The notes beneath the pieces were generated by a model. That model searched no databases, had not been told where the DNA came from, and worked only from the letters and a program-made list of their open reading frames with translations. Positions 1 through 64,000 of a DNA stretch of 64,000 bases are shown here, piece after piece; position 1 is the first letter of the stretch; each line of letters starts with the position of its first letter. This stretch comes from Balneicella halophila (lineage in GTDB: Bacteria; Bacteroidota; Bacteroidia; Bacteroidales; Balneicellaceae). Both the position numbers and the translations under genes were made by a program. The stretch lies in contig NZ_QENZ01000003.1 of the NCBI RefSeq assembly GCF_003096835.1, positions 992,001-1,056,000 on the forward strand. The letters run 5' to 3'.

Positions 1-47
1 CAGGAATTGTTTAGTCCGTAAATTCATACTATTTTAATTCTGTTACA

Positions 48-81
48 GCCTTTACTCTTCATTAGAGTGAGGCTTTTTTTC
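48..81 (+). terminator. Rho-independent terminator near left edge
   Basis: A stem of GCCT..ACTCT against AGAGT..AGGC with one bulge and a TCATT loop is followed by seven T. It points rightward, so it probably ends a plus-strand gene lying mostly left of the window. In frame 1 the first 21 bases read as a six-codon tail ending in TAA, which could be that gene's C-terminus, but this is too short to identify. Confidence 0.65.
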
Positions 82-175
82 TTCTATAATTGGTAGCGCG
101 GTCTATAACTGTTTTGAATAACAAGAGAAAATATTTATGACAGGGATTAATGCGGAAAGTGTTAATGCTAAGCTA

Positions 176-865
176 CTATATGATTCCTTCGTCAGCAAAG
201 CTTAAGTAGGTTGTATGACAAACGATAATGTGATCCAATAAGCGAATATCTAAAAGTTGGCATAGTTCTTTTACATCTTTTGTAATCTGACGATCAGCTT
301 GACTAGTTTTCTTTTGACCAGAAGGGTGGTTGTGAGCAAGAATAATACCTGATGCTAAGTGTTCTACGACTAACTTCAACAACATACTTTTATCAACAAC
401 GGTGCCTTTAGTACCACCCATGCTTAGTTTATTTGTAGTGATGACTTTATTAGCATTATTGAGCAGAAGCACCCAAAACTCCTCATGCGATAAATCTGCC
501 AACCTGTGGGCAATAAGCTGGTAAGCATCTTGACTGCTTGTAATAACAACGGCACTTTCTTTTTCCAATCCCTTACGTACAGCTAATTCCATGGCTGCAA
601 GAAGTGTCACAGCTTTGGCATTACCGACTCCTTTAAAATTTTTGCATAGCTCCTGTGCTGATGCTCTGCTCAATTTATTGAGGCTGTTGTCGTAGTGTAA
701 TAGGATTTTCTTAGCCAAATCAACAGCACTGTCTTCTTTATTTCCTGAACCTAAGAGAATAGCAATAAGTTCAGCAATGCTTAGTGTATTACGCCCATGC
801 ATAAGAAGTTTTTCACGAGGTCGGTCATCTTCCGCCCAAGAGGTAATGGCTTTGGTGTCTTTCAT
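176..865 (-). CDS. radC: RadC family JAB/MPN domain protein
   Basis: A 229-residue protein of the usual RadC length. Residues about 1-100 form the N-terminal part with a helix-hairpin-helix-like segment (FKGVGNAKA, about residues 77-85). Residues about 105-229 form the JAB1/MPN metalloprotease-like domain. The zinc motif is visible as H178-x-H180 followed by S188-xx-D191, inside HNHPSG. The family was named for a DNA repair phenotype in E. coli that was later questioned, so the role is uncertain: the fold suggests a metal-dependent hydrolase or nucleic-acid-linked protein. It lies 33 nt downstream of the M64 peptidase gene on the same strand and could be cotranscribed with it. The ATG start gives the conserved N-terminus, with KAITSWAEDDRPREKL typical of the family. 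Confidence 0.93.
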   Translation of the reverse strand: MKDTKAITSWAEDDRPREKLLMHGRNTLSIAELIAILLGSGNKEDSAVDLAKKILLHYDNSLNKLSRASAQELCKNFKGVGNAKAVTLLAAMELAVRKGLEKESAVVITSSQDAYQLIAHRLADLSHEEFWVLLLNNANKVITTNKLSMGGTKGTVVDKSMLLKLVVEHLASGIILAHNHPSGQKKTSQADRQITKDVKELCQLLDIRLLDHIIVCHTTYLSFADEGII

Positions 866-898
866 TGTTTATTTTTGATAGAGCTTCTCAAGCTCTCT

Positions 899-2182
899 TT
901 AGTTATTGATATACGTCTGCATGATTTTATGAACTGCTTCTTGGCATGCAGGGCATAGTTCATTAGTATTGTTCGTTTTCATCTTACAATCTTGCATGGG
1001 TGAGTAAATACCTTTACTCTGATAGGCACCACCTTCAAAAGCACCTAATTCATCCTCATATTTCGGAATACGAGGTGTGGGGATAGGAATATCTTTATTG
1101 ACAAGATGCTTCCACTTTTTACTAAAGTCAATCAGCGTCGTGATATTGGGTTCCCAAGGCTCTATATCTAGATTGTAATAATAGTTAATTTCATCACCAT
1201 TTGTATAATATTCATCGGCTAAACCAATAAGTCCGTGGCACAATTCATGTGAGGCTATCTCTTCTGCGTTTCTGCAATCAGAGGCACACGAAGTGTATGT
1301 GTTATAAAAACCAGCACCACCATATATCTCAGTATTTACGATTACATATACATGATCATAAGGAACTTGGGCGGCAATATCGTACATTTTTTTTGTATCA
1401 CGTATTGTAAGATATCTTGGAGAATTAAAAGTATAAAAACTGGCATTTAATAAAGTATTTTGATAGATAGAATCTCCTGGCACATCTGGTCCAGAATCCT
1501 GTGAAGGAGCAAGAATTGCATAAATATTTACGTTGTTTTTGTACTTCGTAAAAGGTGCTACACTGAATATCCACTGTTTAAAACGCTGCACATCTTTTTG
1601 AAATTTTGTAAGTTCGTCTTTTGTATACGCTTCTGCAATAAAAACAAGATCAAGATAGTCAGAACTATTGCCGGCATAGCTGAGAGTATCGATAGGGTAG
1701 TGAGGGGTTTTATCTTGGGTAATTAAATAATCTTTTGGATTCACTTCCCACTTAAGCAAAGTTTGAAATTTTCCATCCTTTTGTCTAGAGTTAATAGATA
1801 CAATGACAGAGTCCCTAGGATAGGGAAGCTGAATAGCATGGTGAAAACTTCGATTGATTTTTTGTGCTTCACTAATCGTTTGCCATTCACGGAACAGCGA
1901 ATTAAAACCTTTGCTATAAAGGATTTCTTCATCTAAGTTTTTAATGGTAATTCTATAGTCACCCATATTATATTTAGGGATAAGTGCTTGCTGATTGCCT
2001 CCCCAGTGGGGTTCTTGCTTCATAGATTGCAGAATAGCAAACTCTTCATCCGCATTTCCAGCCAATTCAAAATCTATACGCAACGAATTTTCTGTAAAAT
2101 GCTTTTCGAAATTGTTTTGACTAAGGGCAACGAGAGGTGTCAATAAAAATAATAGAAGAAGTCTTTTCATGATGCATTGCAT
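899..2182 (-). CDS. Secreted M64-family zinc metallopeptidase
   Basis: A 427-residue exported protein. The first ATG gives MQCIMKRLLLLF; the second Met, at 2170, gives a more standard signal peptide (MKRLLLLFLLTPLVALSQ) and is a plausible true start. Residues about 23-150 look like the beta-rich M64 N-terminal domain, and the rest is the catalytic domain. The zinc site is visible as HELCH at 312-316 followed by GLADEY, the M64 pattern related to IgA-cleaving peptidases. Several Cys near residues 299-303 and 410-414 may form disulfides in the envelope. No T9SS C-terminal sorting domain is visible, so a periplasmic location or another export route is likely. The substrate is unknown; general envelope or extracellular proteolysis suits a peptide-fermenting organism. 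Confidence 0.88.
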   Translation of the reverse strand: MQCIMKRLLLLFLLTPLVALSQNNFEKHFTENSLRIDFELAGNADEEFAILQSMKQEPHWGGNQQALIPKYNMGDYRITIKNLDEEILYSKGFNSLFREWQTISEAQKINRSFHHAIQLPYPRDSVIVSINSRQKDGKFQTLLKWEVNPKDYLITQDKTPHYPIDTLSYAGNSSDYLDLVFIAEAYTKDELTKFQKDVQRFKQWIFSVAPFTKYKNNVNIYAILAPSQDSGPDVPGDSIYQNTLLNASFYTFNSPRYLTIRDTKKMYDIAAQVPYDHVYVIVNTEIYGGAGFYNTYTSCASDCRNAEEIASHELCHGLIGLADEYYTNGDEINYYYNLDIEPWEPNITTLIDFSKKWKHLVNKDIPIPTPRIPKYEDELGAFEGGAYQSKGIYSPMQDCKMKTNNTNELCPACQEAVHKIMQTYINN

Positions 2183-2242
2183 ATTTTGTGTTTTTACGAA
2201 GGTACAAAATAATTAGACTGTAAACATAGAAATTGTTAAACA

Positions 2243-2272
2243 AAAAAGAAAGGGTCGCATTTGCGACCCTTT
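2243..2272 (-). terminator. Terminator of the surface lipoprotein gene
   Basis: A perfect 10-bp stem (AAAGGGTCGC against GCGACCCTTT) at 2249-2272 is followed, reading on the minus strand, by a T-rich run. It lies about 45 nt past the stop of the 1086-residue lipoprotein gene and separates it from the M64 gene. Confidence 0.85.
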
Positions 2273-2315
2273 ACTTTTATCTAATATATATCTTTCGATA
2301 TATTATTTTCTAACT

Positions 2316-5300
2316 TTAGTTAGTAGTTGTTGCTTCAACTAGAATCTTAATTTCTCTAGTTACGATTGTACCTCTATCATATATAATAGTAATCGGTATA
2401 TATAGGTAGTAATCTTCAGTAACAACACTCTCATTAGAATCGTAACGTAATCCACCGTAACGGAATAGGTCAGGATCTTCATCAGAGTTAGCAGCACTTG
2501 TATCTGTAACAACTTGACCATCAAAGTTCAAATCACCATTAGTGATTGATGCTACAGTCGCTCTGTCAATCCAGCTTAATTCAACAGTTGTTGGTATTGG
2601 CTCAATACTACCACTAGCATCCCATCTTGCACCTTCTTCGTAAGTAATAGAAGTTACACCATAGAAATCGTAGTAATTATCATTCTCGGCGAATGTATCT
2701 TTTCTCCAGTCAGCTAAACCAACAGCCTTAAAGATATCTACGATAGAACCAAACTTACCTTGGTCAACACCGTCAATAAATTTCTCTGTTGAAGTACTGT
2801 TTACATCAATTGGACGTAAGAAGCGAACGTTAAATCCATCATTACCGTTGATTTTCACAAAGGTCTCTGGTGCATCTGGACAAGTACATTGTGCTTTAAT
2901 TTGAAGTCTAGCCCACATGAAATAGTTTTCACCATTGTTTGCTTTGTTCAATAAGTAGTTAGCCATATCATTCTTCTCATAAGTTAAGAAGTCAGAACTT
3001 TGAGGATCCAATGGATCAAATGTACCGCTACCAGCGTTTAATGCTTCATGGTCTGTAATAGTTGCTACTAATTCTCCATTTGCACGTAACTCTTTACCAT
3101 CATTTTCAATTGTAATAATGATATCACTACCATCCCTATATTTAGCACCAGATATTTGCTCAGTTGCAGGAGCGAAAATATACTCGTACTCCATATTATC
3201 GAATGCAGATGGTGTTGTGTTTTGATTTACGAATGCACCATTGATATCAGTTGTGTATGTAAAGTTATTCACATCAGAGTCATTCACTGATCTTGGCTTT
3301 TGTGAGTGATGCTCAATGTATGTGAAATTCTCGTGCCAGTATTTAGCATATAAATCAGCTGGTTCTAAGTTCATATTGTCAGCTAACTTAGCTAATACAG
3401 AGAATTTTACGATTACTTGTTCTCCTGCGTCATTAAAGTATCTTCCAGTTGCAGTTAGAATAGCAGACTCACTATTTTCTCCACACTTATCAACAAATTC
3501 AGCATACATTGCACAAGCATTAACTGTCCATTTTGGTAAGTAAGTAGTTTGTCCATCTTCAGTATCTTCAATAACCTCTACAGTACCTAATCCATTAACA
3601 TGCTCAAATTCTGGATACTTCTCGTGGAATCTTTGCTTAGACAATCCAAGTTCATTATAAATTTGCTCATTTACTTGTTGTACAGTGAACATTTGTGTAA
3701 ATGTATCTTCTTCATTACATCCTACAACATATTCAGCTTGTTCTAAACCAATAATAACATCGTCTGGTCTTTCTTCCTCTTCTTCACCAATTAATATCTT
3801 GATGAAAGCTTGACTAATAAAGCAAGTAGGATTTTCAGGGTCAATCAAACGTACACGTACAATAGGAGTACGGTCAACAGCTGCACCATTAGGATCTTGA
3901 GAGAATACTCTAGCTTTTACTTCACCAGTTTCTTCATTAAGAGTAATGAATTGTTGCTGATCAGTATTGTTATTTTCTAAAATATACTCAATAGGATCAT
4001 CATTACCATCTAATAATGAGAATTCCCATTCGAAACCATACTTTTCAACATCTACATCTACACAGTCATCTTTTGAGTCAGGGAATCTTTCAGACCCACC
4101 AATAGCTTTTACAACTGTATGAAGATCTAAAGTTTCTCCTTCTACTAAGTCAACAATTCTTGCATCTTTTGGTTTTAAATTTGAAGCATCGTCATATAGA
4201 TTGATTCCATCACCTAAATATTTAGCATTCTCAACACCAGCCCAGTCAAAATCATAACCACCTGGAACATTTTGTGTTTGGTCATCAGTAGATGGACCAT
4301 CGATGTAGTCTGAATAACGAAGACAATCATTATTATTAGGCTTTGCAATATCAATACCATAGATTGGTTGAACAGTAGCTAAAGTATAGTCAGAAGTAAC
4401 ATAAGATGAAGTTCCAGTAGCAGTTTCTCCAGCTGGAACTTGTAATGCCAATACAATATTTTTATCACCATTTTCACTTTCGCTTCCATTACCAACAACA
4501 CCTGTAAAATAGTCTTCTAAATTAAAATCATTACCATACGCATTTTCAAAAGCAGTATAGTCAATATCTAAACTTACGTGCATTTTTCCGTCCATCATGT
4601 CAACGAATTTAGCTGTAAATGGGTTGTTTTCAACAGCATCTTCAGCACCACCCGCTTTTGTATATATTGACACATTTGAATTTGTATACATTTTAGCAAC
4701 ATGAGATGTTACCATTAAGTTTTCTGTATCCAATTTAGATACATCAATATTACTTGCATTTACATTATATGCTACAGTAGTTGCTGCAGATAATAATTGC
4801 ATAGTGAAAGTTTGATTTTCTGCTCCAGCCATAGAAACACTAGTACCGATGTTATCTAGACAACCTGGTGCGGGAGGCTCACTTGGATTACATTCATCAT
4901 TTTGCCAATTATCGGTTGTTTCAGCTCTAAATACAACTGGTCTAAATACAATAGCTTCAACACCATTTACATAAGTTTCAGGATAGTAAACTAAGCTAGT
5001 AAGACCTTGACCTAATTCAGAAATGTTAAGTCCCATTTCTTCTAATAGTTCATTGAACTTGTCTTCATCAATACCACCGTCAATTAAAGCTTTGATAGAT
5101 GCTTCATTAGCAGCAATGTTATCTTCAAGTTCTTGTAAACCATCAAATGTACCATCTTCCTTGATTTTCAACAATGCTTCCAAAGCAGCTACACGTCCTT
5201 CAAGGCTATTAACATCAGTTACTACAGCATCCAACTCATCAGTGTTAGTTGCAGCTTCTAACTGAGCCATAACGTCATCTTTGAACTCGTTGAACATTTC

Positions 5301-5576
5301 TAATGTTACCACTTTGTCCATAATCTCTTGCTTAGCAGCTTCAATATCTTCAGCTGTGGCAGCATTTGCCATGTCAGACTGTAAAGCATCAATTTCTGCT
5401 TGTAGAGTACTGATTTTTGCATCCATCTTTGCTTCAAAGTCAGCTGATAAATCAGACTTCAAGGCATTAATTTGATTCTGCAAAGAATCAATGTCATCAT
5501 CATAATCCTTACAGTTAACTGTAAGCACTACAACTGTCAATAACATGACAATTTTAAAAAACAAACTTTTTTTCAT
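2316..5576 (-). CDS. Large surface lipoprotein with N-terminal coiled coil
   Basis: A 1086-residue acidic protein with a lipoprotein signal peptide. The hydrophobic stretch VMLLTVVVLTVN runs to Cys22, which is followed by KDYDDDID. An acidic run just after the lipidated Cys matches the lipoprotein export signal that sends Bacteroidota lipoproteins to the cell surface. Residues about 28-170 have strong heptad character (repeated LQ.QI.AL, EALL, LEDNIAA) and should form a coiled coil, as in proteins with the DUF4988 / PL29-lyase-like N-terminal region. The remaining roughly 900 residues look beta-rich, with several Cys and no recognisable catalytic motif. It stands alone between its own promoter and terminator. 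No SusC/D partner is adjacent. It may be a structural or adhesive surface component; function unknown. Confidence 0.85.
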   Translation of the reverse strand: MKKSLFFKIVMLLTVVVLTVNCKDYDDDIDSLQNQINALKSDLSADFEAKMDAKISTLQAEIDALQSDMANAATAEDIEAAKQEIMDKVVTLEMFNEFKDDVMAQLEAATNTDELDAVVTDVNSLEGRVAALEALLKIKEDGTFDGLQELEDNIAANEASIKALIDGGIDEDKFNELLEEMGLNISELGQGLTSLVYYPETYVNGVEAIVFRPVVFRAETTDNWQNDECNPSEPPAPGCLDNIGTSVSMAGAENQTFTMQLLSAATTVAYNVNASNIDVSKLDTENLMVTSHVAKMYTNSNVSIYTKAGGAEDAVENNPFTAKFVDMMDGKMHVSLDIDYTAFENAYGNDFNLEDYFTGVVGNGSESENGDKNIVLALQVPAGETATGTSSYVTSDYTLATVQPIYGIDIAKPNNNDCLRYSDYIDGPSTDDQTQNVPGGYDFDWAGVENAKYLGDGINLYDDASNLKPKDARIVDLVEGETLDLHTVVKAIGGSERFPDSKDDCVDVDVEKYGFEWEFSLLDGNDDPIEYILENNNTDQQQFITLNEETGEVKARVFSQDPNGAAVDRTPIVRVRLIDPENPTCFISQAFIKILIGEEEEERPDDVIIGLEQAEYVVGCNEEDTFTQMFTVQQVNEQIYNELGLSKQRFHEKYPEFEHVNGLGTVEVIEDTEDGQTTYLPKWTVNACAMYAEFVDKCGENSESAILTATGRYFNDAGEQVIVKFSVLAKLADNMNLEPADLYAKYWHENFTYIEHHSQKPRSVNDSDVNNFTYTTDINGAFVNQNTTPSAFDNMEYEYIFAPATEQISGAKYRDGSDIIITIENDGKELRANGELVATITDHEALNAGSGTFDPLDPQSSDFLTYEKNDMANYLLNKANNGENYFMWARLQIKAQCTCPDAPETFVKINGNDGFNVRFLRPIDVNSTSTEKFIDGVDQGKFGSIVDIFKAVGLADWRKDTFAENDNYYDFYGVTSITYEEGARWDASGSIEPIPTTVELSWIDRATVASITNGDLNFDGQVVTDTSAANSDEDPDLFRYGGLRYDSNESVVTEDYYLYIPITIIYDRGTIVTREIKILVEATTTN

Positions 5577-5656
5577 AATTAAATAAATTAAATTAAAGAA
5601 TAAATTATACTTCTATTTTTCTCAAGTATTTTCATTGAGTATTCACTTATATACTG

Positions 5657-5688
5657 CAAATGTAAAGTTTTTTTGGTCTCTAAACAAA
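5657..5688 (-). promoter_or_regulatory. Bacteroidota-type promoter of the surface lipoprotein
   Basis: On the minus strand, TTTG (5685-5688) is followed after 20 nt by TAcaTTTG (5657-5664). This matches the Bacteroidota consensus TTTG / TAnnTTTG with proper spacing. It predicts a transcript start near 5650 and a leader of about 75 nt. Confidence 0.75.
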
Positions 5689-6016
5689 CAAATACTTATA
5701 ATTTGATTTCAAAACGCTATATTTTTATTAACGTATCAAGAATAATGCTAAGTTTGAATAGAAACATATTACACTTTATTTCTCAGAACAAACATAATAT
5801 TTTTTTTAAAAATTAGCTATTGTTTGATAAAAAAAATACAGTCTTATTGTTTTTTTAACATAAGGGTTAGCCACTTTATTTATGTGTACGGCTTAAGTAC
5901 GCATCTATATTTTAACATTGATTTGATATAGAATAAACAACTCTGATGCTCAGCTGAGGCTTTATCTTGTTATATAGTTCTAAGTCGAGATGCACGGTAG
6001 GAAAAATGTGTCAGCA

Positions 6017-6038
6017 ATACATGTTAATAAGCATGTAT
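6017..6038. promoter_or_regulatory. Inverted repeat upstream of tnaA, candidate operator
   Basis: ATACATG (6017-6023) and CATGTAT (6032-6038) form a perfect 7-bp inverted repeat around an 8-nt spacer. It ends 25 nt before a TAttTTTG box (6064-6071) that would give a start about 20 nt ahead of the tnaA ATG. The symmetry suits a dimeric regulator binding site. The regulator is unknown. Confidence 0.35.
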
Positions 6039-6097
6039 ATAATATAATAGAATATACTTTTATTATTTTTGTGGAAAATCTCAAAAAAAATATATCA

Positions 6098-7477
6098 ATG
6101 AAACTTCCCTTTGCAGAAACTTTTAGAATTAAGACTGTAGAACAAATTTATCAATCTACAAGAGAAGAACGTGAAAGATGGATAGAGCAGGCTGACTATA
6201 ATTTATTTAACCTCAAAAGCTCTCAAGTTTTCATAGATTTGCTTACTGATAGTGGTACAGGATCTATGAGTGACAAACAGTGGGGCGAGATGATGCTTGG
6301 TGATGAAAGCTATGCGGGCTCTTCATCTTTTGAAAAGTTAAAAGAAACGGTTCAATCCATTACAGGGTATGAACACTTTTTGCCGACTCATCAAGGACGT
6401 GCTGCAGAAAATGTTTTGTTCTCTGCATTAATCAAAAAAGGAGATATTATTCCTGGAAATTCCCATTTTGACACAACAAAAGGGCACATTGAGTTCCGTG
6501 ATGCCAAAGCAATAGATTGTACGATAGATGAAGCTTTTGATATTGATAACTTACATCCTTTCAAAGGCAACATCGATTTGGAAAAATTAGAGGAAGTGTA
6601 TAAAACGTATCCTAAAGAAAAAATTCCATTTTGCTTGATTACGATAACCTGTAATTCATCAGGAGGACAACCTGTTTCAATGGAAAATATAAAAGCAGTC
6701 CGGGAATTATCTAATAAATACGGTATTCGCGTATTGTTTGATGCTGCTCGTTTTGCTGAGAATGCTTATTTTGTTAAGATTCGTGAAGAAGGGTTTGCTG
6801 ATCAATCCATCAAAGAAATAGCTAAAGAGGCCTTTAGTTACGGTGATGGGATGACGATTTCTGCCAAAAAAGACGGTTTAGTTAATATGGGTGGCTTTAT
6901 TGCACTAAGAGAAGAGGAGCTGTGGAGAAAAGCAATGAGTTTTTGTATTATGTATGAGGGCTATGTTACCTATGGCGGGATGTCAGGACGTGATATGGGG
7001 GCATTAGCTCAAGGTTTGAAAGAATCAACAGAATTTGATTATTTAAAAACTCGTATCGGTCAAGTTGAATACCTAGGAGAAAAATTAAAAGAATATGGCA
7101 TTCCAATACAAAAACCCGTGGGTGGACATGCTATTTTTGTAGATGCTCTAGCAGTTTTGCCAAATGTACCTCGTGAGCATTACGTTGCACAGACATTAGC
7201 TATAGAACTTTACAAAGAAGCAGGTATTAGGGGAGTAGAAATAGGAACATTGCTCGCAGATAGAGACCCAGAAACTAGAAAGGATAGATTTCCGAAACTA
7301 GAATTGTTACGTTTAGCTATGCCACGTCGTACCTATACCCAAAATCATATGGATTATATCGCCGTAGGTCTTAAAAATCTTTATGATCGTAGAGAGGAAA
7401 TCACTACAGGTTACGAAATTTCCTGGGAAGCCGATATTTTACGTCATTTTACCGTAAAACTAAAACCCGTTGAATAA
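6098..7477 (+). CDS. tnaA: Tryptophanase (L-tryptophan indole-lyase)
   Basis: A PLP enzyme that cleaves tryptophan to indole, pyruvate and ammonia. I choose the ATG at 6098 (459 residues, MKLPFAETFRIK) over the 36-residue upstream extension because family members begin with this PEPFRI-like segment. The PLP lysine lies in SAKKDGLVNMGG (K257/K258). The close relative tyrosine phenol-lyase was considered. FDTTKGH at 124-130 and VEIG at 380-383 match tryptophanase, where tyrosine phenol-lyases have FTTTRYH and MERG, so tryptophanase is preferred. The gene ends 27 nt before the membrane pyrophosphatase gene and may be cotranscribed with it. Indole production and amino-acid fermentation are expected roles. 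No tnaC-like leader peptide is recognisable. Confidence 0.93.
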   Translation: MKLPFAETFRIKTVEQIYQSTREERERWIEQADYNLFNLKSSQVFIDLLTDSGTGSMSDKQWGEMMLGDESYAGSSSFEKLKETVQSITGYEHFLPTHQGRAAENVLFSALIKKGDIIPGNSHFDTTKGHIEFRDAKAIDCTIDEAFDIDNLHPFKGNIDLEKLEEVYKTYPKEKIPFCLITITCNSSGGQPVSMENIKAVRELSNKYGIRVLFDAARFAENAYFVKIREEGFADQSIKEIAKEAFSYGDGMTISAKKDGLVNMGGFIALREEELWRKAMSFCIMYEGYVTYGGMSGRDMGALAQGLKESTEFDYLKTRIGQVEYLGEKLKEYGIPIQKPVGGHAIFVDALAVLPNVPREHYVAQTLAIELYKEAGIRGVEIGTLLADRDPETRKDRFPKLELLRLAMPRRTYTQNHMDYIAVGLKNLYDRREEITTGYEISWEADILRHFTVKLKPVE

Positions 7478-7504
7478 TAATTGTTTAATTAAATACTATA
7501 AAAG

Positions 7505-9742
7505 ATGATAAATACTATTTGGTGGATTGTTCCACTGTCAGCTTTGTTTGCCTTAATCATGGCTTACATTTTCTTTAAAAACATGATGAAGGAATCTGAG
7601 GGAACACCTAGGATGAAAGAAATTGCACAATACGTTCGTGAAGGAGCGATGGCATACCTTTCAAGACAATATAAAGTAGTTATAAAAGTTTTCCTTGTAC
7701 TCATTGTTTTGTTAGCAGTTTTGGCTTATTTAGGAGTACAAAATCCATTTGTTCCTATTGCATTTCTTACAGGAGGTTTCTTCTCAGGATTATGTGGATA
7801 TTTAGGTATGAAAACAGCTACATTTGCTTCTGCCCGTACTGCACATGGAGCGTCTCAGTCATTAAATAAAGGACTTAAAGTAGCTTTTAGAAGTGGTGCA
7901 GTGATGGGCTTGATTGTAGTAGGTTTTGGCTTACTGGATATAGCTGCATGGTTTTGGTTTTTAAATGATATCATTTTCTCTCCAGAAAATATGACGAACG
8001 GTCTTTCATTTTTAGGATTAGATTTGGTACATGCCGGAACTGATGAACATGCTAAAATGATTGAAATAACAACAACTATGCTAACATTTGGTATGGGAGC
8101 ATCTACTCAAGCATTATTCGCACGTGTTGGTGGTGGTATTTATACTAAAGCTGCTGACGTTGGTGCGGACTTAGTAGGTAAAGTAGAGGCTGGAATTCCT
8201 GAGGATGATCCACGTAACCCAGCAACTATTGCTGATAATGTAGGAGACAACGTAGGTGACGTAGCTGGAATGGGAGCTGACTTATACGAATCATATTGTG
8301 GTTCCATATTAGCCACAGCAGCATTAGGAGCCGCATTGCCTGGGTTAGCAGGTGACCTACAAATGAAAGCTGTTGTTGCACCTATGATTGTTGCAGCTAT
8401 CGGTATTCTTCTATCTGTAGTTGGTATTTTTATGGTACGTACTAAAGAATCTGCCACACAAAAGAATTTATTGAATGCTTTGCTGATAGGAACAGGAGGT
8501 AGCTCATTGTTAATTATTCTAGCTCTTGTAGTTTTAGCTTATTTTGATTGGATAACTTGGGGAGTTTTAGGTTCAGTAATTTCAGGTTTAGTAGCTGGAG
8601 TTGTTATTGGACAAGGAACGGAATATTATACTTCTGATGAATATAAACCTACACGAGGTATTGCTAAGCAGGCAGAACAAGGACCAGCGACTACTATTAT
8701 TGATGGTATTGCGGTTGGAATGTTCAGTACATGGCTACCAGTGGTAACTATAGTAGTTGGAATTATCGCTGCTTATGGTTTTTCTGGTGGATTTCAGAAT
8801 TTTGCTCAAGGAGTTTACGGAATTGGTTTTGCCGCAGTTGGAATGTTATCAACTCTCGGTATTACATTAGCAACTGATGCCTTTGGACCTATTGCAGATA
8901 ATGCAGGTGGAAATGCAGAGATGTCAGAACTTCCATCAGAAGTTCGTGAACGTACTGATGCCCTTGATATGCTAGGTAATACTACTGCAGCTACCGGTAA
9001 AGGATTCGCGATTGGTTCAGCGGCATTAACAGCAATGGCTTTATTAGCTGCATATATGGAAGAAATTCGTTTATGGTTAGGAAAAGTACCGGAAAAAGGT
9101 GAAGAGTTTTTGGCAGTTACCGGATTAGACTCATTGAAAGATGCAGGAATTAAAGACTTTACTGATTTTTATGATCTTACGATATTCAATCCAATGCTTT
9201 TAGGCGGACTGTTTATCGGTGCGATGATGGCATTTGTATTCTGTGCAATGACCATGAAGGCAGTAGGTCGTGCAGCAGGGGATATGGTAGATGAGGTTCG
9301 CCGTCAATTCAAGTCTATACCTGGTATTATGGAAGGTACAGGAAAGCCTGATTATGCACGATGTGTTGAAATTTCTACCAAAGGAGCACAAAAAGAAATG
9401 TTGCTTCCTTCAATTATTGCTATTGCAGTTCCGGTATTAGTAGGTATTATTTTAGGTGTTGCCGGTGTTATGGGATTACTTGCTGGAGGCTTAACAGCAG
9501 GATTTACTTTGGCTGTAATGCTTAACAACTCAGGTGGTGCTTGGGATAATGCAAAAAAATATATCGAAAAAGGAAATCATGGTGGTAAAGGCAGTGAAGC
9601 TCACCACGCAGGTGTAGTTGGTGATACTGTTGGTGATCCATTCAAAGATACTTCGGGACCATCATTGAATATTTTGATAAAATTAATGACTATGGTTTCT
9701 GTGGTAATGGCAGGATTGACCGTAGCATCTTCTTTATTTTAA
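7505..9742 (+). CDS. hppA: K+-dependent-type membrane-bound pyrophosphatase
   Basis: A 745-residue integral membrane protein with about 16 membrane segments that couples PPi hydrolysis to Na+ and/or H+ pumping. The substrate motifs are clear: [19 protein letters not shown] (from about residue 218), [19 protein letters not shown], and the C-terminal [17 protein letters not shown]. In the segment [10 protein letters not shown] the position occupied by Lys in K+-independent enzymes is Ala, followed by Gly further on, which is the signature of the K+-dependent class; many members of that class pump Na+. The ion cannot be settled by reading alone. It follows tnaA closely and is followed by a strong terminator. 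In a fermenter it would recover energy from PPi made in biosynthesis. Confidence 0.95.
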
Positions 9743-9760
9743 TAGCTCAATTCAAAGGGT

Positions 9761-9799
9761 AAAAAGAGCAATTTATTTATATAAGTTGCTCTTTTTTTT
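9761..9799 (+). terminator. Terminator after hppA
   Basis: An 11-bp perfect stem (AAAAAGAGCAA, 9761-9771, against TTGCTCTTTTT, 9786-9796) is followed by T residues. It lies about 20 nt past the hppA stop. Confidence 0.88.
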
Positions 9800-9896
9800 G
9801 AAAGACATTTTCTATTTAGTATTTCGGAGGTATAATATTTTAAATAATCTGTATTTTTACGAGAGCTGTTTTGAAAATGAGATAGATATTTTAATA

Positions 9897-10353
9897 ATGA
9901 AAAAAAGTTGACCATTTGTTTGTTCATTTCTGTTATCTTGATGATTTCATGTAATACTGCAAACCAAAAAGAAAATAAAAACATGGTTCTACGGAAAATA
10001 AAGATAAAATTATTAATGATGAACCCTTAGGGAAATCAAAGGATCTAATTAAGCTTTTAAAAAGGGAGGTTGAGGTTTCAAACCAAGCAGCCACTGTTGT
10101 TATAAACACGGAAGGACGTTGGTGGTGGATAAATGATATTGCATTTAATGATGCTCATGTCGATTTTCAATCTATTGATACTTCTGTGAGTGATTTTATA
10201 ATTAAAAAGCAAAACTTTTCTATAGAAAGGAAAGCCACTACTGAATTAGTTATAAAGTTAGAAGAAAATCTCTCCTCTCAAAGAAGAGTACTTAGAATTA
10301 CTCTTCAAGCAGGCAATTATTTTGATTCTGTAGAAATTACTCAATTGCCGTAA
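9897..10353 (+). pseudogene. Small lipoprotein gene broken by two frameshifts
   Basis: Not visible as one open frame. Starting at the ATG at 9897, a run of seven A leads straight to a TGA. If one A is added, the reading becomes MKKKLTICLFISVILMISC, a clear lipoprotein signal peptide ending in a lipobox Cys. This frame runs to about 9982, where a second single-base shift (again near an A run) opens a frame of about 120 codons from 9985 to the TAA at 10351-10353, with a WWWINDIAF segment and no Met start of its own. Both breaks are consistent with loss of one A. The restored protein would be about 150 residues with an unrecognised, probably beta-rich domain. It could be a real pseudogene, a phase-variable gene or a base-call error; it sits beside another broken gene. 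Confidence 0.7.
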
Positions 10354-10484
10354 CATAAAGATTAATCTAATAGATACTTAACTATTCTTATTTATCAGAT
10401 TTTAAAATATGAACATATGAAATTCATTCAATTAAAATAACTACCTTTTTAGTTGTCGATGAAAATCTAAACCCTTAACACCCT

Positions 10485-11981
10485 ATGAAAAATTATTCAA
10501 TATTCATACTCCCTGTATTTCTTGCTAGTCTGCTTGCCTTTTCTTGTAGTGATGAGAATCCCGCAAGTGTAGTTTTAGTTTTTGAAGAAGCTCGGAGTCC
10601 ATCTGACTATATTTCACCATCAGGAAATTTCAGAAAAACAAATCCAACGATGGGCTTAATTTCATACATTAAAGATGATACTCTTCGGTTTTATAGTCCT
10701 AAGACTAATTTTGATACTTTGTCGTTGGCTGTTCCCAAAGAAGGATTAGAAATTCAGATTAAAGAAAAGATTGCTCCTTTTAATTATTTGCTGCAGCAGG
10801 GGGACACTATTTTAGTTACTATTGATGAATTTGGCAATTCTTTTTTGAAAAGTAAAGTTTCGCAAGAAAATACAACTTTTTATAATTTACCTTATGAAAT
10901 TTCTACTGGGCAAAAGTATTTAGGGATGTCGCTTCTTGTTGGACTTGTGAGTTTTGGTCATTAGTTAGAGCGTATAGAGCTTGCCAAAACACAAATGCCA
11001 GATCTCTACGAAATTCTAAAAGAGAGTTATGCTCCCAGAGATTCCTTAATAATGTCATTTGAATTGTATGATGCTAATTTTGAGAAAGAATTGGATGAAA
11101 TAAAGTCAAAAAATCAATTCTCTGAGGAGAAAATTAATTATTTACGTTACATAAAAAGATTAAATGAAGCACTTTTTACTTGGGGAAAGGCAAGCAGTAG
11201 CAAAGAAAAACCCGTAAAAGATGCTTTTTCTGATTTTTATAATGATGCGTATTTGGATTTTGTTAGTTACAAAGATTTTTTGGAATACGCATTTGGATTT
11301 TATTATGAAGTAGCTGAGAATATACCAAGAGTCTATGGAGGCATTGGGACTAAAATTGATTCTCGGGAAACTTTTAAAAAGATAATTAAAGATACTGAGA
11401 TTCCTCCTAAAACAAAAAACTATGTTTTAAAATTCACATTAACAAAATTGTTAGATCAGTTTGGAGAAGAAGAAGGCTATACTTATGTAAAAGAATATGA
11501 GAAATTAGCTGAAGAGTCATTTTCAAGAGAAGATGAAAAAAATATTAAATATGTACAAGATGAATTATTTTTAAAAGACTTGTCAGGCAATCAAGTAACA
11601 TTTCAAGCATTATTACAAAAATACAAAGGAAAGGTCATTTATGTTGACTTTTGGGCAAGTTGGTGCATGCCGTGTAGAGAACAAATGCCTAAAGGGAAGG
11701 AATTACACAAAAAATTTAAGGATAAAGACATTGTGTTTCTATATTTTGCGTTAAATGATAATGAAGAAGCATGGACTAAAGCTTGCAAGAAGTTAGAAAT
11801 CGAAGAGAATAGCTATTTTGTAATAAATCCTAAAACGGCTAGATTTATAGCTGATAATAAGATAAAAAGCATTCCTCGCTACTTTCTCTTTGATAAAACA
11901 GGAATGTTGATAGATAGAAATGCTCCTCGTCCTAAAGATGATAATGTAGAAATTATTTTTGATAAATATTTAAAAGAGTAA
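10485..11981 (+). pseudogene. TlpA-like thioredoxin-fold lipoprotein interrupted by TAG
   Basis: Two open segments, 10485-10964 and 10995-11981, lie in the same frame and are separated by one TAG at 10962-10964. The joined reading frame would give about 498 residues. The N-terminus has a lipoprotein signal (FLASLLAFSC, Cys about residue 21). Residues up to about 360 form a poorly conserved envelope domain of the kind found ahead of thioredoxin folds in Bacteroidota. The C-terminus is a TlpA/AhpC-TSA domain with the redox motif WASWCMPC and the cis-Pro segment KSIPRYFLF. A single C-to-T change turning CAG (Gln) into TAG would explain the break. Without the fix, the 328-residue downstream part lacks a signal peptide and would not reach its oxidising compartment. 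Likely a recent nonsense pseudogene. Confidence 0.75.
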
Positions 11982-11987
11982 TAAATA

Positions 11988-12023
11988 AAAAAACAGCTAT
12001 AAACCAATGTTTGTAACTGTTTT
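11988..12023. terminator. Bidirectional terminator between tlpA-like gene and msrA
   Basis: The stem AAAACAG..CTGTTTT, with inner pairing of TATAAAC against GTTTGTA, lies between convergent genes, with A and T runs at its ends. The inner stem has mismatches, so strength is moderate. Confidence 0.55.
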
Positions 12024-12041
12024 GTGGCTAAAAGTCAGCCT

Positions 12042-12644
12042 TTATTTTTTCAGTTTGTCTTTAAACTGTTTTTTGAACTTGTTTACCTTAGGGCGGATAA
12101 CCATACGGCAATACGGTTGGTCGCCATTACGTTCATAATAGTCGTTATGATAATCTTCGGCAGGATAGAAAGCTTCAAAAGGAACAACTTCCGTTACAAT
12201 AGGTTTGTCAAACACTTTATCATAATGTAATTGCTTGATGTATTCATTTGCAACTTCTTTTTGCTTTTCACTATGATAGAAGATAGCCGAGCGGTACTGC
12301 GTACCTACATCTGCACCTTGGCGGTTTAAACTTGTGGGGTCATGAACAGTCCAAAATACCTCTAAGATTTCCTCAAAAGTGATGAGTTCAGGATTGAAAG
12401 TGATTTGTACAACCTCTGCGTGCCCTGTTCTGCCAGTGCAAACTTCTTTATATGCTGGGTTTTTAATATCTCCACCACTATAACCTGATTGCACACTCTC
12501 TACACCTTTAAGTTGATCAAAGACAGCCTCAACACACCAAAAGCATCCTGCGCCAAGTGTAGCAGTTTCTGCATTTTTTGCTTCTACTATCATACCTATA
12601 AATATTGTTGTAATTAATACTGTTATTTGTTTTAAAATACTCAT
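12042..12644 (-). CDS. msrA: Peptide-methionine (S)-S-oxide reductase MsrA
   Basis: Reduces methionine-S-sulfoxide in damaged proteins. The protein has 200 residues: an N-terminal hydrophobic stretch ([16 protein letters not shown]) looks like a signal peptide, then the MsrA domain starts at about residue 27. The catalytic motif GCFWC is at residues 33-37, and the family blocks GYSGG, GHAEVVQ, and [11 protein letters not shown] are present. A Cys near the end (QPYC) may act as resolving residue. The exported form suggests repair of envelope proteins. The gene ends 4 nt after the stop side of the neighbouring response regulator gene starts its downstream gap, so the two are likely cotranscribed on the minus strand. 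No MsrB domain is fused or adjacent. Confidence 0.94.
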
Positions 12645-12647
12645 TCG

Positions 12648-13805
12648 TTATTGTCTCGTGAAAGATTGGATATCTTTTTTGTTAATCGTTTGTTGACCAA
12701 GAATGATAAGCCTTTCAATAACATTACGAAACTCGCGGATGTTACCTGTCCAATCTAGCTTTTGCAATTCTTTTATAGCTTCTTTATCTATTTTCTTCTC
12801 AGGAACCTTCATCTCAGTACATATTTGATTGATAAAATGCTCAGCTAAAATAGGGATATCATCTTTTCTATCATTTAGTGACGGTACTTGTATGAGAATA
12901 ACACTCAATCGATGATAGAGGTCTTCTCGAAAGCGTTTTGCCTTTATTTCTTCCTCAATATTTTTATTTGTGGCGGCAATGACTCTTGGATTTACTTTGA
13001 TTTCTTTAGTGCCACCTACCCGTGTAATTCTGTTTTCTTGTAGCGCGCGCAACACTTTGGCTTGAGCCGGTAAACTCATATCGCCAATCTCATCTAAAAA
13101 TAGGGTTCCTTCACTTGCCAACTCAAACTTTCCTTTGCGTTGCTTGTGCGCTGAGGTAAATGAACCTTTTTCATGTCCGAAAAGTTCACTTTCTATCAAT
13201 TCCGAAGGTATTGCTGCACAGTTTACCTCAATAAATGGAGCTTTACTACGTTCACTTTTCTCATGAATTTGATGAGCTACCAATTCCTTGCCGCTACCAT
13301 TAGGCCCAGTGATTAAAACACGAGCTTCTGTAGGAGCAACTTTATCAATCATATCCCGAATCCTGTTTAGAGGTTCTGAATCTCCAATGATTTGAAATTT
13401 CTTGCTGACTCTTTTCTTTAAAACCTTTGTTTCTGTGATAAGATTCGATTTGTCAAGGCCATTACGAAGTGTTACCAAAAGTCTGTTAAGATCTACAGGT
13501 TTTTCGATAAAATCATAAGCACCGAGTTTTATAGCCTCTACAGCAGTGTCAATAGTTCCATGTCCCGATAGCATTATAACCGATAAATCGGGTTTTAGCT
13601 CAAGCATTTTCGGTAATGCTTCTATACCATCCATTTCAGGCATTTTTATATCACATAAAACGGCATCAAAATCCTCTTTTTTGATTAATTCCAAAGCTTT
13701 CAGAGCGTTTTCTGCTGTGCTTATCTCATAATTTTCGTAGCTTAAAACATCGCTTAAACTTCGACGGATGCTTTGCTCATCATCAACAACTAATATTGAA
13801 GGCAT
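12648..13805 (-). CDS. NtrC-type response regulator lacking a HTH domain
   Basis: A 385-residue response regulator with a receiver domain (residues about 3-118, phospho-acceptor D52 in DAVLCDIKMPEMDG) joined to a sigma-54-activator-type AAA+ domain (about 142-370). Walker A is GPNGSGKE (167-174) and Walker B is TLFLDEIGDM (D238 E239). The sigma-54 contact loop, normally GAFTGA, reads GSFTSA at 214-219. The protein stops about 35 residues after the AAA+ core, so the Fis-type helix-turn-helix found in most family members is missing. It may activate sigma-54 promoters from solution or act by protein contact. No sensor kinase is next to it. It lies just upstream of msrA (3-nt gap), so oxidative or envelope stress control is possible but unproven. 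Confidence 0.9.
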   Translation of the reverse strand: MPSILVVDDEQSIRRSLSDVLSYENYEISTAENALKALELIKKEDFDAVLCDIKMPEMDGIEALPKMLELKPDLSVIMLSGHGTIDTAVEAIKLGAYDFIEKPVDLNRLLVTLRNGLDKSNLITETKVLKKRVSKKFQIIGDSEPLNRIRDMIDKVAPTEARVLITGPNGSGKELVAHQIHEKSERSKAPFIEVNCAAIPSELIESELFGHEKGSFTSAHKQRKGKFELASEGTLFLDEIGDMSLPAQAKVLRALQENRITRVGGTKEIKVNPRVIAATNKNIEEEIKAKRFREDLYHRLSVILIQVPSLNDRKDDIPILAEHFINQICTEMKVPEKKIDKEAIKELQKLDWTGNIREFRNVIERLIILGQQTINKKDIQSFTRQ

Positions 13806-13921
13806 TTTTTCTCTAATTTTTTATTGAACATTCAAAGTAATAAAAAAAAACGAACTTATTAGAATTTATGGATACAAAAGATGGATTTTTAGAAACTTAC
13901 CAAATAGAAACTTCCAAATTA

Positions 13922-15238
13922 TTAAGATTCGTTATTGTATTTATTATAGACTTTTAGTAAATCATTAAAATCAGCTTCTTCTTCGAGATTTCTTTCTGCA
14001 GTTTTTAAAATAATATTAATGTGCTTTTCTATAATTTCTTTGCGTTCTTCGTCATTGATGTAGTTTGAGATTCTAACTAATCCTTCCATGAGTCGTATTA
14101 AAATAGCTGGAGTCTCACTACCATATTGGCGGATTTGGTTAAAAGCGGTATCTATAAATTTCTCAAAAGTAAGGGGTTTTGTAATGAGCCTCAACTTTTT
14201 GTCATCATCTAATATATTTGGTTTTGGAAAATCAATTTGTGTAAGATAACAGCCTATAGCAGTTAGATTATCAATGCAGTTGATAGCAGTATATGGATCG
14301 TTTACACCTGGCGAAAGTGCTCTAGAGGCTATTTCAACCATTTGGTGTATGCCAAAGTCAGCATCTTGGGTAGCGGTGCGTCGATTTCCTGTGATGAAGC
14401 AATCATGAATCTCATCTACGGTAGATTCATCACATTTTGTGTGAGAATGGATTCTTAGGAGTTCTTCTCCAATAATTAGAAAATCACCAGGACGAAAATG
14501 AATAATCAATAAAATATTTTTTTGAGTAGCAATAGTTAATAAACTATCAAAATCTACTGCTTGTAGGTAGCCATTTTTCTCAGTCCGGATTTTTTCAACT
14601 ATAGAATATTGCGAAAAAGCTTTTTCTAATTGTTCATTACTAAATGTTACATTATTAAACTTTTTCTCACGTTCAATTAAAAGGCGTAAGTTTTTACGCA
14701 TAGCAGCATTTATCTTTGCAACTACTTGGTCAGCCTGTATTTGCAATGCGGTATGGTGTACGTAAACAACCAATAAGACAATATTGGCAACTGCAAGCAT
14801 GATCGCAAACATAATAGACAAATTGGGCGTAAACTTAGTTTCTTCTATTGATTTTACAGTACGCAAGACTATAATTGAATAGATAAAAGTCGCAATATAA
14901 CTGCCTAGTACAATTTGATTGATTCTGTCATACATAAAGTTTTGTAATAACCTTGGACCAAACTGGGAAGATGCCATAGTGAGTGCTACCAGTGTAATTG
15001 AGAATACTGTACCGGCCACGCCAATCATTGCGCCTGCTATAGTTGATAATATGCTTCTGGCAGCATCTGAACCTCCTGTAAGTAAATACTTATAAGCGCC
15101 TGCAGGTTTAAATTCACTTACTGCATCAAAATAGACTAGACCCAATGCTAGCATGATAGCTACGAATACTATTGAAAGTGGGATAAACCAAAAACTACCT
15201 AATAACAGTTTCCAAATATATGCAATACGTGTTTTCAA
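13922..15238 (-). CDS. DUF2254 family membrane protein
   Basis: A 438-residue protein with an N-terminal membrane half (four hydrophobic segments between about residues 12 and 165: LLLGSFWFIPLSIVFVAIML, a segment near 65-88, one near 107-126 and one near 140-160) and a soluble C-terminal half of about 270 residues. The conserved DUF2254 pieces are the glycine-rich AGAMIGVAGTVFSITLVAL and the ALSPGVNDPYTA motif near residue 310. The family's biochemical role is unknown. It lies 5 nt downstream of an MscS-type channel gene on the same strand, which suggests a joint role in membrane stress or ion balance. That pairing is inference from order only. Confidence 0.85.
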   Translation of the reverse strand: MKTRIAYIWKLLLGSFWFIPLSIVFVAIMLALGLVYFDAVSEFKPAGAYKYLLTGGSDAARSILSTIAGAMIGVAGTVFSITLVALTMASSQFGPRLLQNFMYDRINQIVLGSYIATFIYSIIVLRTVKSIEETKFTPNLSIMFAIMLAVANIVLLVVYVHHTALQIQADQVVAKINAAMRKNLRLLIEREKKFNNVTFSNEQLEKAFSQYSIVEKIRTEKNGYLQAVDFDSLLTIATQKNILLIIHFRPGDFLIIGEELLRIHSHTKCDESTVDEIHDCFITGNRRTATQDADFGIHQMVEIASRALSPGVNDPYTAINCIDNLTAIGCYLTQIDFPKPNILDDDKKLRLITKPLTFEKFIDTAFNQIRQYGSETPAILIRLMEGLVRISNYINDEERKEIIEKHINIILKTAERNLEEEADFNDLLKVYNKYNNES

Positions 15239-15243
15239 AATCG

Positions 15244-16113
15244 TTATTCTTTTTCTACCTCATTAGGTTGAGATATAAGTGTTCTAATAGGAAATGGAAT
15301 TTCTATATCGTTTTTGTCAAATGCCTTTTTTAAAGCAATGATAGCTTCGCTTTTAGCTTTTAAAATATCGATAGCTTTTTTACCATTAATCCAAAATCGC
15401 ATTTTAAAGTTGATGGAGCTATCAGCAAATTCCTGGTAATAAAATTCAATATCTTCTAAAGGATTGGGTGGAAAAATTTCTTTTATAGTTGCTATAGCAA
15501 TATCTCTGACTTCTTCTAAATCAGAATCATAATGCACGCCACAACTAATGTCTGTCCTAATGCGTGAATTCAGTCCATAGTTCTTAAAAGGACTTTGAAG
15601 TACCAGTTTATTCGGAATGACGACGATATTGTTATCTCCCTCTTTTACTTTTATACTACGCAGATTTATTTCTAAAACCTCCCCGCTGAATCCATTTGAA
15701 TCAATCCAATCGCCTACATGAACTACCTCGTTCAATGCAAGAGATATTCCCGAAAACGTGTTCGTCAATGTTCCTTGTAAGGCTAAACCGATAGCCAAAC
15801 CTGCTACTCCTGCACTAGCTAATATCGTTTTCAAAACTTCATCAAGATTAAGTATTGCTAAAGCAAGAAATAACCCTAAAGACAATGTAATAATAGATAG
15901 GATATTTGCAGCCAAATTTCGGATGGATGTTTGTTTGATAAATCGTTTAAGATATTTCCTAAAAGATTTCTCAAACAACCTTGATAAGAAGTAGGATAGC
16001 GTAAAAACAGCTATGGCTAATATAATGTTTGGAGTATTAGTGATAAGAGTATCCAACCAGCCCTCAAGTTTAGTCATGAGTTTTTCCCAAGAGCCATTCA
16101 TTTGCTCATCCAT
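15244..16113 (-). CDS. Small-conductance mechanosensitive channel (MscS family)
   Basis: A 289-residue channel that releases solutes when membrane tension rises. Three membrane helices occupy residues about 25-125. The third is the Gly/Ala-rich pore helix ILASAGVAGLAIGLALQGTL that MscS proteins use for helix packing. The cytoplasmic part has the MscS beta-domain (VHVGDWIDSNGFSGEVLEI) and a C-terminal alpha/beta domain with FWINGK. The length matches E. coli MscS (286). The N-terminus MDEQMNGSWEKLMTKL resembles family members, supporting this start. It heads a two-gene unit with the DUF2254 gene and diverges from the POT transporter across 141 nt. Confidence 0.93.
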   Translation of the reverse strand: MDEQMNGSWEKLMTKLEGWLDTLITNTPNIILAIAVFTLSYFLSRLFEKSFRKYLKRFIKQTSIRNLAANILSIITLSLGLFLALAILNLDEVLKTILASAGVAGLAIGLALQGTLTNTFSGISLALNEVVHVGDWIDSNGFSGEVLEINLRSIKVKEGDNNIVVIPNKLVLQSPFKNYGLNSRIRTDISCGVHYDSDLEEVRDIAIATIKEIFPPNPLEDIEFYYQEFADSSINFKMRFWINGKKAIDILKAKSEAIIALKKAFDKNDIEIPFPIRTLISQPNEVEKE

Positions 16114-16191
16114 AAGATTTATTTTTCAATTTTCTGTTGTAAAAATATATTTTTAAGCTATTAAAAACTAATTCTATTATAGAAAATTGAT

Positions 16192-16199
16192 TAGTTTTG
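16192..16199 (+). promoter_or_regulatory. Candidate -7 box for the POT transporter operon
   Basis: TAgtTTTG lies 55 nt ahead of the ATG at 16255. No good TTTG is seen 17-23 nt upstream, so support is from the -7 box only. Confidence 0.35.
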
Positions 16200-16254
16200 A
16201 GGTCGGATGTATTAAAAATTAAGAAAAGAAAACTAACTAAAATACTTAAATGAT

Positions 16255-17742
16255 ATGGAAAATAAGAATATTGGTAAAGCTTTAGCCCCAGAGAAAAAAG
16301 GATTTTCAAGAGCCTTTTGGGTAGCTAATAGTGTAGAATTATTAGAGCGATTGGCGTACTATGCCGTATTCATTGTAATTACTTTATATTTATCCAATAT
16401 ATTAGGATTTACTGATGGGCAAGCAGGTATTATTTCTGGAGCATTCTCTGCTTTGTTATACTTGCTACCAACTTTCGTAGGTGCTTATGCTGATAAAATA
16501 GGTTTTAGAACGTCAATTATTCTAGCCTTTGGACTATTAACAGTTGGTTATGCAGGTCTAGGCGTTTTGCCAACGATGTTGGAAAGTGCAGGTTTAGTAA
16601 CTTATGGAACAGGAGATGGATTAGGAGTCTTGTCTGATTTCTTTAGCAGTTTTACTGATGTTGTTTTTGGAACAAATACAGAATATACAGGACTTGCAGA
16701 AAGTGCTGAACGATGGATAATTGTACCCATCTTATTATTAATTGTAGTCGGAGGGGCATTTATCAAAGCGGTTATCTCAGGAACTGTTGCTAAGGAAACC
16801 ACATCAGAAACAAGAGCTAGAGGATATGCCATTTTTTATATGATGGTAAATTTTGGAGCTTTCACTGGTAAGACTGTTGTAGATCCATTAAGAAGAAGTT
16901 TGGGAGATTACGGATTGGTTTACTTAAACTATTTTTCTGCATTTATGACATTCCTAGCTTTCATAACAGTAATATTCTTATATAAATCTTCAAAAGTTGA
17001 GGGACAAGGAAAGAAAATGTCTGAAATATGGACGGCTTTAGTAAAATTGGTTCAAAATAAACGTTTAATTATATTGATTTTAATAGTAACAGGTTTCTGG
17101 ACAGTGCAACAACAGTTGTACGCTTCTATGCCTAAATATGTCATTCGCATGGTAGGTGAAGATGCTTCTCCAGGGTGGATTGCCAACGTGAATCCGTTTG
17201 TTGTCTTCTTGAGTGTTAGTTTTGTTACTTCTCTTATGGCAAAGAAAAGAGCCATTACTTCAATGGTAGTAGGTATGTTCATTATTCCTTTTTCTGCATT
17301 AATTATGGCAGGAGGTAATATGATTGGTTCCGGTGAAATTTTAGGATTGCATCCTGTTACCTTTATGATGATTTTAGGTATCGTGTTCCAAGCTTTGGCT
17401 GAATGTTTCATTTCGCCACGTTTCTTAGAATATTTCTCAAAACAATCTCCAGAAGGAGAGGAGGGATTGTATTTAGGGTTTAGTCACTTGCATTCATTCT
17501 TCTCATCTTTAATTGCATTTATCAGTGCAGGATATCTGTTAGAAGCTTTCTGCCCAGACCCAAGATTGTATGAAGTAAATGGAGTTTTAGATAAAGTTGC
17601 CTATGCCGATGCAACCTCCCATGCTCATTATTTGTGGTTTGTATTCTGTGGCGTAGGTATTGTATCTGCGGTTGCTTTGTTGATATATGGTAAAGTTTAT
17701 GATAAGAGAGATAAGAAGTCTGGCTTCGTAGATGTAGCATAG
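16255..17742 (+). CDS. POT/PTR-type major facilitator transporter
   Basis: A 495-residue MFS protein with about 12-14 membrane segments. The first helix carries ELLERLAYY at residues 28-36, matching the ExxERFxYY signature of proton-coupled oligopeptide transporters. The loop DKIGFRTSI after helix 2 fits the MFS A-motif. A large insertion between about residues 112 and 155 (GDGLGVLSDFF and following) is longer than in E. coli relatives. Di- or tripeptide uptake is the likely role, though divergent Bacteroidota members of this family have untested substrates. It starts a plus-strand group with dapD 16 nt downstream, then tsaC and a rhodanese gene. Peptide import suits an amino-acid-fermenting cell. 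Confidence 0.85.
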   Translation: MENKNIGKALAPEKKGFSRAFWVANSVELLERLAYYAVFIVITLYLSNILGFTDGQAGIISGAFSALLYLLPTFVGAYADKIGFRTSIILAFGLLTVGYAGLGVLPTMLESAGLVTYGTGDGLGVLSDFFSSFTDVVFGTNTEYTGLAESAERWIIVPILLLIVVGGAFIKAVISGTVAKETTSETRARGYAIFYMMVNFGAFTGKTVVDPLRRSLGDYGLVYLNYFSAFMTFLAFITVIFLYKSSKVEGQGKKMSEIWTALVKLVQNKRLIILILIVTGFWTVQQQLYASMPKYVIRMVGEDASPGWIANVNPFVVFLSVSFVTSLMAKKRAITSMVVGMFIIPFSALIMAGGNMIGSGEILGLHPVTFMMILGIVFQALAECFISPRFLEYFSKQSPEGEEGLYLGFSHLHSFFSSLIAFISAGYLLEAFCPDPRLYEVNGVLDKVAYADATSHAHYLWFVFCGVGIVSAVALLIYGKVYDKRDKKSGFVDVA

Positions 17743-17758
17743 TATTAAATTAGAAAGA

Positions 17759-18565
17759 ATGCATCAAAAAATAATAGAGGCTTGGGATAATCGTGAGTTG
17801 CTTAAAGATAAAGAAGTTCAGAAAGCAATTAGGGAAACTATTGAACAATTAGATAAAGGGAGAATTCGTGTAGCAGAACCAACTGATGAGGGTTGGATAG
17901 TAAATGAAGCGGTCAAAAAAGCAGTGTTATTATACTTTCCCCTTCAGCAAATGGAAACTACAGAAGTAGGAATCTTTGAGTATCATGATAAAATGGCTCT
18001 TAAAAAAGATTATGCATCACAAGGTGTGAGAGTGGTTCCTCCTGCGGTTGCTCGCTATGGTTCTTATTTAGCAGAAGGAGTAATATTAATGCCCTCTTAT
18101 GTAAATATTGGTGCCTATGTTGATAGTCATACAATGGTGGATACTTGGGCAACTGTGGGGTCTTGTGCACAGATAGGTAAAAATGTACATCTGAGCGGAG
18201 GTGTTGGAGTTGGCGGTGTTTTAGAGCCAGTACAAGCATCTCCGGTAATCATAGAAGATGATTGCTTTGTAGGCTCTCGTTGTATTGTTGTGGAAGGTGT
18301 GCATCTTGAGAAAGAGGTTGTATTAGGAGCAAATGTTACTCTAACTGCTTCTACACCTATCATTGATGTAACAGGAAGTGAGCCTAAAGAATATAAAGGC
18401 AGAGTCCCGGAACGCTCTGTGGTAATTCCGGGAACACGTAAAAAGGAATTCCCTGCTGGAACCTATGATGTACCTTGCGCTTTAATTATTGGAAAACGCA
18501 AAGCTTCTACGAATACAAAAACTTCTTTAAATGATGCATTAAGAACCTATGGAGTACAAGTATAA
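17759..18565 (+). CDS. dapD: Tetrahydrodipicolinate N-succinyltransferase
   Basis: Transfers succinyl from succinyl-CoA to tetrahydrodipicolinate in the lysine/meso-diaminopimelate pathway, needed for peptidoglycan. At 268 residues it is the normal DapD length. The N-terminal helical domain (residues about 1-100) is followed by a left-handed beta-helix of hexapeptide repeats, seen in GAYVDSHTMVDTWATVGSCA, IGKNVHLSGGVGVGGVLEP and IIEDDCFVGSRCIVVEGV. The C-terminus RKASTNTKTSLNDALR matches the family. Its stop overlaps the tsaC start by 17 nt, so the two are translationally coupled. Confidence 0.96.
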   Translation: MHQKIIEAWDNRELLKDKEVQKAIRETIEQLDKGRIRVAEPTDEGWIVNEAVKKAVLLYFPLQQMETTEVGIFEYHDKMALKKDYASQGVRVVPPAVARYGSYLAEGVILMPSYVNIGAYVDSHTMVDTWATVGSCAQIGKNVHLSGGVGVGGVLEPVQASPVIIEDDCFVGSRCIVVEGVHLEKEVVLGANVTLTASTPIIDVTGSEPKEYKGRVPERSVVIPGTRKKEFPAGTYDVPCALIIGKRKASTNTKTSLNDALRTYGVQV

Positions 18566-19127
18566 TCGAGAAGATTTGAAAAAAACCCTAGCTGTCCTTC
18601 GCGACGGAGGGCTTATTTTGTATCCTACTGATACTATTTGGGGAATTGGTTGTGATGCCACCAATGAAGAAGCAGTACAAAAGGTATTTGCTTTGAAGCA
18701 GCGCGAAGACGCAAAGTCTTTATTGCTTTTAGTGGAAACTTCAGGTCGTTTGCCCTCGTATGTTGATAAAGTGCCTGACGTTGCTTGGGATTTAATGGAG
18801 ATGAGTGAAAAGCCAGTGAGCATTATTTATGATCATGCTAAGAATTTAGCTCCTTCAGTTGTTGCTGAAGATGGGAGTGTAGGTATTCGTGTTTGTAATG
18901 AACCTTTTGTGAGAGCTTTATTACAGCAATTTAAAAAGCCAATTGTCTCTACCTCTGCAAATATCAGTGGTGAAAATGCTCCAGCTTTTTTTAATGAAAT
19001 TAGTGAGGAAATAAAAACTGGCGTAGATTATGTCGTGGAATATCGTCAAGATGATATAACAAAGTCATTTTCTTCTTCAATTATTAAGTTAGGAGCAAGT
19101 GGCACAGTAAAAGTAATAAGAGAATGA
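18549..19127 (+). CDS. tsaC: L-threonylcarbamoyladenylate synthase (Sua5/YrdC/TsaC)
   Basis: Makes threonylcarbamoyl-AMP from threonine, bicarbonate and ATP, the first step of the t6A modification at position 37 of ANN-decoding tRNAs. The 192-residue protein is a stand-alone YrdC domain without the Sua5 C-terminal extension. Key segments are GGLILYPTDTIWGIGCDA, the KxR-like KQREDAKSLLLLV, and the PIVSTSANISGENAP block. The ATG at 18549 lies inside dapD (17-nt overlap). The next gene begins at its stop (ATGA). TsaB, a later member of the same pathway, is encoded elsewhere in this window at 35522-36202. Confidence 0.94.
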   Translation: MEYKYNREDLKKTLAVLRDGGLILYPTDTIWGIGCDATNEEAVQKVFALKQREDAKSLLLLVETSGRLPSYVDKVPDVAWDLMEMSEKPVSIIYDHAKNLAPSVVAEDGSVGIRVCNEPFVRALLQQFKKPIVSTSANISGENAPAFFNEISEEIKTGVDYVVEYRQDDITKSFSSSIIKLGASGTVKVIRE

Positions 19128-19435
19128 TAAAGAATATCCAAGCGGAAGAAATTCCTCATTATATTGAAAAAGGTGCATTAATTATTGATATCAGAGAGAG
19201 TTATGAAACTCCGAAATTTCAATTTCCAAGTCATAAAAATGTTCCAACTAGTGAAATTGGTGATAGATTAGATGAAATACCTAAAACAGGTGATGTACTT
19301 ATCTATTGTCATTCAGGAGCGCGTAGTGCTGATCTTGTTGCAACGCTCAACTTGCATTATGGCTATGAGAATTTGTTGAATGTAATAGGAGGCACGATTA
19401 TGATGTCCTTAAAGCTTCCAGAGCATAAGTTGTAA
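19124..19435 (+). CDS. Rhodanese-like domain protein
   Basis: A 103-residue single rhodanese domain. The active-site loop is CHSGARS (Cys at about residue 67), so the sulfur-carrying cysteine is present. The N-terminal IIDIRESYE block matches the CH2-A motif. It has no signal peptide and is probably cytoplasmic. It overlaps tsaC by four bases (ATGA). Sulfur transfer to an unknown acceptor is the family role. A terminator follows. Confidence 0.9.
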   Translation: MIKNIQAEEIPHYIEKGALIIDIRESYETPKFQFPSHKNVPTSEIGDRLDEIPKTGDVLIYCHSGARSADLVATLNLHYGYENLLNVIGGTIMMSLKLPEHKL

Positions 19436-19467
19436 AAAAATCTATATTGATGACAAGAATATAAAAA

Positions 19468-19500
19468 ACAAAAGCATCCCAAACAGGATGCTTTCTTGTT
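19468..19500. terminator. Bidirectional terminator between rhodanese gene and rocD
   Basis: A 9-bp stem (AAAGCATCC, 19471-19479, with GGATGCTTT, 19486-19494) lies between convergent genes with A-rich and T-rich flanks. Its core resembles the terminator at 26781-26820. Confidence 0.85.
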
Positions 19501-19519
19501 ATATATTTAGATAAAGTTT

Positions 19520-20752
19520 TTATTCAAATTCTTTCAAGCTCTTTTCAATAATAGAAACGGCTTCATCTATTTGTTCTTCAGTGATAACCAATGGAGGAGC
19601 GAAACGAATAATATGTCCGTGAGTAGGTTTTGCTAGCAATCCGTTGTCACGCATCTTTAAACACACATCCCAAGCCGTTTTCCCTTTAGTTGGCTTGATA
19701 ACAACAGCATTTAGAAGACCTTTACCGCGAACTAATTCAATCATTGGAGAATTAATTGCTCTTAGACCTTTGCGGAATTGCTCTCCTAATTTCTCTGCAC
19801 GCTCAGCTAATTTTTCTTCTTTTACCACCTCTAATGCAGCCATCGCCACTTTACAAGCAAGAGGGTTACCACCAAAAGTAGAACCATGCTCTCCTGGTTT
19901 GATACACATCATGATTTCGTCATCGGCTAACACTGCAGAAACGGGCATAGCTCCACCAGAAAGTGCTTTACCTAAAATAAGAATATCAGGTCGAACATCT
20001 TCATGATCTACTGCTAATAATTTACCAGTACGTGCGATACCTGTTTGCACCTCATCGGCAATAAAAAGGACATTGTTTTTCTTACATAAATCGTATGCTT
20101 TTTTTAAGTAACCATCATCTGGAACAAAAACACCAGCTTCACCTTGGATAGGCTCCAATAAGAAACCTGCAACATTTCTATCTTTTAAAGCTTCCTCTAA
20201 TGCATCTATATCATTGTAAGGAATGGTAATGAACCCTGGAGTATAGGGTCCAAATCCTGTAAATGAATCAGGATCGGTTGACATAGAAATAACGGTAACG
20301 GTACGTCCATGGAAGTTGTTTTCACAAACGATAATTTTTGCTTCATTCGGCTTTAAGCCTTTTTTCTCATAGCCCCACTTACGACAAAGTTTAATAGCCG
20401 TCTCATCAGCTTCCACTCCTGAGTTCATCGGAAGAACTTTGTCATAACCAAAATAGTTTGTTACGTACTCTTCATATTCACCCAGATTACTACTGAAGAA
20501 TGCACGGGAGGTAAGAGTAAGTTTCTCCGCTTGTTCTTTCATTGCACCTATAATCTTTGGGTGGCAATGTCCTTGATTTACAGCAGAGTATGCTGAAAGA
20601 AAATCAAAATATTTTTTGTCGTCAACATCCCAAACATATACACCTTCACCTCTTTCTAAAACGACAGGAAGCGGATGATAATTGTGTGCTCCATACTTCT
20701 CTTCTTTGTCGATATAAGTCTGCGAATTTGCAGTAGGTTTTTTTGTCTCCAT
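19520..20752 (-). CDS. rocD: Ornithine aminotransferase
   Basis: A PLP enzyme that converts ornithine and 2-oxoglutarate to glutamate semialdehyde and glutamate. The 410-residue protein matches class III aminotransferases of the ornithine type: [18 protein letters not shown] at the start, the Asp of [13 protein letters not shown], and the PLP lysine K262 in [18 protein letters not shown]. The N-terminal NYHPLPVVL is the main reason to prefer ornithine over acetylornithine or GABA enzymes. It is a single gene in a minus-strand row with sixA upstream. Together with gdhA and asparaginase it points to use of amino acids as carbon and energy source. Confidence 0.94.
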
Positions 20753-20840
20753 AGAGTAATTTTTTTTGAAGTTATAATTAAATAGTATAGTTCTTATTTT
20801 ATCGTTTGCTAAAGATAATAAATTATATAATCCAAACGTA

Positions 20841-21338
20841 CTATTTATAGGTTTTTGGAATAAATATGTCCTTTAGTTTGAAATCTTTTTCGCCTAAGTT
20901 TTTCCAAGTTTCTATTTCAGTTTCCAAGACAATAGCACAGCACGTCGGAGCGTGTTGTGAAAAATCTTTTGTAAGACGATAAGCAAAGCGAGCTATATCA
21001 GGATTATGTCCTACAAAAAGCAAAGTCTCAATCCCGTCGTCGGTTGAGGAAAGCAAGTTTAGCAAATCCTGAGTTGTAAGACCATCATAAATGGATTGGT
21101 GACATTCAATGAGTTCTTTGTCGAGATTAAAATCTTCAGCAAATAGTGTAGCCGTTTGCTGTGCTCTATTGGCAGAGCTTGAAACGATATGATCAATCTT
21201 ATAGCCGTTTCTTTCTAGCACAGCCGTAATAATATGGCTGTCTGCTTTTCCCCTTTCTGTTAGGTTACGTTTAAAATCATTTTTATGATAATCGTATGGT
21301 TCGGTTTTAGCATGGCGTAAGAGAATGATTCGTTTCAT
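20841..21338 (-). CDS. sixA: SixA-like phosphohistidine phosphatase
   Basis: A 165-residue histidine phosphatase-superfamily protein. The catalytic RHAKTE motif carries H9, and the second conserved histidine is in [14 protein letters not shown]. The small size and missing insertion fit the SixA branch, which in E. coli dephosphorylates histidine-phosphotransfer proteins and acts on the nitrogen PTS. Whether the target is the same here is unknown. It lies 28 nt downstream of the sugar transporter gene and may share its transcript. Confidence 0.88.
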
Positions 21339-21366
21339 AGTATTTGAATTTAAGAATTTCTGTGAA

Positions 21367-22677
21367 TTATCTAATTTTATGACCTTTTACTGCAAAAAAG
21401 AGGATAATACCATAGCAAGGGAGCAAAATCCAGTAGCTGTGGTGTGATGCAATAGCTGATGCAGTTGCTTGTTCCATACCTTCACTAATCAAAGAAAGGC
21501 GTTGCGTGTCAACCAAACGACCGTAGAGGGGAGGAATGATAGCACCACCAGCTATAGCCATAACCAATAGAGCTGATGCCGTCTTAGTATGTCGACCTAA
21601 TCCTTTCAAAGTTAATGGCCAAACGGAAGGCCACACCATGGCATTGGCAAATCCTAATAAGGCGACAAATAATACAGAAGTGAATCCATTAGTCAGCAAA
21701 ACACAAACCGAGAAAAGGATACCCAATAAGGCGCTAAGTTTCAGTGCATTTTCTTGACGTAAATATTTAGGAATGAGAATAACACCAAGTCCATAGGCTA
21801 CAACCATTGCTGTTAAAGTGAAAGTAGTAAAAAATTTAGCTTGTTCGGCAGCATAGCCTAAAGATAAGCCGTAGGCTATAATAGTATCACCTGCAATAAC
21901 TTCAGCTCCTACATATACGAAAAGTGTAAATACTCCAAGCCATAAATGAGGAAATTGAAAAATGCTTTTTTTATTTGTTTTAGCGCTGTCTGCTTCTGTT
22001 GCTTTTTTTTCTTCTTTATTTTCGATGTCAGGCAAAGGAGTGAAACGCATCAAAACAGCAAAAATAAAGAAGATGCCTGCCATTACCAGGTAGGGTGTAA
22101 CAACACTATTGGCTGCAATATTCAACATGTCTTCTTTCTCAATTGCATTGACATGTGCGAGTTTATCTTTAATCTCATCAATGCCGGAAAGTAATAAGGC
22201 ACCAAAAATAAGGGAGCCTAGAGCACCTGCCACTTTGTTACAAATTCCCATTAGGGCGATTCGTTTAGCACCACTTTCAATAGGACCTAATATTGTAATG
22301 TACGGATTTGCTGCGGTTTGTAAAAGTGTCATTCCTGTTCCTTGAATGAAAATACCTGCTAAAAACATCCAATAGGTTCTTGAATTCGCTGCAGGAATAA
22401 ATACTAGAGCACCCATGCCCATAACAATAAGACCTATTGACATTCCTCTTTTATAACCAACTTTTTTCAATAAATAGGATGATGGTAGTGCCATCACTAC
22501 AAAAGAAATGTACGAAGCCGTAGCAACTAAATACGCCTGTGCATCTGTGAGTTCATTGACAGTTCGCATAAAAGGGATGAGTACACCGTTGATCCAAGTA
22601 ACAAAACCGAATATAAAGAACAGGCTTGCAATGATAAGAATAGGTAGCGTGTAGCTTTTCCTTATAGAAGTATTCAT
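21367..22677 (-). CDS. FucP/GluP-type sugar MFS transporter
   Basis: A 436-residue protein with 12 predicted membrane segments of the fucose/glucose-galactose:H+ symporter group. Family features are the N-terminal FFIFGFVTWINGVLIPFM with its Asn, the QAYLVATASYISFVVMALP helix, and GTGMTLLQTAANPYITILGP. A charged middle loop (EKKATEADSAKTNKKS, about residue 225) joins the two halves. The substrate is probably a hexose. The aldo/keto reductase gene upstream ends 28 nt away, and sixA lies downstream, so a three-gene minus-strand unit is possible. Confidence 0.88.
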   Translation of the reverse strand: MNTSIRKSYTLPILIIASLFFIFGFVTWINGVLIPFMRTVNELTDAQAYLVATASYISFVVMALPSSYLLKKVGYKRGMSIGLIVMGMGALVFIPAANSRTYWMFLAGIFIQGTGMTLLQTAANPYITILGPIESGAKRIALMGICNKVAGALGSLIFGALLLSGIDEIKDKLAHVNAIEKEDMLNIAANSVVTPYLVMAGIFFIFAVLMRFTPLPDIENKEEKKATEADSAKTNKKSIFQFPHLWLGVFTLFVYVGAEVIAGDTIIAYGLSLGYAAEQAKFFTTFTLTAMVVAYGLGVILIPKYLRQENALKLSALLGILFSVCVLLTNGFTSVLFVALLGFANAMVWPSVWPLTLKGLGRHTKTASALLVMAIAGGAIIPPLYGRLVDTQRLSLISEGMEQATASAIASHHSYWILLPCYGIILFFAVKGHKIR

Positions 22678-22705
22678 AGTTTTTTATAGGTTTTTATTGG
22701 ATTTT

Positions 22706-23542
22706 TTAGAAATCTGCTGTTTCAGGATGTAGTTTTGAGAACCCCATTTGTGGCAATTTATCTATTAGCGATATTTCCTCTGTTGACAGTTCGAAATCAA
22801 AAATATCTAGATTTTCTTTCATACGCTTAGGCGTAACTGTTTTTGGAAGAGGAAGAACTTTGTGATGCAATACCCATCTCAAACAAATCTGAGCTGTGGT
22901 TTTATTGTACTTTTCGGCAATGTTAGTTAAGGTTTTGTTTTCCAGTATCTTTGCTCTTCCTAATGGTGACCATGCCTGTACAAGAATGTCCTTTCCTTTA
23001 CAATATTCAGTAACCTCTTGTTGCCAATATCCCGGGTGAAATTCTATTTGGTTGACCATAGGACTTATTGTGGACTTTGCTATCAGTGCATCTAAGTGCT
23101 TTGGAAGAAAGTTACTGACACCAATAGCTTTTATCTTTCCCTCTTGATATAGTTTTTCAAACGCTCTCCATGTTTCAGTATTTAATTCCGCCCAATTGTC
23201 AAATTGATGAGGATCTGCAGGCCAATGTATTAAATATAAATCGAGATAATCAGTTTTTAACCTGGTTAAGGTTTTTTCAAAGGCTTTTAACGTAGTATTG
23301 AAACCGCGCTCTTTGTTCCATAGCTTGCTTGTAAGAAATAATGATTCACGAGGAATCTTAGCATCATTTATTGCAAATCCTATCTCTTGTTCATTTTCAT
23401 AAACAGCCGCAGTATCAATATGAGTATAGCCAGTCCTTAGCGCATTTGTTACAGCTTCAATAGCGATCTCTCCTTTTGCCTTATAAGTGCCGAATCCAAT
23501 TGAAGGTATTTTTGTCTGATTACTTAAAGTAAAATATTTCAT
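22706..23542 (-). CDS. Aldo/keto reductase
   Basis: A 278-residue NAD(P)H-dependent oxidoreductase with a TIM-barrel fold. The catalytic tetrad is visible: Asp in YTHIDTAAVYENE, Tyr in the same segment, Lys in FLTSKLW and His in DLYLIHWPAD. Further motifs are IGVSNFLPKHL and the coenzyme-binding LPLPKTVTPKRMKENLDIF, where K and R bind the 2-prime phosphate of NADPH in relatives. The best match is the 2,5-diketo-gluconate / methylglyoxal reductase type. Real substrates are broad aldehydes. A -7-like box (TAtaTTTG on the minus strand, 23569-23576) precedes the gene. Confidence 0.9.
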   Translation of the reverse strand: MKYFTLSNQTKIPSIGFGTYKAKGEIAIEAVTNALRTGYTHIDTAAVYENEQEIGFAINDAKIPRESLFLTSKLWNKERGFNTTLKAFEKTLTRLKTDYLDLYLIHWPADPHQFDNWAELNTETWRAFEKLYQEGKIKAIGVSNFLPKHLDALIAKSTISPMVNQIEFHPGYWQQEVTEYCKGKDILVQAWSPLGRAKILENKTLTNIAEKYNKTTAQICLRWVLHHKVLPLPKTVTPKRMKENLDIFDFELSTEEISLIDKLPQMGFSKLHPETADF

Positions 23543-23630
23543 GTTGTGCTGTGTTTTTTGCTTTTACACAAATATAATTAAAATCAACGGAGTCTATGAG
23601 ATTATCTCTGGCACTTGCCAAAATACTTAT

Positions 23631-23638
23631 TACATTTG
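23631..23638 (+). promoter_or_regulatory. Candidate -7 box for the M23 peptidase gene
   Basis: TAcaTTTG lies 30 nt ahead of the TTG start at 23668. No clear TTTG lies at the right spacing upstream. It faces the -7 box of the divergent aldo/keto reductase gene. Confidence 0.4.
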
Positions 23639-23667
23639 TACTTTTAAAATAGAAAAAAGATACAACA

Positions 23668-25362
23668 TTGAAAATACGATTAATTATATTTTTTACACTC
23701 GCATCGTTTGCTATTACTTCAGGACAAAATTTTCCTAAAGATTATTTTAGTGCTCCATTAGACATACCGATGTATCTTTCCGGTAATTTTGGGGAACTGC
23801 GAAGCAACCATTATCATTCAGGCATTGATATAAAAACACAAGGAAGAGAGGGGCATAAGGTGTATGCAACAGCATCAGGGGTTGTAAGTCGTATAAAAGT
23901 TTCACCATACGGGTATGGTCATGCTATTTATATAGACCATCCTAATGGTTATACTACTGTTTATGGACATTTACAAAGGTTCTCAGCTAAAATAGATAAA
24001 ATAGTTAAGCATTATCAATACAGTCAAGAATCTTTTGCTATTGATGAAATGTTGGCTTCCGATATCTTGAAAGTTAAGAAAGGAGAGGTGATAGGATTTT
24101 CTGGAAACTCCGGATCCTCAGGCGGACCTCATTTGCACTTTGAAATACGAGAAACCGAAAGTGAATATCCAACAAATCCACTACTATATGGTTTTGATAT
24201 TCATGACGATGTTGCTCCAGTTATTAGAGGACTATATATTTATCCGTTGGATGAAACAGCTGTGGTGGATGGAAGCAACGATAAGAAATTGTATAGACTG
24301 ACTAAAATAGGAAATACTTATAGTTTACAAAATGCTAAAGTTCCACTTGTGAGCGGAAAGATTGGTTTTGCTCTAGATACGAGAGATTATATGAACGGGA
24401 CTCGCAATTATTATGGAATCTACCAATTGGATATGTACGTGGATGAACAGCTAGAGCATAGCTTTACATTCGATAAATTTTCATTTTCAGAGTCTAGGTA
24501 TTTGAATGCACATATTGACTACGCCTTATATAAAACTCATAAGCGTCGAATTCATAAACTATTTCATGAGGATAATCACAAGGAAAGTTTTACAGAGGTT
24601 TTTAATAAAGGCATTTATTTCAAGGATAAGCAGCAACATTCTGTAAGAATAGATATTGCAGATGTTAGTGGAAATAAGATAGATTTAAAATTTAATGTTC
24701 AAGCAGCAGTTCAAAAGGAAACTCCAAACTTAGGTGGTCCGTTATTATCTTATTACATGCCTAACCGATTGGAAATCGAGAATTTCTATGTGAAAATTCC
24801 GGCTTTAACATTTTACAAGGATATTCCTAAGAAAGAAATTCAAGCTATACCATCCGAGAGAAAGGATAGTTATTCGAAACAATATCATTTTTTAGATGAA
24901 ACAGTGCCGTTGCATAAAAATATTACGGTTGGGATTAGACCGAATGATATACCGCACCATTTGCATGACAAAGCATTTATTGCGAGGAAAAATGGTAGTA
25001 AATACCGCTTTGCAGGGCATAATTGGGATGGAAAATACCTTACAGCTAAAACGAATGCAGTTGGCGATTTTGTGGTTTTAGTTGATACCATTGCACCTCA
25101 AATTTCACTCTGGAGAGGTAGTAGCTTTAAGAAAACAGGCAAATTGCGTTATAAAATAACAGATAATCTATCAGGGATAGCCTCTTTTAAAGGAAAGATT
25201 GATGGTAAGTGGGTGCTTTTTGAATACGATCCGAAACTAAATATCATTTGGCATATTCTATCACCTGAAGTTATCACTAAAGTGCAAAAACATAAATTAG
25301 AGTTAGAGGTAAAAGATTCTTGCGGTAATATTGGCTTTCGAGAAGCTTACTTTACATGGTAA
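23668..25362 (+). CDS. Secreted M23 (LytM-like) peptidase with large C-terminal region
   Basis: A 564-residue exported protein. The start is TTG, giving the signal peptide MKIRLIIFFTLASFAITSGQ; no ATG lies nearby in frame. The M23 domain covers residues about 30-180 with the zinc ligands H50 and D54 in HYHSGIDIKT, H101 in VYGHL and the HLH at 155-157, so it looks catalytically complete. It should cut peptide cross-links in peptidoglycan or act as an amidase activator. The remaining 380 residues are predicted beta-rich, ending with Ig-like segments (LVDTIAPQISLWRG and DNLSGIASFKGKIDG). The insert between H101 and HLH (about residues 104-140) is longer than in simple LytM domains. It stands alone between divergent and downstream genes. 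Confidence 0.9.
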   Translation: MKIRLIIFFTLASFAITSGQNFPKDYFSAPLDIPMYLSGNFGELRSNHYHSGIDIKTQGREGHKVYATASGVVSRIKVSPYGYGHAIYIDHPNGYTTVYGHLQRFSAKIDKIVKHYQYSQESFAIDEMLASDILKVKKGEVIGFSGNSGSSGGPHLHFEIRETESEYPTNPLLYGFDIHDDVAPVIRGLYIYPLDETAVVDGSNDKKLYRLTKIGNTYSLQNAKVPLVSGKIGFALDTRDYMNGTRNYYGIYQLDMYVDEQLEHSFTFDKFSFSESRYLNAHIDYALYKTHKRRIHKLFHEDNHKESFTEVFNKGIYFKDKQQHSVRIDIADVSGNKIDLKFNVQAAVQKETPNLGGPLLSYYMPNRLEIENFYVKIPALTFYKDIPKKEIQAIPSERKDSYSKQYHFLDETVPLHKNITVGIRPNDIPHHLHDKAFIARKNGSKYRFAGHNWDGKYLTAKTNAVGDFVVLVDTIAPQISLWRGSSFKKTGKLRYKITDNLSGIASFKGKIDGKWVLFEYDPKLNIIWHILSPEVITKVQKHKLELEVKDSCGNIGFREAYFTW

Positions 25363-25418
25363 ATACTGTTAGTCTCAACATTTTTTAAGTTGATAGATTA
25401 TAGAGCATTACAATAATC

Positions 25419-25449
25419 TTTGTTTATTCAAACGTTTGATATAGTTTTG
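25419..25449 (+). promoter_or_regulatory. Promoter of the cyuA-like gene, nearly leaderless
   Basis: TTTG (25419-25422) is followed after 19 nt by TAgtTTTG (25442-25449), a full match to the Bacteroidota consensus. The predicted transcript start is near 25456, only about 12 nt ahead of the ATG at 25468. A second box, TAaaTTTG (25454-25461), overlaps the alternative TTG start and would give an even shorter leader. Confidence 0.6.
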
Positions 25450-25467
25450 TAGGTAAATTTGTCTGAT

Positions 25468-26760
25468 ATGAAAATTACTGAACAGCAAGCATTAAATATT
25501 CTATTTGAAGAAGTAGTACCAGCAGAAGGATGTACTGAGCCCATTGCATTAGCCTATACGGGAGCTAAAGCGCGTAGCATTTTAGGAAGTCTGCCAGATA
25601 AAATTGTTATTTCCGTATCTGGTAATATGTTGAAGAATGTAAAAAGCGTTGTTATTCCTAACAGTGGAGGCATTGTAGGTATAGAATCTTCTGTAGCTAT
25701 GGGTGTAGTGGCAGGTGATTGTGATAAAGAGCTAATGGTTATTAGTGATGTTTCAGATAAACAGTTGCAAGAAATCAGAGAGTACATGAAATCGACTCCA
25801 ATAGTTGTTGAACACGTTCCCACAGATGTGAAACTATATATCAAAGTTGGAGTCTTCAAAGATGATGAGTGTGCAAGTGTAGAGGTAAAACATTTGCATA
25901 CTAATATTACACAAATAGAGAGGAATGGAGAAGTAGTATTGAAACAGCCATGCAATGATTCTGATTTTAATTCTCCATTAAAAGACAGAGAGAAATTGTC
26001 CATCAAAGGGATATATGAGTTAGCTAATACCATTGATTTAGAGAAAATACGACCATTGTTCAAAAGGGTCATTGAGCTGAACTCTAAAATCGCTGAGGAA
26101 GGCTTGAAAGGGCAATATGGTGTGAATATAGGACAGTTGATTCGGAATAATATCAGCAAAGGTTTTTATGGTAATGACGCTAGGAATAGAGCTGCCAGTT
26201 TTGCGGCGGCAGGCAGTGATGCCCGTATGAGTGGTTGTCCATTACCGGTGATGACTACCAGTGGCAGTGGAAATCAAGGATTGACCGCTTCGTTAGCATT
26301 GATTGACTTTGCGAAAAGCATGAAAATCAATGAAGACTTTTTAATAAGATGTCTATTCTTTTCCCATATGTCTACGATACATATAAAAACGAACGTCGGT
26401 CGGCTTTCTGCGTACTGTGGTGTGATATGTGCAGCGGCTGCAGTAGCCGGAGCATTATGTATGGTGCAACGTGAGCGTTATGAAGTTATTGAACACGCCA
26501 TACAAAACACTTTGGGAGATATTTCTGGGATTATTTGTGATGGTGCAAAAGCTTCTTGCGCAATGAAGATTTCAACGAGCATTACTGCGGCATTTGATGC
26601 AGCTATGTTGGCTATGGCAGGTAGGAATCTAAGTGGGGGAGATGGTATCATTGCTTCAGATATTGAGCAAACATTATTGAATATTAGGGAATTATCAAGC
26701 TCAGGAATGAAAACAACAGATGATGTTATTATTGACATTATGAGTAAAAATAATCGATAG
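25468..26760 (+). CDS. cyuA: CyuA-type L-cysteine desulfidase / serine deaminase-like enzyme
   Basis: A 430-residue protein of the UPF0597 (YhaM) family. Characterised relatives contain an iron-sulfur cluster and release sulfide, ammonia and pyruvate from L-cysteine; others act on serine. The N-terminal EVVPAEGCTEPIALAYTGA and the middle MTTSGSGNQGLTASL are family hallmarks. Candidate cluster ligands are Cys in EGCTEP, and those in IICDGAKASCAMK. I choose the ATG at 25468 (MKITEQQAL) because the TTG three codons earlier falls within a promoter-like box. It is flanked by its own promoter and a strong terminator, so it is monocistronic. The activity would make H2S and feed amino-acid fermentation. 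Confidence 0.88.
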   Translation: MKITEQQALNILFEEVVPAEGCTEPIALAYTGAKARSILGSLPDKIVISVSGNMLKNVKSVVIPNSGGIVGIESSVAMGVVAGDCDKELMVISDVSDKQLQEIREYMKSTPIVVEHVPTDVKLYIKVGVFKDDECASVEVKHLHTNITQIERNGEVVLKQPCNDSDFNSPLKDREKLSIKGIYELANTIDLEKIRPLFKRVIELNSKIAEEGLKGQYGVNIGQLIRNNISKGFYGNDARNRAASFAAAGSDARMSGCPLPVMTTSGSGNQGLTASLALIDFAKSMKINEDFLIRCLFFSHMSTIHIKTNVGRLSAYCGVICAAAAVAGALCMVQRERYEVIEHAIQNTLGDISGIICDGAKASCAMKISTSITAAFDAAMLAMAGRNLSGGDGIIASDIEQTLLNIRELSSSGMKTTDDVIIDIMSKNNR

Positions 26761-26780
26761 TTTTATTCAAATTCAGTTAT

Positions 26781-26820
26781 AAAAAGAAAGCATCTATCGG
26801 AAAATAGATGCTTTCTTTTT
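26781..26820. terminator. Strong bidirectional terminator between cyuA and yidC
   Basis: A 17-bp perfect stem (26781-26797 against 26804-26820; core GAAAGCATCTAT) with a 6-nt loop lies between convergent genes. Both ends have A or T runs, so it can stop transcription from either side. Confidence 0.92.
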
Positions 26821-26843
26821 TGCGTAAAATATAAGGTTAACTC

Positions 26844-28660
26844 TTATTTCTTTTTCTTTTTTTGTTGACGCATTTGTTCTTTTTGCATTTCTTCTAAGCG
26901 TTGTCTGAATTTTGACTTTGGCTTCTTCTTGGTCTTCGCTTTGTTTTCTTCTAACCGTGCTAAGAGTTTTTCATCATCAATCATGAATTTTCTAATGATT
27001 ATGGTTTGGATGATGGTAAATAATGTAGCCACAAAATAGTAATAACTTAAACCAGAAGCATATTGATTGAATACACCTAAGAAAATGATAGGCATCAAGT
27101 ACATAATAAACTTCATATTAGGCATACCGGGTTGCGACGTAGAGGGCTGGTTTTGCATATTGATGTACGTATATATCAAGTTGGTCACAGCCATCAGCAA
27201 ACAAAATAGACTTACATGATCTCCATAAAATGGAATGTTGAACGGGAGTGAGGCAATAGAATCATAACTTGACAAATCTTCTGCCCACAAGAAGGATTTT
27301 TGCCGGAGCTGTATCGCTACAGGGAAGAAGTAGAACATTGCAAATAATATTGGCATCTGCACAATCATAGGAATACAGCCACCCATAGGGTTTACGCCTG
27401 CTTTTCTGTACAATTCCATAGTCGCTTGTTGGCGTTCCATAGCTTTATCCTTTGGAATACGTTCATTGATTTCTTCAATTTGTGGTTTTAAGACACGCAT
27501 TTTAGCAGAAGAAACGTATGATTTATACGTCAATGGAGCCAATAGTAATTTGATAATAATGGTCAATAATAGAATTATAATTCCATAATTACTTGTAATG
27601 TATTTTTCCAAGAAATTGAATATTTCAATAACTAAGAAACGGTTTACCCAAGCAATAGGTCCCCAGCCTAAATCTATCAATTTGTGTAACTCAATATCTT
27701 TACCATATTTACGAAGTGTCTTGTATTCGTTCGGTCCAAAATAGAATCTTAAATCAAATGAAGTATCATTAGTTCCTTTATAATTCAGAGGAATATTGAC
27801 AGCAGTACGCTTCAAATAAGGTGAGGTTTCAGCGTAGCTATTCGTCTCCATTTTCACATTAGAGAATGATTCATTAGTAATTAATACTGATGAAAAAAAC
27901 TGTGATTTGAAAGCCACCCAGCGTAATGCATCTTCAGGTTCCTCAGTATCAGTGTCTGCACTTGAGGAAAGATGCTTCACATCTCCATCTACCTTTTTGT
28001 AATAGACTGAAGTATATCGGTTCTCAAAACGTCGCCCTTTCTCATTGGCAATCAAATCTTCTGACCAGACAAGGTTGATTTTTTCTGGAGCTCCTAGACT
28101 ACTCTTTAAGTTATTAAGCTTTACATCAAATCCTACAGAATAATTATCTTTTGATAGTGAGTATATGTAATCAATCTTACCACCCATAGGCGTTTGTGCA
28201 GTCATCACTACTGTAGAATCGGTTGTTCTTGCAGATTCAAAAACGAGAGATTGTGTGCTGAGTATATTCCCTTGTTGTCCTATTTGCAAACCAAAATTGT
28301 TGCCTTTACCCTCCCAAAGTATGAGGGGAGAATCATCATAGGATTTATATTTTTTAAGTTCTACACTTGCAATCTTACCGCCATGATTACTTAACTTTAA
28401 TTTTAAAAGATTATTTTCTAAAGTCGTAAAACTCTCCGCTACTGATGCGGTTGATGTAGATGAAGCGACTTCACCTACAACTTGAAAAGATGATTCTTCC
28501 TGTTTTATTTCTTGCTCTTTAACCAGTTTTTCGACTTGTGCAATAGAGTCTTGTTTGCGTTTTATTTGTTGTAATTCTTCTTCAGTAGGTTGATTGTAAA
28601 AGGTATAGGCAACAATCAATATTCCGATGAGAATAAAACCTATAATTGAATTTCTATCCA

Positions 28661-28661
<1 letters not shown>
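26844..28661 (-). CDS. yidC: Membrane protein insertase YidC
   Basis: A 605-residue insertase that places membrane proteins with or without SecYEG. It has the Gram-negative layout: a first membrane helix (IIGFILIGILIVAYTF), a large periplasmic beta domain (about residues 30-340), then five core helices with IIILLLTIIIKLLLAPLTYKS and the conserved cytoplasmic hairpin MRVLKPQIEEINERIPKDKA. The C-terminal tail is strongly basic (KTKKKPKSKFRQRL and KKKKK), fitting ribosome contact. Its start codon shares one base with the pyrG stop (TAATG), so the two are translationally coupled. Confidence 0.97.
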
Positions 28662-30334
<1,673 letters not shown>

Positions 30335-32377
30335 TTACTGTAGCAACTTGTCTAAAAATCTCAACTTTTGATAATAAGTTTTTAATTCCTCTTTTGCCTC
30401 AGAAATGTTTTGTTCGACTTCTGCAATCAGTTTTTCCGCATTAGAAGAATTGTTGAAAAAACCAATGTTATTACCCCAAACTACGATGTTATTTTCTATT
30501 TGTTTTACTTTGTTTGCAAGACGAAGTCTTTCTTTTACCACACGATTTTCACCATCAGGTTCTTGAATAATAGCAGTATATTTACCCATATACTGTTGCA
30601 ATTGCATTTCTTCTTCGGTAATTTCAAGTTTTTCTAACTTGCCTTTTACAGCTTTATCAAAAGATGTAGTTACAGATTTCTTTTCATCTATAGGTACATA
30701 TCCTGTGGCATGGAATTCTGTTTGCAATTGTTGCAATTCTTTGAGTGCATTCTCTGATTCATCCACATTGAAGTCTTCAATCTTCTGAATAATAGCTTGC
30801 TTTTTCTCAAGATTTTCTTTTTGTTGCTCTTCTGATGCCGCTTCTACTTTGCCTGAACGTCTGTCAAAGAAACGGTCACAAGCCGTACGGAATCTGTCCC
30901 AAAGTTTTTGAGAATATTTATATTGTACTGGGCCAACTTCTTTCCACTGTTTTTGCAACTCAATAAGATAATCAGTTGTCATATTCCAATCCTCACTATC
31001 CATAACAGCTTCAGCCATTTCGCATAGTTGGATTTTCTTTGCCATGTTTTGTTTGAATTCTTCACGCTGTGCTTTATGTGCATCTCTTTTTGCTTGGAAG
31101 AAAGTGTCACAAGCTTTGCGGAAACGATCGTAAATAGCTTGATTCTGCTTTTTGGGAGCAAAACCAATAGTTTTCCATTCTTCTTGTAACTCTTTTACGA
31201 TAGAAGCTACCTTATTCCATTGCTTATTTGAAGTTGGCATTGGGGTAAGAAGTGCTTCTGCTTTCTCACACAAAATTTCTTTTTTGGCTAGATTTTCTTT
31301 TTGTTCGCTCTTCAGTTTTACAAAATACTCTTGATGTTTTTTATGGATTGCTTTAGAAGCTTCTTTGAATTCTAGCCATAGTTCTTCACGCAGTTCTCTT
31401 TTTACTGGACCTGTTTCTTTCCATTTATTATGGAGCTTTTGCAGGCGATCAAAGGATTTTTTTACCGAGGGTTCATCAACTAGGGATTTTGCTTCTTCCA
31501 GCAACTTAGTTTTGATTTCTAGATTCTTTTTAAAATCTAAGTCGCGAAGCTCTTTATTAATGCGAATATAATCGTAGAAATTTTCTACATGGAAATGATA
31601 ATTACGCCACAGTTCATTTACATTAGACAAAGGCACTAAACCTATTGATTTCCATTCATCTTGCAACGCATGAAATTCTTTAAATGTTTCACTTAGAGAT
31701 TCCTGCTTATTGATAAGATTTTTGATTCCTTCAATAATCTCATATTTTCTTTCAAGATTTTTTTGTTTCTCAGCTTCTAACTTTTTATTGTATTCGGCTT
31801 TTTTATCTCTATATTTTGCTAATAAACCTTTAAATTGTTCTTCATAAAGGCTGGAGTAAGTAAACTCTTCAGGCTTACCACCTTCTTCAATGAACTTTGT
31901 TCGTTCCTTGTTTTTCTCTTGATTGTACCTTCGGTAGAATGTTGCTTGTAGCCTGTCAACCAACTCTTTTATTTTTGTTAAATCAGCCTCTTCGATAAGA
32001 AGCCTTAGAGTTGCTACCATTTTCTCTTCTGTGTACGTACTGAAGTCTGTATCTTTTAGGCGAGCAGAGATAGAAGGCGTGCTGGTCTTTTCATTTTCTT
32101 CATCGTTGTTTCCTTCAGCTGGTCTCTCCTCATTACTGTTTTCAGAGGTCACAGCCTTATCAGCTTCTGAAACTTCTTTCGCTTCTGGCGCTTTAGCTAC
32201 TTCCTTAACTTCCTCATTAGATTTCGCAGTAGGAGCCTCTTTTTCCTCTTTTACGATATTTTGGTTATTTTCGTTTGAGGCTGAAACATTTTCTTGCTCA
32301 TTGCTTTTGTTTTCTAAAGCTTCTTCAGTCTTGTCCTCATGGTCTAGAGGATTTTGATTTTGGTCAGGCATAATCAT
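30335..32377 (-). CDS. DUF349 repeat protein
   Basis: A 680-residue, highly charged, mostly helical protein. The first roughly 110 residues are low-complexity and acidic (many Glu, Asn, Ala, Lys). From about residue 150 to 600 there are at least five DUF349 repeats, each with a W-K-x-[IVT]-G-x-[VA] core: EWKSIGLVP, KWKETGPVK, EWKTIGFAP, QWKEVGPVQ, and a degenerate EFHATGYVP. Each repeat ends in a W/F-x-x-F/Y-R basic helix. The family's function is not established; the repeats suggest a scaffold or nucleic-acid-associated rod. The first Met (MIMPDQ) and the third residue Met are both possible starts. Confidence 0.85.
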   Translation of the reverse strand: MIMPDQNQNPLDHEDKTEEALENKSNEQENVSASNENNQNIVKEEKEAPTAKSNEEVKEVAKAPEAKEVSEADKAVTSENSNEERPAEGNNDEENEKTSTPSISARLKDTDFSTYTEEKMVATLRLLIEEADLTKIKELVDRLQATFYRRYNQEKNKERTKFIEEGGKPEEFTYSSLYEEQFKGLLAKYRDKKAEYNKKLEAEKQKNLERKYEIIEGIKNLINKQESLSETFKEFHALQDEWKSIGLVPLSNVNELWRNYHFHVENFYDYIRINKELRDLDFKKNLEIKTKLLEEAKSLVDEPSVKKSFDRLQKLHNKWKETGPVKRELREELWLEFKEASKAIHKKHQEYFVKLKSEQKENLAKKEILCEKAEALLTPMPTSNKQWNKVASIVKELQEEWKTIGFAPKKQNQAIYDRFRKACDTFFQAKRDAHKAQREEFKQNMAKKIQLCEMAEAVMDSEDWNMTTDYLIELQKQWKEVGPVQYKYSQKLWDRFRTACDRFFDRRSGKVEAASEEQQKENLEKKQAIIQKIEDFNVDESENALKELQQLQTEFHATGYVPIDEKKSVTTSFDKAVKGKLEKLEITEEEMQLQQYMGKYTAIIQEPDGENRVVKERLRLANKVKQIENNIVVWGNNIGFFNNSSNAEKLIAEVEQNISEAKEELKTYYQKLRFLDKLLQ

Positions 32378-32569
32378 CGTGTACGTTTATCTTTTTTTAT
32401 TCTCAAAAAAAGTATTAGTTATTCTTATAATATTGCTTCTATTATCATTATAGAAGTAAAAAAGTCAATCATTTACCACTTTGGTATTGATAGAATAGGC
32501 TTCGAAGATACTAAGATATTTTCAAAAAATCATAAAAACGTCGCTAATCCTTGTTTTTTGTTAAGTTCA

Positions 32570-32608
32570 TAAATGCAAACTGCCCAAGGATAGAAATCCT
32601 CAGGCAGT
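32570..32608 (-). terminator. Terminator of the ptb-ackA operon
   Basis: The stem ACTGCC / GGCAGT, with inner AGGAT / ATCCT, lies 28 nt past the ptb-like stop. A T-rich stretch follows on the minus strand. Confidence 0.75.
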
Positions 32609-32635
32609 ATAGTTTCGTCAATTATTCTAATTGAA

Positions 32636-33553
32636 TTATGCTTTGGCTCCGTGAGCTAAAAGGCAAGATAATGCAATAGAATTTAATTTGTCTTGTGTGG
32701 TATCTCCTCTAGATGACAAAATTGTAGGTACTTTAGCTCCTAAAACTGCAGCGGCAATACGTGATTTTGCTAACTTGGTTGAAGTTTTATAGAAAACATT
32801 TCCAGCCTCAATATTTGAGAATACCAAGCAATCTGCATCTCCAGCAACAGGAGAATCTACTTTCTTGATTTTTACAGCCTCTTCATCAATAGCAGCATCT
32901 ATAGAAAGCGGTCCATCTACTACACAACCTTTAATTTGTCCTCTTTGGTTCATTTTAGAAATCACAGAGAATTCCATATTTGATTCTAACTGCGGTAATA
33001 CTTGTTCACTTGCAGAGACTAAGGCAACTTTAGGGTTTTCTACACCTAAAGCACGGGCTGTTTGTGCTACGTTGTTTGTAATTGTTATCTTTTGTTTGAA
33101 ATCCGGTAGTGGTATCACTGCCACATCACCTACGATAAGTAGCTTATGATAGTTCGTATTTTCAAAAACAGTAACGTGGCTCAATGTGCCTTTATATGGA
33201 AGTAGTCCTTTTTCCTTATTAAGAATTGCTCTCATAAATTTATCGGTACTTACGAGACCTTTCATAATCATTTCTCCCTTGCCTTCATGGATTAATTCAA
33301 CGGCTTTTGCAGCTGCTTTCACATCAACAGGTTCATGCACGATTGTAAAATCTGAAACATTGTAATTGTTTTCCTTACAAACTTTTTCAATCTCGTCTTT
33401 ATCACCAACGATGGTTGCGTTGATAATCCCTTTTTGTACCGCCTGGTATAAAGCACCAATCGTATGGTCATCATTTGCATAAGCAGCAACTAGATTTTTC
33501 TTTGGTTTTCCTTCCAAAGCGACGAACATATCGTCTAATTTTTTAATATCCAT
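32636..33553 (-). CDS. Phosphate acetyl/butyryltransferase family enzyme
   Basis: A 305-residue member of the phosphotransacylase family in its short form, closer to phosphate butyryltransferases than to the roughly 330-residue Pta core. It interconverts acyl-CoA and acyl phosphate. Visible features are KGLVSTDKFMRAIL, the VGDVAVIPLPDFKQK segment, VALVSASEQVLPQ and the C-terminal SRGDTTQDKLNSIALS block. It lies 14 nt downstream of the acetate kinase gene, so the pair should run acyl-CoA to acid plus ATP. Since the kinase looks like AckA rather than Buk, acetyl-CoA is the likely main substrate, but butyryl- or propionyl-CoA cannot be excluded. Confidence 0.85.
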   Translation of the reverse strand: MDIKKLDDMFVALEGKPKKNLVAAYANDDHTIGALYQAVQKGIINATIVGDKDEIEKVCKENNYNVSDFTIVHEPVDVKAAAKAVELIHEGKGEMIMKGLVSTDKFMRAILNKEKGLLPYKGTLSHVTVFENTNYHKLLIVGDVAVIPLPDFKQKITITNNVAQTARALGVENPKVALVSASEQVLPQLESNMEFSVISKMNQRGQIKGCVVDGPLSIDAAIDEEAVKIKKVDSPVAGDADCLVFSNIEAGNVFYKTSTKLAKSRIAAAVLGAKVPTILSSRGDTTQDKLNSIALSCLLAHGAKA

Positions 33554-33567
33554 ATCCTTTATACTTT

Positions 33568-34770
33568 TTATGATTGTTTAATAAGTCTTTTTGTATCCTT
33601 AGCGATTACTAACTCTTCGTTAGTGGTTATTGTCATTGCCAGCACTTTCGAGTCGTCAGTACTTATGATAGCATCCTTGCCTCTGATGTTATTCTTTTCA
33701 ACATCAACATATAACCCTATGTATTCAAAATTCTCTAAAATTTTCTTGCGGGTATTAGCATCATTTTCACCAATTCCTCCAGTAAATACAATTAAATCCA
33801 CACCATTGAGGATAGCAATATAAGAACCAACAAATTTTTGTACACGATGAGAAAACATATCTAATGCTAATTGTGCGCGTTCATTTCCTTCAGCGGCTGC
33901 ATCTTCAAGGTCTCTCATATCTGAAGAAATTCCTGAAATACCTTGCATACCGCTTTCCTTGTTTATTAGTGTATTTGCTTGGCCAATATTCAAGTGTTTC
34001 TTTTCCGCGATATATAGTAAAGCTCCAAGGTCAAGGTTACCAGTACGTGTACCCATAATAAGACCTTCGTTTGGTGTAAATCCCATAGAAGTTTCTACAG
34101 ATTGTCCTTTGTTAATTGCACACACTGAAGCACCATTTCCTAAGTGGCATGTTACGATTTTTTTGTCTTTAATGTTCCATCCCAAAATATCACAAGCTTT
34201 TTCTGCTACAAACTTATGACTGGTTCCATGAAACCCATATTTCCTAATTTTTAAGTCCGTGTACATTTCATACGGTAAAGCATACATAAATGCTTTTGAT
34301 GGAAGTGTTTGGTGAAATGCTGTGTCAAAAACAGCCACTTGAGGTACTGCAGGCATTTTTTCTTTTACCGTTAAAATACCTTTTAGGTTTGCGGGATTAT
34401 GTAGGGGGGCAAGCTCAGCACATTGTGCTATTTTTTCAATAGCTTCATCATCGAGCAGTGTACTGTCGTTGAAAAAACTGCCACCATGGGCTACACGGTG
34501 TCCAACACCATCTATTTCATCTAATGAAGAAATTGCACCATTTTCACTATCTACTAACAGCTCAAAAATGGCATTGATCCCTTTTGCATGATCAGGAATA
34601 GGCATTGTTTTCTTGATTTTTTCTTCAGCATTATGGTTTATAATACCATTTTCCAATCCAATACGCTCTACTAATCCTTTAGCCATTATTTCTCCATCAT
34701 TACCATTTTCCAAGTTCAGCAGTTGGTATTTTATGGATGAGCTACCGCAGTTAAGTACTAAAATATTCAT
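33568..34770 (-). CDS. ackA: Acetate kinase
   Basis: Transfers phosphate from acetyl phosphate to ADP, the ATP-yielding step of acetate formation. With the ATG at 34770 the protein has 400 residues, the usual length, and begins MNILVLNCGSSSIKYQLL, the family's first motif. An in-frame ORF extends 27 codons further upstream but runs through a hairpin and looks non-coding. Other motifs: VGHRVAHGG, PQVAVFDTAFHQTLP (catalytic Asp), RKYGFHGTSHKFVA, HLGNGASV, and FTGGIGEN. It heads an operon with the phosphotransacylase gene. The leader contains a hairpin at 34811-34834. Confidence 0.95.
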   Translation of the reverse strand: MNILVLNCGSSSIKYQLLNLENGNDGEIMAKGLVERIGLENGIINHNAEEKIKKTMPIPDHAKGINAIFELLVDSENGAISSLDEIDGVGHRVAHGGSFFNDSTLLDDEAIEKIAQCAELAPLHNPANLKGILTVKEKMPAVPQVAVFDTAFHQTLPSKAFMYALPYEMYTDLKIRKYGFHGTSHKFVAEKACDILGWNIKDKKIVTCHLGNGASVCAINKGQSVETSMGFTPNEGLIMGTRTGNLDLGALLYIAEKKHLNIGQANTLINKESGMQGISGISSDMRDLEDAAAEGNERAQLALDMFSHRVQKFVGSYIAILNGVDLIVFTGGIGENDANTRKKILENFEYIGLYVDVEKNNIRGKDAIISTDDSKVLAMTITTNEELVIAKDTKRLIKQS

Positions 34771-34810
34771 TTTCTTTTTATATGTTTGGTTATCATCTAT
34801 TAACGGAACA

Positions 34811-34834
34811 AAGCCGTGCGTATTTACACGGCTT
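34811..34834 (-). terminator. Hairpin in the ackA leader, possible second efp terminator
   Basis: AAGCCGTG (34811-34818) pairs with CACGGCTT (34827-34834), an 8-bp GC-containing stem. The T-run after it on the minus strand is weak. It lies between the main efp terminator and ackA, so it may back up termination or act as an ackA leader element. Confidence 0.5.
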
Positions 34835-34857
34835 ACTATTTTACGATTCAAAAGTAT

Positions 34858-34890
34858 TGAAAAAGAGACTTGTCCGCAAACAAATCTCTT
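34858..34890 (-). terminator. Terminator of efp
   Basis: The stem AAGAGA / TCTCTT with inner TTGT / ACAA lies 8 nt past the efp stop, followed by a T-run on the minus strand. Confidence 0.7.
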
Positions 34891-34897
34891 AATTTTT

Positions 34898-35467
34898 CTA
34901 AGACTTAACTCTTTCTTTATATGCGTTTGTCGCTGTATCTATTTTGATAATGTCTCCAGTGTTTATAAACAACGGAACCATTATTGTTGCGCCTGTCTCT
35001 ATAGTAGCAGGTTTTAGTGAATTTGTAGATGAAGTGTCACCACGCAAGCCTGGCTCTGTATAAGTTACTTCCATATCAACAGAAGGTTGCATATCTGCTA
35101 GCAGAGGTGTTTCTGTATCAGCATGTACCACCAGTTCAATAGCGTCACCTTCTTTTAATAATTCTGGGTTAGGAATCATTTCTTCTTGCAGTGCCAATTG
35201 TTCATAAGTTTCTACATGCATAATATGATATCCCATATCGTCTTTGTACAAAAACTGATAGGGACGACGCTCAATTCTAGCTTCTTCAACTTTGACTCCA
35301 GATGCAAAAGTATTTTCTAAAACTCTGCCTGTTTGTACATTTTTTAGCTTTGTTCTTACAAATGCAGGACCTTTACCTGGTTTCACATGTTGAAATTCTA
35401 CGATAAAATATAATCCATCTTTGAAATGAATACACATTCCATTTTTAAAATCTGCTGTTGATGCCAT
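34898..35467 (-). CDS. efp: Elongation factor P
   Basis: Helps ribosomes through consecutive prolines. The 189-residue protein has the three beta-barrel domains of bacterial EF-P. The loop that carries the modifiable residue reads [14 protein letters not shown], with Lys at the tip, as in lysine-type EF-Ps. The C-terminal domain has [14 protein letters not shown] and the signature [20 protein letters not shown]. No EpmA or EpmB homologue is visible in this window, so the modification state is open. It lies downstream of tsaB on the same strand with a 54-nt gap. Confidence 0.97.
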
Positions 35468-35521
35468 ACAATGTATACTTTTATTTTGAATGCAAAGGTA
35501 GTTTTTTCTTTGTAAAAATCC

Positions 35522-36202
35522 TTATAAAAGTTTCTTCTTAGAGGTCGTCACTTGAAACTTCTTCAGATAGAACGGCGTAAAATAAGCCACATCAGTAAAA
35601 TCCTTGTCTAGATAAGCTTTTTGAGCCAGTAGAATCATTTGTGATGCCTTAGGATATATGTTATTGAAGAACTTAGCTTTTGGAGAATGACATATTTCAC
35701 TGAATTTCTCAGCACCATTCCCGAAGAATGCAATTTCTTGCTTTTCTAATAATGATGAAAATGACTTTTCGTCTAATATTTTAGCTTCTATTTCACTTAA
35801 AGGTTTTAAGTCTGCATTAAAAAGTTGACAATAGACTTCCATACGTCGGGCATCTATCATAGGACAACGTAAGCCAGTAGCAGAGAGAGAAGTGTTATTA
35901 GCTAAGGCTTGTAGTGTGTTGATGGTAAGCAGAGGAATCTGTAATGCATAGCAAATACCTTTTGCCACAGAAGTCCCGATACGCAAACCTGTATAGGATC
36001 CAGGACCTTGACTTATAGCTACAGCGTCAATGTCACTCATCGAGTACTTTGAATCCTTCAAAAGTTCTTTAATGAGAACCGTGATTAGTTTAGCATGATT
36101 TTGCCCTTCGGTATCAATCTTTTCTGCCACAAGTTCGCCTTCATTGCCCAAAGCTACGGAGCAAATAGCGGTTGAAGTTTCTATATTTAATATTAAAGCC
36201 AT
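35522..36202 (-). CDS. tsaB: tRNA threonylcarbamoyladenosine protein TsaB
   Basis: A 226-residue member of the Kae1/TsaD-like fold that pairs with TsaD and TsaE to complete t6A formation on tRNA. Visible motifs are LNIETSTAICSVAL at the start and VAISQGPGSYTGLRIG around residue 65, typical of TsaB. The metal-binding His pair of TsaD is absent, as expected for TsaB. TsaC, an earlier pathway step, is encoded at 18549-19127. The gene lies between the flavodoxin terminator and efp. Confidence 0.94.
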   Translation of the reverse strand: MALILNIETSTAICSVALGNEGELVAEKIDTEGQNHAKLITVLIKELLKDSKYSMSDIDAVAISQGPGSYTGLRIGTSVAKGICYALQIPLLTINTLQALANNTSLSATGLRCPMIDARRMEVYCQLFNADLKPLSEIEAKILDEKSFSSLLEKQEIAFFGNGAEKFSEICHSPKAKFFNNIYPKASQMILLAQKAYLDKDFTDVAYFTPFYLKKFQVTTSKKKLL

Positions 36203-36228
36203 GCAACAAAGATAAATTGTTTTTCACA

Positions 36229-36260
36229 AAAAAGGCATACAGAGTACTGCATGCCTTTAC
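36229..36260 (-). terminator. Terminator of the flavodoxin gene
   Basis: An 8-bp stem (AAAGGCAT, 36231-36238, with ATGCCTTT, 36251-36258) plus inner CAG/CTG pairing is followed on the minus strand by six T. It begins 29 nt past the fldA stop. Confidence 0.85.
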
Positions 36261-36286
36261 AAGTTAGTTTGACTATTCTTTGAAAT

Positions 36287-36784
36287 TTATGCTACTTCTT
36301 CTTTAATTTGTTTTACCCATTTTTCGATACGTCCATCAGTAAGCTCTGACTGATTGTCTTCATCGATAACCAGACCAACAAATTGACCATCAACTTCAGA
36401 GATAGATTCATCAAACTCGTATCCATCAGTCGATGTAAAACCTACCACCTTTTTGCAATTGTCTTTTACAGCTTCATAAACTAAGCCCATGCCATCACAA
36501 AATGTGTCAGGATAACCATCTTGGTCACCCAATCCAAATAAGGCAATGGTTTTGTCAGATAAATCAGCTTCTTTCAAAGTATCTAAAAAGTCTTCAAAAT
36601 CATCCTGTAAATCACCAATGCCCCATGTTGATATACCTAGAATAATAAACTCACCATTTAGGTTTTCCTCGCTTGCGTCAGCTACATCGATTGCTGTGAC
36701 TCCCTCTCCGTAAGCATCTTTGATTTTCTCAGCAACATCTGCAGTATTACCTCCAGAAGAACCGTATAAAATTACTGTATCCAT
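36287..36784 (-). CDS. fldA: Flavodoxin
   Basis: A 165-residue FMN-binding electron carrier. The phosphate-binding loop is GSSGGNTADVAEKI (residues about 8-21), and the isoalloxazine loops are ISTWGIGDLQDDFEDF and FGLGDQDGYPDTFCDGMG. The length and the extra strand near residues 120-145 fit the long-chain class that replaces ferredoxin in reductive reactions. It has its own terminator, and a strong hairpin separates it from the exbD gene upstream, so it is likely monocistronic. Confidence 0.95.
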   Translation of the reverse strand: MDTVILYGSSGGNTADVAEKIKDAYGEGVTAIDVADASEENLNGEFIILGISTWGIGDLQDDFEDFLDTLKEADLSDKTIALFGLGDQDGYPDTFCDGMGLVYEAVKDNCKKVVGFTSTDGYEFDESISEVDGQFVGLVIDEDNQSELTDGRIEKWVKQIKEEVA

Positions 36785-36850
36785 ATTATTACTTATTTAT
36801 TTTAATTAAGACTCGATAAAAATAGATAAAATATCTTAGATAACAAATTT

Positions 36851-36893
36851 ATAAAAGGAAAAAGGAGCAAAATTTGCTCCTTTTTCCTTTTAT
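36851..36893 (-). terminator. Terminator of the exbB-exbD operon, 21-bp perfect stem
   Basis: Bases 36851-36871 and 36873-36893 are perfect reverse complements around one central base; the core is AAAGGAGCAAA / TTTGCTCCTTT. It lies 22 nt past the last exbD stop and is followed by T-rich sequence on the minus strand. Confidence 0.92.
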
Positions 36894-36914
36894 AAGTAAT
36901 GTAGTAAATGTTTA

Positions 36915-37382
36915 TTATTCATACTTTGGCAATGCAGAATAACTGATTTTAAGCGCACTTGCTTTTCTCAATTCTTGCTTAACCGCTGTTACAATACCCA
37001 TCTTAGATTTTTTATCAATCTTTAGCGAAACAATCATCTTGTTTTGCTCAGCTTCAGCAATTTCTGCACGCTGGTTGGCAATAAATGATGGTATATCTTG
37101 AATATTACGTATCGAACCGTTCAGTTCTACACGATCTTCTTTACCAAATACTTTTTGAAATTTTTCAATTGGTTTACCAATAGAAATGTTGGTAACCAAT
37201 TCTTTACGTTCAAGTTGTGTAACTTCCTTTGCAGAGACCGGACGCACTGTTACTACAGGATCACTGTCTTTCATTGTGGTAGAAACCATAAAGAAAAACA
37301 AGAGCATAAAAATAATGTCTGGTAGTGATGCTGTGGAAATAGCAGGTGTTTCCTTTTCTCCGCTTCTTGTAAATTTAGCCAT
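36915..37382 (-). CDS. exbD: ExbD/TolR family biopolymer transport protein
   Basis: A 155-residue protein with a cytoplasmic N-terminus, one membrane helix (DIIFMLLFFFMVSTTM, about residues 22-38) preceded by the conserved Asp of LPDIIF, and a periplasmic domain. ExbD partners with ExbB to use the proton gradient to power TonB-type outer-membrane transport. This is the second of two ExbD genes in the cluster, and its start overlaps the stop of the first by one base. A pair of different ExbDs with one ExbB is common in Bacteroidota. No tonB gene is visible here. Confidence 0.92.
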   Translation of the reverse strand: MAKFTRSGEKETPAISTASLPDIIFMLLFFFMVSTTMKDSDPVVTVRPVSAKEVTQLERKELVTNISIGKPIEKFQKVFGKEDRVELNGSIRNIQDIPSFIANQRAEIAEAEQNKMIVSLKIDKKSKMGIVTAVKQELRKASALKISYSALPKYE

Positions 37383-37957
37383 TATTTTATGTTTTTAGGT
37401 TCTGCTTCAGAAATAGACATAGGTACCATCTTTTTGATGACCTCTACTTTCTCCTCTTCCTTGTCTTGAACCAATTGGTTATAAGACTTTTTATACACTT
37501 CTCTCGCTTTATCTTCCCTAATTTGCTCAAATGCAGTTGCTAAAGCATCTTGTACAGCAATGTATACTTCATAAGTAGTACCACGGTCATTTTGCAGAGA
37601 AACTACTCCTTTAGAAACTTCAGCTTCTCCATAGCCTTCAATTTGAGTCATCTTTTTTTCTGGACGATCTTCACTATTGGTTTTGTTTTCAATAAATTCA
37701 CGAGCTTTTTGAGTGATTTCAGAAATTCTCACTTCTTCACCGTTCATCTGAATTTGATCTTGTTTATTAACCAATACAGAAAGAAGATTTCTCTTTTCAA
37801 TTTTAGGTGGATTATCTACTTTTTCCATCGGAGGTAATTTCCTGAAAATACCGGTCTGTGTATCCATCGTAGTTGTTACCAAAAAGAATATTAGTAACAA
37901 GAAAGCGATGTCTGCCATAGAGCCCGCATTCAATTCAGGTGCTTTTCTTCTAGCCAT
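37382..37957 (-). CDS. exbD: ExbD/TolR family biopolymer transport protein (long form)
   Basis: A 191-residue ExbD paralogue. The start MARRKAPELNAGSMADIAFL and the membrane helix IAFLLLIFFLVTTTM with Asp at position 16 match the family. The periplasmic part (about 40-191) is longer than usual, with a charged C-terminal tail (QDKEEEKVEVIKKMVP). It is coupled to the second exbD by a one-base overlap and follows the four-helix membrane protein gene by 79 nt. Confidence 0.92.
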   Translation of the reverse strand: MARRKAPELNAGSMADIAFLLLIFFLVTTTMDTQTGIFRKLPPMEKVDNPPKIEKRNLLSVLVNKQDQIQMNGEEVRISEITQKAREFIENKTNSEDRPEKKMTQIEGYGEAEVSKGVVSLQNDRGTTYEVYIAVQDALATAFEQIREDKAREVYKKSYNQLVQDKEEEKVEVIKKMVPMSISEAEPKNIK

Positions 37958-38036
37958 ATTATACTTTCTTTATTTTATTAAAATCTGATAAAGTTCTTAA
38001 TGAAGCTTTATCTTTAAACTCATTCACAGATTTATT

Positions 38037-38495
38037 TTACTTCGTCAACTTAATAACGTAAGAAAACGCTATTGAAAGGATAGTAAGTATCAATAATATC
38101 CAAGAAGTCCAGATGCAAACACCAGCTAGTGTTAGTCGGAATTCATTTGTGAACATTCTGCCGTCAGATAATAATACTGGATCAGTATCAGTAAGCATAT
38201 ACGCTACAAATACGACAGCTGCCAATAAAGCTAGTCCTAATAGACTTTTCATAGACTCTTTTGGAGATTGTATAAATCCCCAAATCGCAATGATTAATGC
38301 AGCTGCAATAGCAACTATCATCAATACAAATGCTAGGTTCAAAGCTAATGAGGTGTAGTTTGGTTGATAGAATACATCTGCATCAGTTGCAGTAGAAAGT
38401 GCACCTTCCGTACCACCGCCAAAGTAGAATAATCCCATAACTACTACCGTAATAGCTATAATGATATATAATACAATTTTTGATATATTTTTCAT
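38037..38495 (-). CDS. Four-helix membrane protein of the exbB-exbD cluster
   Basis: A 152-residue protein of unknown function with four predicted membrane segments (about residues 7-27, 50-74, 85-102 and 125-148) and no known domain. It sits between exbB (21 nt upstream) and the long exbD gene on the same strand, so it is almost surely part of the same operon. Its constant position suggests a role in assembly or function of the motor complex, which is inference from context. Confidence 0.8.
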   Translation of the reverse strand: MKNISKIVLYIIIAITVVVMGLFYFGGGTEGALSTATDADVFYQPNYTSLALNLAFVLMIVAIAAALIIAIWGFIQSPKESMKSLLGLALLAAVVFVAYMLTDTDPVLLSDGRMFTNEFRLTLAGVCIWTSWILLILTILSIAFSYVIKLTK

Positions 38496-38516
38496 ACTAA
38501 TAATGAATTTTTTAGA

Positions 38517-39290
38517 TTAGTGTGTAACAACTACGCGATCAACATTCTTTGCTTTATGCTTAACAATCATGTCAAGTAAAGAAATAGAAGCATCTTCCAT
38601 GTCGTTAACTTGGCTGTCAATCATTGATACGATAAGGTTATAGAATACTTGAAGGATAATCGCAACAATCAAACCAGATACAGTTGTAATCAAGGCAACT
38701 TTAATACCTCCCGCAACAATAGTTGCACTAATATTACCTGCAGCTTGGATGTTGTCGAATGCACCAATCATACCGATTACTGTACCCATGAAACCTAACA
38801 TCGGAGCCAAAGCAATAAATAGTCCAATCCAAGATAAACCTTTTTCTAAACGTCCCATTTGTACACCACCGTAAGAAACAACAGATTTCTCTACCATCTC
38901 TATACCTTGGTCATAACGATCAAGACCTTGATAGAAGATACTTGCTAATGGTCCTCTTGTGTTACGTGCTACTTCTTTAGCAGACTCTACACCGCCGTTT
39001 TCAAGTGCATCCTCAACTTTAGCAACAAGTTTCTTCTTGTTTGAAGAAGCAAGACCTAAGTAAATAATACGCTCAATTGAAAAAGCTAAACCTAAAATAA
39101 GACATAATAGTACGAAACTCATGAAGATTGCTCCACCCTCAATGAATTTATTCTTTACTACTTTGTGAAGTCCTTGGTCATTTTGCTCTACCTGAACAGT
39201 TTCACTAGCGTCATCTTGTGCAACCGCAATGTTAGCAGCTCCAATTGTAAGCATCATGATTAATGCTACTAATGCAATTAATTTTTTCAT
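38517..39290 (-). CDS. exbB: ExbB/TolQ/MotA family proton channel protein
   Basis: A 257-residue protein. The N-terminus looks like a cleavable signal (MKKLIALVALIMMLTIGAANIAVAQ), as in Bacteroidota ExbB proteins, followed by three membrane helices near residues 50-75, 150-175 and 190-220. The core MotA_ExbB segment has LSWIGLFIALAPMLGFMGTVIGMIGAFD and GGIKVALITTVSGLIVAI. With ExbD it forms the proton-driven motor for TonB-dependent uptake. It is the first gene of the four-gene minus-strand operon that ends at 36851. Confidence 0.93.
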   Translation of the reverse strand: MKKLIALVALIMMLTIGAANIAVAQDDASETVQVEQNDQGLHKVVKNKFIEGGAIFMSFVLLCLILGLAFSIERIIYLGLASSNKKKLVAKVEDALENGGVESAKEVARNTRGPLASIFYQGLDRYDQGIEMVEKSVVSYGGVQMGRLEKGLSWIGLFIALAPMLGFMGTVIGMIGAFDNIQAAGNISATIVAGGIKVALITTVSGLIVAIILQVFYNLIVSMIDSQVNDMEDASISLLDMIVKHKAKNVDRVVVTH

Positions 39291-39395
39291 AACTTAAAAT
39301 AATTTATTAAAATTTAGTATTAAACACTTTTTATTTGTTTCAATTGATAATCGACGACCAAAATACGAAAAAAAAACAAAACATGTAAAGAAATA

Positions 39396-40415
39396 TTATG
39401 ATATTTCTCCTTTTAAACTTGTTTGACAACGTTTTCTTAACATTTCAGAAGATAAATTTTGCCCTAAAAGGTGCATCAATTTTGTTAAGGCAGCCTCTGT
39501 AGTCATGTCGCCGCCATCGATTACACCCGCCTCTGCTAGTCCTCTTCCTGCTTCATAAATATTCATATTCACACTACCCGCTTTACATTGGGAAATATTG
39601 ATAATATGAATGCCTCTATTTATTGCTTGTCTCAGCATTTCTAAAAACCAAGAATCTGTCATGGCATTGCCTGCGCCATAAGTCTCTAAGATTATTCCTT
39701 TTAAATTAGGAATAGAAATGATGCTTTGGACTATTTCCTTGCCAATAGATGGGAATAGTTTTAAAATACAAACGTTTGTATCCATCTTTGTATTAATACC
39801 GAAATGCCCCGAACTTGGTTCATTAATACGATGATGATTATATTTAATATGAATACCTATATTAGCAAGTTCTCGATAGTTGTAGGAATGAAAGGCATCA
39901 AAATCTTCAGAATTGTGTTTTGTGGTTCTATTGCCTCTCATGAGTTTATCCTCGAATAATATAGCGACTTCAGGAACGATGGCTTTTTCATTTTTGTAAG
40001 CTGCAGCAATTTCAATAGCAGTAATGAAATTTTCTTTTCCATCGGTACGTAGCATTCCTATAGGAAGTTGCGAACCAGTGAAAATAATTGGTTTTTGCAG
40101 ATTCTCTAGCATAAAACTCAGAGCAGAAGCAGAGTAGGACATCGTGTCGGTTCCATGCAATACAACAAAGCCGTCATATTGATTGTAGTTAGTCTTTATC
40201 GTTTTAGCAAGCTTTACCCAAACTTCCACGGTTACATCAGAAGAATCTATAGCTGGTTCAAAGGCTATAGTATCGAGTTGGTGTGCAAAACGCTTTAATT
40301 CTGGAAATTCATCCCAAATTTTATCGAAATTGAAAGGCTGCAAACTTCCGGTTTCTTGATTTTGAATCATGCCAATAGTTCCACCTGTATATATTATTAG
40401 AATTTTTCGTTGCAT
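39396..40415 (-). CDS. ansA: Type I L-asparaginase
   Basis: Hydrolyses asparagine to aspartate and ammonia. The 339-residue protein starts with IYTGGTIGM, the first catalytic Thr motif, and has FVVLHGTDTMSYSASALSFM, the second Thr-Asp pair. There is no signal peptide, so it is the cytoplasmic type I enzyme. The C-terminal region contains the conserved GAGNAM segment. It lies 4 nt after the TatD-family gene and is probably cotranscribed with it. It adds to the amino-acid breakdown set in this window. Confidence 0.94.
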   Translation of the reverse strand: MQRKILIIYTGGTIGMIQNQETGSLQPFNFDKIWDEFPELKRFAHQLDTIAFEPAIDSSDVTVEVWVKLAKTIKTNYNQYDGFVVLHGTDTMSYSASALSFMLENLQKPIIFTGSQLPIGMLRTDGKENFITAIEIAAAYKNEKAIVPEVAILFEDKLMRGNRTTKHNSEDFDAFHSYNYRELANIGIHIKYNHHRINEPSSGHFGINTKMDTNVCILKLFPSIGKEIVQSIISIPNLKGIILETYGAGNAMTDSWFLEMLRQAINRGIHIINISQCKAGSVNMNIYEAGRGLAEAGVIDGGDMTTEAALTKLMHLLGQNLSSEMLRKRCQTSLKGEIS

Positions 40416-40419
40416 ATCT

Positions 40420-41187
40420 TTAGCTTAGTTTAAAGAGGCGATTGGCATTTTGAGCTGTTTGTTTAGCCACTTCCTCTATATTAATATGATGTATTTCTGC
40501 CAATCGTTTCGCTATTAGAGGTAAGTAAGAAGGTTCATTCTGTTTCCCTCTGTATGGGGAAGGTGCTAGGTATGGACTGTCTGTCTCTAGTATAAGATGT
40601 TCTAACCCTATATTCGCTAAAGTTTTATCAACCCCAGAATTTTTAAATGTTAAAACGCCACCCACGCCTAAGTAAAAGCCTAGGTCAATCGCCTGTGTTG
40701 CTTGCTCAAATGTGCCGGTGAAGCAATGCAAAACTCCTTTTAGTCCTTTCCCTCTATAATCTTCCAATAGTTCGAGCATTTGCGGAAAAGCATCACGCAC
40801 ATGTACTGAAATAGGGAGTTCTTTTTCAATGGCAACATCAGCTTGATATCGGAAGGCATCTATTTGCCGATTAAGTGTGGTTTTATCCCAATACAAATCT
40901 AGTCCAATTTCACCTACAGCAATATATTCACTAGAAAATTGGGAGAATATAGCGTCTAGTGCTGTTTTATAATCATCTTTCACGTCGCAAGGATGTAGCC
41001 CTAGCATTGGATAGCAATAGTTGGGAAATTCTTTTGTTAGTGAGAGCATGGGTGAAATTGATGCAACATCTATATTTGGCATCAGTATTTTACTAATGCC
41101 TGCCTGTTTTGCTCGATAGATGATATTGTCACTATCCTCTATCATATTTTCTACATATATATGTGCGTGGGTATCTATAAAGTTCAT
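40420..41187 (-). CDS. TatD family metal-dependent hydrolase
   Basis: A metallo-hydrolase of the amidohydrolase fold, about 255 residues. I choose the ATG at 41187 (MNFIDTHAHIYVENM) over the upstream one at 41208 because family members begin directly with FIDTHAH. Metal ligands are visible in THAH, the Glu of VGEIGLD, the His of SVHVRDA, the His of GVLHCF and the Asp of ETDSPYLAP. E. coli TatD acts as a 3-prime exonuclease / DNase; relatives edit D-aminoacyl-tRNA, so the real substrate is open. It precedes the asparaginase gene by 4 nt. Confidence 0.93.
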   Translation of the reverse strand: MNFIDTHAHIYVENMIEDSDNIIYRAKQAGISKILMPNIDVASISPMLSLTKEFPNYCYPMLGLHPCDVKDDYKTALDAIFSQFSSEYIAVGEIGLDLYWDKTTLNRQIDAFRYQADVAIEKELPISVHVRDAFPQMLELLEDYRGKGLKGVLHCFTGTFEQATQAIDLGFYLGVGGVLTFKNSGVDKTLANIGLEHLILETDSPYLAPSPYRGKQNEPSYLPLIAKRLAEIHHINIEEVAKQTAQNANRLFKLS

Positions 41188-41363
41188 CGGTATAAATTTC
41201 TTACACAAAAAAACAAAAAAAAGTTGAGAGAATAGTCTTCACTTTGCTGTTGTGTAAATATTATTTCTTCTATGCGTAGTAACTAGAATTGATTAAGCGA
41301 TACTGTCCCCTCTTCTTAAAATTTGAATAGATAATCTATCCTAGGAATAATTATATTGTCCAT

Positions 41364-41953
41364 CTAAAATGTATAACCAATACCGAACTGGATACTGCCA
41401 CCAATCAATCTTTGTAGATATTGTTCATTTTGAAATGGAATTACTGTGTGTGTTTTGAAAGTGGGATTTATATAAAATGAGAAATTATTGATCTCGTATT
41501 TTGCCCCTATCCCTAAACCAAATCCAATTCCTGATTGCGTATTGAAACTACGATCCTTGCTTTGGAAATGCAAGAAAGCCCCTCCATTGCAGAAGAAATA
41601 GTTGCCAAAAGTATAGTTTAGGTACACTGGGATGGCTATTATTTTAAAATCTTCATATTTGGCTGATAAGAGTTGATAAGTTCCTGTGTATGCAGAAGTA
41701 ATTTTTACTGTTCCGCTACTAAGAGTCACACCAGTTTCTAAGGATAACTGTGGTTTTAATTCTCTTAAATATTTTACTCCTAATTCATAACAATTTTCGT
41801 TATCATAACTTGCGTCACCGTCTAATGACGCGCGCATGAGGTCATTATCAGCAAAACCATAAAAGATACGAACCTCATTGTTGCTTTGAGAATATCCTTT
41901 TAAACAAAAAAATAGGAACACAACTAAAAAAAAATAGCAGAATTAATTTTCAT
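41364..41953 (-). pseudogene. Outer-membrane beta-barrel gene with a broken signal peptide
   Basis: The open frame starts with a GTG at 41921 and gives 185 residues (VFLFFCLKGYSQSNNEV...), beginning in the middle of a signal peptide. An ATG at 41953 reads MKINSAIFF and then hits TAG. The two are separated by a run of nine T (coding strand, 41926-41934). One extra T would join them into MKINSAIFFLVVFLFFCLKG ending at Gln, a perfect signal peptide. The body has alternating beta strands and ends in GIGYTF with a terminal Phe, typical of small porin-like OmpA/OMP_b-brl barrels of about 8 strands. It may be phase-variable, decayed or miscalled at the homopolymer. Neighbours give no hint of a specific role. 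Confidence 0.65.
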
Positions 41954-42221
41954 AAATTTTTAAATATGTATATTGTGGTCCAATTTAGTGTTTTTTCCTC
42001 ATGAGGGGACGGTTTTTACATTATTTATTTAAACAATTTTTGAACTTAACAAATGATACCATTTTAGAATTTTGACATCTATGTAAATGGAAAATATCTT
42101 TAATTGTATCTTGAGCTTCTGTTGTAGAACATGTAATTAAATAATAAAAAAAAACAAATGAAAACATTAGTTTTGTTAGAAACCAGAATAATAATCAAAA
42201 TCTTAAAATAAAAATAACAAT
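41954..42221. other. AT-rich intergenic region before the carboxyltransferase operon
   Basis: No gene is seen. It holds the 10-bp palindrome CCTCATGAGG next to GAGGGGAC (about 41999-42010), an A-rich stretch and a TAgtTTTG box at 42168-42175 that may drive the operon from about 47 nt upstream of the ATG at 42222. Confidence 0.5.
42168..42175 (+). promoter_or_regulatory. Candidate -7 box of the carboxyltransferase operon
   Basis: TAgtTTTG matches the Bacteroidota -7 consensus. No TTTG lies 17-23 nt upstream, so this is a half-site call. Confidence 0.4.
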
Positions 42222-43778
42222 ATGAAAGTAGCTGAAAAAATTGCTCTTTTAAAAGAAAAAAGAGAAAAAGCCAAGCTGATGGGAGGAGACCAGCGCCTCA
42301 CAAAGCAAAAAGAAAAAGGCAAACTAAATGCGAGGGAGCGTTTGGATTTGCTTTTTGATGAAGGAACTTTTCAAGAAATAGATACCTTTATAAAACACCG
42401 CTCAGTAAATTTTGGAATGCAAAAAGTAGATATAAACTCTGATGGAGTTATAGTTGGTCATGGGCTAATTAACGGACGCACTGTCTATGCTTTTTCTCAA
42501 GATTTTACTTCAAGAGGAGGCTCGCTAGGTGAAATGCATGCTAAAAAAATATGTAAAGTAATGGATCTTGCGATGAAAGCAGGAGCTCCTTTAGTTGGTC
42601 TTAACGATTCCGGTGGAGCTAGGGTTGAAGAAGGAGTAGATGCCCTTAGAGGATATGGGAATATATTTTTCAGAAATTCTCGCGCTTCAGGTGTAGTACC
42701 TCAGATTTCTGCGATAATGGGACCTTGTGCTGGTGGTGCAGTATATTCTCCTGCTATGACAGACTTTGTATTTATGGTGAAGAAAACCAGCCACATGTTT
42801 ATCACGAGTCCTTACGTAATTAAAACCGTAACGGGAGAGGAAACAACTTTTGAGGATCTAGGTGGTGCAATGGTACACAATACAAAGAGTGGTAATGCGC
42901 ACTTTGCTTGTGATAATGATGAAGACACAATTGAACAGATTCGTGACTTATTAACCTATTTGCCTTCAAATAATATGGAACGTCCACCTATGGTTCCTAT
43001 GGGTGATTCTCCTGATAGAGTGTGTGAGAAATTGGATACGGTCATTCCTGATGATCCTAAAGTACCTTACGATATGAAAGACATTATCCGTGAGATTTTA
43101 GATGATGAGGATTTCATGGAAGTGCATGAGCATTATGCAGAAAATGCAATTGTAGGATTTGGAAGGTTGAACAACCGTAGTGTCGGGGTTATTGGTAACC
43201 AACCGATGATTTCTGCAGGTACTTTAGATATTGATGCTTCTGATAAGATAAGTAGATTCATTCGTACCTGCGATGCCTTTAATATCCCTATTATCACTTT
43301 TGTTGATGTACCCGGATATTTACCAGGAGTTGAGCAAGAGTGGGGCGGTATTATTCGTCATGGAGCTAAGTTGCTCTGGAGCTACTCTGAGGCAACAGTT
43401 CCAAAGATGACAGTGATTTGTCGTAAAGATTATGGAGGTGCTTATTTGGCTATGAGTGCTAAATCTTTGGGTGCTGACATGGTATTCGCATGGCCAACAG
43501 CAGAAATTGCAGTAATGGGTGCTAAAGGTGCTGTAGAAGTTATTTCTAGTTATCGTAAAGAAATATCAGAGGCAGAGGATAAAGCAGCAAAAACGCAAGA
43601 AAAAATAGATGAATATGAAAAAGCATTTAGCGTGCCATATATTGCTGCCGAAAGAGGTTATATAGATGATGTAATTTTACCTTCGGAAACGAGAATACGA
43701 TTAATTTCAAGCTTAGAGGCATTGGCTAATAAAACAGAACTTCTTCCTGCTAAGAAGCATGGTAATATTCCATTATAA
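42222..43778 (+). CDS. mmdA: Methylmalonyl/propionyl-CoA carboxyltransferase subunit
   Basis: A 518-residue acyl-CoA carboxyltransferase with two crotonase-fold halves. It is the counterpart of the transcarboxylase 12S subunit, PCC beta or the decarboxylase alpha subunit. The N-terminal half has the oxyanion segment MGPCAGGAVYSPAMTDF and the C-terminal half has GGAYLAMSAKSLGADMVFAW with AEIAVMGAKGA, both binding the acyl-CoA and biotin. Next come a 61-residue protein (12 nt away) and a biotin-bearing OadA-type protein, with no biotin carboxylase and no beta-subunit Na+ pump gene in this operon. This context favours transfer of CO2 between methylmalonyl-CoA and pyruvate. A stand-alone PCC or a Na+ decarboxylase using partners elsewhere cannot be excluded. 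Confidence 0.93.
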   Translation: MKVAEKIALLKEKREKAKLMGGDQRLTKQKEKGKLNARERLDLLFDEGTFQEIDTFIKHRSVNFGMQKVDINSDGVIVGHGLINGRTVYAFSQDFTSRGGSLGEMHAKKICKVMDLAMKAGAPLVGLNDSGGARVEEGVDALRGYGNIFFRNSRASGVVPQISAIMGPCAGGAVYSPAMTDFVFMVKKTSHMFITSPYVIKTVTGEETTFEDLGGAMVHNTKSGNAHFACDNDEDTIEQIRDLLTYLPSNNMERPPMVPMGDSPDRVCEKLDTVIPDDPKVPYDMKDIIREILDDEDFMEVHEHYAENAIVGFGRLNNRSVGVIGNQPMISAGTLDIDASDKISRFIRTCDAFNIPIITFVDVPGYLPGVEQEWGGIIRHGAKLLWSYSEATVPKMTVICRKDYGGAYLAMSAKSLGADMVFAWPTAEIAVMGAKGAVEVISSYRKEISEAEDKAAKTQEKIDEYEKAFSVPYIAAERGYIDDVILPSETRIRLISSLEALANKTELLPAKKHGNIPL

Positions 43779-43790
43779 AAAGAAAATTAT

Positions 43791-43976
43791 ATGACATTAC
43801 AAGAGAAGAAAAGAAAAGCCGCTGCTATTGCTGTCGCAACGATGATTGCTCTTCAACAAAAGAACAATCAGGTCGAGGAAGATAGTAGATGGAGATTAAT
43901 GGGATTGTACAGAGCTACACAAGCTCGAAATGCTCCACATTTATATGGTAGAGGCTTTGGTACCTATAATTGGTAA
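43791..43976 (+). CDS. Small carboxyltransferase companion (MmdE/OadG-tail-like)
   Basis: A 61-residue basic protein. An Ala-rich helix (KAAAIAVATMIAL) is followed by a linker and a C-terminal SRWRLMGLYRATQARNAP segment. Both parts resemble the C-terminal end of decarboxylase gamma/delta subunits and the short epsilon subunit of methylmalonyl-CoA decarboxylase, where a W+LxG...R motif helps hold the complex together. No N-terminal membrane helix is present, unlike OadG. It sits 12 nt after mmdA and just ahead of the OadA-type gene. The assignment is from motif likeness and context, not from a search. Confidence 0.65.
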   Translation: MTLQEKKRKAAAIAVATMIALQQKNNQVEEDSRWRLMGLYRATQARNAPHLYGRGFGTYNW

Positions 43977-44047
43977 CCTGCATTAAAAAATTAAGTAAAA
44001 CTATAAAATCAGAAAAAGTGAAATACGATAAGCACGGTGTCTTAGAA

Positions 44048-45949
44048 ATGACACAAGTAAAATACGAGGCAGACAGACCAAAAGCTGCCAACCCGATTAA
44101 AATTCAAGACCTAAGTTTCAGAGATGGTCATCAGTCTTTATTTGCTACGCGTGGTCGTACGGAGGATATGATCCCTGTTGCAGAGATGATAGACGAAGTA
44201 GGTTTCCATGCCGTAGAGACATGGGGAGGAGCTACGTTTGATACGATGCACAGGTTTTTAGGAGAAGATCCTTGGGAGAGGATAAGAACCCTTAAGAAAT
44301 ATATGCCTAAAACACCATTCTTTATGTTACTTCGTGGGCAGAATGTAGTTGGCTATAGAAATTATTCAGATGATGTAGTGAAAGCATTTGTTCAACGTTC
44401 TATTGATAATGGAATGGATATTTTCCGTTGTTTTGATGCGCTGAATGATTTTAGAAACTTTGAAACAGCAGCTCAAGTTATAAAAGACAATAAAAAGCAC
44501 TTCCAAGGTGTAGTTTGTTATACACTTACGGAGCCTCGCTTAGGTGGCGAAGTGTACAATATGGATTACTATTTGAATAAGGTACGAGAACTAGAAGACT
44601 TTGGTGTTGATTCTATCTGTATAAAAGATATGGCTGGACTTATTTCACCTTATGATATTTATAATCTTATTCGTGAAATTAAAAAAATCACAGACACACC
44701 TATAAATCTGCATACTCACTTTACTTCAGGAATGGCAGACTTAGCTATTTTTAAAGCAATAGAAGCAGGAGTAGATATTGTAGATACATGTATAGGACCT
44801 TATGCTTATCGTACATCTCATCCTGCATGTGAGCCGTTGATTATGTCTTTGCTTGGAACTAACAGAGACTCAGGTTTAGATATTAAGAAAATAACCGATA
44901 TCTCTGATAAAATGGAAGAAGAGATTATTCCAAAATATAGACATTTAGATAATAATCCTAAGTATGGTATTACTGATATCAATGTAATCCTGCATCAAAC
45001 TCCAGGTGGTATGATTTCTAATTTGGTAAATCAAATGAAAGCCATGGATGCTCTAGACAGAATTGATGAAGTATTCAAATTATTACCTAAGGTTAGAAAA
45101 GATTTAGGTAATATACCTTTGGTTACACCTACTTCTCAAATTGTTGGAGTTCAGACAGTTAATAATGTTTTATTTGATAGTTATGAAGGTGAATATGCTA
45201 AAATAACACAGGAAGTGAAAGATTTGTGTTATGGTTTATATGGAGAAACTACCGAGCCTATAAATCCTGAAGTAAGGGCAAAAGCGCTGAAAGGATACCC
45301 AAGAGGCGAGGAGCCTATTACTGTTCGCCCAGGCAGTATTTTAGAACCAGAAATGGATCAAGTTAAAGAAAAAGTTGGTGATCTTGCTAAAGATATTGAT
45401 GATCAAGTGCTTTTCGCGCTATATCCAGTTACAGGAAAGCGCTTCTTAAAATGGAAATATGGTTTAGAACCAATTCCAGAAGAAGTGAAACCTAAAACAA
45501 TGGAGGATGTAAAGAAAGAGAAAGAATTAATTGAAAAAGCACTTTCAGGTGAATTGACGAGTAAAAAAGGCGGAGATGAAAGCATGGAAGAAATGGAAGT
45601 CTTTGTAGATGGTGAAAAATTCACAGTGTCAGTACCAACCTCTTTGATGGGTGGCGCTAGCATGAGCTCAACAGCGATGCCAAGAAAGCGTAAGAAAAAA
45701 GAAAAACAAGAGGATAGTGGTGCAGGCAAAGGCAGTATTCTAGCCCCAATTCCAGGAATGATTGTGGAATATAAGGTTAAAGAAGGAGATAAAGTTAATG
45801 CAGGAGATGTAGTAGTAGTAGTTGAAGCGATGAAGATGATGAATAATATCGAAACTAAAGTGAGCGGTATTGTTGGAGAAATAAAACTAGACTCTGGTGA
45901 TTCTGTTGCGAAAAATGATGTTCTATTGATTGTAGAGCCAGAAGAATAA
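44048..45949 (+). CDS. OadA/pyruvate carboxylase subunit B-type protein with biotin domain
   Basis: A carboxyltransferase acting on pyruvate/oxaloacetate, fused to a biotin carrier. The ATG at 44048 (633 residues, MTQVKYEADRPKAANPIK) is preferred; a TTG at 43970 and a GTG at 44018 are in frame. The TIM-barrel domain has DLSFRDGHQSLFATR, the metal-binding LHTHFTSGMADL and the carboxylated-Lys segment ICIKDMAG. The PYC-type helical domain follows (to about residue 470). A linker of basic residues leads to the biotinyl domain with EAMKMMNN, where the Lys carries biotin. This equals the transcarboxylase 5S plus 1.3S subunits in one chain. With mmdA it could move CO2 between methylmalonyl-CoA and pyruvate. 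Confidence 0.93.
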   Translation: MTQVKYEADRPKAANPIKIQDLSFRDGHQSLFATRGRTEDMIPVAEMIDEVGFHAVETWGGATFDTMHRFLGEDPWERIRTLKKYMPKTPFFMLLRGQNVVGYRNYSDDVVKAFVQRSIDNGMDIFRCFDALNDFRNFETAAQVIKDNKKHFQGVVCYTLTEPRLGGEVYNMDYYLNKVRELEDFGVDSICIKDMAGLISPYDIYNLIREIKKITDTPINLHTHFTSGMADLAIFKAIEAGVDIVDTCIGPYAYRTSHPACEPLIMSLLGTNRDSGLDIKKITDISDKMEEEIIPKYRHLDNNPKYGITDINVILHQTPGGMISNLVNQMKAMDALDRIDEVFKLLPKVRKDLGNIPLVTPTSQIVGVQTVNNVLFDSYEGEYAKITQEVKDLCYGLYGETTEPINPEVRAKALKGYPRGEEPITVRPGSILEPEMDQVKEKVGDLAKDIDDQVLFALYPVTGKRFLKWKYGLEPIPEEVKPKTMEDVKKEKELIEKALSGELTSKKGGDESMEEMEVFVDGEKFTVSVPTSLMGGASMSSTAMPRKRKKKEKQEDSGAGKGSILAPIPGMIVEYKVKEGDKVNAGDVVVVVEAMKMMNNIETKVSGIVGEIKLDSGDSVAKNDVLLIVEPEE

Positions 45950-45977
45950 CATAACTAAACAGCTAAACTGTAAATTT

Positions 45978-46010
45978 AAGGATGTCTATTCAACGAGACA
46001 TCCTTTTTTT
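45978..46010 (+). terminator. Terminator of the carboxyltransferase operon
   Basis: A 10-bp perfect stem (AAGGATGTCT / AGACATCCTT) with an 8-nt loop is followed by seven T. It lies 28 nt past the operon's last stop. Confidence 0.92.
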
Positions 46011-46102
46011 GTTGCAAAAGCGTTTGTGTGGAAAGATGATTAGTGTATAATCAATAAATTTCTCTTAATAAACATGTCTGTTAGATTCTTACAATTGCTC
46101 CT

Positions 46103-46137
46103 AAAAAAAGGAACTACCTAAAATAGATAGTTCCTCC
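46103..46137 (-). terminator. Terminator of gdhA
   Basis: The stem GGAACTA / TAGTTCC (46110-46116 with 46128-46134) is followed on the minus strand by seven T. It lies 31 nt past the gdhA stop and faces the previous terminator. Confidence 0.85.
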
Positions 46138-46167
46138 TTTAATTATATGATTAAATCTATCGGGTGA

Positions 46168-47505
46168 TTATACGTGTCCTTGAGCTAGCATAGCTTCAGC
46201 AACTTTGATAAATCCACCAACGTTGGCTCCTTTCACATAGTTTACTTTATTACCATCTTTCCCATACTCAACGCAAGTATCGTGGATATCTTTCATAATT
46301 CTATGTAATTTCTCGTCAACTTCTTCAGCAGTCCATCCGTAACGCATAGAGTTTTGAGCCATTTCTAATCCAGAAACAGCAACACCACCAGCATTAGCTG
46401 CTTTACCTGGAGCGAATGTGCAATTCTCAACTAAGTAGTTAACCGCGTCTGCAGTACAACCCATATTTGAAGTTTCAACTACAAATTTACAGCCGTTTTC
46501 TACCAATTGCTTAGCATCATCAATATTCAATTCGTTTTGGATAGCACATGGGAAAGCCATATCAACTTTGCACTCCCAAGGTTTCTTGCCCGCGAAGAAT
46601 TTAGCACCAAATTTTTCAGCATAGGGTTCAACAACATCATTGTTAGAAGCTCTCAATTCTAACATATATTCGATTTTTTCAGGAGTATTGATACCATTCT
46701 CATCGTAAACATATCCATCAGGACCTGAAATAGTAACTACTTTAGCACCAAGTTCTGTTAATTTTGAAACAGCACCCCAGCTTACGTTACCAAAACCAGA
46801 AACAGCTACTTTTTTATCTTTTATAGAATCTCCTTGCTCATGCAACATGTGTTGAGCAAAGTAAACTGCACCATATCCTGTTGCCTCAGGGCGTAAGATT
46901 GATCCACCGAATTCTCTTCCTTTTCCAGTAAGAACACCAGTGAACTCATCGCGAATACGCTTATATTGACCAAATAGGTAACCGATTTCACGTCCGCCTA
47001 CACCGATATCACCAGCAGGTACGTCAGTATTAGGTCCGATATATTTGCTTAGCTCAGTCATGAAGCTTTGGCAAAAACGCATGATTTCATTGTCTGATCT
47101 TCCTTTTGTGTTGAAGTCAGAACCACCTTTACCGCCCCCCATAGGAAGTGTAGTAAGTGCATTTTTGAACGTTTGTTCGAAACCTAAGAATTTTAAAGCA
47201 CTCAAAGATACAGTTGGATGGAAACGAAGACCTCCCTTGTATGGTCCTATTGCACTGTTAAACTGTACACGATAACCTCTGTTGATATGTACTTCGCCAT
47301 TATCATCTGTCCAAGGTACTCTAAACATAAATACTCGCTCAGGCTCTACCATTTTCTCAAGTATTTTAGCCTCTTTGTATTTAGGATTAGCTTGATACAC
47401 ATCCCAAATAGTTTCTACTACCTCTTCTACTGCTTGATGAAATTCACTTTCGCCTGGAGTTCTACTCTTAAGGCTCTCCATGAATTGATCGATTTGCTTA
47501 CTCAT
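46168..47505 (-). CDS. gdhA: Glutamate dehydrogenase (GdhA, hexameric type)
   Basis: Interconverts glutamate with 2-oxoglutarate and ammonia. The 445-residue protein is the small hexameric class. The substrate and catalytic segments are GPYKGGLRFHPTVSLSALKFLGFEQTFKNAL and PMGGGKGGSDFNTKGRSDNE, containing the catalytic Lys. The Rossmann part has VAVSGFGNVSWGAVSKL. Coenzyme choice (NAD or NADP) cannot be fixed by eye. It has its own promoter and terminator, so it is monocistronic. With transaminases such as RocD it links amino-acid breakdown to ammonia release. Confidence 0.96.
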   Translation of the reverse strand: MSKQIDQFMESLKSRTPGESEFHQAVEEVVETIWDVYQANPKYKEAKILEKMVEPERVFMFRVPWTDDNGEVHINRGYRVQFNSAIGPYKGGLRFHPTVSLSALKFLGFEQTFKNALTTLPMGGGKGGSDFNTKGRSDNEIMRFCQSFMTELSKYIGPNTDVPAGDIGVGGREIGYLFGQYKRIRDEFTGVLTGKGREFGGSILRPEATGYGAVYFAQHMLHEQGDSIKDKKVAVSGFGNVSWGAVSKLTELGAKVVTISGPDGYVYDENGINTPEKIEYMLELRASNNDVVEPYAEKFGAKFFAGKKPWECKVDMAFPCAIQNELNIDDAKQLVENGCKFVVETSNMGCTADAVNYLVENCTFAPGKAANAGGVAVSGLEMAQNSMRYGWTAEEVDEKLHRIMKDIHDTCVEYGKDGNKVNYVKGANVGGFIKVAEAMLAQGHV

Positions 47506-47557
47506 CTCTTAAATTCTTTTAAATATATTAAATAAATGATTTAACTTTATGTAGGAA

Positions 47558-47588
47558 CAAAAGTACTGATTTTTCTATAATTTGCAAA
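47558..47588 (-). promoter_or_regulatory. Promoter of gdhA
   Basis: On the minus strand TTTG (47585-47588), 19 nt spacer, then TActTTTG (47558-47565). This is a full Bacteroidota-type match and predicts a leader of about 45 nt. Confidence 0.72.
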
Positions 47589-47723
47589 TGTTTTATTAAA
47601 AATATGCAAACGTTAAAGTGAGCTGATATTCAGTTGGTTATATGTGCTTATTTGTATGTTCTTTAGCAGTTTTTAGTTTGTCTGATAAGTTTCTAATTAA
47701 AAATGAAATAAAACTCATAAAAT

Positions 47724-48818
47724 CTACTTTTTTAAACTATAGAATTTCCCCGGATGTGCCAGTATTAAATCCTTAAATTCTAGTTGAGTAATGACAGGAA
47801 GTAACTCACTTGTAGAAGTCTGAAGTTCGGAACAAATGGCATCTAAGCTCATTTTTCCCTTCTGTTGCAAGAGTGAAGTGATTTTTTGTTCTACAATAGA
47901 GAGGTCAAATAATAAATTTTGTTGGATTGGCTTTCCTTTTGCCTCCCAGCCAAGTGCATAAGCTATATCGTCAACATTTTCTATCAATGCAGCGATTTGT
48001 TTTTTTATAAGCGCATTGCAGCCTTTTGAATTTTCACTATAAATGCTTCCCGGAACTGTTAATACATCACGGTTGTATGAATTTGCAAGATATGCAGTTG
48101 CCATAGCACCGCCTTTTTCTTTAGATTCTACCACAAGTGTTGCGTCAGCAATGGTCGCAACAATGGTATTTCGTTCTATAAAATTCTGGGGAACTACTTT
48201 AGTTTTACTGCTATATTGAGTCACTAGTGCTCCTTGCTCATTAATGATACGTTTAGCGATACTTCGATGTATTGCTGGATAAAGCATCTGCATCCCATGT
48301 CCTAATACAGCTACTGTGGGTAAATGATGAAAAAGAGCAGCTTTATGAGCAGTAATGTCGATACCGTAAGCAAGACCGCTAACAATAAGTGTATCTGGGA
48401 AGGAACGAGCAATTTCTTTTACCAGCATTTTAGTGGTATCTATTCCTTGTTGCGAAGGCTGTCGAGTACCTACGATACTAATTGCTCGCAGTGGATTGAG
48501 ATTTGTTTTCCCCTTTTGATATAGAATAATCGGTGCCCCTTTGCATTCTATCAATCGAGAAGGGTAATCTTTATTTTTAAAATAAAGTGGAGTAATATCA
48601 TTCTTGTGAATAAAATTGAGTTCCTGCTCTGCTAAATACAGAGCTTCGTCTTTGGATTTTCTGCTTAATATTTTCTTAAAATGTACATTCGATAAATTGA
48701 ACTCCTTTACATCAGTAATAAAGAGTGCCTTTGCATCTCCTTCAGTAAGTTCTAAGAGTTTTTTAGCCGTAGATAAACCAACGCCTTTTAGTTGGGAAAG
48801 TGCAATAGCATAAAGCAT
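47724..48818 (-). CDS. dprA: DNA-processing protein DprA
   Basis: Binds incoming single-stranded DNA and loads RecA during natural transformation. The 364-residue protein has an N-terminal helix-hairpin-helix region (LSQLKGVGLSTAKKLLEL), the Rossmann-fold core with SIVGTRQPSQQG, VSGLAYGIDITAHKAAL and the NRDVLTVPGSIYSENSKGCN block, and a C-terminal winged-helix domain (about 300-364) with SLDAICSELQTSTSELLPVI. It is a single gene divergent from apt across 175 nt. Its presence alone does not prove competence. Confidence 0.95.
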   Translation of the reverse strand: MLYAIALSQLKGVGLSTAKKLLELTEGDAKALFITDVKEFNLSNVHFKKILSRKSKDEALYLAEQELNFIHKNDITPLYFKNKDYPSRLIECKGAPIILYQKGKTNLNPLRAISIVGTRQPSQQGIDTTKMLVKEIARSFPDTLIVSGLAYGIDITAHKAALFHHLPTVAVLGHGMQMLYPAIHRSIAKRIINEQGALVTQYSSKTKVVPQNFIERNTIVATIADATLVVESKEKGGAMATAYLANSYNRDVLTVPGSIYSENSKGCNALIKKQIAALIENVDDIAYALGWEAKGKPIQQNLLFDLSIVEQKITSLLQQKGKMSLDAICSELQTSTSELLPVITQLEFKDLILAHPGKFYSLKK

Positions 48819-48890
48819 AAGAGCAAAAAATAAGTTTAGTTTGTCTAAAATAAGAAAAATAGCAATATAATAGTATTTTGTTCACATTTA

Positions 48891-48920
48891 TTGTAGATAA
48901 TATTTGTTTTTTTATCTTTG
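48891..48920 (+). promoter_or_regulatory. Promoter of apt
   Basis: TTG (48891-48893), 19 nt, then TAtcTTTG (48913-48920). This fits the Bacteroidota consensus and predicts a leader of about 67 nt before the ATG at 48994. Confidence 0.68.
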
Positions 48921-48993
48921 AAAATACGAATAAACCATTAAGTTTTTTTGCCTACTGTATTTCAGTAGCAAAATATGATAGAAAATAGGAAAT

Positions 48994-49524
48994 ATGAATG
49001 AAAATATGGAATCAGCTAAGCAATCTATCCGAGATGTGCTAGACTTTCCTAAAAAAGGAATTGTGTTTAAAGATATTACGACACTTCTAAAAGAACACAA
49101 ACACCTAGCTACAGTAGCTGATCACATTTATGATTATTATAAAGACAAAGGAATTACTAAAGTAGTTGGCTTAGAAAGTAGAGGTTTTATCTTAGGAGGA
49201 CTTTTTGCCTATAAGCTTGATGCTGGATTTGTTCCAATACGTAAGCCGGGGAAATTACCTTATGGTGTATTTTCTGAGAAATATACTTTAGAATATGGTT
49301 TCGATGAAATTCAAATTCATAAAGATGCTTTGAATAATGAGGATATAGTTTTGTTGCATGACGACCTACTTGCTACAGGAGGTACAGCTGCAGCTTCTAT
49401 TGATTTAATTAACAACTTTAATGTTCAAGAAACCTATGTAAATTTTTTGATAGAACTTGATTTTTTGAACGGAAGAGACCGTCTTCCTCAAAATCATGAA
49501 ATCTATTCTCTATTTCATTTTTAA
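48994..49524 (+). CDS. apt: Adenine phosphoribosyltransferase
   Basis: Salvages adenine with PRPP to AMP. The 176-residue protein matches the family: IRDVLDFPKKGIVFKDITTLL at the start, VVGLESRGFILGG, and the PRPP loop VLLHDDLLATGGTA around residues 120-135. The start at MNENMESAK adds a few residues to the common N-terminus; the second Met (residue 5) is an alternative. It is followed after 89 nt by the acyl-CoA synthetase gene. Confidence 0.96.
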   Translation: MNENMESAKQSIRDVLDFPKKGIVFKDITTLLKEHKHLATVADHIYDYYKDKGITKVVGLESRGFILGGLFAYKLDAGFVPIRKPGKLPYGVFSEKYTLEYGFDEIQIHKDALNNEDIVLLHDDLLATGGTAAASIDLINNFNVQETYVNFLIELDFLNGRDRLPQNHEIYSLFHF

Positions 49525-49613
49525 AAATCAATTTTTACGTTCAATACATTTATTAACCCTTTGAGTATCTGAAACTGAGAGGGTAATAATCAACTATAAC
49601 AAATACTACAACA

Positions 49614-51248
49614 ATGGAAAACAGATTGGTAAATTTATTTGAAAAAGCGATGAAAGAATGTTGGGATTCGCCAATGTTCTCTGATTATAAAGGAAAAGAT
49701 TTTAAAGGTAAGGATGTAGCCACTACAATTAATGGACTGCACGATTTATTTCGATCTTTAAATATTGAAAAAGGAGAGAAAATTGCACTTTTGGGGCGCA
49801 ACTCCTCACAATGGGCAACTTCTTATCTCGCAGTTATGACCTATGGTGCCGTAGTGGTGCCTATATTACCTGATTTTAGCAAAGAGGAAGTCTTGCATAT
49901 ATTAGAACATTCTGACTCAGTCTTGCTAATTTCAAATGATAAATTGTATGAAAACCTTGGAGAAGTTACCATTGAGAATTTTAAAGGAGTTTATAGTGTA
50001 AATGATTTTTCACTTCTTCAGGGAGATGAGGCGAAAAAGTTTACCCTAAGTAACAGCTTTGCAAAAGAAGATATTCATTATAATCCACTTCCAGAAAAAG
50101 AGCTAGCTGTGATTTCGTATACTTCAGGAACAAGTGGTTTTTCTAAAGGAGTAATGCTTACAGCACAAAATCTGCATTCTAATGTTGAATATGCATTTGA
50201 TCGAATGCCTTTAGATAAAGGTGAAAAATTGGTCTCTCTATTACCGCTCGCCCATGCTTTTGGATGTGCTTTTGAATTTTTATGGCCATTTTGTAGAGGA
50301 ATACATGTTTATTATCTTGAGAAAATACCGTCTCCAAGCCTTTTAGTGCAAGCTTATAAAGAAGTGAAACCAAGTCTTATCTTTATGGTTCCTCTTGTTT
50401 TGGAAAAGATTTACAAAAAGAACTTGAAGCCGTTGCTTGAGACTAATAAAATGAAATTTTTGTTAAGTATTCCATTAATTAATAAAATTATTTATAAGAA
50501 AATCAATCAAAAACTTTCTGATGTTTTTGGAGGAAACTTCAAAGAAGTTGTTGTTGGAGGCGCTGCACTAAACCCTGAAGTCGAAGAATTATTGAAGAAA
50601 ATAAAATTCCCGTTCACTGTGGGGTATGGACTTACAGAATGTGCGCCATTAATCAGCTATAGTCCTTGGAAACAATTTAAATCTCAATCCTGTGGTCAAG
50701 TAGTTGATCGCATGGAGTTAAAATTGGATGAAGAGAAAGGAAGAGAAAAGGGGGTAGGCGAAATATTAACAAGGGGAGATAATGTTATGTTGGGATATTA
50801 CAAAAAACCTGAAGAAAGAGAAAGCGTTTTAGAAGACGGTAAATGGCTACGTACTGGTGATCTTGGAGAGATTGATGAGGATGGTTTCCTTTACATAAGA
50901 GGACGTAGCAAGAATATGATTTTAGGTCCATCTGGACAAAATATATATCCTGAAGAAATAGAAGCAGAAATCAATAACATTCCGATGATTGTGGAAAACG
51001 TGGTCGTGACCGATAGCAAACACCGCATGATAGCCTTGGTTTATTTAGATGAAGAATATTGCAAAGTAAAAGGATGGGATGAAATGAAGATGTTTGAAAA
51101 GTTAGAGGATAAACGTAAAAAGTTAAATAAGACGTTACCGTCATATAAGCAAATCTACAAGATGGAAAGAGTGAATGAAGAGTTTAAAAAGACACCTAAG
51201 CAAAGTATAAAACGTTATCTCTACAGTGATTATAAAGAAAAGGAGTAG
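49614..51248 (+). CDS. AMP-forming acyl-CoA synthetase (FadD-like)
   Basis: A 544-residue adenylate-forming enzyme that activates a carboxylic acid, probably a long-chain fatty acid, to its CoA thioester. The ATP motif is VISYTSGTSGFSKGVMLT (about 164-181). The second motif is VGYGLTECAPLIS, and the C-terminal region has WLRTGDLGEIDEDGFLYIRGR and the hinge. The catalytic Lys sits in KKTPKQSIKRYLY near the end. Similar proteins in Bacteroidota are annotated as long-chain-fatty-acid CoA ligases. The length is shorter than E. coli FadD (561). A role in lipid recycling fits best; the acid is not known. Confidence 0.88.
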   Translation: MENRLVNLFEKAMKECWDSPMFSDYKGKDFKGKDVATTINGLHDLFRSLNIEKGEKIALLGRNSSQWATSYLAVMTYGAVVVPILPDFSKEEVLHILEHSDSVLLISNDKLYENLGEVTIENFKGVYSVNDFSLLQGDEAKKFTLSNSFAKEDIHYNPLPEKELAVISYTSGTSGFSKGVMLTAQNLHSNVEYAFDRMPLDKGEKLVSLLPLAHAFGCAFEFLWPFCRGIHVYYLEKIPSPSLLVQAYKEVKPSLIFMVPLVLEKIYKKNLKPLLETNKMKFLLSIPLINKIIYKKINQKLSDVFGGNFKEVVVGGAALNPEVEELLKKIKFPFTVGYGLTECAPLISYSPWKQFKSQSCGQVVDRMELKLDEEKGREKGVGEILTRGDNVMLGYYKKPEERESVLEDGKWLRTGDLGEIDEDGFLYIRGRSKNMILGPSGQNIYPEEIEAEINNIPMIVENVVVTDSKHRMIALVYLDEEYCKVKGWDEMKMFEKLEDKRKKLNKTLPSYKQIYKMERVNEEFKKTPKQSIKRYLYSDYKEKE

Positions 51249-51390
51249 TTATTGTTCATGCAATCATAAATATATTTTGTAGAAAGATATAGCATAATTT
51301 AAGGACGAGAGTGCTAATTAAAGAAACTCTTTTCCTTCGTTTTTAAACTATTCTTAATGTAGTATTTCCTCCCGATGCGCTAAATCTTGT

Positions 51391-51398
51391 TATCTTTG
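51391..51398 (+). promoter_or_regulatory. Candidate -7 box of surE
   Basis: TAtcTTTG lies 20 nt ahead of the surE ATG (51419). No TTTG at the ideal upstream spacing was found. Confidence 0.42.
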
Positions 51399-51418
51399 GT
51401 CTCTCAAAAGATAAAAGT

Positions 51419-52186
51419 ATGAAGAAACCTTTGATATTAATTACGAATGATGATGGGTACACAGCGCCGGGTATTACACTTTTAGCTGAGATAGCACAAG
51501 AATTTGGAGATGTCGTAGTGATTGCCCCTGATGGTCCGCAGTCAGGACAGTCAAGTGCACTTACGGTAACTGTTCCTTTGAGAGTTATATTAAAAGATAG
51601 TAGACCGGGCTATAAATTGTATAAAACCAATGGTAAACCTGCTGATTGTATTAAGGTTGGATTAAATAAAATATTAGGACAAAAACCAGATTTAATTTTA
51701 TCTGGGATTAATCATGGCTCCAATGCTTCGTTGAATGTCATCTATTCCGGGACTATGGGTGCTGCTTTAGAAGGTGCTATAGTTGGCATTCCTGCTATCG
51801 GTTTTTCAATTACCACCCATAGCTGGGAAGCTGATTTCACAGAAGGAATTCCCTACATAAAAAAGATTATTGAAGAAGTTGTAGAGAATAGCTTGCCTGA
51901 AGGAGTTTGTTTGAATGTAAATTTACCGGAAAATGATATCTCCGGTATTAAAGTTTGTCGTCAGTCAAGAGGAATTTGGCATAAAGAATTTATTGAGAAT
52001 ATAGACCCTAGAGGTCAAGAATATTTTTGGCTTACAGGAAAATATTTAAATACTGAGCCAGAATCAACTGATACTGATATTTGGGCTTTAGATAATGGTT
52101 ATGTTTCTATAGTTCCTACTCGCTGTGATTTAACAGATTATGCATATTTAGAGGAATTGAATAAAAACTATGAGAATGAAGGCTAA
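51419..52186 (+). CDS. surE: 5-prime/3-prime-nucleotidase SurE
   Basis: A 255-residue metal-dependent phosphatase acting on nucleoside monophosphates. The N-terminal LITNDDGYTAPG holds the metal-binding DD pair, and the Ser and Asn ligands follow in PDGPQSGQSSALT and LSGINHGSNAS. The length is standard. It starts a three-gene plus-strand unit with a small membrane protein (17-nt overlap) and lpxB (6 nt further), an arrangement found in several Bacteroidota. A shared role in envelope or stationary-phase survival is inference. Confidence 0.95.
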   Translation: MKKPLILITNDDGYTAPGITLLAEIAQEFGDVVVIAPDGPQSGQSSALTVTVPLRVILKDSRPGYKLYKTNGKPADCIKVGLNKILGQKPDLILSGINHGSNASLNVIYSGTMGAALEGAIVGIPAIGFSITTHSWEADFTEGIPYIKKIIEEVVENSLPEGVCLNVNLPENDISGIKVCRQSRGIWHKEFIENIDPRGQEYFWLTGKYLNTEPESTDTDIWALDNGYVSIVPTRCDLTDYAYLEELNKNYENEG

Positions 52187-52472
52187 ATACGATAAGATGT
52201 TTTTAGGACTACTCGCCGGTGTTTTTGCACCTACGCTTGTGTTTTTTATCGTATATATTGTGAAGTATATGGGTACTTATAGTTTGCAAACTATTCTTTC
52301 ACAAATCCAAACTTTAGAGCTAACTTCAAAAATAATAGCACTTTGTGTGTTTTTGGCTAACCTTTTGGTTTTTTACTTAATGTACAGACTTCGTTGGGAT
52401 AAGTTTTGCAAAGGTGTTTTGCTAGCAACATTCATCTATGCTTTTTTAGTGATTAGTATTAAATACTTTTAA
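52170..52472 (+). CDS. Small membrane protein between surE and lpxB
   Basis: A 100-residue protein with three predicted membrane segments (about residues 10-33, 52-72 and 80-98) and no known domain. The start overlaps the end of surE by 17 nt, and the stop lies 6 nt from the lpxB start, so translation is coupled. It may take part in lipid A or envelope metabolism, based only on position. Start could also be the ATG two codons downstream. Confidence 0.75.
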   Translation: MRMKAKYDKMFLGLLAGVFAPTLVFFIVYIVKYMGTYSLQTILSQIQTLELTSKIIALCVFLANLLVFYLMYRLRWDKFCKGVLLATFIYAFLVISIKYF

Positions 52473-52478
52473 GGAATA

Positions 52479-53603
52479 ATGAAATATTATATCATAGCCG
52501 GAGAAGCCTCAGGTGATCTGCATGCTTCAAATTTAGTGAAAGCGCTGAACGAAAAAGATGCTAACGCTACTTTTAGAGGTTGGGGTGGAGATTTAATGCA
52601 AGCCGAAGGTGTCCAGCTAGTTAAGCATTATAAGGATACCGCCTATATGGGGTTTTTGACAGTTGCTATGCATTTGCCAGCTATTGCTAGAAATATAAAG
52701 CAATGTAAAGAGGATATTTTAAGATATGAACCAGATGTTTTAATTCTGGTAGACTATGCCGGATTTAACTTACGCATTGCTAAATTCGCTAAACGACACA
52801 ATTTAAAAGTATGTTATTATATCGCTCCAAAGGTTTGGGCGTGGAAAGAAAGTCGTATCAAAAAATTGAGAAGATATGTGGATTATTTGTATTGCATTCT
52901 TCCTTTCGAAGAAGACTATTTTCGCTCACACGGTATCAAAACATTTTATGCAGGAAATCCACTTCTTGATGCCATAGCTTCGAGACCCAATAAAGATGAA
53001 ACAAAAGGAGAGTTCAGAGACACCTTTGGCTTAGATAAACGTGAAATTATTGCGCTGTTACCGGGTAGTCGCAAGCAAGAAATAGATGCAATGTTACCCA
53101 AAATGTTACAGGCTTCAAAGTCATTTACGAACTACCAATTTATTTTGGCAGGAGCACCGGGACTAACTGATGACTTTTATGAGAAATACGTTAAAAGTTA
53201 TCAAGTCAAGATTGTTCGAGATGTTACATATCGTTTATTATCACAAAGTAAAGGAGCCTTAGTTGCTTCAGGAACAGCAACACTGGAAACTGCATTATTA
53301 AATGTGCCCCAAGTCGTCTGTTATAATGCTAAAGGAGGAAAAATAGCCTATGCATTTGGGAAATGGCTCATTCAGACTGATTATATTTCTTTAGTTAATT
53401 TAATCCTGCAAAAAGAGGCAGTAAAAGAGCTGATTATTACCTACTTCACTACAGAAAATCTTATTAAAGAATTACGTAAAGTTTTAGAAGGAAAAGAACG
53501 GATTAAGATTTTAGAAGATTATAAGATTTTACACGAGAAAATGGGCAAACCTGGAGTCTCAAAACGCTGTGCTACACAGTTACTTAAAGATATAAAAAAG
53601 TAA
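52479..53603 (+). CDS. lpxB: Lipid-A-disaccharide synthase
   Basis: Joins UDP-diacylglucosamine and lipid X to form the lipid A disaccharide. The 374-residue GT19 enzyme begins YYIIAGEASGDLHASNLVKAL, and contains the conserved IDYAGFNLR-like VLILVDYAGFNLRIAKFAK, VCYYIAPKVWAWKESRIKKLRRYVD, ILPFEEDYF, LLPGSRKQEI and ASGTATLETALLNVPQVV. It is complete. It confirms a Gram-negative outer membrane with lipid A. It converges on the Plug-family gene with only a 14-nt gap. Confidence 0.96.
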   Translation: MKYYIIAGEASGDLHASNLVKALNEKDANATFRGWGGDLMQAEGVQLVKHYKDTAYMGFLTVAMHLPAIARNIKQCKEDILRYEPDVLILVDYAGFNLRIAKFAKRHNLKVCYYIAPKVWAWKESRIKKLRRYVDYLYCILPFEEDYFRSHGIKTFYAGNPLLDAIASRPNKDETKGEFRDTFGLDKREIIALLPGSRKQEIDAMLPKMLQASKSFTNYQFILAGAPGLTDDFYEKYVKSYQVKIVRDVTYRLLSQSKGALVASGTATLETALLNVPQVVCYNAKGGKIAYAFGKWLIQTDYISLVNLILQKEAVKELIITYFTTENLIKELRKVLEGKERIKILEDYKILHEKMGKPGVSKRCATQLLKDIKK

Positions 53604-53617
53604 TTTTTCTGTTGTTG

Positions 53618-54871
53618 TTAAAGACCATTTTCACTATTTAACCGCTTCCAACCGATGAGTTTATCTGTTTGCAGGCGTTCATCTTTATAATAGATAAATA
53701 TATAATAATCATTTTCTGTTTCACTGTAGTTTCCTAATAGATTTATTTGTTTACCAGTACTGTCTTTTGTCACGAATGTATAATTATAAACCCCTTGTTT
53801 AAGGAATAACCCCACATGGTAAAGCCTTAGCTCTCCATCATAAATTAATTCACTTGTCTCATCTGCTTTCCATTGATTAAAACGACCGACTACATATGCT
53901 TTATTTGGTAACTCTTCACTAATCAGTGTAAAATGCACCCAAACATAATCGGCCTCAATGTTAGTCTCGTAGGTATTTTCAGCTTGTATTGCATAATTCC
54001 CATTCATATCTTTTGAATAGAAATAATTGTTTGAAGCTGTTTTGTTTGGATAGAGATAGCAGTGGGTAACTCCCTCATCATCTTGTTCTAATGTACGGAT
54101 GGTATGTGATGTTTGTAAAATATTGGATGTGTCGAAGAAAGGAAATTCATAATTTCCATTGAAAAGACCGCGATTATCAATATAATTAAATTTGAGTTTG
54201 TTGTTTTGAATAAAAAGAGGCTTGAATGTTTGCTGGCTTTCCCAACGATAGTTTTGCAAGATGAGGGCTGTTACATTCGTTCTAGGATATGGAAATGTTG
54301 TTTTATCATATTCAACTTCAAATTTTATACGCTGATGCGTATTATGCATCAAGTTATTGGTTGCTTTTTCAATAGCTCCTTTAATATCGACTAGAGACTC
54401 AGCATATACAAATCGGAGCTGAAGCCACGGTATTTCAGGATTGTCCTCAGGGAATATTTGAATGATATAATTTCCAGACAGTTTCAGCTGTTCTTTCTCG
54501 ATAATAGCGGTGTAGTGCGTATACAGTTGCTGAGAAGCCAAAGAGAGTTCATAATTCTCAATATAAAATTCATTAAAACTATTCACTAAATAGTCATTGC
54601 TCTGTATTTTAGATTTTTCCCAATTCACGTCACAATGAATGAGACGGTAGGCAAGTGCTGGTTGCGAATCACCCATAAGGTCAAAAGTAAGCTGTAACGA
54701 TGAACTGTTTTCAGAATGGAGTATCGGATAGCCTAAATCATATCCTTGTGGAGAAAATTGTATACTTCTGATATCTTCTTTATACAATTTATCATCTAAA
54801 ACTTGTCCATTTAGAATACTGGTATTTAGAATAATTATAAATAAAAGAAGTAAGTAATGTTTCATAATCAT
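53618..54871 (-). CDS. Type IX secretion Plug-family protein (DUF5103)
   Basis: A 417-residue exported protein with a signal peptide (MIMKHYLLLLFIIILNTSIL up to NGQ; the ATG two codons later is an alternative). The first part, with IQFSPQGYDLGYPIL and LTFDLMGDSQPALAYRLIHCDVNWEKS, matches the DUF5103 domain, now described as the type 9 secretion system plug first domain. In the SprA translocon this protein closes the pore when no substrate is bound. The presence points to T9SS in this organism, but no other T9SS component or cargo with a sorting domain is visible in this window. A -7 box TAttTTTG (minus strand, 54900-54907) precedes it. Confidence 0.85.
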   Translation of the reverse strand: MIMKHYLLLLFIIILNTSILNGQVLDDKLYKEDIRSIQFSPQGYDLGYPILHSENSSSLQLTFDLMGDSQPALAYRLIHCDVNWEKSKIQSNDYLVNSFNEFYIENYELSLASQQLYTHYTAIIEKEQLKLSGNYIIQIFPEDNPEIPWLQLRFVYAESLVDIKGAIEKATNNLMHNTHQRIKFEVEYDKTTFPYPRTNVTALILQNYRWESQQTFKPLFIQNNKLKFNYIDNRGLFNGNYEFPFFDTSNILQTSHTIRTLEQDDEGVTHCYLYPNKTASNNYFYSKDMNGNYAIQAENTYETNIEADYVWVHFTLISEELPNKAYVVGRFNQWKADETSELIYDGELRLYHVGLFLKQGVYNYTFVTKDSTGKQINLLGNYSETENDYYIFIYYKDERLQTDKLIGWKRLNSENGL

Positions 54872-54920
54872 TTAGCTGAAAGTTTTCATGCTTTTACTAC
54901 AAAAATAATCAAAATGCTAC

Positions 54921-54928
54921 TATATTTG
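54921..54928 (+). promoter_or_regulatory. Candidate -7 box of the nqr operon
   Basis: TAtaTTTG lies 33 nt ahead of the nqrA ATG. It is 13 nt from the opposite-facing -7 box of the Plug-family gene, so the two promoters share a short region. Confidence 0.5.
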
Positions 54929-54961
54929 TGGCAGTTTTTCAAAATAACATAAATCTTAAGC

Positions 54962-56308
54962 ATGGCCAAAGTTTATAGAATTAAGCAAGGTCTTGACATA
55001 AAGCTAAAGGGAAAAGCAGAATCTATAATTAAACAAGAGCACGCTAATCCTAATGAATATGCTTTAAAACCTACAGATTTTGCAGGTTTGACTCCTAAAC
55101 TTACAGTGAGAGAAGGAGATACTGTCAAGGCAGGAACACCTTTGTTTTATGACAAATACCACCCCGAGGTGAAATACGTTTCTCCTGTAAGTGGTGTTGT
55201 CAAAGAAGTAAGAAGGGGAGAGAGGAGACGTATTTTGGAAGTTGTTGTATCTAAAAATGAGGGTGCAATAGAATACGAAACATTTGATGCTAATGAAAAT
55301 GCATCTATTGATGAAATCAAAAAAGTGATGTTAGAAGCAGGGATCTTTCCTGCTATCAAACAAAGACCTTATGACATCGTAGCGGATCCACATACTAAGC
55401 CAAAGGCTGTTTTTGTATCTGCTTTTGATACAGCTCCATTAGCTGTTGACTATGATTTTGTAATCAATAGAAATTTAGATGCATTTCATGCAGGTTTGCG
55501 TATTTTGAGCAAATTTGCTCCACTGTACCTAAATGTAGGACCTACTTCTAGTCGAAAAATTTATGAAGGAAGCAAAGAAGCTAAAGTTAGTATCTTTAGG
55601 GGTCCTCATCCAGCAAGTAATGTTGGAACACAAATTAATAAATTGAATCCAATAAATAAGGATGAAGTAGTTTGGACAATAGCACCTCAAGATATCATTA
55701 TCCTTGGAAGATTATTTGAAGAAAAAAAGTATGACGCTCGCATATTAACAGCTGTCTGTGGTTCTGAAATAATTAACCCACTATATGTGGAGCTACCTAA
55801 AGGCTTTGCAGTTAAGGAAGTATTGTGTGGAAATTTGAAGGATGATAATACCATTCGTATTATTTCTGGTAATGTTCTTACTGGAACTAAGATTGAAGAA
55901 ACAGGATATTTAGGTTTCTATTCTAGTCAGATTACAGTCATTCCAGAAGGTGATGAGTATGAATTCTTAGGTTGGGCAAAACCAGGTTTTGGTAAGATGT
56001 CAGTCTCTAGAACCTTCTTCTCATGGTTGAATATGAATAAAAAATATGAACTTTCATCGAACTTGCATGGTGAGGAGAGAGCGTTTGTAATGACAGATGA
56101 GTATGACAAAGTATTCCCAATGGATATATTACCGGTGCAATTATTAAAGGCTATTCTTGCAAAAGATATAGATAAGATGGAGCAACTTGGTATCTATGAA
56201 GTAGCACCTGAAGATTTTGCCTTGTGTGAGTTTGTATGTACCTCTAAGATAGAATCACAGCGTATTGTGAGAGAGGGATTAAATTATTTGAAAACAGAAT
56301 TGAGTTAA
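54962..56308 (+). CDS. nqrA: Na+-translocating NADH:quinone reductase subunit A
   Basis: First gene of the complete nqrABCDEF set. The 448-residue soluble subunit starts IKQGLDIKLKGKAE, the family pattern. It contains a Rnf-barrel-like N-terminal domain with VREGDTVKAGTPLFYDK and the segment PHPASNVGTQINKLNPI. It anchors on the cytoplasmic face and helps form the quinone pocket with NqrB. The gap to nqrB is 4 nt. Confidence 0.96.
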   Translation: MAKVYRIKQGLDIKLKGKAESIIKQEHANPNEYALKPTDFAGLTPKLTVREGDTVKAGTPLFYDKYHPEVKYVSPVSGVVKEVRRGERRRILEVVVSKNEGAIEYETFDANENASIDEIKKVMLEAGIFPAIKQRPYDIVADPHTKPKAVFVSAFDTAPLAVDYDFVINRNLDAFHAGLRILSKFAPLYLNVGPTSSRKIYEGSKEAKVSIFRGPHPASNVGTQINKLNPINKDEVVWTIAPQDIIILGRLFEEKKYDARILTAVCGSEIINPLYVELPKGFAVKEVLCGNLKDDNTIRIISGNVLTGTKIEETGYLGFYSSQITVIPEGDEYEFLGWAKPGFGKMSVSRTFFSWLNMNKKYELSSNLHGEERAFVMTDEYDKVFPMDILPVQLLKAILAKDIDKMEQLGIYEVAPEDFALCEFVCTSKIESQRIVREGLNYLKTELS

Positions 56309-56312
56309 TAGT

Positions 56313-57512
56313 TTGGATATGAAAGGACTAAGAAAATTTTTAGATAAGCAAAAGCCTGCATTCGAGAAAGGTGGAAAGCTTTCCATGCTAGGCTCAACTT
56401 TTAGAGCATTTGATACATTCCTTTTTGTGCCAGATGAGACGGCTCCAAAGCGAGGAACTCAAATTCGTGATGCTATCGATTTGAAGAGAACAATGTCAGT
56501 GGTAGTTATTGCGTTAATACCTGCTTTGTTATTTGGTATGTACAACGTTGGATACCAACACTTCAAATCTATTGGAGAATTAGCAAACCAAGAATTCTTT
56601 GACATCTTTCTTTTTGGATTGTGGAAAGTGCTACCTATTATAGTAGTATCTTATGTGGTAGGCTTAGGTATCGAGTTTGCTTTTGCACAGATGAGAGGGC
56701 ACGAAGTTAACGAAGGATATTTAGTTTCCGGAATGTTGATTCCTTTAATCATGCCAGTTGAAGCACCGCTTTGGATGGTAGCTATCTCAGTAGCATTTGC
56801 AGTAGTTATTGGTAAAGAGGTATTTGGTGGAACTGGGATGAATATTTGGAATCCAGCTTTAGTAGCAAGAGCATTTTTTTTCTTTGCTTACCCTAAGGAA
56901 ATGTCAGGTAGCGAAGTGTGGATAGCAGATAAAGCTGATGCCTATTCTGGAGCTACACCTCTAGCCGATGCAGCAACATTGGTTAATGCAGCTCCTAATG
57001 AAACGGGAAGCATATTAGGCAATATGGCATCATCATGGGAAATGTTTACAGGTTTTATACCCGGTTCTATCGGAGAAACATCTGTGATTGCCATCTTGAT
57101 TGGTGCTGCAATACTCTTATTTACTGGTGTAGGTAGCTGGAGAATTATGTTATCTACAGTGGTTGGTGCAGTAGTTATGGGATTAATTTTTAATTTCTTC
57201 GGAGGTAATGCTTATATGACTGAAATACCTTATTGGCAACACTTAATTATGGGTGGCTTTGCTTTTGGTACGGTATTCATGGCAACCGACCCGGTTACTG
57301 CAGCCCAAACACGAAAAGGGAAGTATATTTATGGATTCCTTATTGGAATGTTTGCAATACTAATTCGCGTAGTTAACGGTGGTTTCCCTGAATCAATGAT
57401 GCTCTCTATATTGATGATGAACACATTTGCACCATTGATTGATCATTATATAATCCAAGGAAATATTAAAAGAAGATTGAAACGTGCTAAAGCAACTAAT
57501 GCAATAGCTTAA
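56313..57512 (+). CDS. nqrB: Na+-translocating NADH:quinone reductase subunit B
   Basis: A 399-residue membrane subunit with about ten helices. The covalent FMN site lies in DAYSGATPLADAATL, where the Thr of SGAT is the attachment residue in relatives. It also has a riboflavin site and helps move Na+. Motif GTGMNIWNPALVARAFFFFAYP is typical. The gap to nqrC is 7 nt. Confidence 0.96.
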   Translation: MDMKGLRKFLDKQKPAFEKGGKLSMLGSTFRAFDTFLFVPDETAPKRGTQIRDAIDLKRTMSVVVIALIPALLFGMYNVGYQHFKSIGELANQEFFDIFLFGLWKVLPIIVVSYVVGLGIEFAFAQMRGHEVNEGYLVSGMLIPLIMPVEAPLWMVAISVAFAVVIGKEVFGGTGMNIWNPALVARAFFFFAYPKEMSGSEVWIADKADAYSGATPLADAATLVNAAPNETGSILGNMASSWEMFTGFIPGSIGETSVIAILIGAAILLFTGVGSWRIMLSTVVGAVVMGLIFNFFGGNAYMTEIPYWQHLIMGGFAFGTVFMATDPVTAAQTRKGKYIYGFLIGMFAILIRVVNGGFPESMMLSILMMNTFAPLIDHYIIQGNIKRRLKRAKATNAIA

Positions 57513-57519
57513 AACTGAA

Positions 57520-58233
57520 TTGATAATGAACAGAAACAGTAATATATATTCGATACTCTACGCTTCTATCATGGTCATTTTGGTAGCAGGCGTATTAGCG
57601 GGAGTATCTCTATTATTAAAAGACAGACAAAATGCCAATGTAGAAGCTGAAAAGATGCAAAGTATCTTGAAAGCTGCAAACGTAGAGACAACCCGAGATG
57701 AAGCAAGAAAGCTTTATGATGAATACTTTAGCGAAACTTTTGTAGTTAATAACCAAGGTGAACCAATCACAGGCATTGATGCTTTTAAAGTAAATATGAG
57801 TAATGAAATAAAAGTACAACCTAATGAGCGAAAGTTACCGGTTTATGTGTTCCATGGTAAAGAAGAAGGAAAAAAATATGTAGTACCGATTTACGGTGCT
57901 GGTATGTGGGGACCTATTTGGGGATTCCTTGCTATTGATGAAAATAAAAGCACGATTTACGGTGCTACATTCGATCATGCAAGTGAAACACCAGGTCTAG
58001 GTGCTGAGATAGCCACCGAGTGGTTTCAAGAACAATTCAAAGGAAAAGAAATCTTTGATGAAAATGGGAACTTCCAGTCAATTACTCTTGTAAAAGGTGG
58101 AGCTGATGCTTCTAACAAACATGGTGTTGATGCTGTATCTGGGGGTACTGTGACTTCAAGAGGTCTTACAGAAACTTTGCGTAAGTGTCTTGGCGACTAT
58201 GAGCAATTTTTAAAAAGTGAAAAAACAGAATAA
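57520..58233 (+). CDS. nqrC: Na+-translocating NADH:quinone reductase subunit C
   Basis: A 237-residue subunit with one N-terminal membrane helix (ILYASIMVILVAGVLAGVSLLL) and a periplasmic domain. The FMN is attached to the Thr in VDAVSGGTVTSRGLT near residue 210. The start at 57520 (MIMNRNSNIY) has a second Met two codons later. It lies 2 nt before nqrD. Confidence 0.95.
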   Translation: MIMNRNSNIYSILYASIMVILVAGVLAGVSLLLKDRQNANVEAEKMQSILKAANVETTRDEARKLYDEYFSETFVVNNQGEPITGIDAFKVNMSNEIKVQPNERKLPVYVFHGKEEGKKYVVPIYGAGMWGPIWGFLAIDENKSTIYGATFDHASETPGLGAEIATEWFQEQFKGKEIFDENGNFQSITLVKGGADASNKHGVDAVSGGTVTSRGLTETLRKCLGDYEQFLKSEKTE

Positions 58234-58235
58234 CT

Positions 58236-58865
58236 ATGAGTATATTTTCTGCAAATAATATGAAATTAATAACCAATCCACTGGGTAGGCAAAATCCTAT
58301 CACATTACAGGTATTGGGTATTTGTTCTGCATTAGCTGTAACTTCTAAAGTGAAGCCAGCTTTTGTAATGACACTTTCAGTAATGGCAGTATTAGCATTT
58401 GCTAACGTGATTGTTTCGCTATTACGAAATACGATACCAAGTCGAATAAGAATCATTGTTCAGCTGGTAGTCGTAGCATCTTTAGTTATTTTGGTTGACC
58501 AAGTCCTTAAAGCTTATGTTTATGATGTGAGTAAGCAATTATCAGTTTTCGTAGGTTTGATTATTACTAACTGTATTATTATGGGGCGTTTGGAGGCATT
58601 TGCTTTAGGTAATAAACCTGGACCTGCTTTCTTAGACGGTATCGGTAATGCACTCGGATATGGTTGGATTCTAATTGTAGTGGCTATTGTGCGAGAGTTT
58701 TTTGGCTCTGGCAGTCTATGGGGCTACAAATTAATACCAGAATCATTCTACGAAGCAGGATATATGGATAATGGTTTGATGATATTACCTCCAATGGCTC
58801 TTTTCATTGTAGGAATTATTATTTGGGTACAGCGTACTAAGGATAAAGAATTAATTGAAGAATAG
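58236..58865 (+). CDS. nqrD: Na+-translocating NADH:quinone reductase subunit D
   Basis: A 209-residue membrane subunit with six helices, related to RnfE. It has [33 protein letters not shown], the family hallmark. With NqrE it holds an inter-subunit iron site through conserved Cys ([10 protein letters not shown] near residue 30 and TNCIIMGR). It lies 11 nt before nqrE. Confidence 0.96.
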
Positions 58866-58876
58866 GAGGAATAGAT

Positions 58877-59503
58877 ATGGATATGTTAGAAAATTTATTG
58901 AGCATTTTTGTTAAGTCTATTTTCGTTGAAAATATGGTGTTTGCCTATTTCTTCGGAATGTGTTCTTACTTAGCTGTATCAAAAACAGTAAAAACATCGG
59001 CAGGTCTAGGAGCTGCTGTAATATTTGTATTAGCGATAACAGTACCGGTTAACTATTTGTTGAATGAATTTGTTTTAAAGCCAGGAGCTTTAGAGTGGAT
59101 GGGAGCTGATTATGCCAATGTAGATTTGAGTTTCTTGAGCTTTATTATCTTTATTGCTGTGATCGCATCAATGGTTCAGTTAGTTGAGATGATCGTTGAG
59201 AAATTTGCACCCACTTTATATGCACAGTTGGGAATCTTCTTGCCATTGATTGCTGTAAACTGTGCAATATTAGGGGCATCATTATTTATGCAACAGCGTG
59301 ATTATGCTAATATAGGAGAAGCTACAGTATTCGGAGTTGGTTCTGGTATTGGCTGGTTTTTAGCTATTGTAGGGATTGCTGCCATTCGTGAGAAAATCAA
59401 ATATTCTAATGTACCTGCTCCATTACGAGGCTTAGGAATTACATTTATCATCACAGGTTTGATGGGGATAGCCTTCATGAGTTTTGCAGGTGTTAGTTTA
59501 TAA
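58877..59503 (+). CDS. nqrE: Na+-translocating NADH:quinone reductase subunit E
   Basis: A 208-residue membrane subunit with six helices, paralogous to NqrD. Motifs are [23 protein letters not shown] with the Cys of the iron site and [16 protein letters not shown] with the second. A purine-rich AGGAGG-like stretch (58865-58871) lies a few bases ahead of the start, an unusual clear Shine-Dalgarno for this organism. Confidence 0.96.
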
Positions 59504-59526
59504 AATAGGAAAAGAAAGAAAAAGTT

Positions 59527-60795
59527 ATGATATTATTAGTTTTTGATACCAATACATTGATTGCAAGTATTGTTGTATTTCTTGCGCTTACTTTACTTTT
59601 AGTAGCTATTCTGTTAATAGCTAAGGCAAAACTGATGCCGCAAGGTAAGATGACTGTAACCATTAATGAAGAAAAAGAAATCCCAGCACAGGCAGGATCT
59701 ACTTTGCTTTCGACATTAGGAGACAACAAAATATTTTTGCCTTCTGCATGTGGTGGAGGTGGTACTTGTGGTATGTGCCGTTGTCAAGTGCATTCTGGGG
59801 CAGGAGCAATATTGCCTACTGAAACAGGATTTTTCTCACGTAAAGAACAAATGAATGATTGGCGTCTTGCTTGTCAGGTGAAAGTAAAAGATAATATTGA
59901 GTTAGAGATTCCACAAGAAATTCTTGGTATTAAGAAGTGGGAGTGCGAAGTGGTTTCTAATAACAACGTGGCTACTTTCATCAAAGAATTTGTAGTGAAA
60001 TTACCAGAAGGAGAGAATCTCGATTTCCGTTCTGGTGGCTACATCCAAATTGATGTACCAAAGATAGATGTCGATTTCAAAGACATTGATGTGGACGAGG
60101 AATATCGTGAAGATTGGGAGAAATTTGGAATGTTTGATTTGAAGATGCACAATCCAGAACCAACTTATCGTGCTTATTCGATGGCTAACCATCCTGCGGA
60201 GGGAAATATCATCATGTTGAATATCCGTATTGCAACACCACCAATTGATAGAGAAAAAGGCGGATTTGTTGATGTAAATCCAGGTGTTTGTTCTTCGTAT
60301 ATCTTCTCACGCAAACCAGGTGATAAGGTAACTATTTCTGGTCCATTTGGTGAGTTCTTCTTGAAAGATACTGATCATGAAAGAATGTTTATCGGAGGTG
60401 GTGCAGGTATGGCACCCATGCGTTCACATTTATTCCACATATTCCAAACAGTAAAAGACACTGATAGAAAAGTAACTTTCTGGTATGGTGCTCGTTCTTG
60501 GAAAGAGGTATTTTATTATGAGCAATTCAGAGAAATAGAAGAGAAATTCCCGAACTTTGAATTCCATTTGGCTCTAGACCGCCCTGATCCTGTTGCTGAT
60601 GATTTGGGAATTGACTACAAGGCTGGTTTTGTTCACCAAGTAATTGAGGAGAATTATTTGAAACAACATGAGGAACCAGAAGAGATTAACTACTATATGT
60701 GTGGACCACCTATGATGAATGCAGCTGTTGAAAAAATGTTGTACGATTTAGGTGTGCCTGAAGAGAATATCGATTATGATGACTTCGGAGGATAG
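59527..60795 (+). CDS. nqrF: Na+-translocating NADH:quinone reductase subunit F
   Basis: A 422-residue subunit that takes electrons from NADH. It has an N-terminal membrane helix, a 2Fe-2S domain with CGGGGTCGMCRCQV and a fourth Cys in WRLACQ, an FAD domain (TYRAYSMANHP) and a C-terminal NADH-binding domain (MFIGGGAGMAPMRSHLF and YYMCGPPMMNAAVEKML). It completes the operon. A terminator follows. NQR generates a Na+ gradient from NADH oxidation, used here likely with menaquinone and fumarate. Confidence 0.97.
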   Translation: MILLVFDTNTLIASIVVFLALTLLLVAILLIAKAKLMPQGKMTVTINEEKEIPAQAGSTLLSTLGDNKIFLPSACGGGGTCGMCRCQVHSGAGAILPTETGFFSRKEQMNDWRLACQVKVKDNIELEIPQEILGIKKWECEVVSNNNVATFIKEFVVKLPEGENLDFRSGGYIQIDVPKIDVDFKDIDVDEEYREDWEKFGMFDLKMHNPEPTYRAYSMANHPAEGNIIMLNIRIATPPIDREKGGFVDVNPGVCSSYIFSRKPGDKVTISGPFGEFFLKDTDHERMFIGGGAGMAPMRSHLFHIFQTVKDTDRKVTFWYGARSWKEVFYYEQFREIEEKFPNFEFHLALDRPDPVADDLGIDYKAGFVHQVIEENYLKQHEEPEEINYYMCGPPMMNAAVEKMLYDLGVPEENIDYDDFGG

Positions 60796-60817
60796 TCAAT
60801 AAAAAGCATACAAAAAA

Positions 60818-60857
60818 ATAAACCGCCTTATTCTTTTAGTAGATTAAGGCGGTTTGC
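60818..60857. terminator. Bidirectional terminator between nqrF and the SanA-like gene
   Basis: An 11-bp perfect stem (AAACCGCCTTA, 60820-60830, with TAAGGCGGTTT, 60845-60855) lies between convergent genes. The T-run is strong on the minus strand and weak on the plus strand. Confidence 0.85.
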
Positions 60858-60944
60858 TTTATACTCGTATGATTAGTTTGAGGGTATATGTGGCAATAAA
60901 GAAATTTTGTCAAAAGGAACAATCCGATTCGTTCCTTAAAAAAC

Positions 60945-61577
60945 CTACTCTATGACTATTTTTTCACCCAAGAATTTAGGCTGATTTCCAAAAATTAAAT
61001 CTAAAACCATTTTACAACGAGCGAATATTTCTCGTAAGTTAGTTTTAAATCCGTAGTGAGGATTTACACTTCTAGCGTTAAAAGCTATAGCATTTATACC
61101 TTTATGTTGAGCGATAAATAAAGCTCTTTTATTGTGAAATGGCTGGGAGATAATGGTAATATTATCCTGTCCAAAAACCACTTTGCTTCGTACAACTGAA
61201 TCAAAGGTGCGAAAACCTGCATAATCTAGATAAATTTTCTCAGGAGGAATTCCTGCTTTTATCAGATCTTTTTGCATGGTTGTGGGCTCATTATATGATT
61301 GTGTACTATTATCACCACTCACCAGTACATACTGAATTTTGCCATCTCTAAATAAGGCTACTGTAGCCTCTATGCGATATTTGTAGTATAAATTGATACG
61401 ACCTTTTCTTACATACTTACTTGTCCCTAGTAGCAAGCCTACATCATTGGATGGAATTAGCTCGGTATCATCACATAATTTATCCTTACTGCCTGCTTCA
61501 ACAATTTGGTGAGAAATCAAGATGAAGAAAGAGAGGTAGAACATTGAATACAATGTGACATACTGCCATGTTTTCAT
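60945..61577 (-). CDS. SanA-like DUF218 envelope protein
   Basis: A 210-residue protein of the ElyC/SanA/YdcF family. An N-terminal membrane helix (VTLYSMFYLSFFILISHQI, about 7-26) is followed by the DUF218 domain with GLLLGTSKYVRKGRINLYYKYRIEATVALF, YVLVSGDN, the TTMQKDLIKAGIPPEKIYLDYAGFRTFDSV block, and IISQPFHNKRALFIA. E. coli SanA affects envelope barrier and vancomycin resistance at high temperature; the reaction is unknown. It shares one base with the end of the adenylate kinase gene (TAATG), so translation is coupled. Confidence 0.9.
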   Translation of the reverse strand: MKTWQYVTLYSMFYLSFFILISHQIVEAGSKDKLCDDTELIPSNDVGLLLGTSKYVRKGRINLYYKYRIEATVALFRDGKIQYVLVSGDNSTQSYNEPTTMQKDLIKAGIPPEKIYLDYAGFRTFDSVVRSKVVFGQDNITIISQPFHNKRALFIAQHKGINAIAFNARSVNPHYGFKTNLREIFARCKMVLDLIFGNQPKFLGEKIVIE

Positions 61578-62749
61578 TAGCGTGCCCTCTTCAAAGCTTG
61601 CTTTATGGTCTCACAAAGTCGTTTGTAAATTTCATCTTCACTACCAATACCGTCAACTTTGACTACATGATGCTTTTTACCATAGTATCCATAGACTTTT
61701 TGACTTCGTTTTTCGTAATTTTCTAAACGTCTTATAATCGTATCAGTATCAATGTCGTACACGCGACCTTGACCAGACTTTCCTCTATTGGTAAGTCTTC
61801 TGAATGATTCTAATGTAGGTACATTCAAATCTATAACTAATGATAATGAACTATTACGCTTGCGGAGCAATCCATCTAAAATATATGCCTGAACAATAGT
61901 ACGCGGAAAGCCTTTGAAGATGAAGCCTCTTGATTCTGGATGCTTATTGATTTCGCGTTCTATGATTTTTATTGCAATTTCATCTGGTACAATATCTCCT
62001 TTGGTAATATATGTTTCGGCACTTTTACCCATCTCTGTTCCTTTGGCTATCTCTTTACGCAACAAAGATCCCGTTGAGATGTAGGTAAGGTTAAATTCTT
62101 CAGCTAATTTGTGCCCTTGAGTACCTTTTCCTGAACCTGGAGGTCCTAAAAGAACAACGTTGAACCAGATTTTTTGTAAAACTTTGTCAATATGAGAAAC
62201 CAGACTATTGTGAACATCTTCTAACGAACCTACACCATTCACCGCCCTATAATTGCCTTTTTCCTTATAAAAATTTATAACGGGTTTGGTTTTATTTTCA
62301 TATTCTTCAAGACGATATTTTATAACCTCTTGGGTATCGTCTGGTCTATTTTCTTTTTCGGCGCGCGCTGTCATACGTTTTATGAGGTTTTCCTTTGGCA
62401 CCTCTAAACTTAGCATACAATGGAGCTCAGTATTCATCTTCAAAAGTAAACCTTCCAAGATATAGGCTTGCACAGTAGTCCTTGGGAAACCATCAAATAA
62501 GAATCCATTCACCTTTTCAGTATTTGTACGAAGTTCGTCTTCGATGATTTGTACAATGATTTCATCTGAAACTAATCCCCCTTTTTTGATGATTTCTTTG
62601 ACCTGCTGTCCTAGCTCACTGTTTTTTTCTACCTCTTTACGAAGAATGTTACCAGTAGAGATATAGGCAAGATTATATTTATTTACTAATAATTTCGACT
62701 GCGTTCCTTTTCCTGCTCCCGGAGGACCGAATAATGCAATATTTAACAT
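61577..62749 (-). CDS. adk: Tandem-domain adenylate kinase
   Basis: A 390-residue protein made of two adenylate kinase domains without frame break. Domain 1 (about 1-192) looks active: P-loop GPPGAGKGT at 8-16, DGFPR at 86-90 and a short lid with R129, and RPDD at 135-138. Domain 2 (about 195-390) has the P-loop GPPGSGKGT at 202-210, but the Mg2+-linked Asp of DGFPR is Lys (KGFPR at 279-283), and the lid reads R322-GKSGQG-R329-VYD instead of the normal R.DD pattern, with SQKV for T.P. Thus half 2 may be inactive or altered in substrate. Standard bacterial adenylate kinases have about 190-215 residues and one domain. It is coupled to the SanA-like gene. Confidence 0.9.
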   Translation of the reverse strand: MLNIALFGPPGAGKGTQSKLLVNKYNLAYISTGNILRKEVEKNSELGQQVKEIIKKGGLVSDEIIVQIIEDELRTNTEKVNGFLFDGFPRTTVQAYILEGLLLKMNTELHCMLSLEVPKENLIKRMTARAEKENRPDDTQEVIKYRLEEYENKTKPVINFYKEKGNYRAVNGVGSLEDVHNSLVSHIDKVLQKIWFNVVLLGPPGSGKGTQGHKLAEEFNLTYISTGSLLRKEIAKGTEMGKSAETYITKGDIVPDEIAIKIIEREINKHPESRGFIFKGFPRTIVQAYILDGLLRKRNSSLSLVIDLNVPTLESFRRLTNRGKSGQGRVYDIDTDTIIRRLENYEKRSQKVYGYYGKKHHVVKVDGIGSEDEIYKRLCETIKQALKRAR

Positions 62750-63571
62750 AGTTATTCAATTTTTATTCAAATATAAAAAATAATCTTCTCAAACGTTTGG
62801 TATAGTTGAGAGAATGTCTGTTATTTTTTGCAACATTACATTTCTTTTTATTTTGAAGCGGTAGGTTTTCACATTTGGCAACGAAAGTCCCGCTTTCCGT
62901 TCCTATCTTTTTTCCTCTCGCACTGATTTTCCACCCCACAAAAAAGGATAACCACTGCAATCGGGGCTAATTATTAGATTTTAGTGCTCTTTATTATTAT
63001 GCTGTCATACTGAGCGTAGCGAAGTATCTCACGTCATTATTTTCCTAGATGAAAAGTTAAAGCTGAAAAAGTTGTAATTATCAGTTGAGATTGTCGCTTA
63101 TACGATTATCACGCAACGTAGGACAGACCTTGAATACAGGCGTTAAAAACCGTAGTGTTGTAGCCGGCAAGAAACAGGAATTGTTTGAGCGAAGCGAGTT
63201 TTACTGTTTTTAGACTACAGTACTTTGTTTTAGTGTATGTTTTCACAGTCTTGAGTTTTTGGTTCGTTTTTGGGAAAGCCAAAATGAACAGAAAGAAAAG
63301 AGATCCTTCACTATCGTTCAGGATAACTCAAAATTTTTGTCACTCTGACGGTAGGAAGCGTCTCTCGTTACTATTATCACACAGAGAGAAAAGTCAACCT
63401 TCCTGTCTTTCTTATCCAAGAGGGAAAAGTGTCACATCGAGTGAATTTGTAAAGCAAATTTGTATCGAGATGTTCTCCCACAAGTTCTCGATACACTTTT
63501 CTTTTTTGCAAAAGAAAACCACTCGAACTGACAAGACCTTATTATCACTCTGATAAAAGCAAAAATCCCAA
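62750..63571. repeat. Non-coding tract rich in inverted repeats
   Basis: About 820 bases between adk and the edge gene with no credible protein. Open frames of up to 122 codons are unlike known proteins and contain internal repeats. Visible structure: two copies of a TGAGCGnAGCGA unit (63011-63022 and 63186-63197); an AATTTG-taaag-CAAATT hairpin (63444-63460); TGTATCGAGA (63461-63470) facing TCTCGATACA (63486-63495) as a 10-bp perfect inverted repeat; and an outer AAAAGTGT (63425-63432) facing ACACTTTT (63493-63500). This resembles dispersed REP-like intergenic repeats of Bacteroidota, which I recall but cannot check here. Copy number elsewhere in the genome is unknown. Confidence 0.6.
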
Positions 63572-64000
63572 TTACACAAGCTCAAAATTGTCAGCATCTA
63601 AATGTATAGGAAACTTCTCTCGGAATGCTTGTAACTTTTCTAGAGATAAATTTGCTGAGAGTGTTTCCGGTGTATCATATGTAGCCTTAGCTATAATTTT
63701 GCCTTTTGGAGATATGACTTGTGAACCACCGTCATAGACCAATTCGTTACCATCTATTCCGATACGATTGCAACCAACAACATAGCATTGATTTTCAATA
63801 GCTCTAGCAAGTAAAAGTGAATTCCAGACATTACGACGCACGGCAGGAAAGTTTGCAACATAGATTAATAAATCATATTCATTTCGATTGTAGGACCAAA
63901 GAGGAAACCGCAAATCATAACAAATCTGCGGAAAAATACGCCATCCTTTATAGTTTACAATGAGTTTTTTAATTCCCGCAGTATAATGTTCATGTTCCTT
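63572..64000 (-). CDS. Carbon-nitrogen hydrolase (nitrilase family), partial
   Basis: The 3-prime part of a gene that runs off the right edge; 142 codons are visible. A TTG at 63913 is not a real start: the same frame continues to the window end and reads GWRIFPQICYDLRFPLW, where ICYDLRFP holds the catalytic Cys of the nitrilase superfamily. Further family segments are YVANFPAVRRNVWNSLLLARAIENQCYVVGCNRIG and GGSQVISPKGKII. The Glu and Lys of the catalytic triad lie outside the window. It resembles YafV-type omega-amidases, which hydrolyse 2-oxoglutaramate. Near the 3-prime end there is no clear terminator before the repeat tract. Confidence 0.85.
   Translation of the reverse strand, partial: KEHEHYTAGIKKLIVNYKGWRIFPQICYDLRFPLWSYNRNEYDLLIYVANFPAVRRNVWNSLLLARAIENQCYVVGCNRIGIDGNELVYDGGSQVISPKGKIIAKATYDTPETLSANLSLEKLQAFREKFPIHLDADNFELV

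Follow-up and report, generated by a model that had tools for sequence, protein, structure and literature searches.

Known biotin-dependent carboxyl transfer systems

The methylmalonyl-CoA carboxytransferase of Propionibacterium (12S/5S/1.3S, EC 2.1.3.1) combines an acyl-CoA carboxyltransferase (CT), a pyruvate carboxyltransferase and a biotin carrier, 1.3S, which is a separate protein; it contains neither a biotin carboxylase nor a pump. Related parts are found in two membrane-bound systems, the Na+-translocating methylmalonyl-CoA decarboxylase (MmdABCDE), in which a related CT is accompanied by MmdB and a membrane delta subunit, and the Na+-translocating oxaloacetate decarboxylase (OadABG), whose OadA carries a biotin domain in the same chain as its PYC_OADA region. 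In Giardia and Entamoeba a transcarboxylase, likened here by description only, combines the three catalytic parts of the unit reported below in a single fused chain. For that protein, the subject of a paper by Jordan et al. (2003), acetyl-CoA has been proposed as the acceptor and oxaloacetate as the donor, in place of an acetyl-CoA carboxylase.

A propionyl-CoA:oxaloacetate transcarboxylase has been described from Pelotomaculum thermopropionicum, in its mmc cluster (PMC6046458), and for Desulfotomaculum gibsoniae the name appears in the legend to a pathway figure (PMC4148979). It is also implied that P. thermopropionicum and D. kuznetsovii have, in their mmc clusters, genes for the epsilon and gamma subunits of methylmalonyl-CoA decarboxylase, which D. 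gibsoniae is without (PMC4148979, PMC6046458). The likeness to the present locus, drawn from these descriptions, is that of a predicted transcarboxylase; there, however, a separate gene is named for the carrier (gamma), as part of a large pathway cluster, whereas the present unit is free-standing and has its carrier on the OadA chain. The titles and abstract openings of the papers listed on transcarboxylases in Bacteroidetes and Prevotella, on malonyl-CoA made by transcarboxylation, on Entamoeba, and on Bacteroidales and Porphyromonas without acetyl-CoA carboxylase contain nothing on this operon.

Layout and components of the three-gene unit

The window, a 64,000-nucleotide stretch of the Balneicella halophila genome, contains at positions 42222-45949 a self-contained unit of three genes (Table 1). 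The parts named in a preliminary description, a 12S-type CT, a companion of 61 residues and a pyruvate carboxyltransferase of OadA type that ends in a biotin domain, are confirmed by the open reading frames (ORFs) and Pfam. No biotin carboxylase, OadB, OadG, MmdB or membrane delta subunit is encoded among the ORFs of the unit. Of the two clear ends that had been claimed for it, the terminator side stands, as a terminator-like hairpin follows the third gene (the region has 4 hairpins of this kind; shuffles gave 2.3, sd 1.7), while the promoter side was dropped, because the region has fewer promoter-like sites (10) than its shuffles (16.2). The long ORFs that flank the unit most closely, at 41364-41921 and 46168-47505, lie on the opposite strand.

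Table 1 Features of the three-gene unit (positions in the window).
Feature	Position	Strand	Basis or remark
Acyl-CoA carboxyltransferase (12S/MmdA/PccB type), 518 aa	42222..43778	+	PF01039, 634.7 bits
Codon of CT Leu409	43446..43448	+	Aligns with D407 of 6ybp chain (I in 6ybq chain); Leu in 12S 1on3
Small protein, 61 aa	43791..43976	+	ORF; present in 16 of 17 related operons read
OadA/PycB-type pyruvate carboxyltransferase with C-terminal biotin domain	44018..45949 (ORF opens 43970)	+	PF00682, PF02436, PF00364
Biotin carrier domain	45743..45931	+	PF00364, residues 592-654; biotin-lysine motif EAMKMM, Lys622 codon 45833-45835
Intrinsic-terminator-like hairpin, T tail	45978..46005	+	10 pairs

The CT is of the 12S type by its match to 12S itself (1on3, 591.5 bits), its PF01039 domain and its Leu409, which 12S shares; its best solved relatives, however, are the beta chains of propionyl-CoA carboxylase (PCC), which score up to 674.9 bits. 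It falls below the cut-off of the curated mmdA model (850.3 against 998.8), which rules out membership. In the tree, the operon CTs form a clade (support 100/99) separate from the CT3 clade, the MmdA sequences and the CTs adjacent to a biotin carboxylase, with the CT of the SAR202 operon falling outside it; the distant CTs L131, L138 and L143 were left out, as were further loci from genomes that the tree already contained, and the identical L146 and L027 were both retained.

The position of Leu409, which from work on PccB D422 we take to be a determinant of acyl-CoA preference, was surveyed in 66 CT sequences. In the 18 operon-carrying genomes whose CT was read the residue is Leu (14), Ile (3) or Val (1). 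The MmdA of B. halophila has Asp at the equivalent position, as do 10 of the 20 MmdA sequences, the others having Cys (6) or Ile (4), and Leu409 is an imperfect marker. A link between loss of this Asp in MmdA and absence of biotin carboxylase did not come out cleanly either: B. halophila and G056 are without a biotin carboxylase and keep Asp, and G313 and G259 have one yet carry Cys.

The third protein contains HMGL-like, PYC_OADA and Biotin_lipoyl domains. Its start is probably GTG 44018 rather than TTG 43970, since M[K/N][F/Y]DKHG occurs at the matching place in several relatives. In the 15 usable rows of the 17 OadA sequences (L029 and L122 were left out) EAMKM is conserved, and RDGHQS, KDMAG and LHTHFTSG, where the metal-site ligands would lie, are conserved with small changes. 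Against solved structures the pyruvate half scores highest with PycB (5ks8, 477.4 bits), followed by OadA (2nx9, 422.7) and 5S (1rqb, 363.1). Membership in the curated oadA model (651.2 against a cut-off of 756.5) and in the 5S model NF008984 (455.1 against 827) is ruled out by scores under the cut-offs, while the domain-type model for 'pyruvate carboxylase subunit B', NF006761, is passed (683.9 against 402).

The small ORF is present in 16 of the 17 related operons read, being absent from the SAR202 locus, and most differences among five close relatives fall at third codon positions; on these two grounds it looks like a real gene. The protein matches no Pfam or NCBIfam family, has no membrane helix and lacks the length to hold such a helix in addition to a tail. 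Its resemblance to the soluble part of MmdD/OadG, the tail of the pump delta/gamma subunit, is weak: against MmdD tails trimmed around the AAI motif, a trimming that favours the match, hhalign gave a score of 18.9, above all 500 column shuffles (maximum 16.5), at a probability of 13%, and against whole MmdD the probability was 2.6% (local) or 0.4% (global). We would also liken it to MmdE of Veillonella.

By the tests made, then, the unit is not the Propionibacterium transcarboxylase. The shared composition of CT, pyruvate carboxyltransferase and biotin carrier holds as had been described; but the pyruvate half is closer to PycB/OadA than to 5S and bears the carrier on its own chain, the CT lies nearer to the PCC beta chains than to 12S and a conserved small protein is added.

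Biotin carboxylase and pump genes in the host and other carriers

Nor was a biotin carboxylase found elsewhere in the B. halophila genome (G000, 98.2% complete), where PF02785 has no match and the best score with the accC model is 42.6 bits against a cut-off of 626.5. ATP-driven charging of biotin is therefore not expected. The biotin carboxylase subunit that an acetyl-CoA, propionyl-CoA or pyruvate carboxylase would require was not found in the host, though other carriers of the operon possess one. FabD, whose substrate is malonyl-CoA, is present and there are only three CTs, so the source of malonyl-CoA should differ from the usual acetyl-CoA carboxylase.

The genome holds a single OadB/MmdB match, away from the unit in an operon of its own, mce-mmdA-mmdD-mmdC-mmdB (G000 C4), with its own CT, membrane delta subunit and biotin carrier; its first gene is epimerase-like by family and context. 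Unlike OadABG, the three-gene unit has no OadB or OadG and pairs OadA with an acyl-CoA CT; unlike MmdABCDE, it has a pyruvate half. As the pump has its own CT and carrier, the simplest reading makes the unit a soluble transcarboxylase in its own right. A CT3-BCCP3 pair is also encoded in the genome.

Another 18 genomes contain the three-gene unit, which brings the carriers to 19, mostly Bacteroidota (the cultivable Carboxylicivirga sp. A043 among the carriers) with one Cloacimonadota and a more distant case in a SAR202 MAG (G399 was left out of the counts, its match places being identical to those of G281). In all 19 the CT lies directly upstream of OadA, the adjacency in G359, where the CT frame is broken, being taken from match coordinates. 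Sixteen of the 19 showed an mmdB adjoining an mmdA; in the operon loci read, neither an mmdB nor a biotin carboxylase adjoins the CT-OadA unit. A biotin carboxylase is present in 15 carriers, including six of the eight in a sample of 392 genomes, and was not found in B. halophila, G085, G401 and G403. In seven (G313, G296, G259, G287, G397, G394 and G398) it lies beside another CT. In a sample of 198 genomes of the order, 72 are without a biotin carboxylase and two (B. halophila and G085, both without one) have the operon, which is thus no general answer to the loss of biotin carboxylase.

Candidate functions of the operon

The operon probably encodes a cytoplasmic biotin-dependent transcarboxylase separate from the pump, a reading to which we give a probability of about 0.7. 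The OadA-type half would exchange a carboxyl group between oxaloacetate and the biotin borne on the C-terminal arm of the same chain, and the CT would exchange it between this biotin and an acyl-CoA, the likeliest pair being propionyl-CoA/methylmalonyl-CoA. The net, reversible reaction would be (S)-methylmalonyl-CoA + pyruvate = propionyl-CoA + oxaloacetate, and would involve neither ATP nor free CO2 nor the transport of Na+. The small protein probably ties the association domain of OadA to the CT. Complex formation, substrates, direction and the part of the small protein are inferred.

Gene content, conservation, intact motifs, the separate pump operon and the biotin carboxylase not found support this transcarboxylase, as does the presence of both half-reaction enzymes and a biotin domain within one self-contained unit. 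Leu409 as in 12S, with Asp in the host MmdA, the intact metal-site and biotin motifs and the epimerase-like gene that begins the mmd operon would fit as well, and the enzyme of the P. thermopropionicum and D. gibsoniae papers offers a precedent. Counting against it are the pass with NF006761, which by name leans towards a carboxylase, the scores under the mmdA, oadA and 5S cut-offs, the uneven behaviour of the Leu409 position, the SAR202 CT outside the clade and the weakness of the small protein's resemblance to the MmdD tail. Because NF006761 is passed and Asp occurs in just half of the MmdA sequences, slightly less weight is put on the transcarboxylase and more on the carboxylase considered below. 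The soluble transcarboxylase free of biotin carboxylase and pump, as first proposed, is still the best-supported reading, with its Propionibacterium composition qualified as above.

More tentatively, the biotin chemistry of the host may be ATP-free throughout, with the malonyl-CoA that fatty-acid synthesis needs formed by carboxyl transfer to acetyl-CoA, either by the window complex (from oxaloacetate) or by CT3-BCCP3 (from methylmalonyl-CoA), and with a carboxyl pool common to the Na+ pump. That the complex itself carries the carboxyl group from oxaloacetate to acetyl-CoA, standing in for acetyl-CoA carboxylase, is unlikely. FabD, the few CTs and the missing biotin carboxylase of the host speak for it, as do the three other carriers without that enzyme, and such a role is possible in B. 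halophila, although CT3-BCCP3 is another candidate there. As the general role of the operon it is unlikely: carriers would be expected to be without a biotin carboxylase, but 15 of the 19 have one, in seven cases adjoining another CT, and the operon is far rarer than the loss.

It is more doubtful that the unit is a two-subunit pyruvate carboxylase or acyl-CoA carboxylase with its biotin carboxylase encoded elsewhere. PycB of a pyruvate carboxylase is the closest solved structure to the OadA half, NF006761 is passed and most carriers have a biotin carboxylase somewhere; against this, four have none that was found, and none adjoins the operon in the loci read. Least probable is a decarboxylase in which OadA-BCCP (and the CT) would hand carboxybiotin to the MmdB of the other operon for Na+-coupled decarboxylation of oxaloacetate and methylmalonyl-CoA: the pump gene expected elsewhere by the preliminary description does exist, in the host as in most carriers, and binding of the OadA association domain by an MmdD tail is conceivable (a thought prompted by PMC7274780), but CT, carrier and membrane delta subunit are all encoded within the mmd operon itself, no mmdB adjoins the unit in the loci read and the small protein could not hold both a tail and a membrane helix.

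The predicted reaction is of a known kind, while the parts that would carry it out differ somewhat from those described before. Since the host apparently lacks a biotin carboxylase, the source of its malonyl-CoA becomes a testable question. Where a cell has both a soluble transcarboxylase and a decarboxylase that pumps Na+, a predicted pairing that recurs in 16 of the 19 carriers, the two would compete for the same methylmalonyl-CoA; the transcarboxylase would save the carboxyl group for oxaloacetate and the pump would spend it on a sodium gradient.

Composition of the operon and enzyme class

The nearest long open reading frames on either side of the operon (41364-41921 and 46168-47505) are both on the minus strand. 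The GTG at 44018 is the likelier start of the OadA-biotin protein, because the M[K/N][F/Y]DKHG of several relatives aligns there with VKYDKHG in the window, the V of which is encoded by GTG.

Features of the operon in the window
Feature	Position	Strand	Matches or location
CT (acyl-CoA carboxyltransferase) gene	42222-43778	+	Pfam Carboxyl_trans
Small ORF	43791-43976	+	No match in Pfam or NCBIfam
OadA-biotin ORF	43970-45949	+	Pfam HMGL-like, PYC_OADA, Biotin_lipoyl
Hairpin and T tail	45978-46005		3' of the operon

The likeness to the Propionibacterium transcarboxylase proposed in the preliminary description stands for the composition; by this measure the unit is the same kind of enzyme, and its predicted reaction is probably the same too. 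Membership does not follow, as its parts resemble the carboxylase and decarboxylase families more closely. Among published systems, the nearest precedent found comes from Pelotomaculum and Desulfotomaculum, for which a propionyl-CoA:oxaloacetate transcarboxylase has been predicted; it was likened to the unit by its description.

Leu409 of the window CT occupies a position which, from work on D422 of PccB (propionyl-CoA carboxylase beta chain), we take to govern acyl-CoA preference. It aligns with D407 of chain 6ybp, which is Ile in the very similar chain 6ybq, while the Propionibacterium 12S has Leu. This position was surveyed in 66 CT rows, some sharing a genome. Counted by genome, the operon CTs (18 carriers of the operon, without G359) have Leu in 14, Ile in three (G287, G401, G403) and Val in one (G313). 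The MmdA proteins of mmd operons (20 rows) have Asp in 10, Cys in six and Ile in four, CTs adjoining a biotin carboxylase have Asp (6 of 7) or Ile (1 of 7), and CT3, the third CT of B. halophila, and its counterparts have Ile (10/10). The pattern, at one position alone, leans towards a 12S-like role for the window CT. The CT of carrier G359 (C12:126325-127790) is split over two frames, reflecting a broken gene or a sequencing error.

The sodium pump operon and the small protein

The whole genome (2.09 Mb, completeness 98.2%) was searched for oadB/mmdB and biotin carboxylase; one pump gene and no biotin carboxylase were found. PF02785 had no match, although the missing part of the genome could hide one, and the accC model gave only two matches, of 42.6 and 25.4 bits, far below the cut-off of 626.5. 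The sole OadB-family gene is the last of the mce-mmdA-mmdD-mmdC-mmdB operon (L013:6984-11435). PF02436 has a single match, within the window operon, and there are three PF01039 genes: mmdA of the mmd operon, the window CT and CT3. Next to CT3 lies BCCP3, a 107-aa biotin carrier; none of the neighbouring ORFs encodes a biotin carboxylase. The MmdB (L013:9810-11435) is 541 aa long, with a signal-like start and about 120 residues ahead of the pump domain; G402 and G394 have matches covering the whole protein.

An mmdB adjoins an mmdA in 16 of the 19 carriers. In G395 the contig stops short of the expected mmdB position, and none was seen within the stretches examined in G398 and G403. An mmdD query had no match between mmdA and mmdB of the Cloacimonadota carrier genome. 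No mmdB adjoins the CT-OadA unit at the operon loci read, so the simplest view is of two separate machines in one cell: the pump, served by a CT and a carrier of the mmd operon, and the three-gene unit of the window.

Of the 17 related operons read, 16 encode the small protein, as does the window; it is missing at the SAR202 locus. Among five close relatives its ORF differs mainly at third codon positions (for example, 1/4/13 by codon position for L025 against L028). In hhalign, its profile scored 18.9 against the soluble tail of MmdD (the delta subunit), trimmed beforehand around the motif common to both, with an AAIA motif and then a conserved W aligned (P 0.0022 for this single comparison; probability 13%). 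None of 500 column-shuffled tails reached this score (maximum 16.5), and the probability against the whole of MmdD was 2.6%. These profiles suggest, if weakly, homology to the MmdD tail. A soluble version would require just such a tail, lacking the membrane helix. The B. halophila MmdD matches OAD_gamma. At L119, L127, L166, L169, L170 and L171 MmdD is 289-327 aa long, with an additional N-terminal region comprising a signal-peptide-like start and a common INE...W.E.FN-type stretch before the OadG-like part.

Distribution of the operon

The contig scan gave 16 loci, 12 with a long OadA match (49-78% identity) and four with the biotin domain alone; a CT lies directly upstream of OadA in all 12. 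Among 392 genomes of the order, eight, including B. halophila, have a full-length match of at least 72%, and six further genomes have a match (45-48%, E 1e-120 or better) that lacks the biotin domain. The distinct carriers number 19, including SAR202 (49%) and counting once a contig locus (G399) already in the order set as G281.

A two-gene BCCP-OadA unit was also observed (L159, L162, L163, L174, L043, L044 and L045), whose OadA is 45-48% identical to that of the window and is not fused to a biotin domain. No CT or mmdB match was found within about 4 kb at four wide loci, and at L044 a weak mmdD match overlaps the end of OadA. The unit is possibly another transcarboxylase half.

The eight in-order carriers are spread over six families, and ten other sampled genomes from five of these (G005, G112, G195, G054, G146, G171, G064, G155, G088 and G173) have no close match. 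In the CT tree, the B. halophila MmdA and CT3 both pair with their counterparts in G402, a Marinifilaceae MAG (100/95 and 98/92), whereas the window CT has its counterpart in G296 as partner (99/93). This patchy distribution and discordant pairing suggest horizontal transfer of the operon. The operon CTs form one clade (100/99) except that of SAR202, which is not placed there.

Biotin carboxylase and the source of malonyl-CoA

Biotin carboxylase was found in 15 of the 19 carriers, compared with 126 of 198 genomes of the order with completeness of 90 or more; PF02785 had no match in the other 72. Both carriers within this sample lack it, and six of the eight in the 392-genome sample have it. 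Given the 15/19 and 6/8 counts, nothing indicates that the operon generally stands in for biotin carboxylase. Six genomes without biotin carboxylase were checked, and each has a single PF01039 gene, an MmdA.

CT3 and its short biotin carrier form a conserved two-gene pair, found in B. halophila on C4 (L012:6644-8524) and at L121, L126, L129, L136, L141, L147, L154, L158 and L161. No biotin carboxylase or mmdB match adjoins it at any of the ten loci read (L154 ends soon after the pair). B. halophila and G056, neither of which yielded a biotin carboxylase, are among the genomes that have the pair. It is possibly an acyl-CoA:acyl-CoA transcarboxylase. FabD is present in B. halophila, and the candidate sources of its malonyl-CoA are the window unit and CT3-BCCP3.
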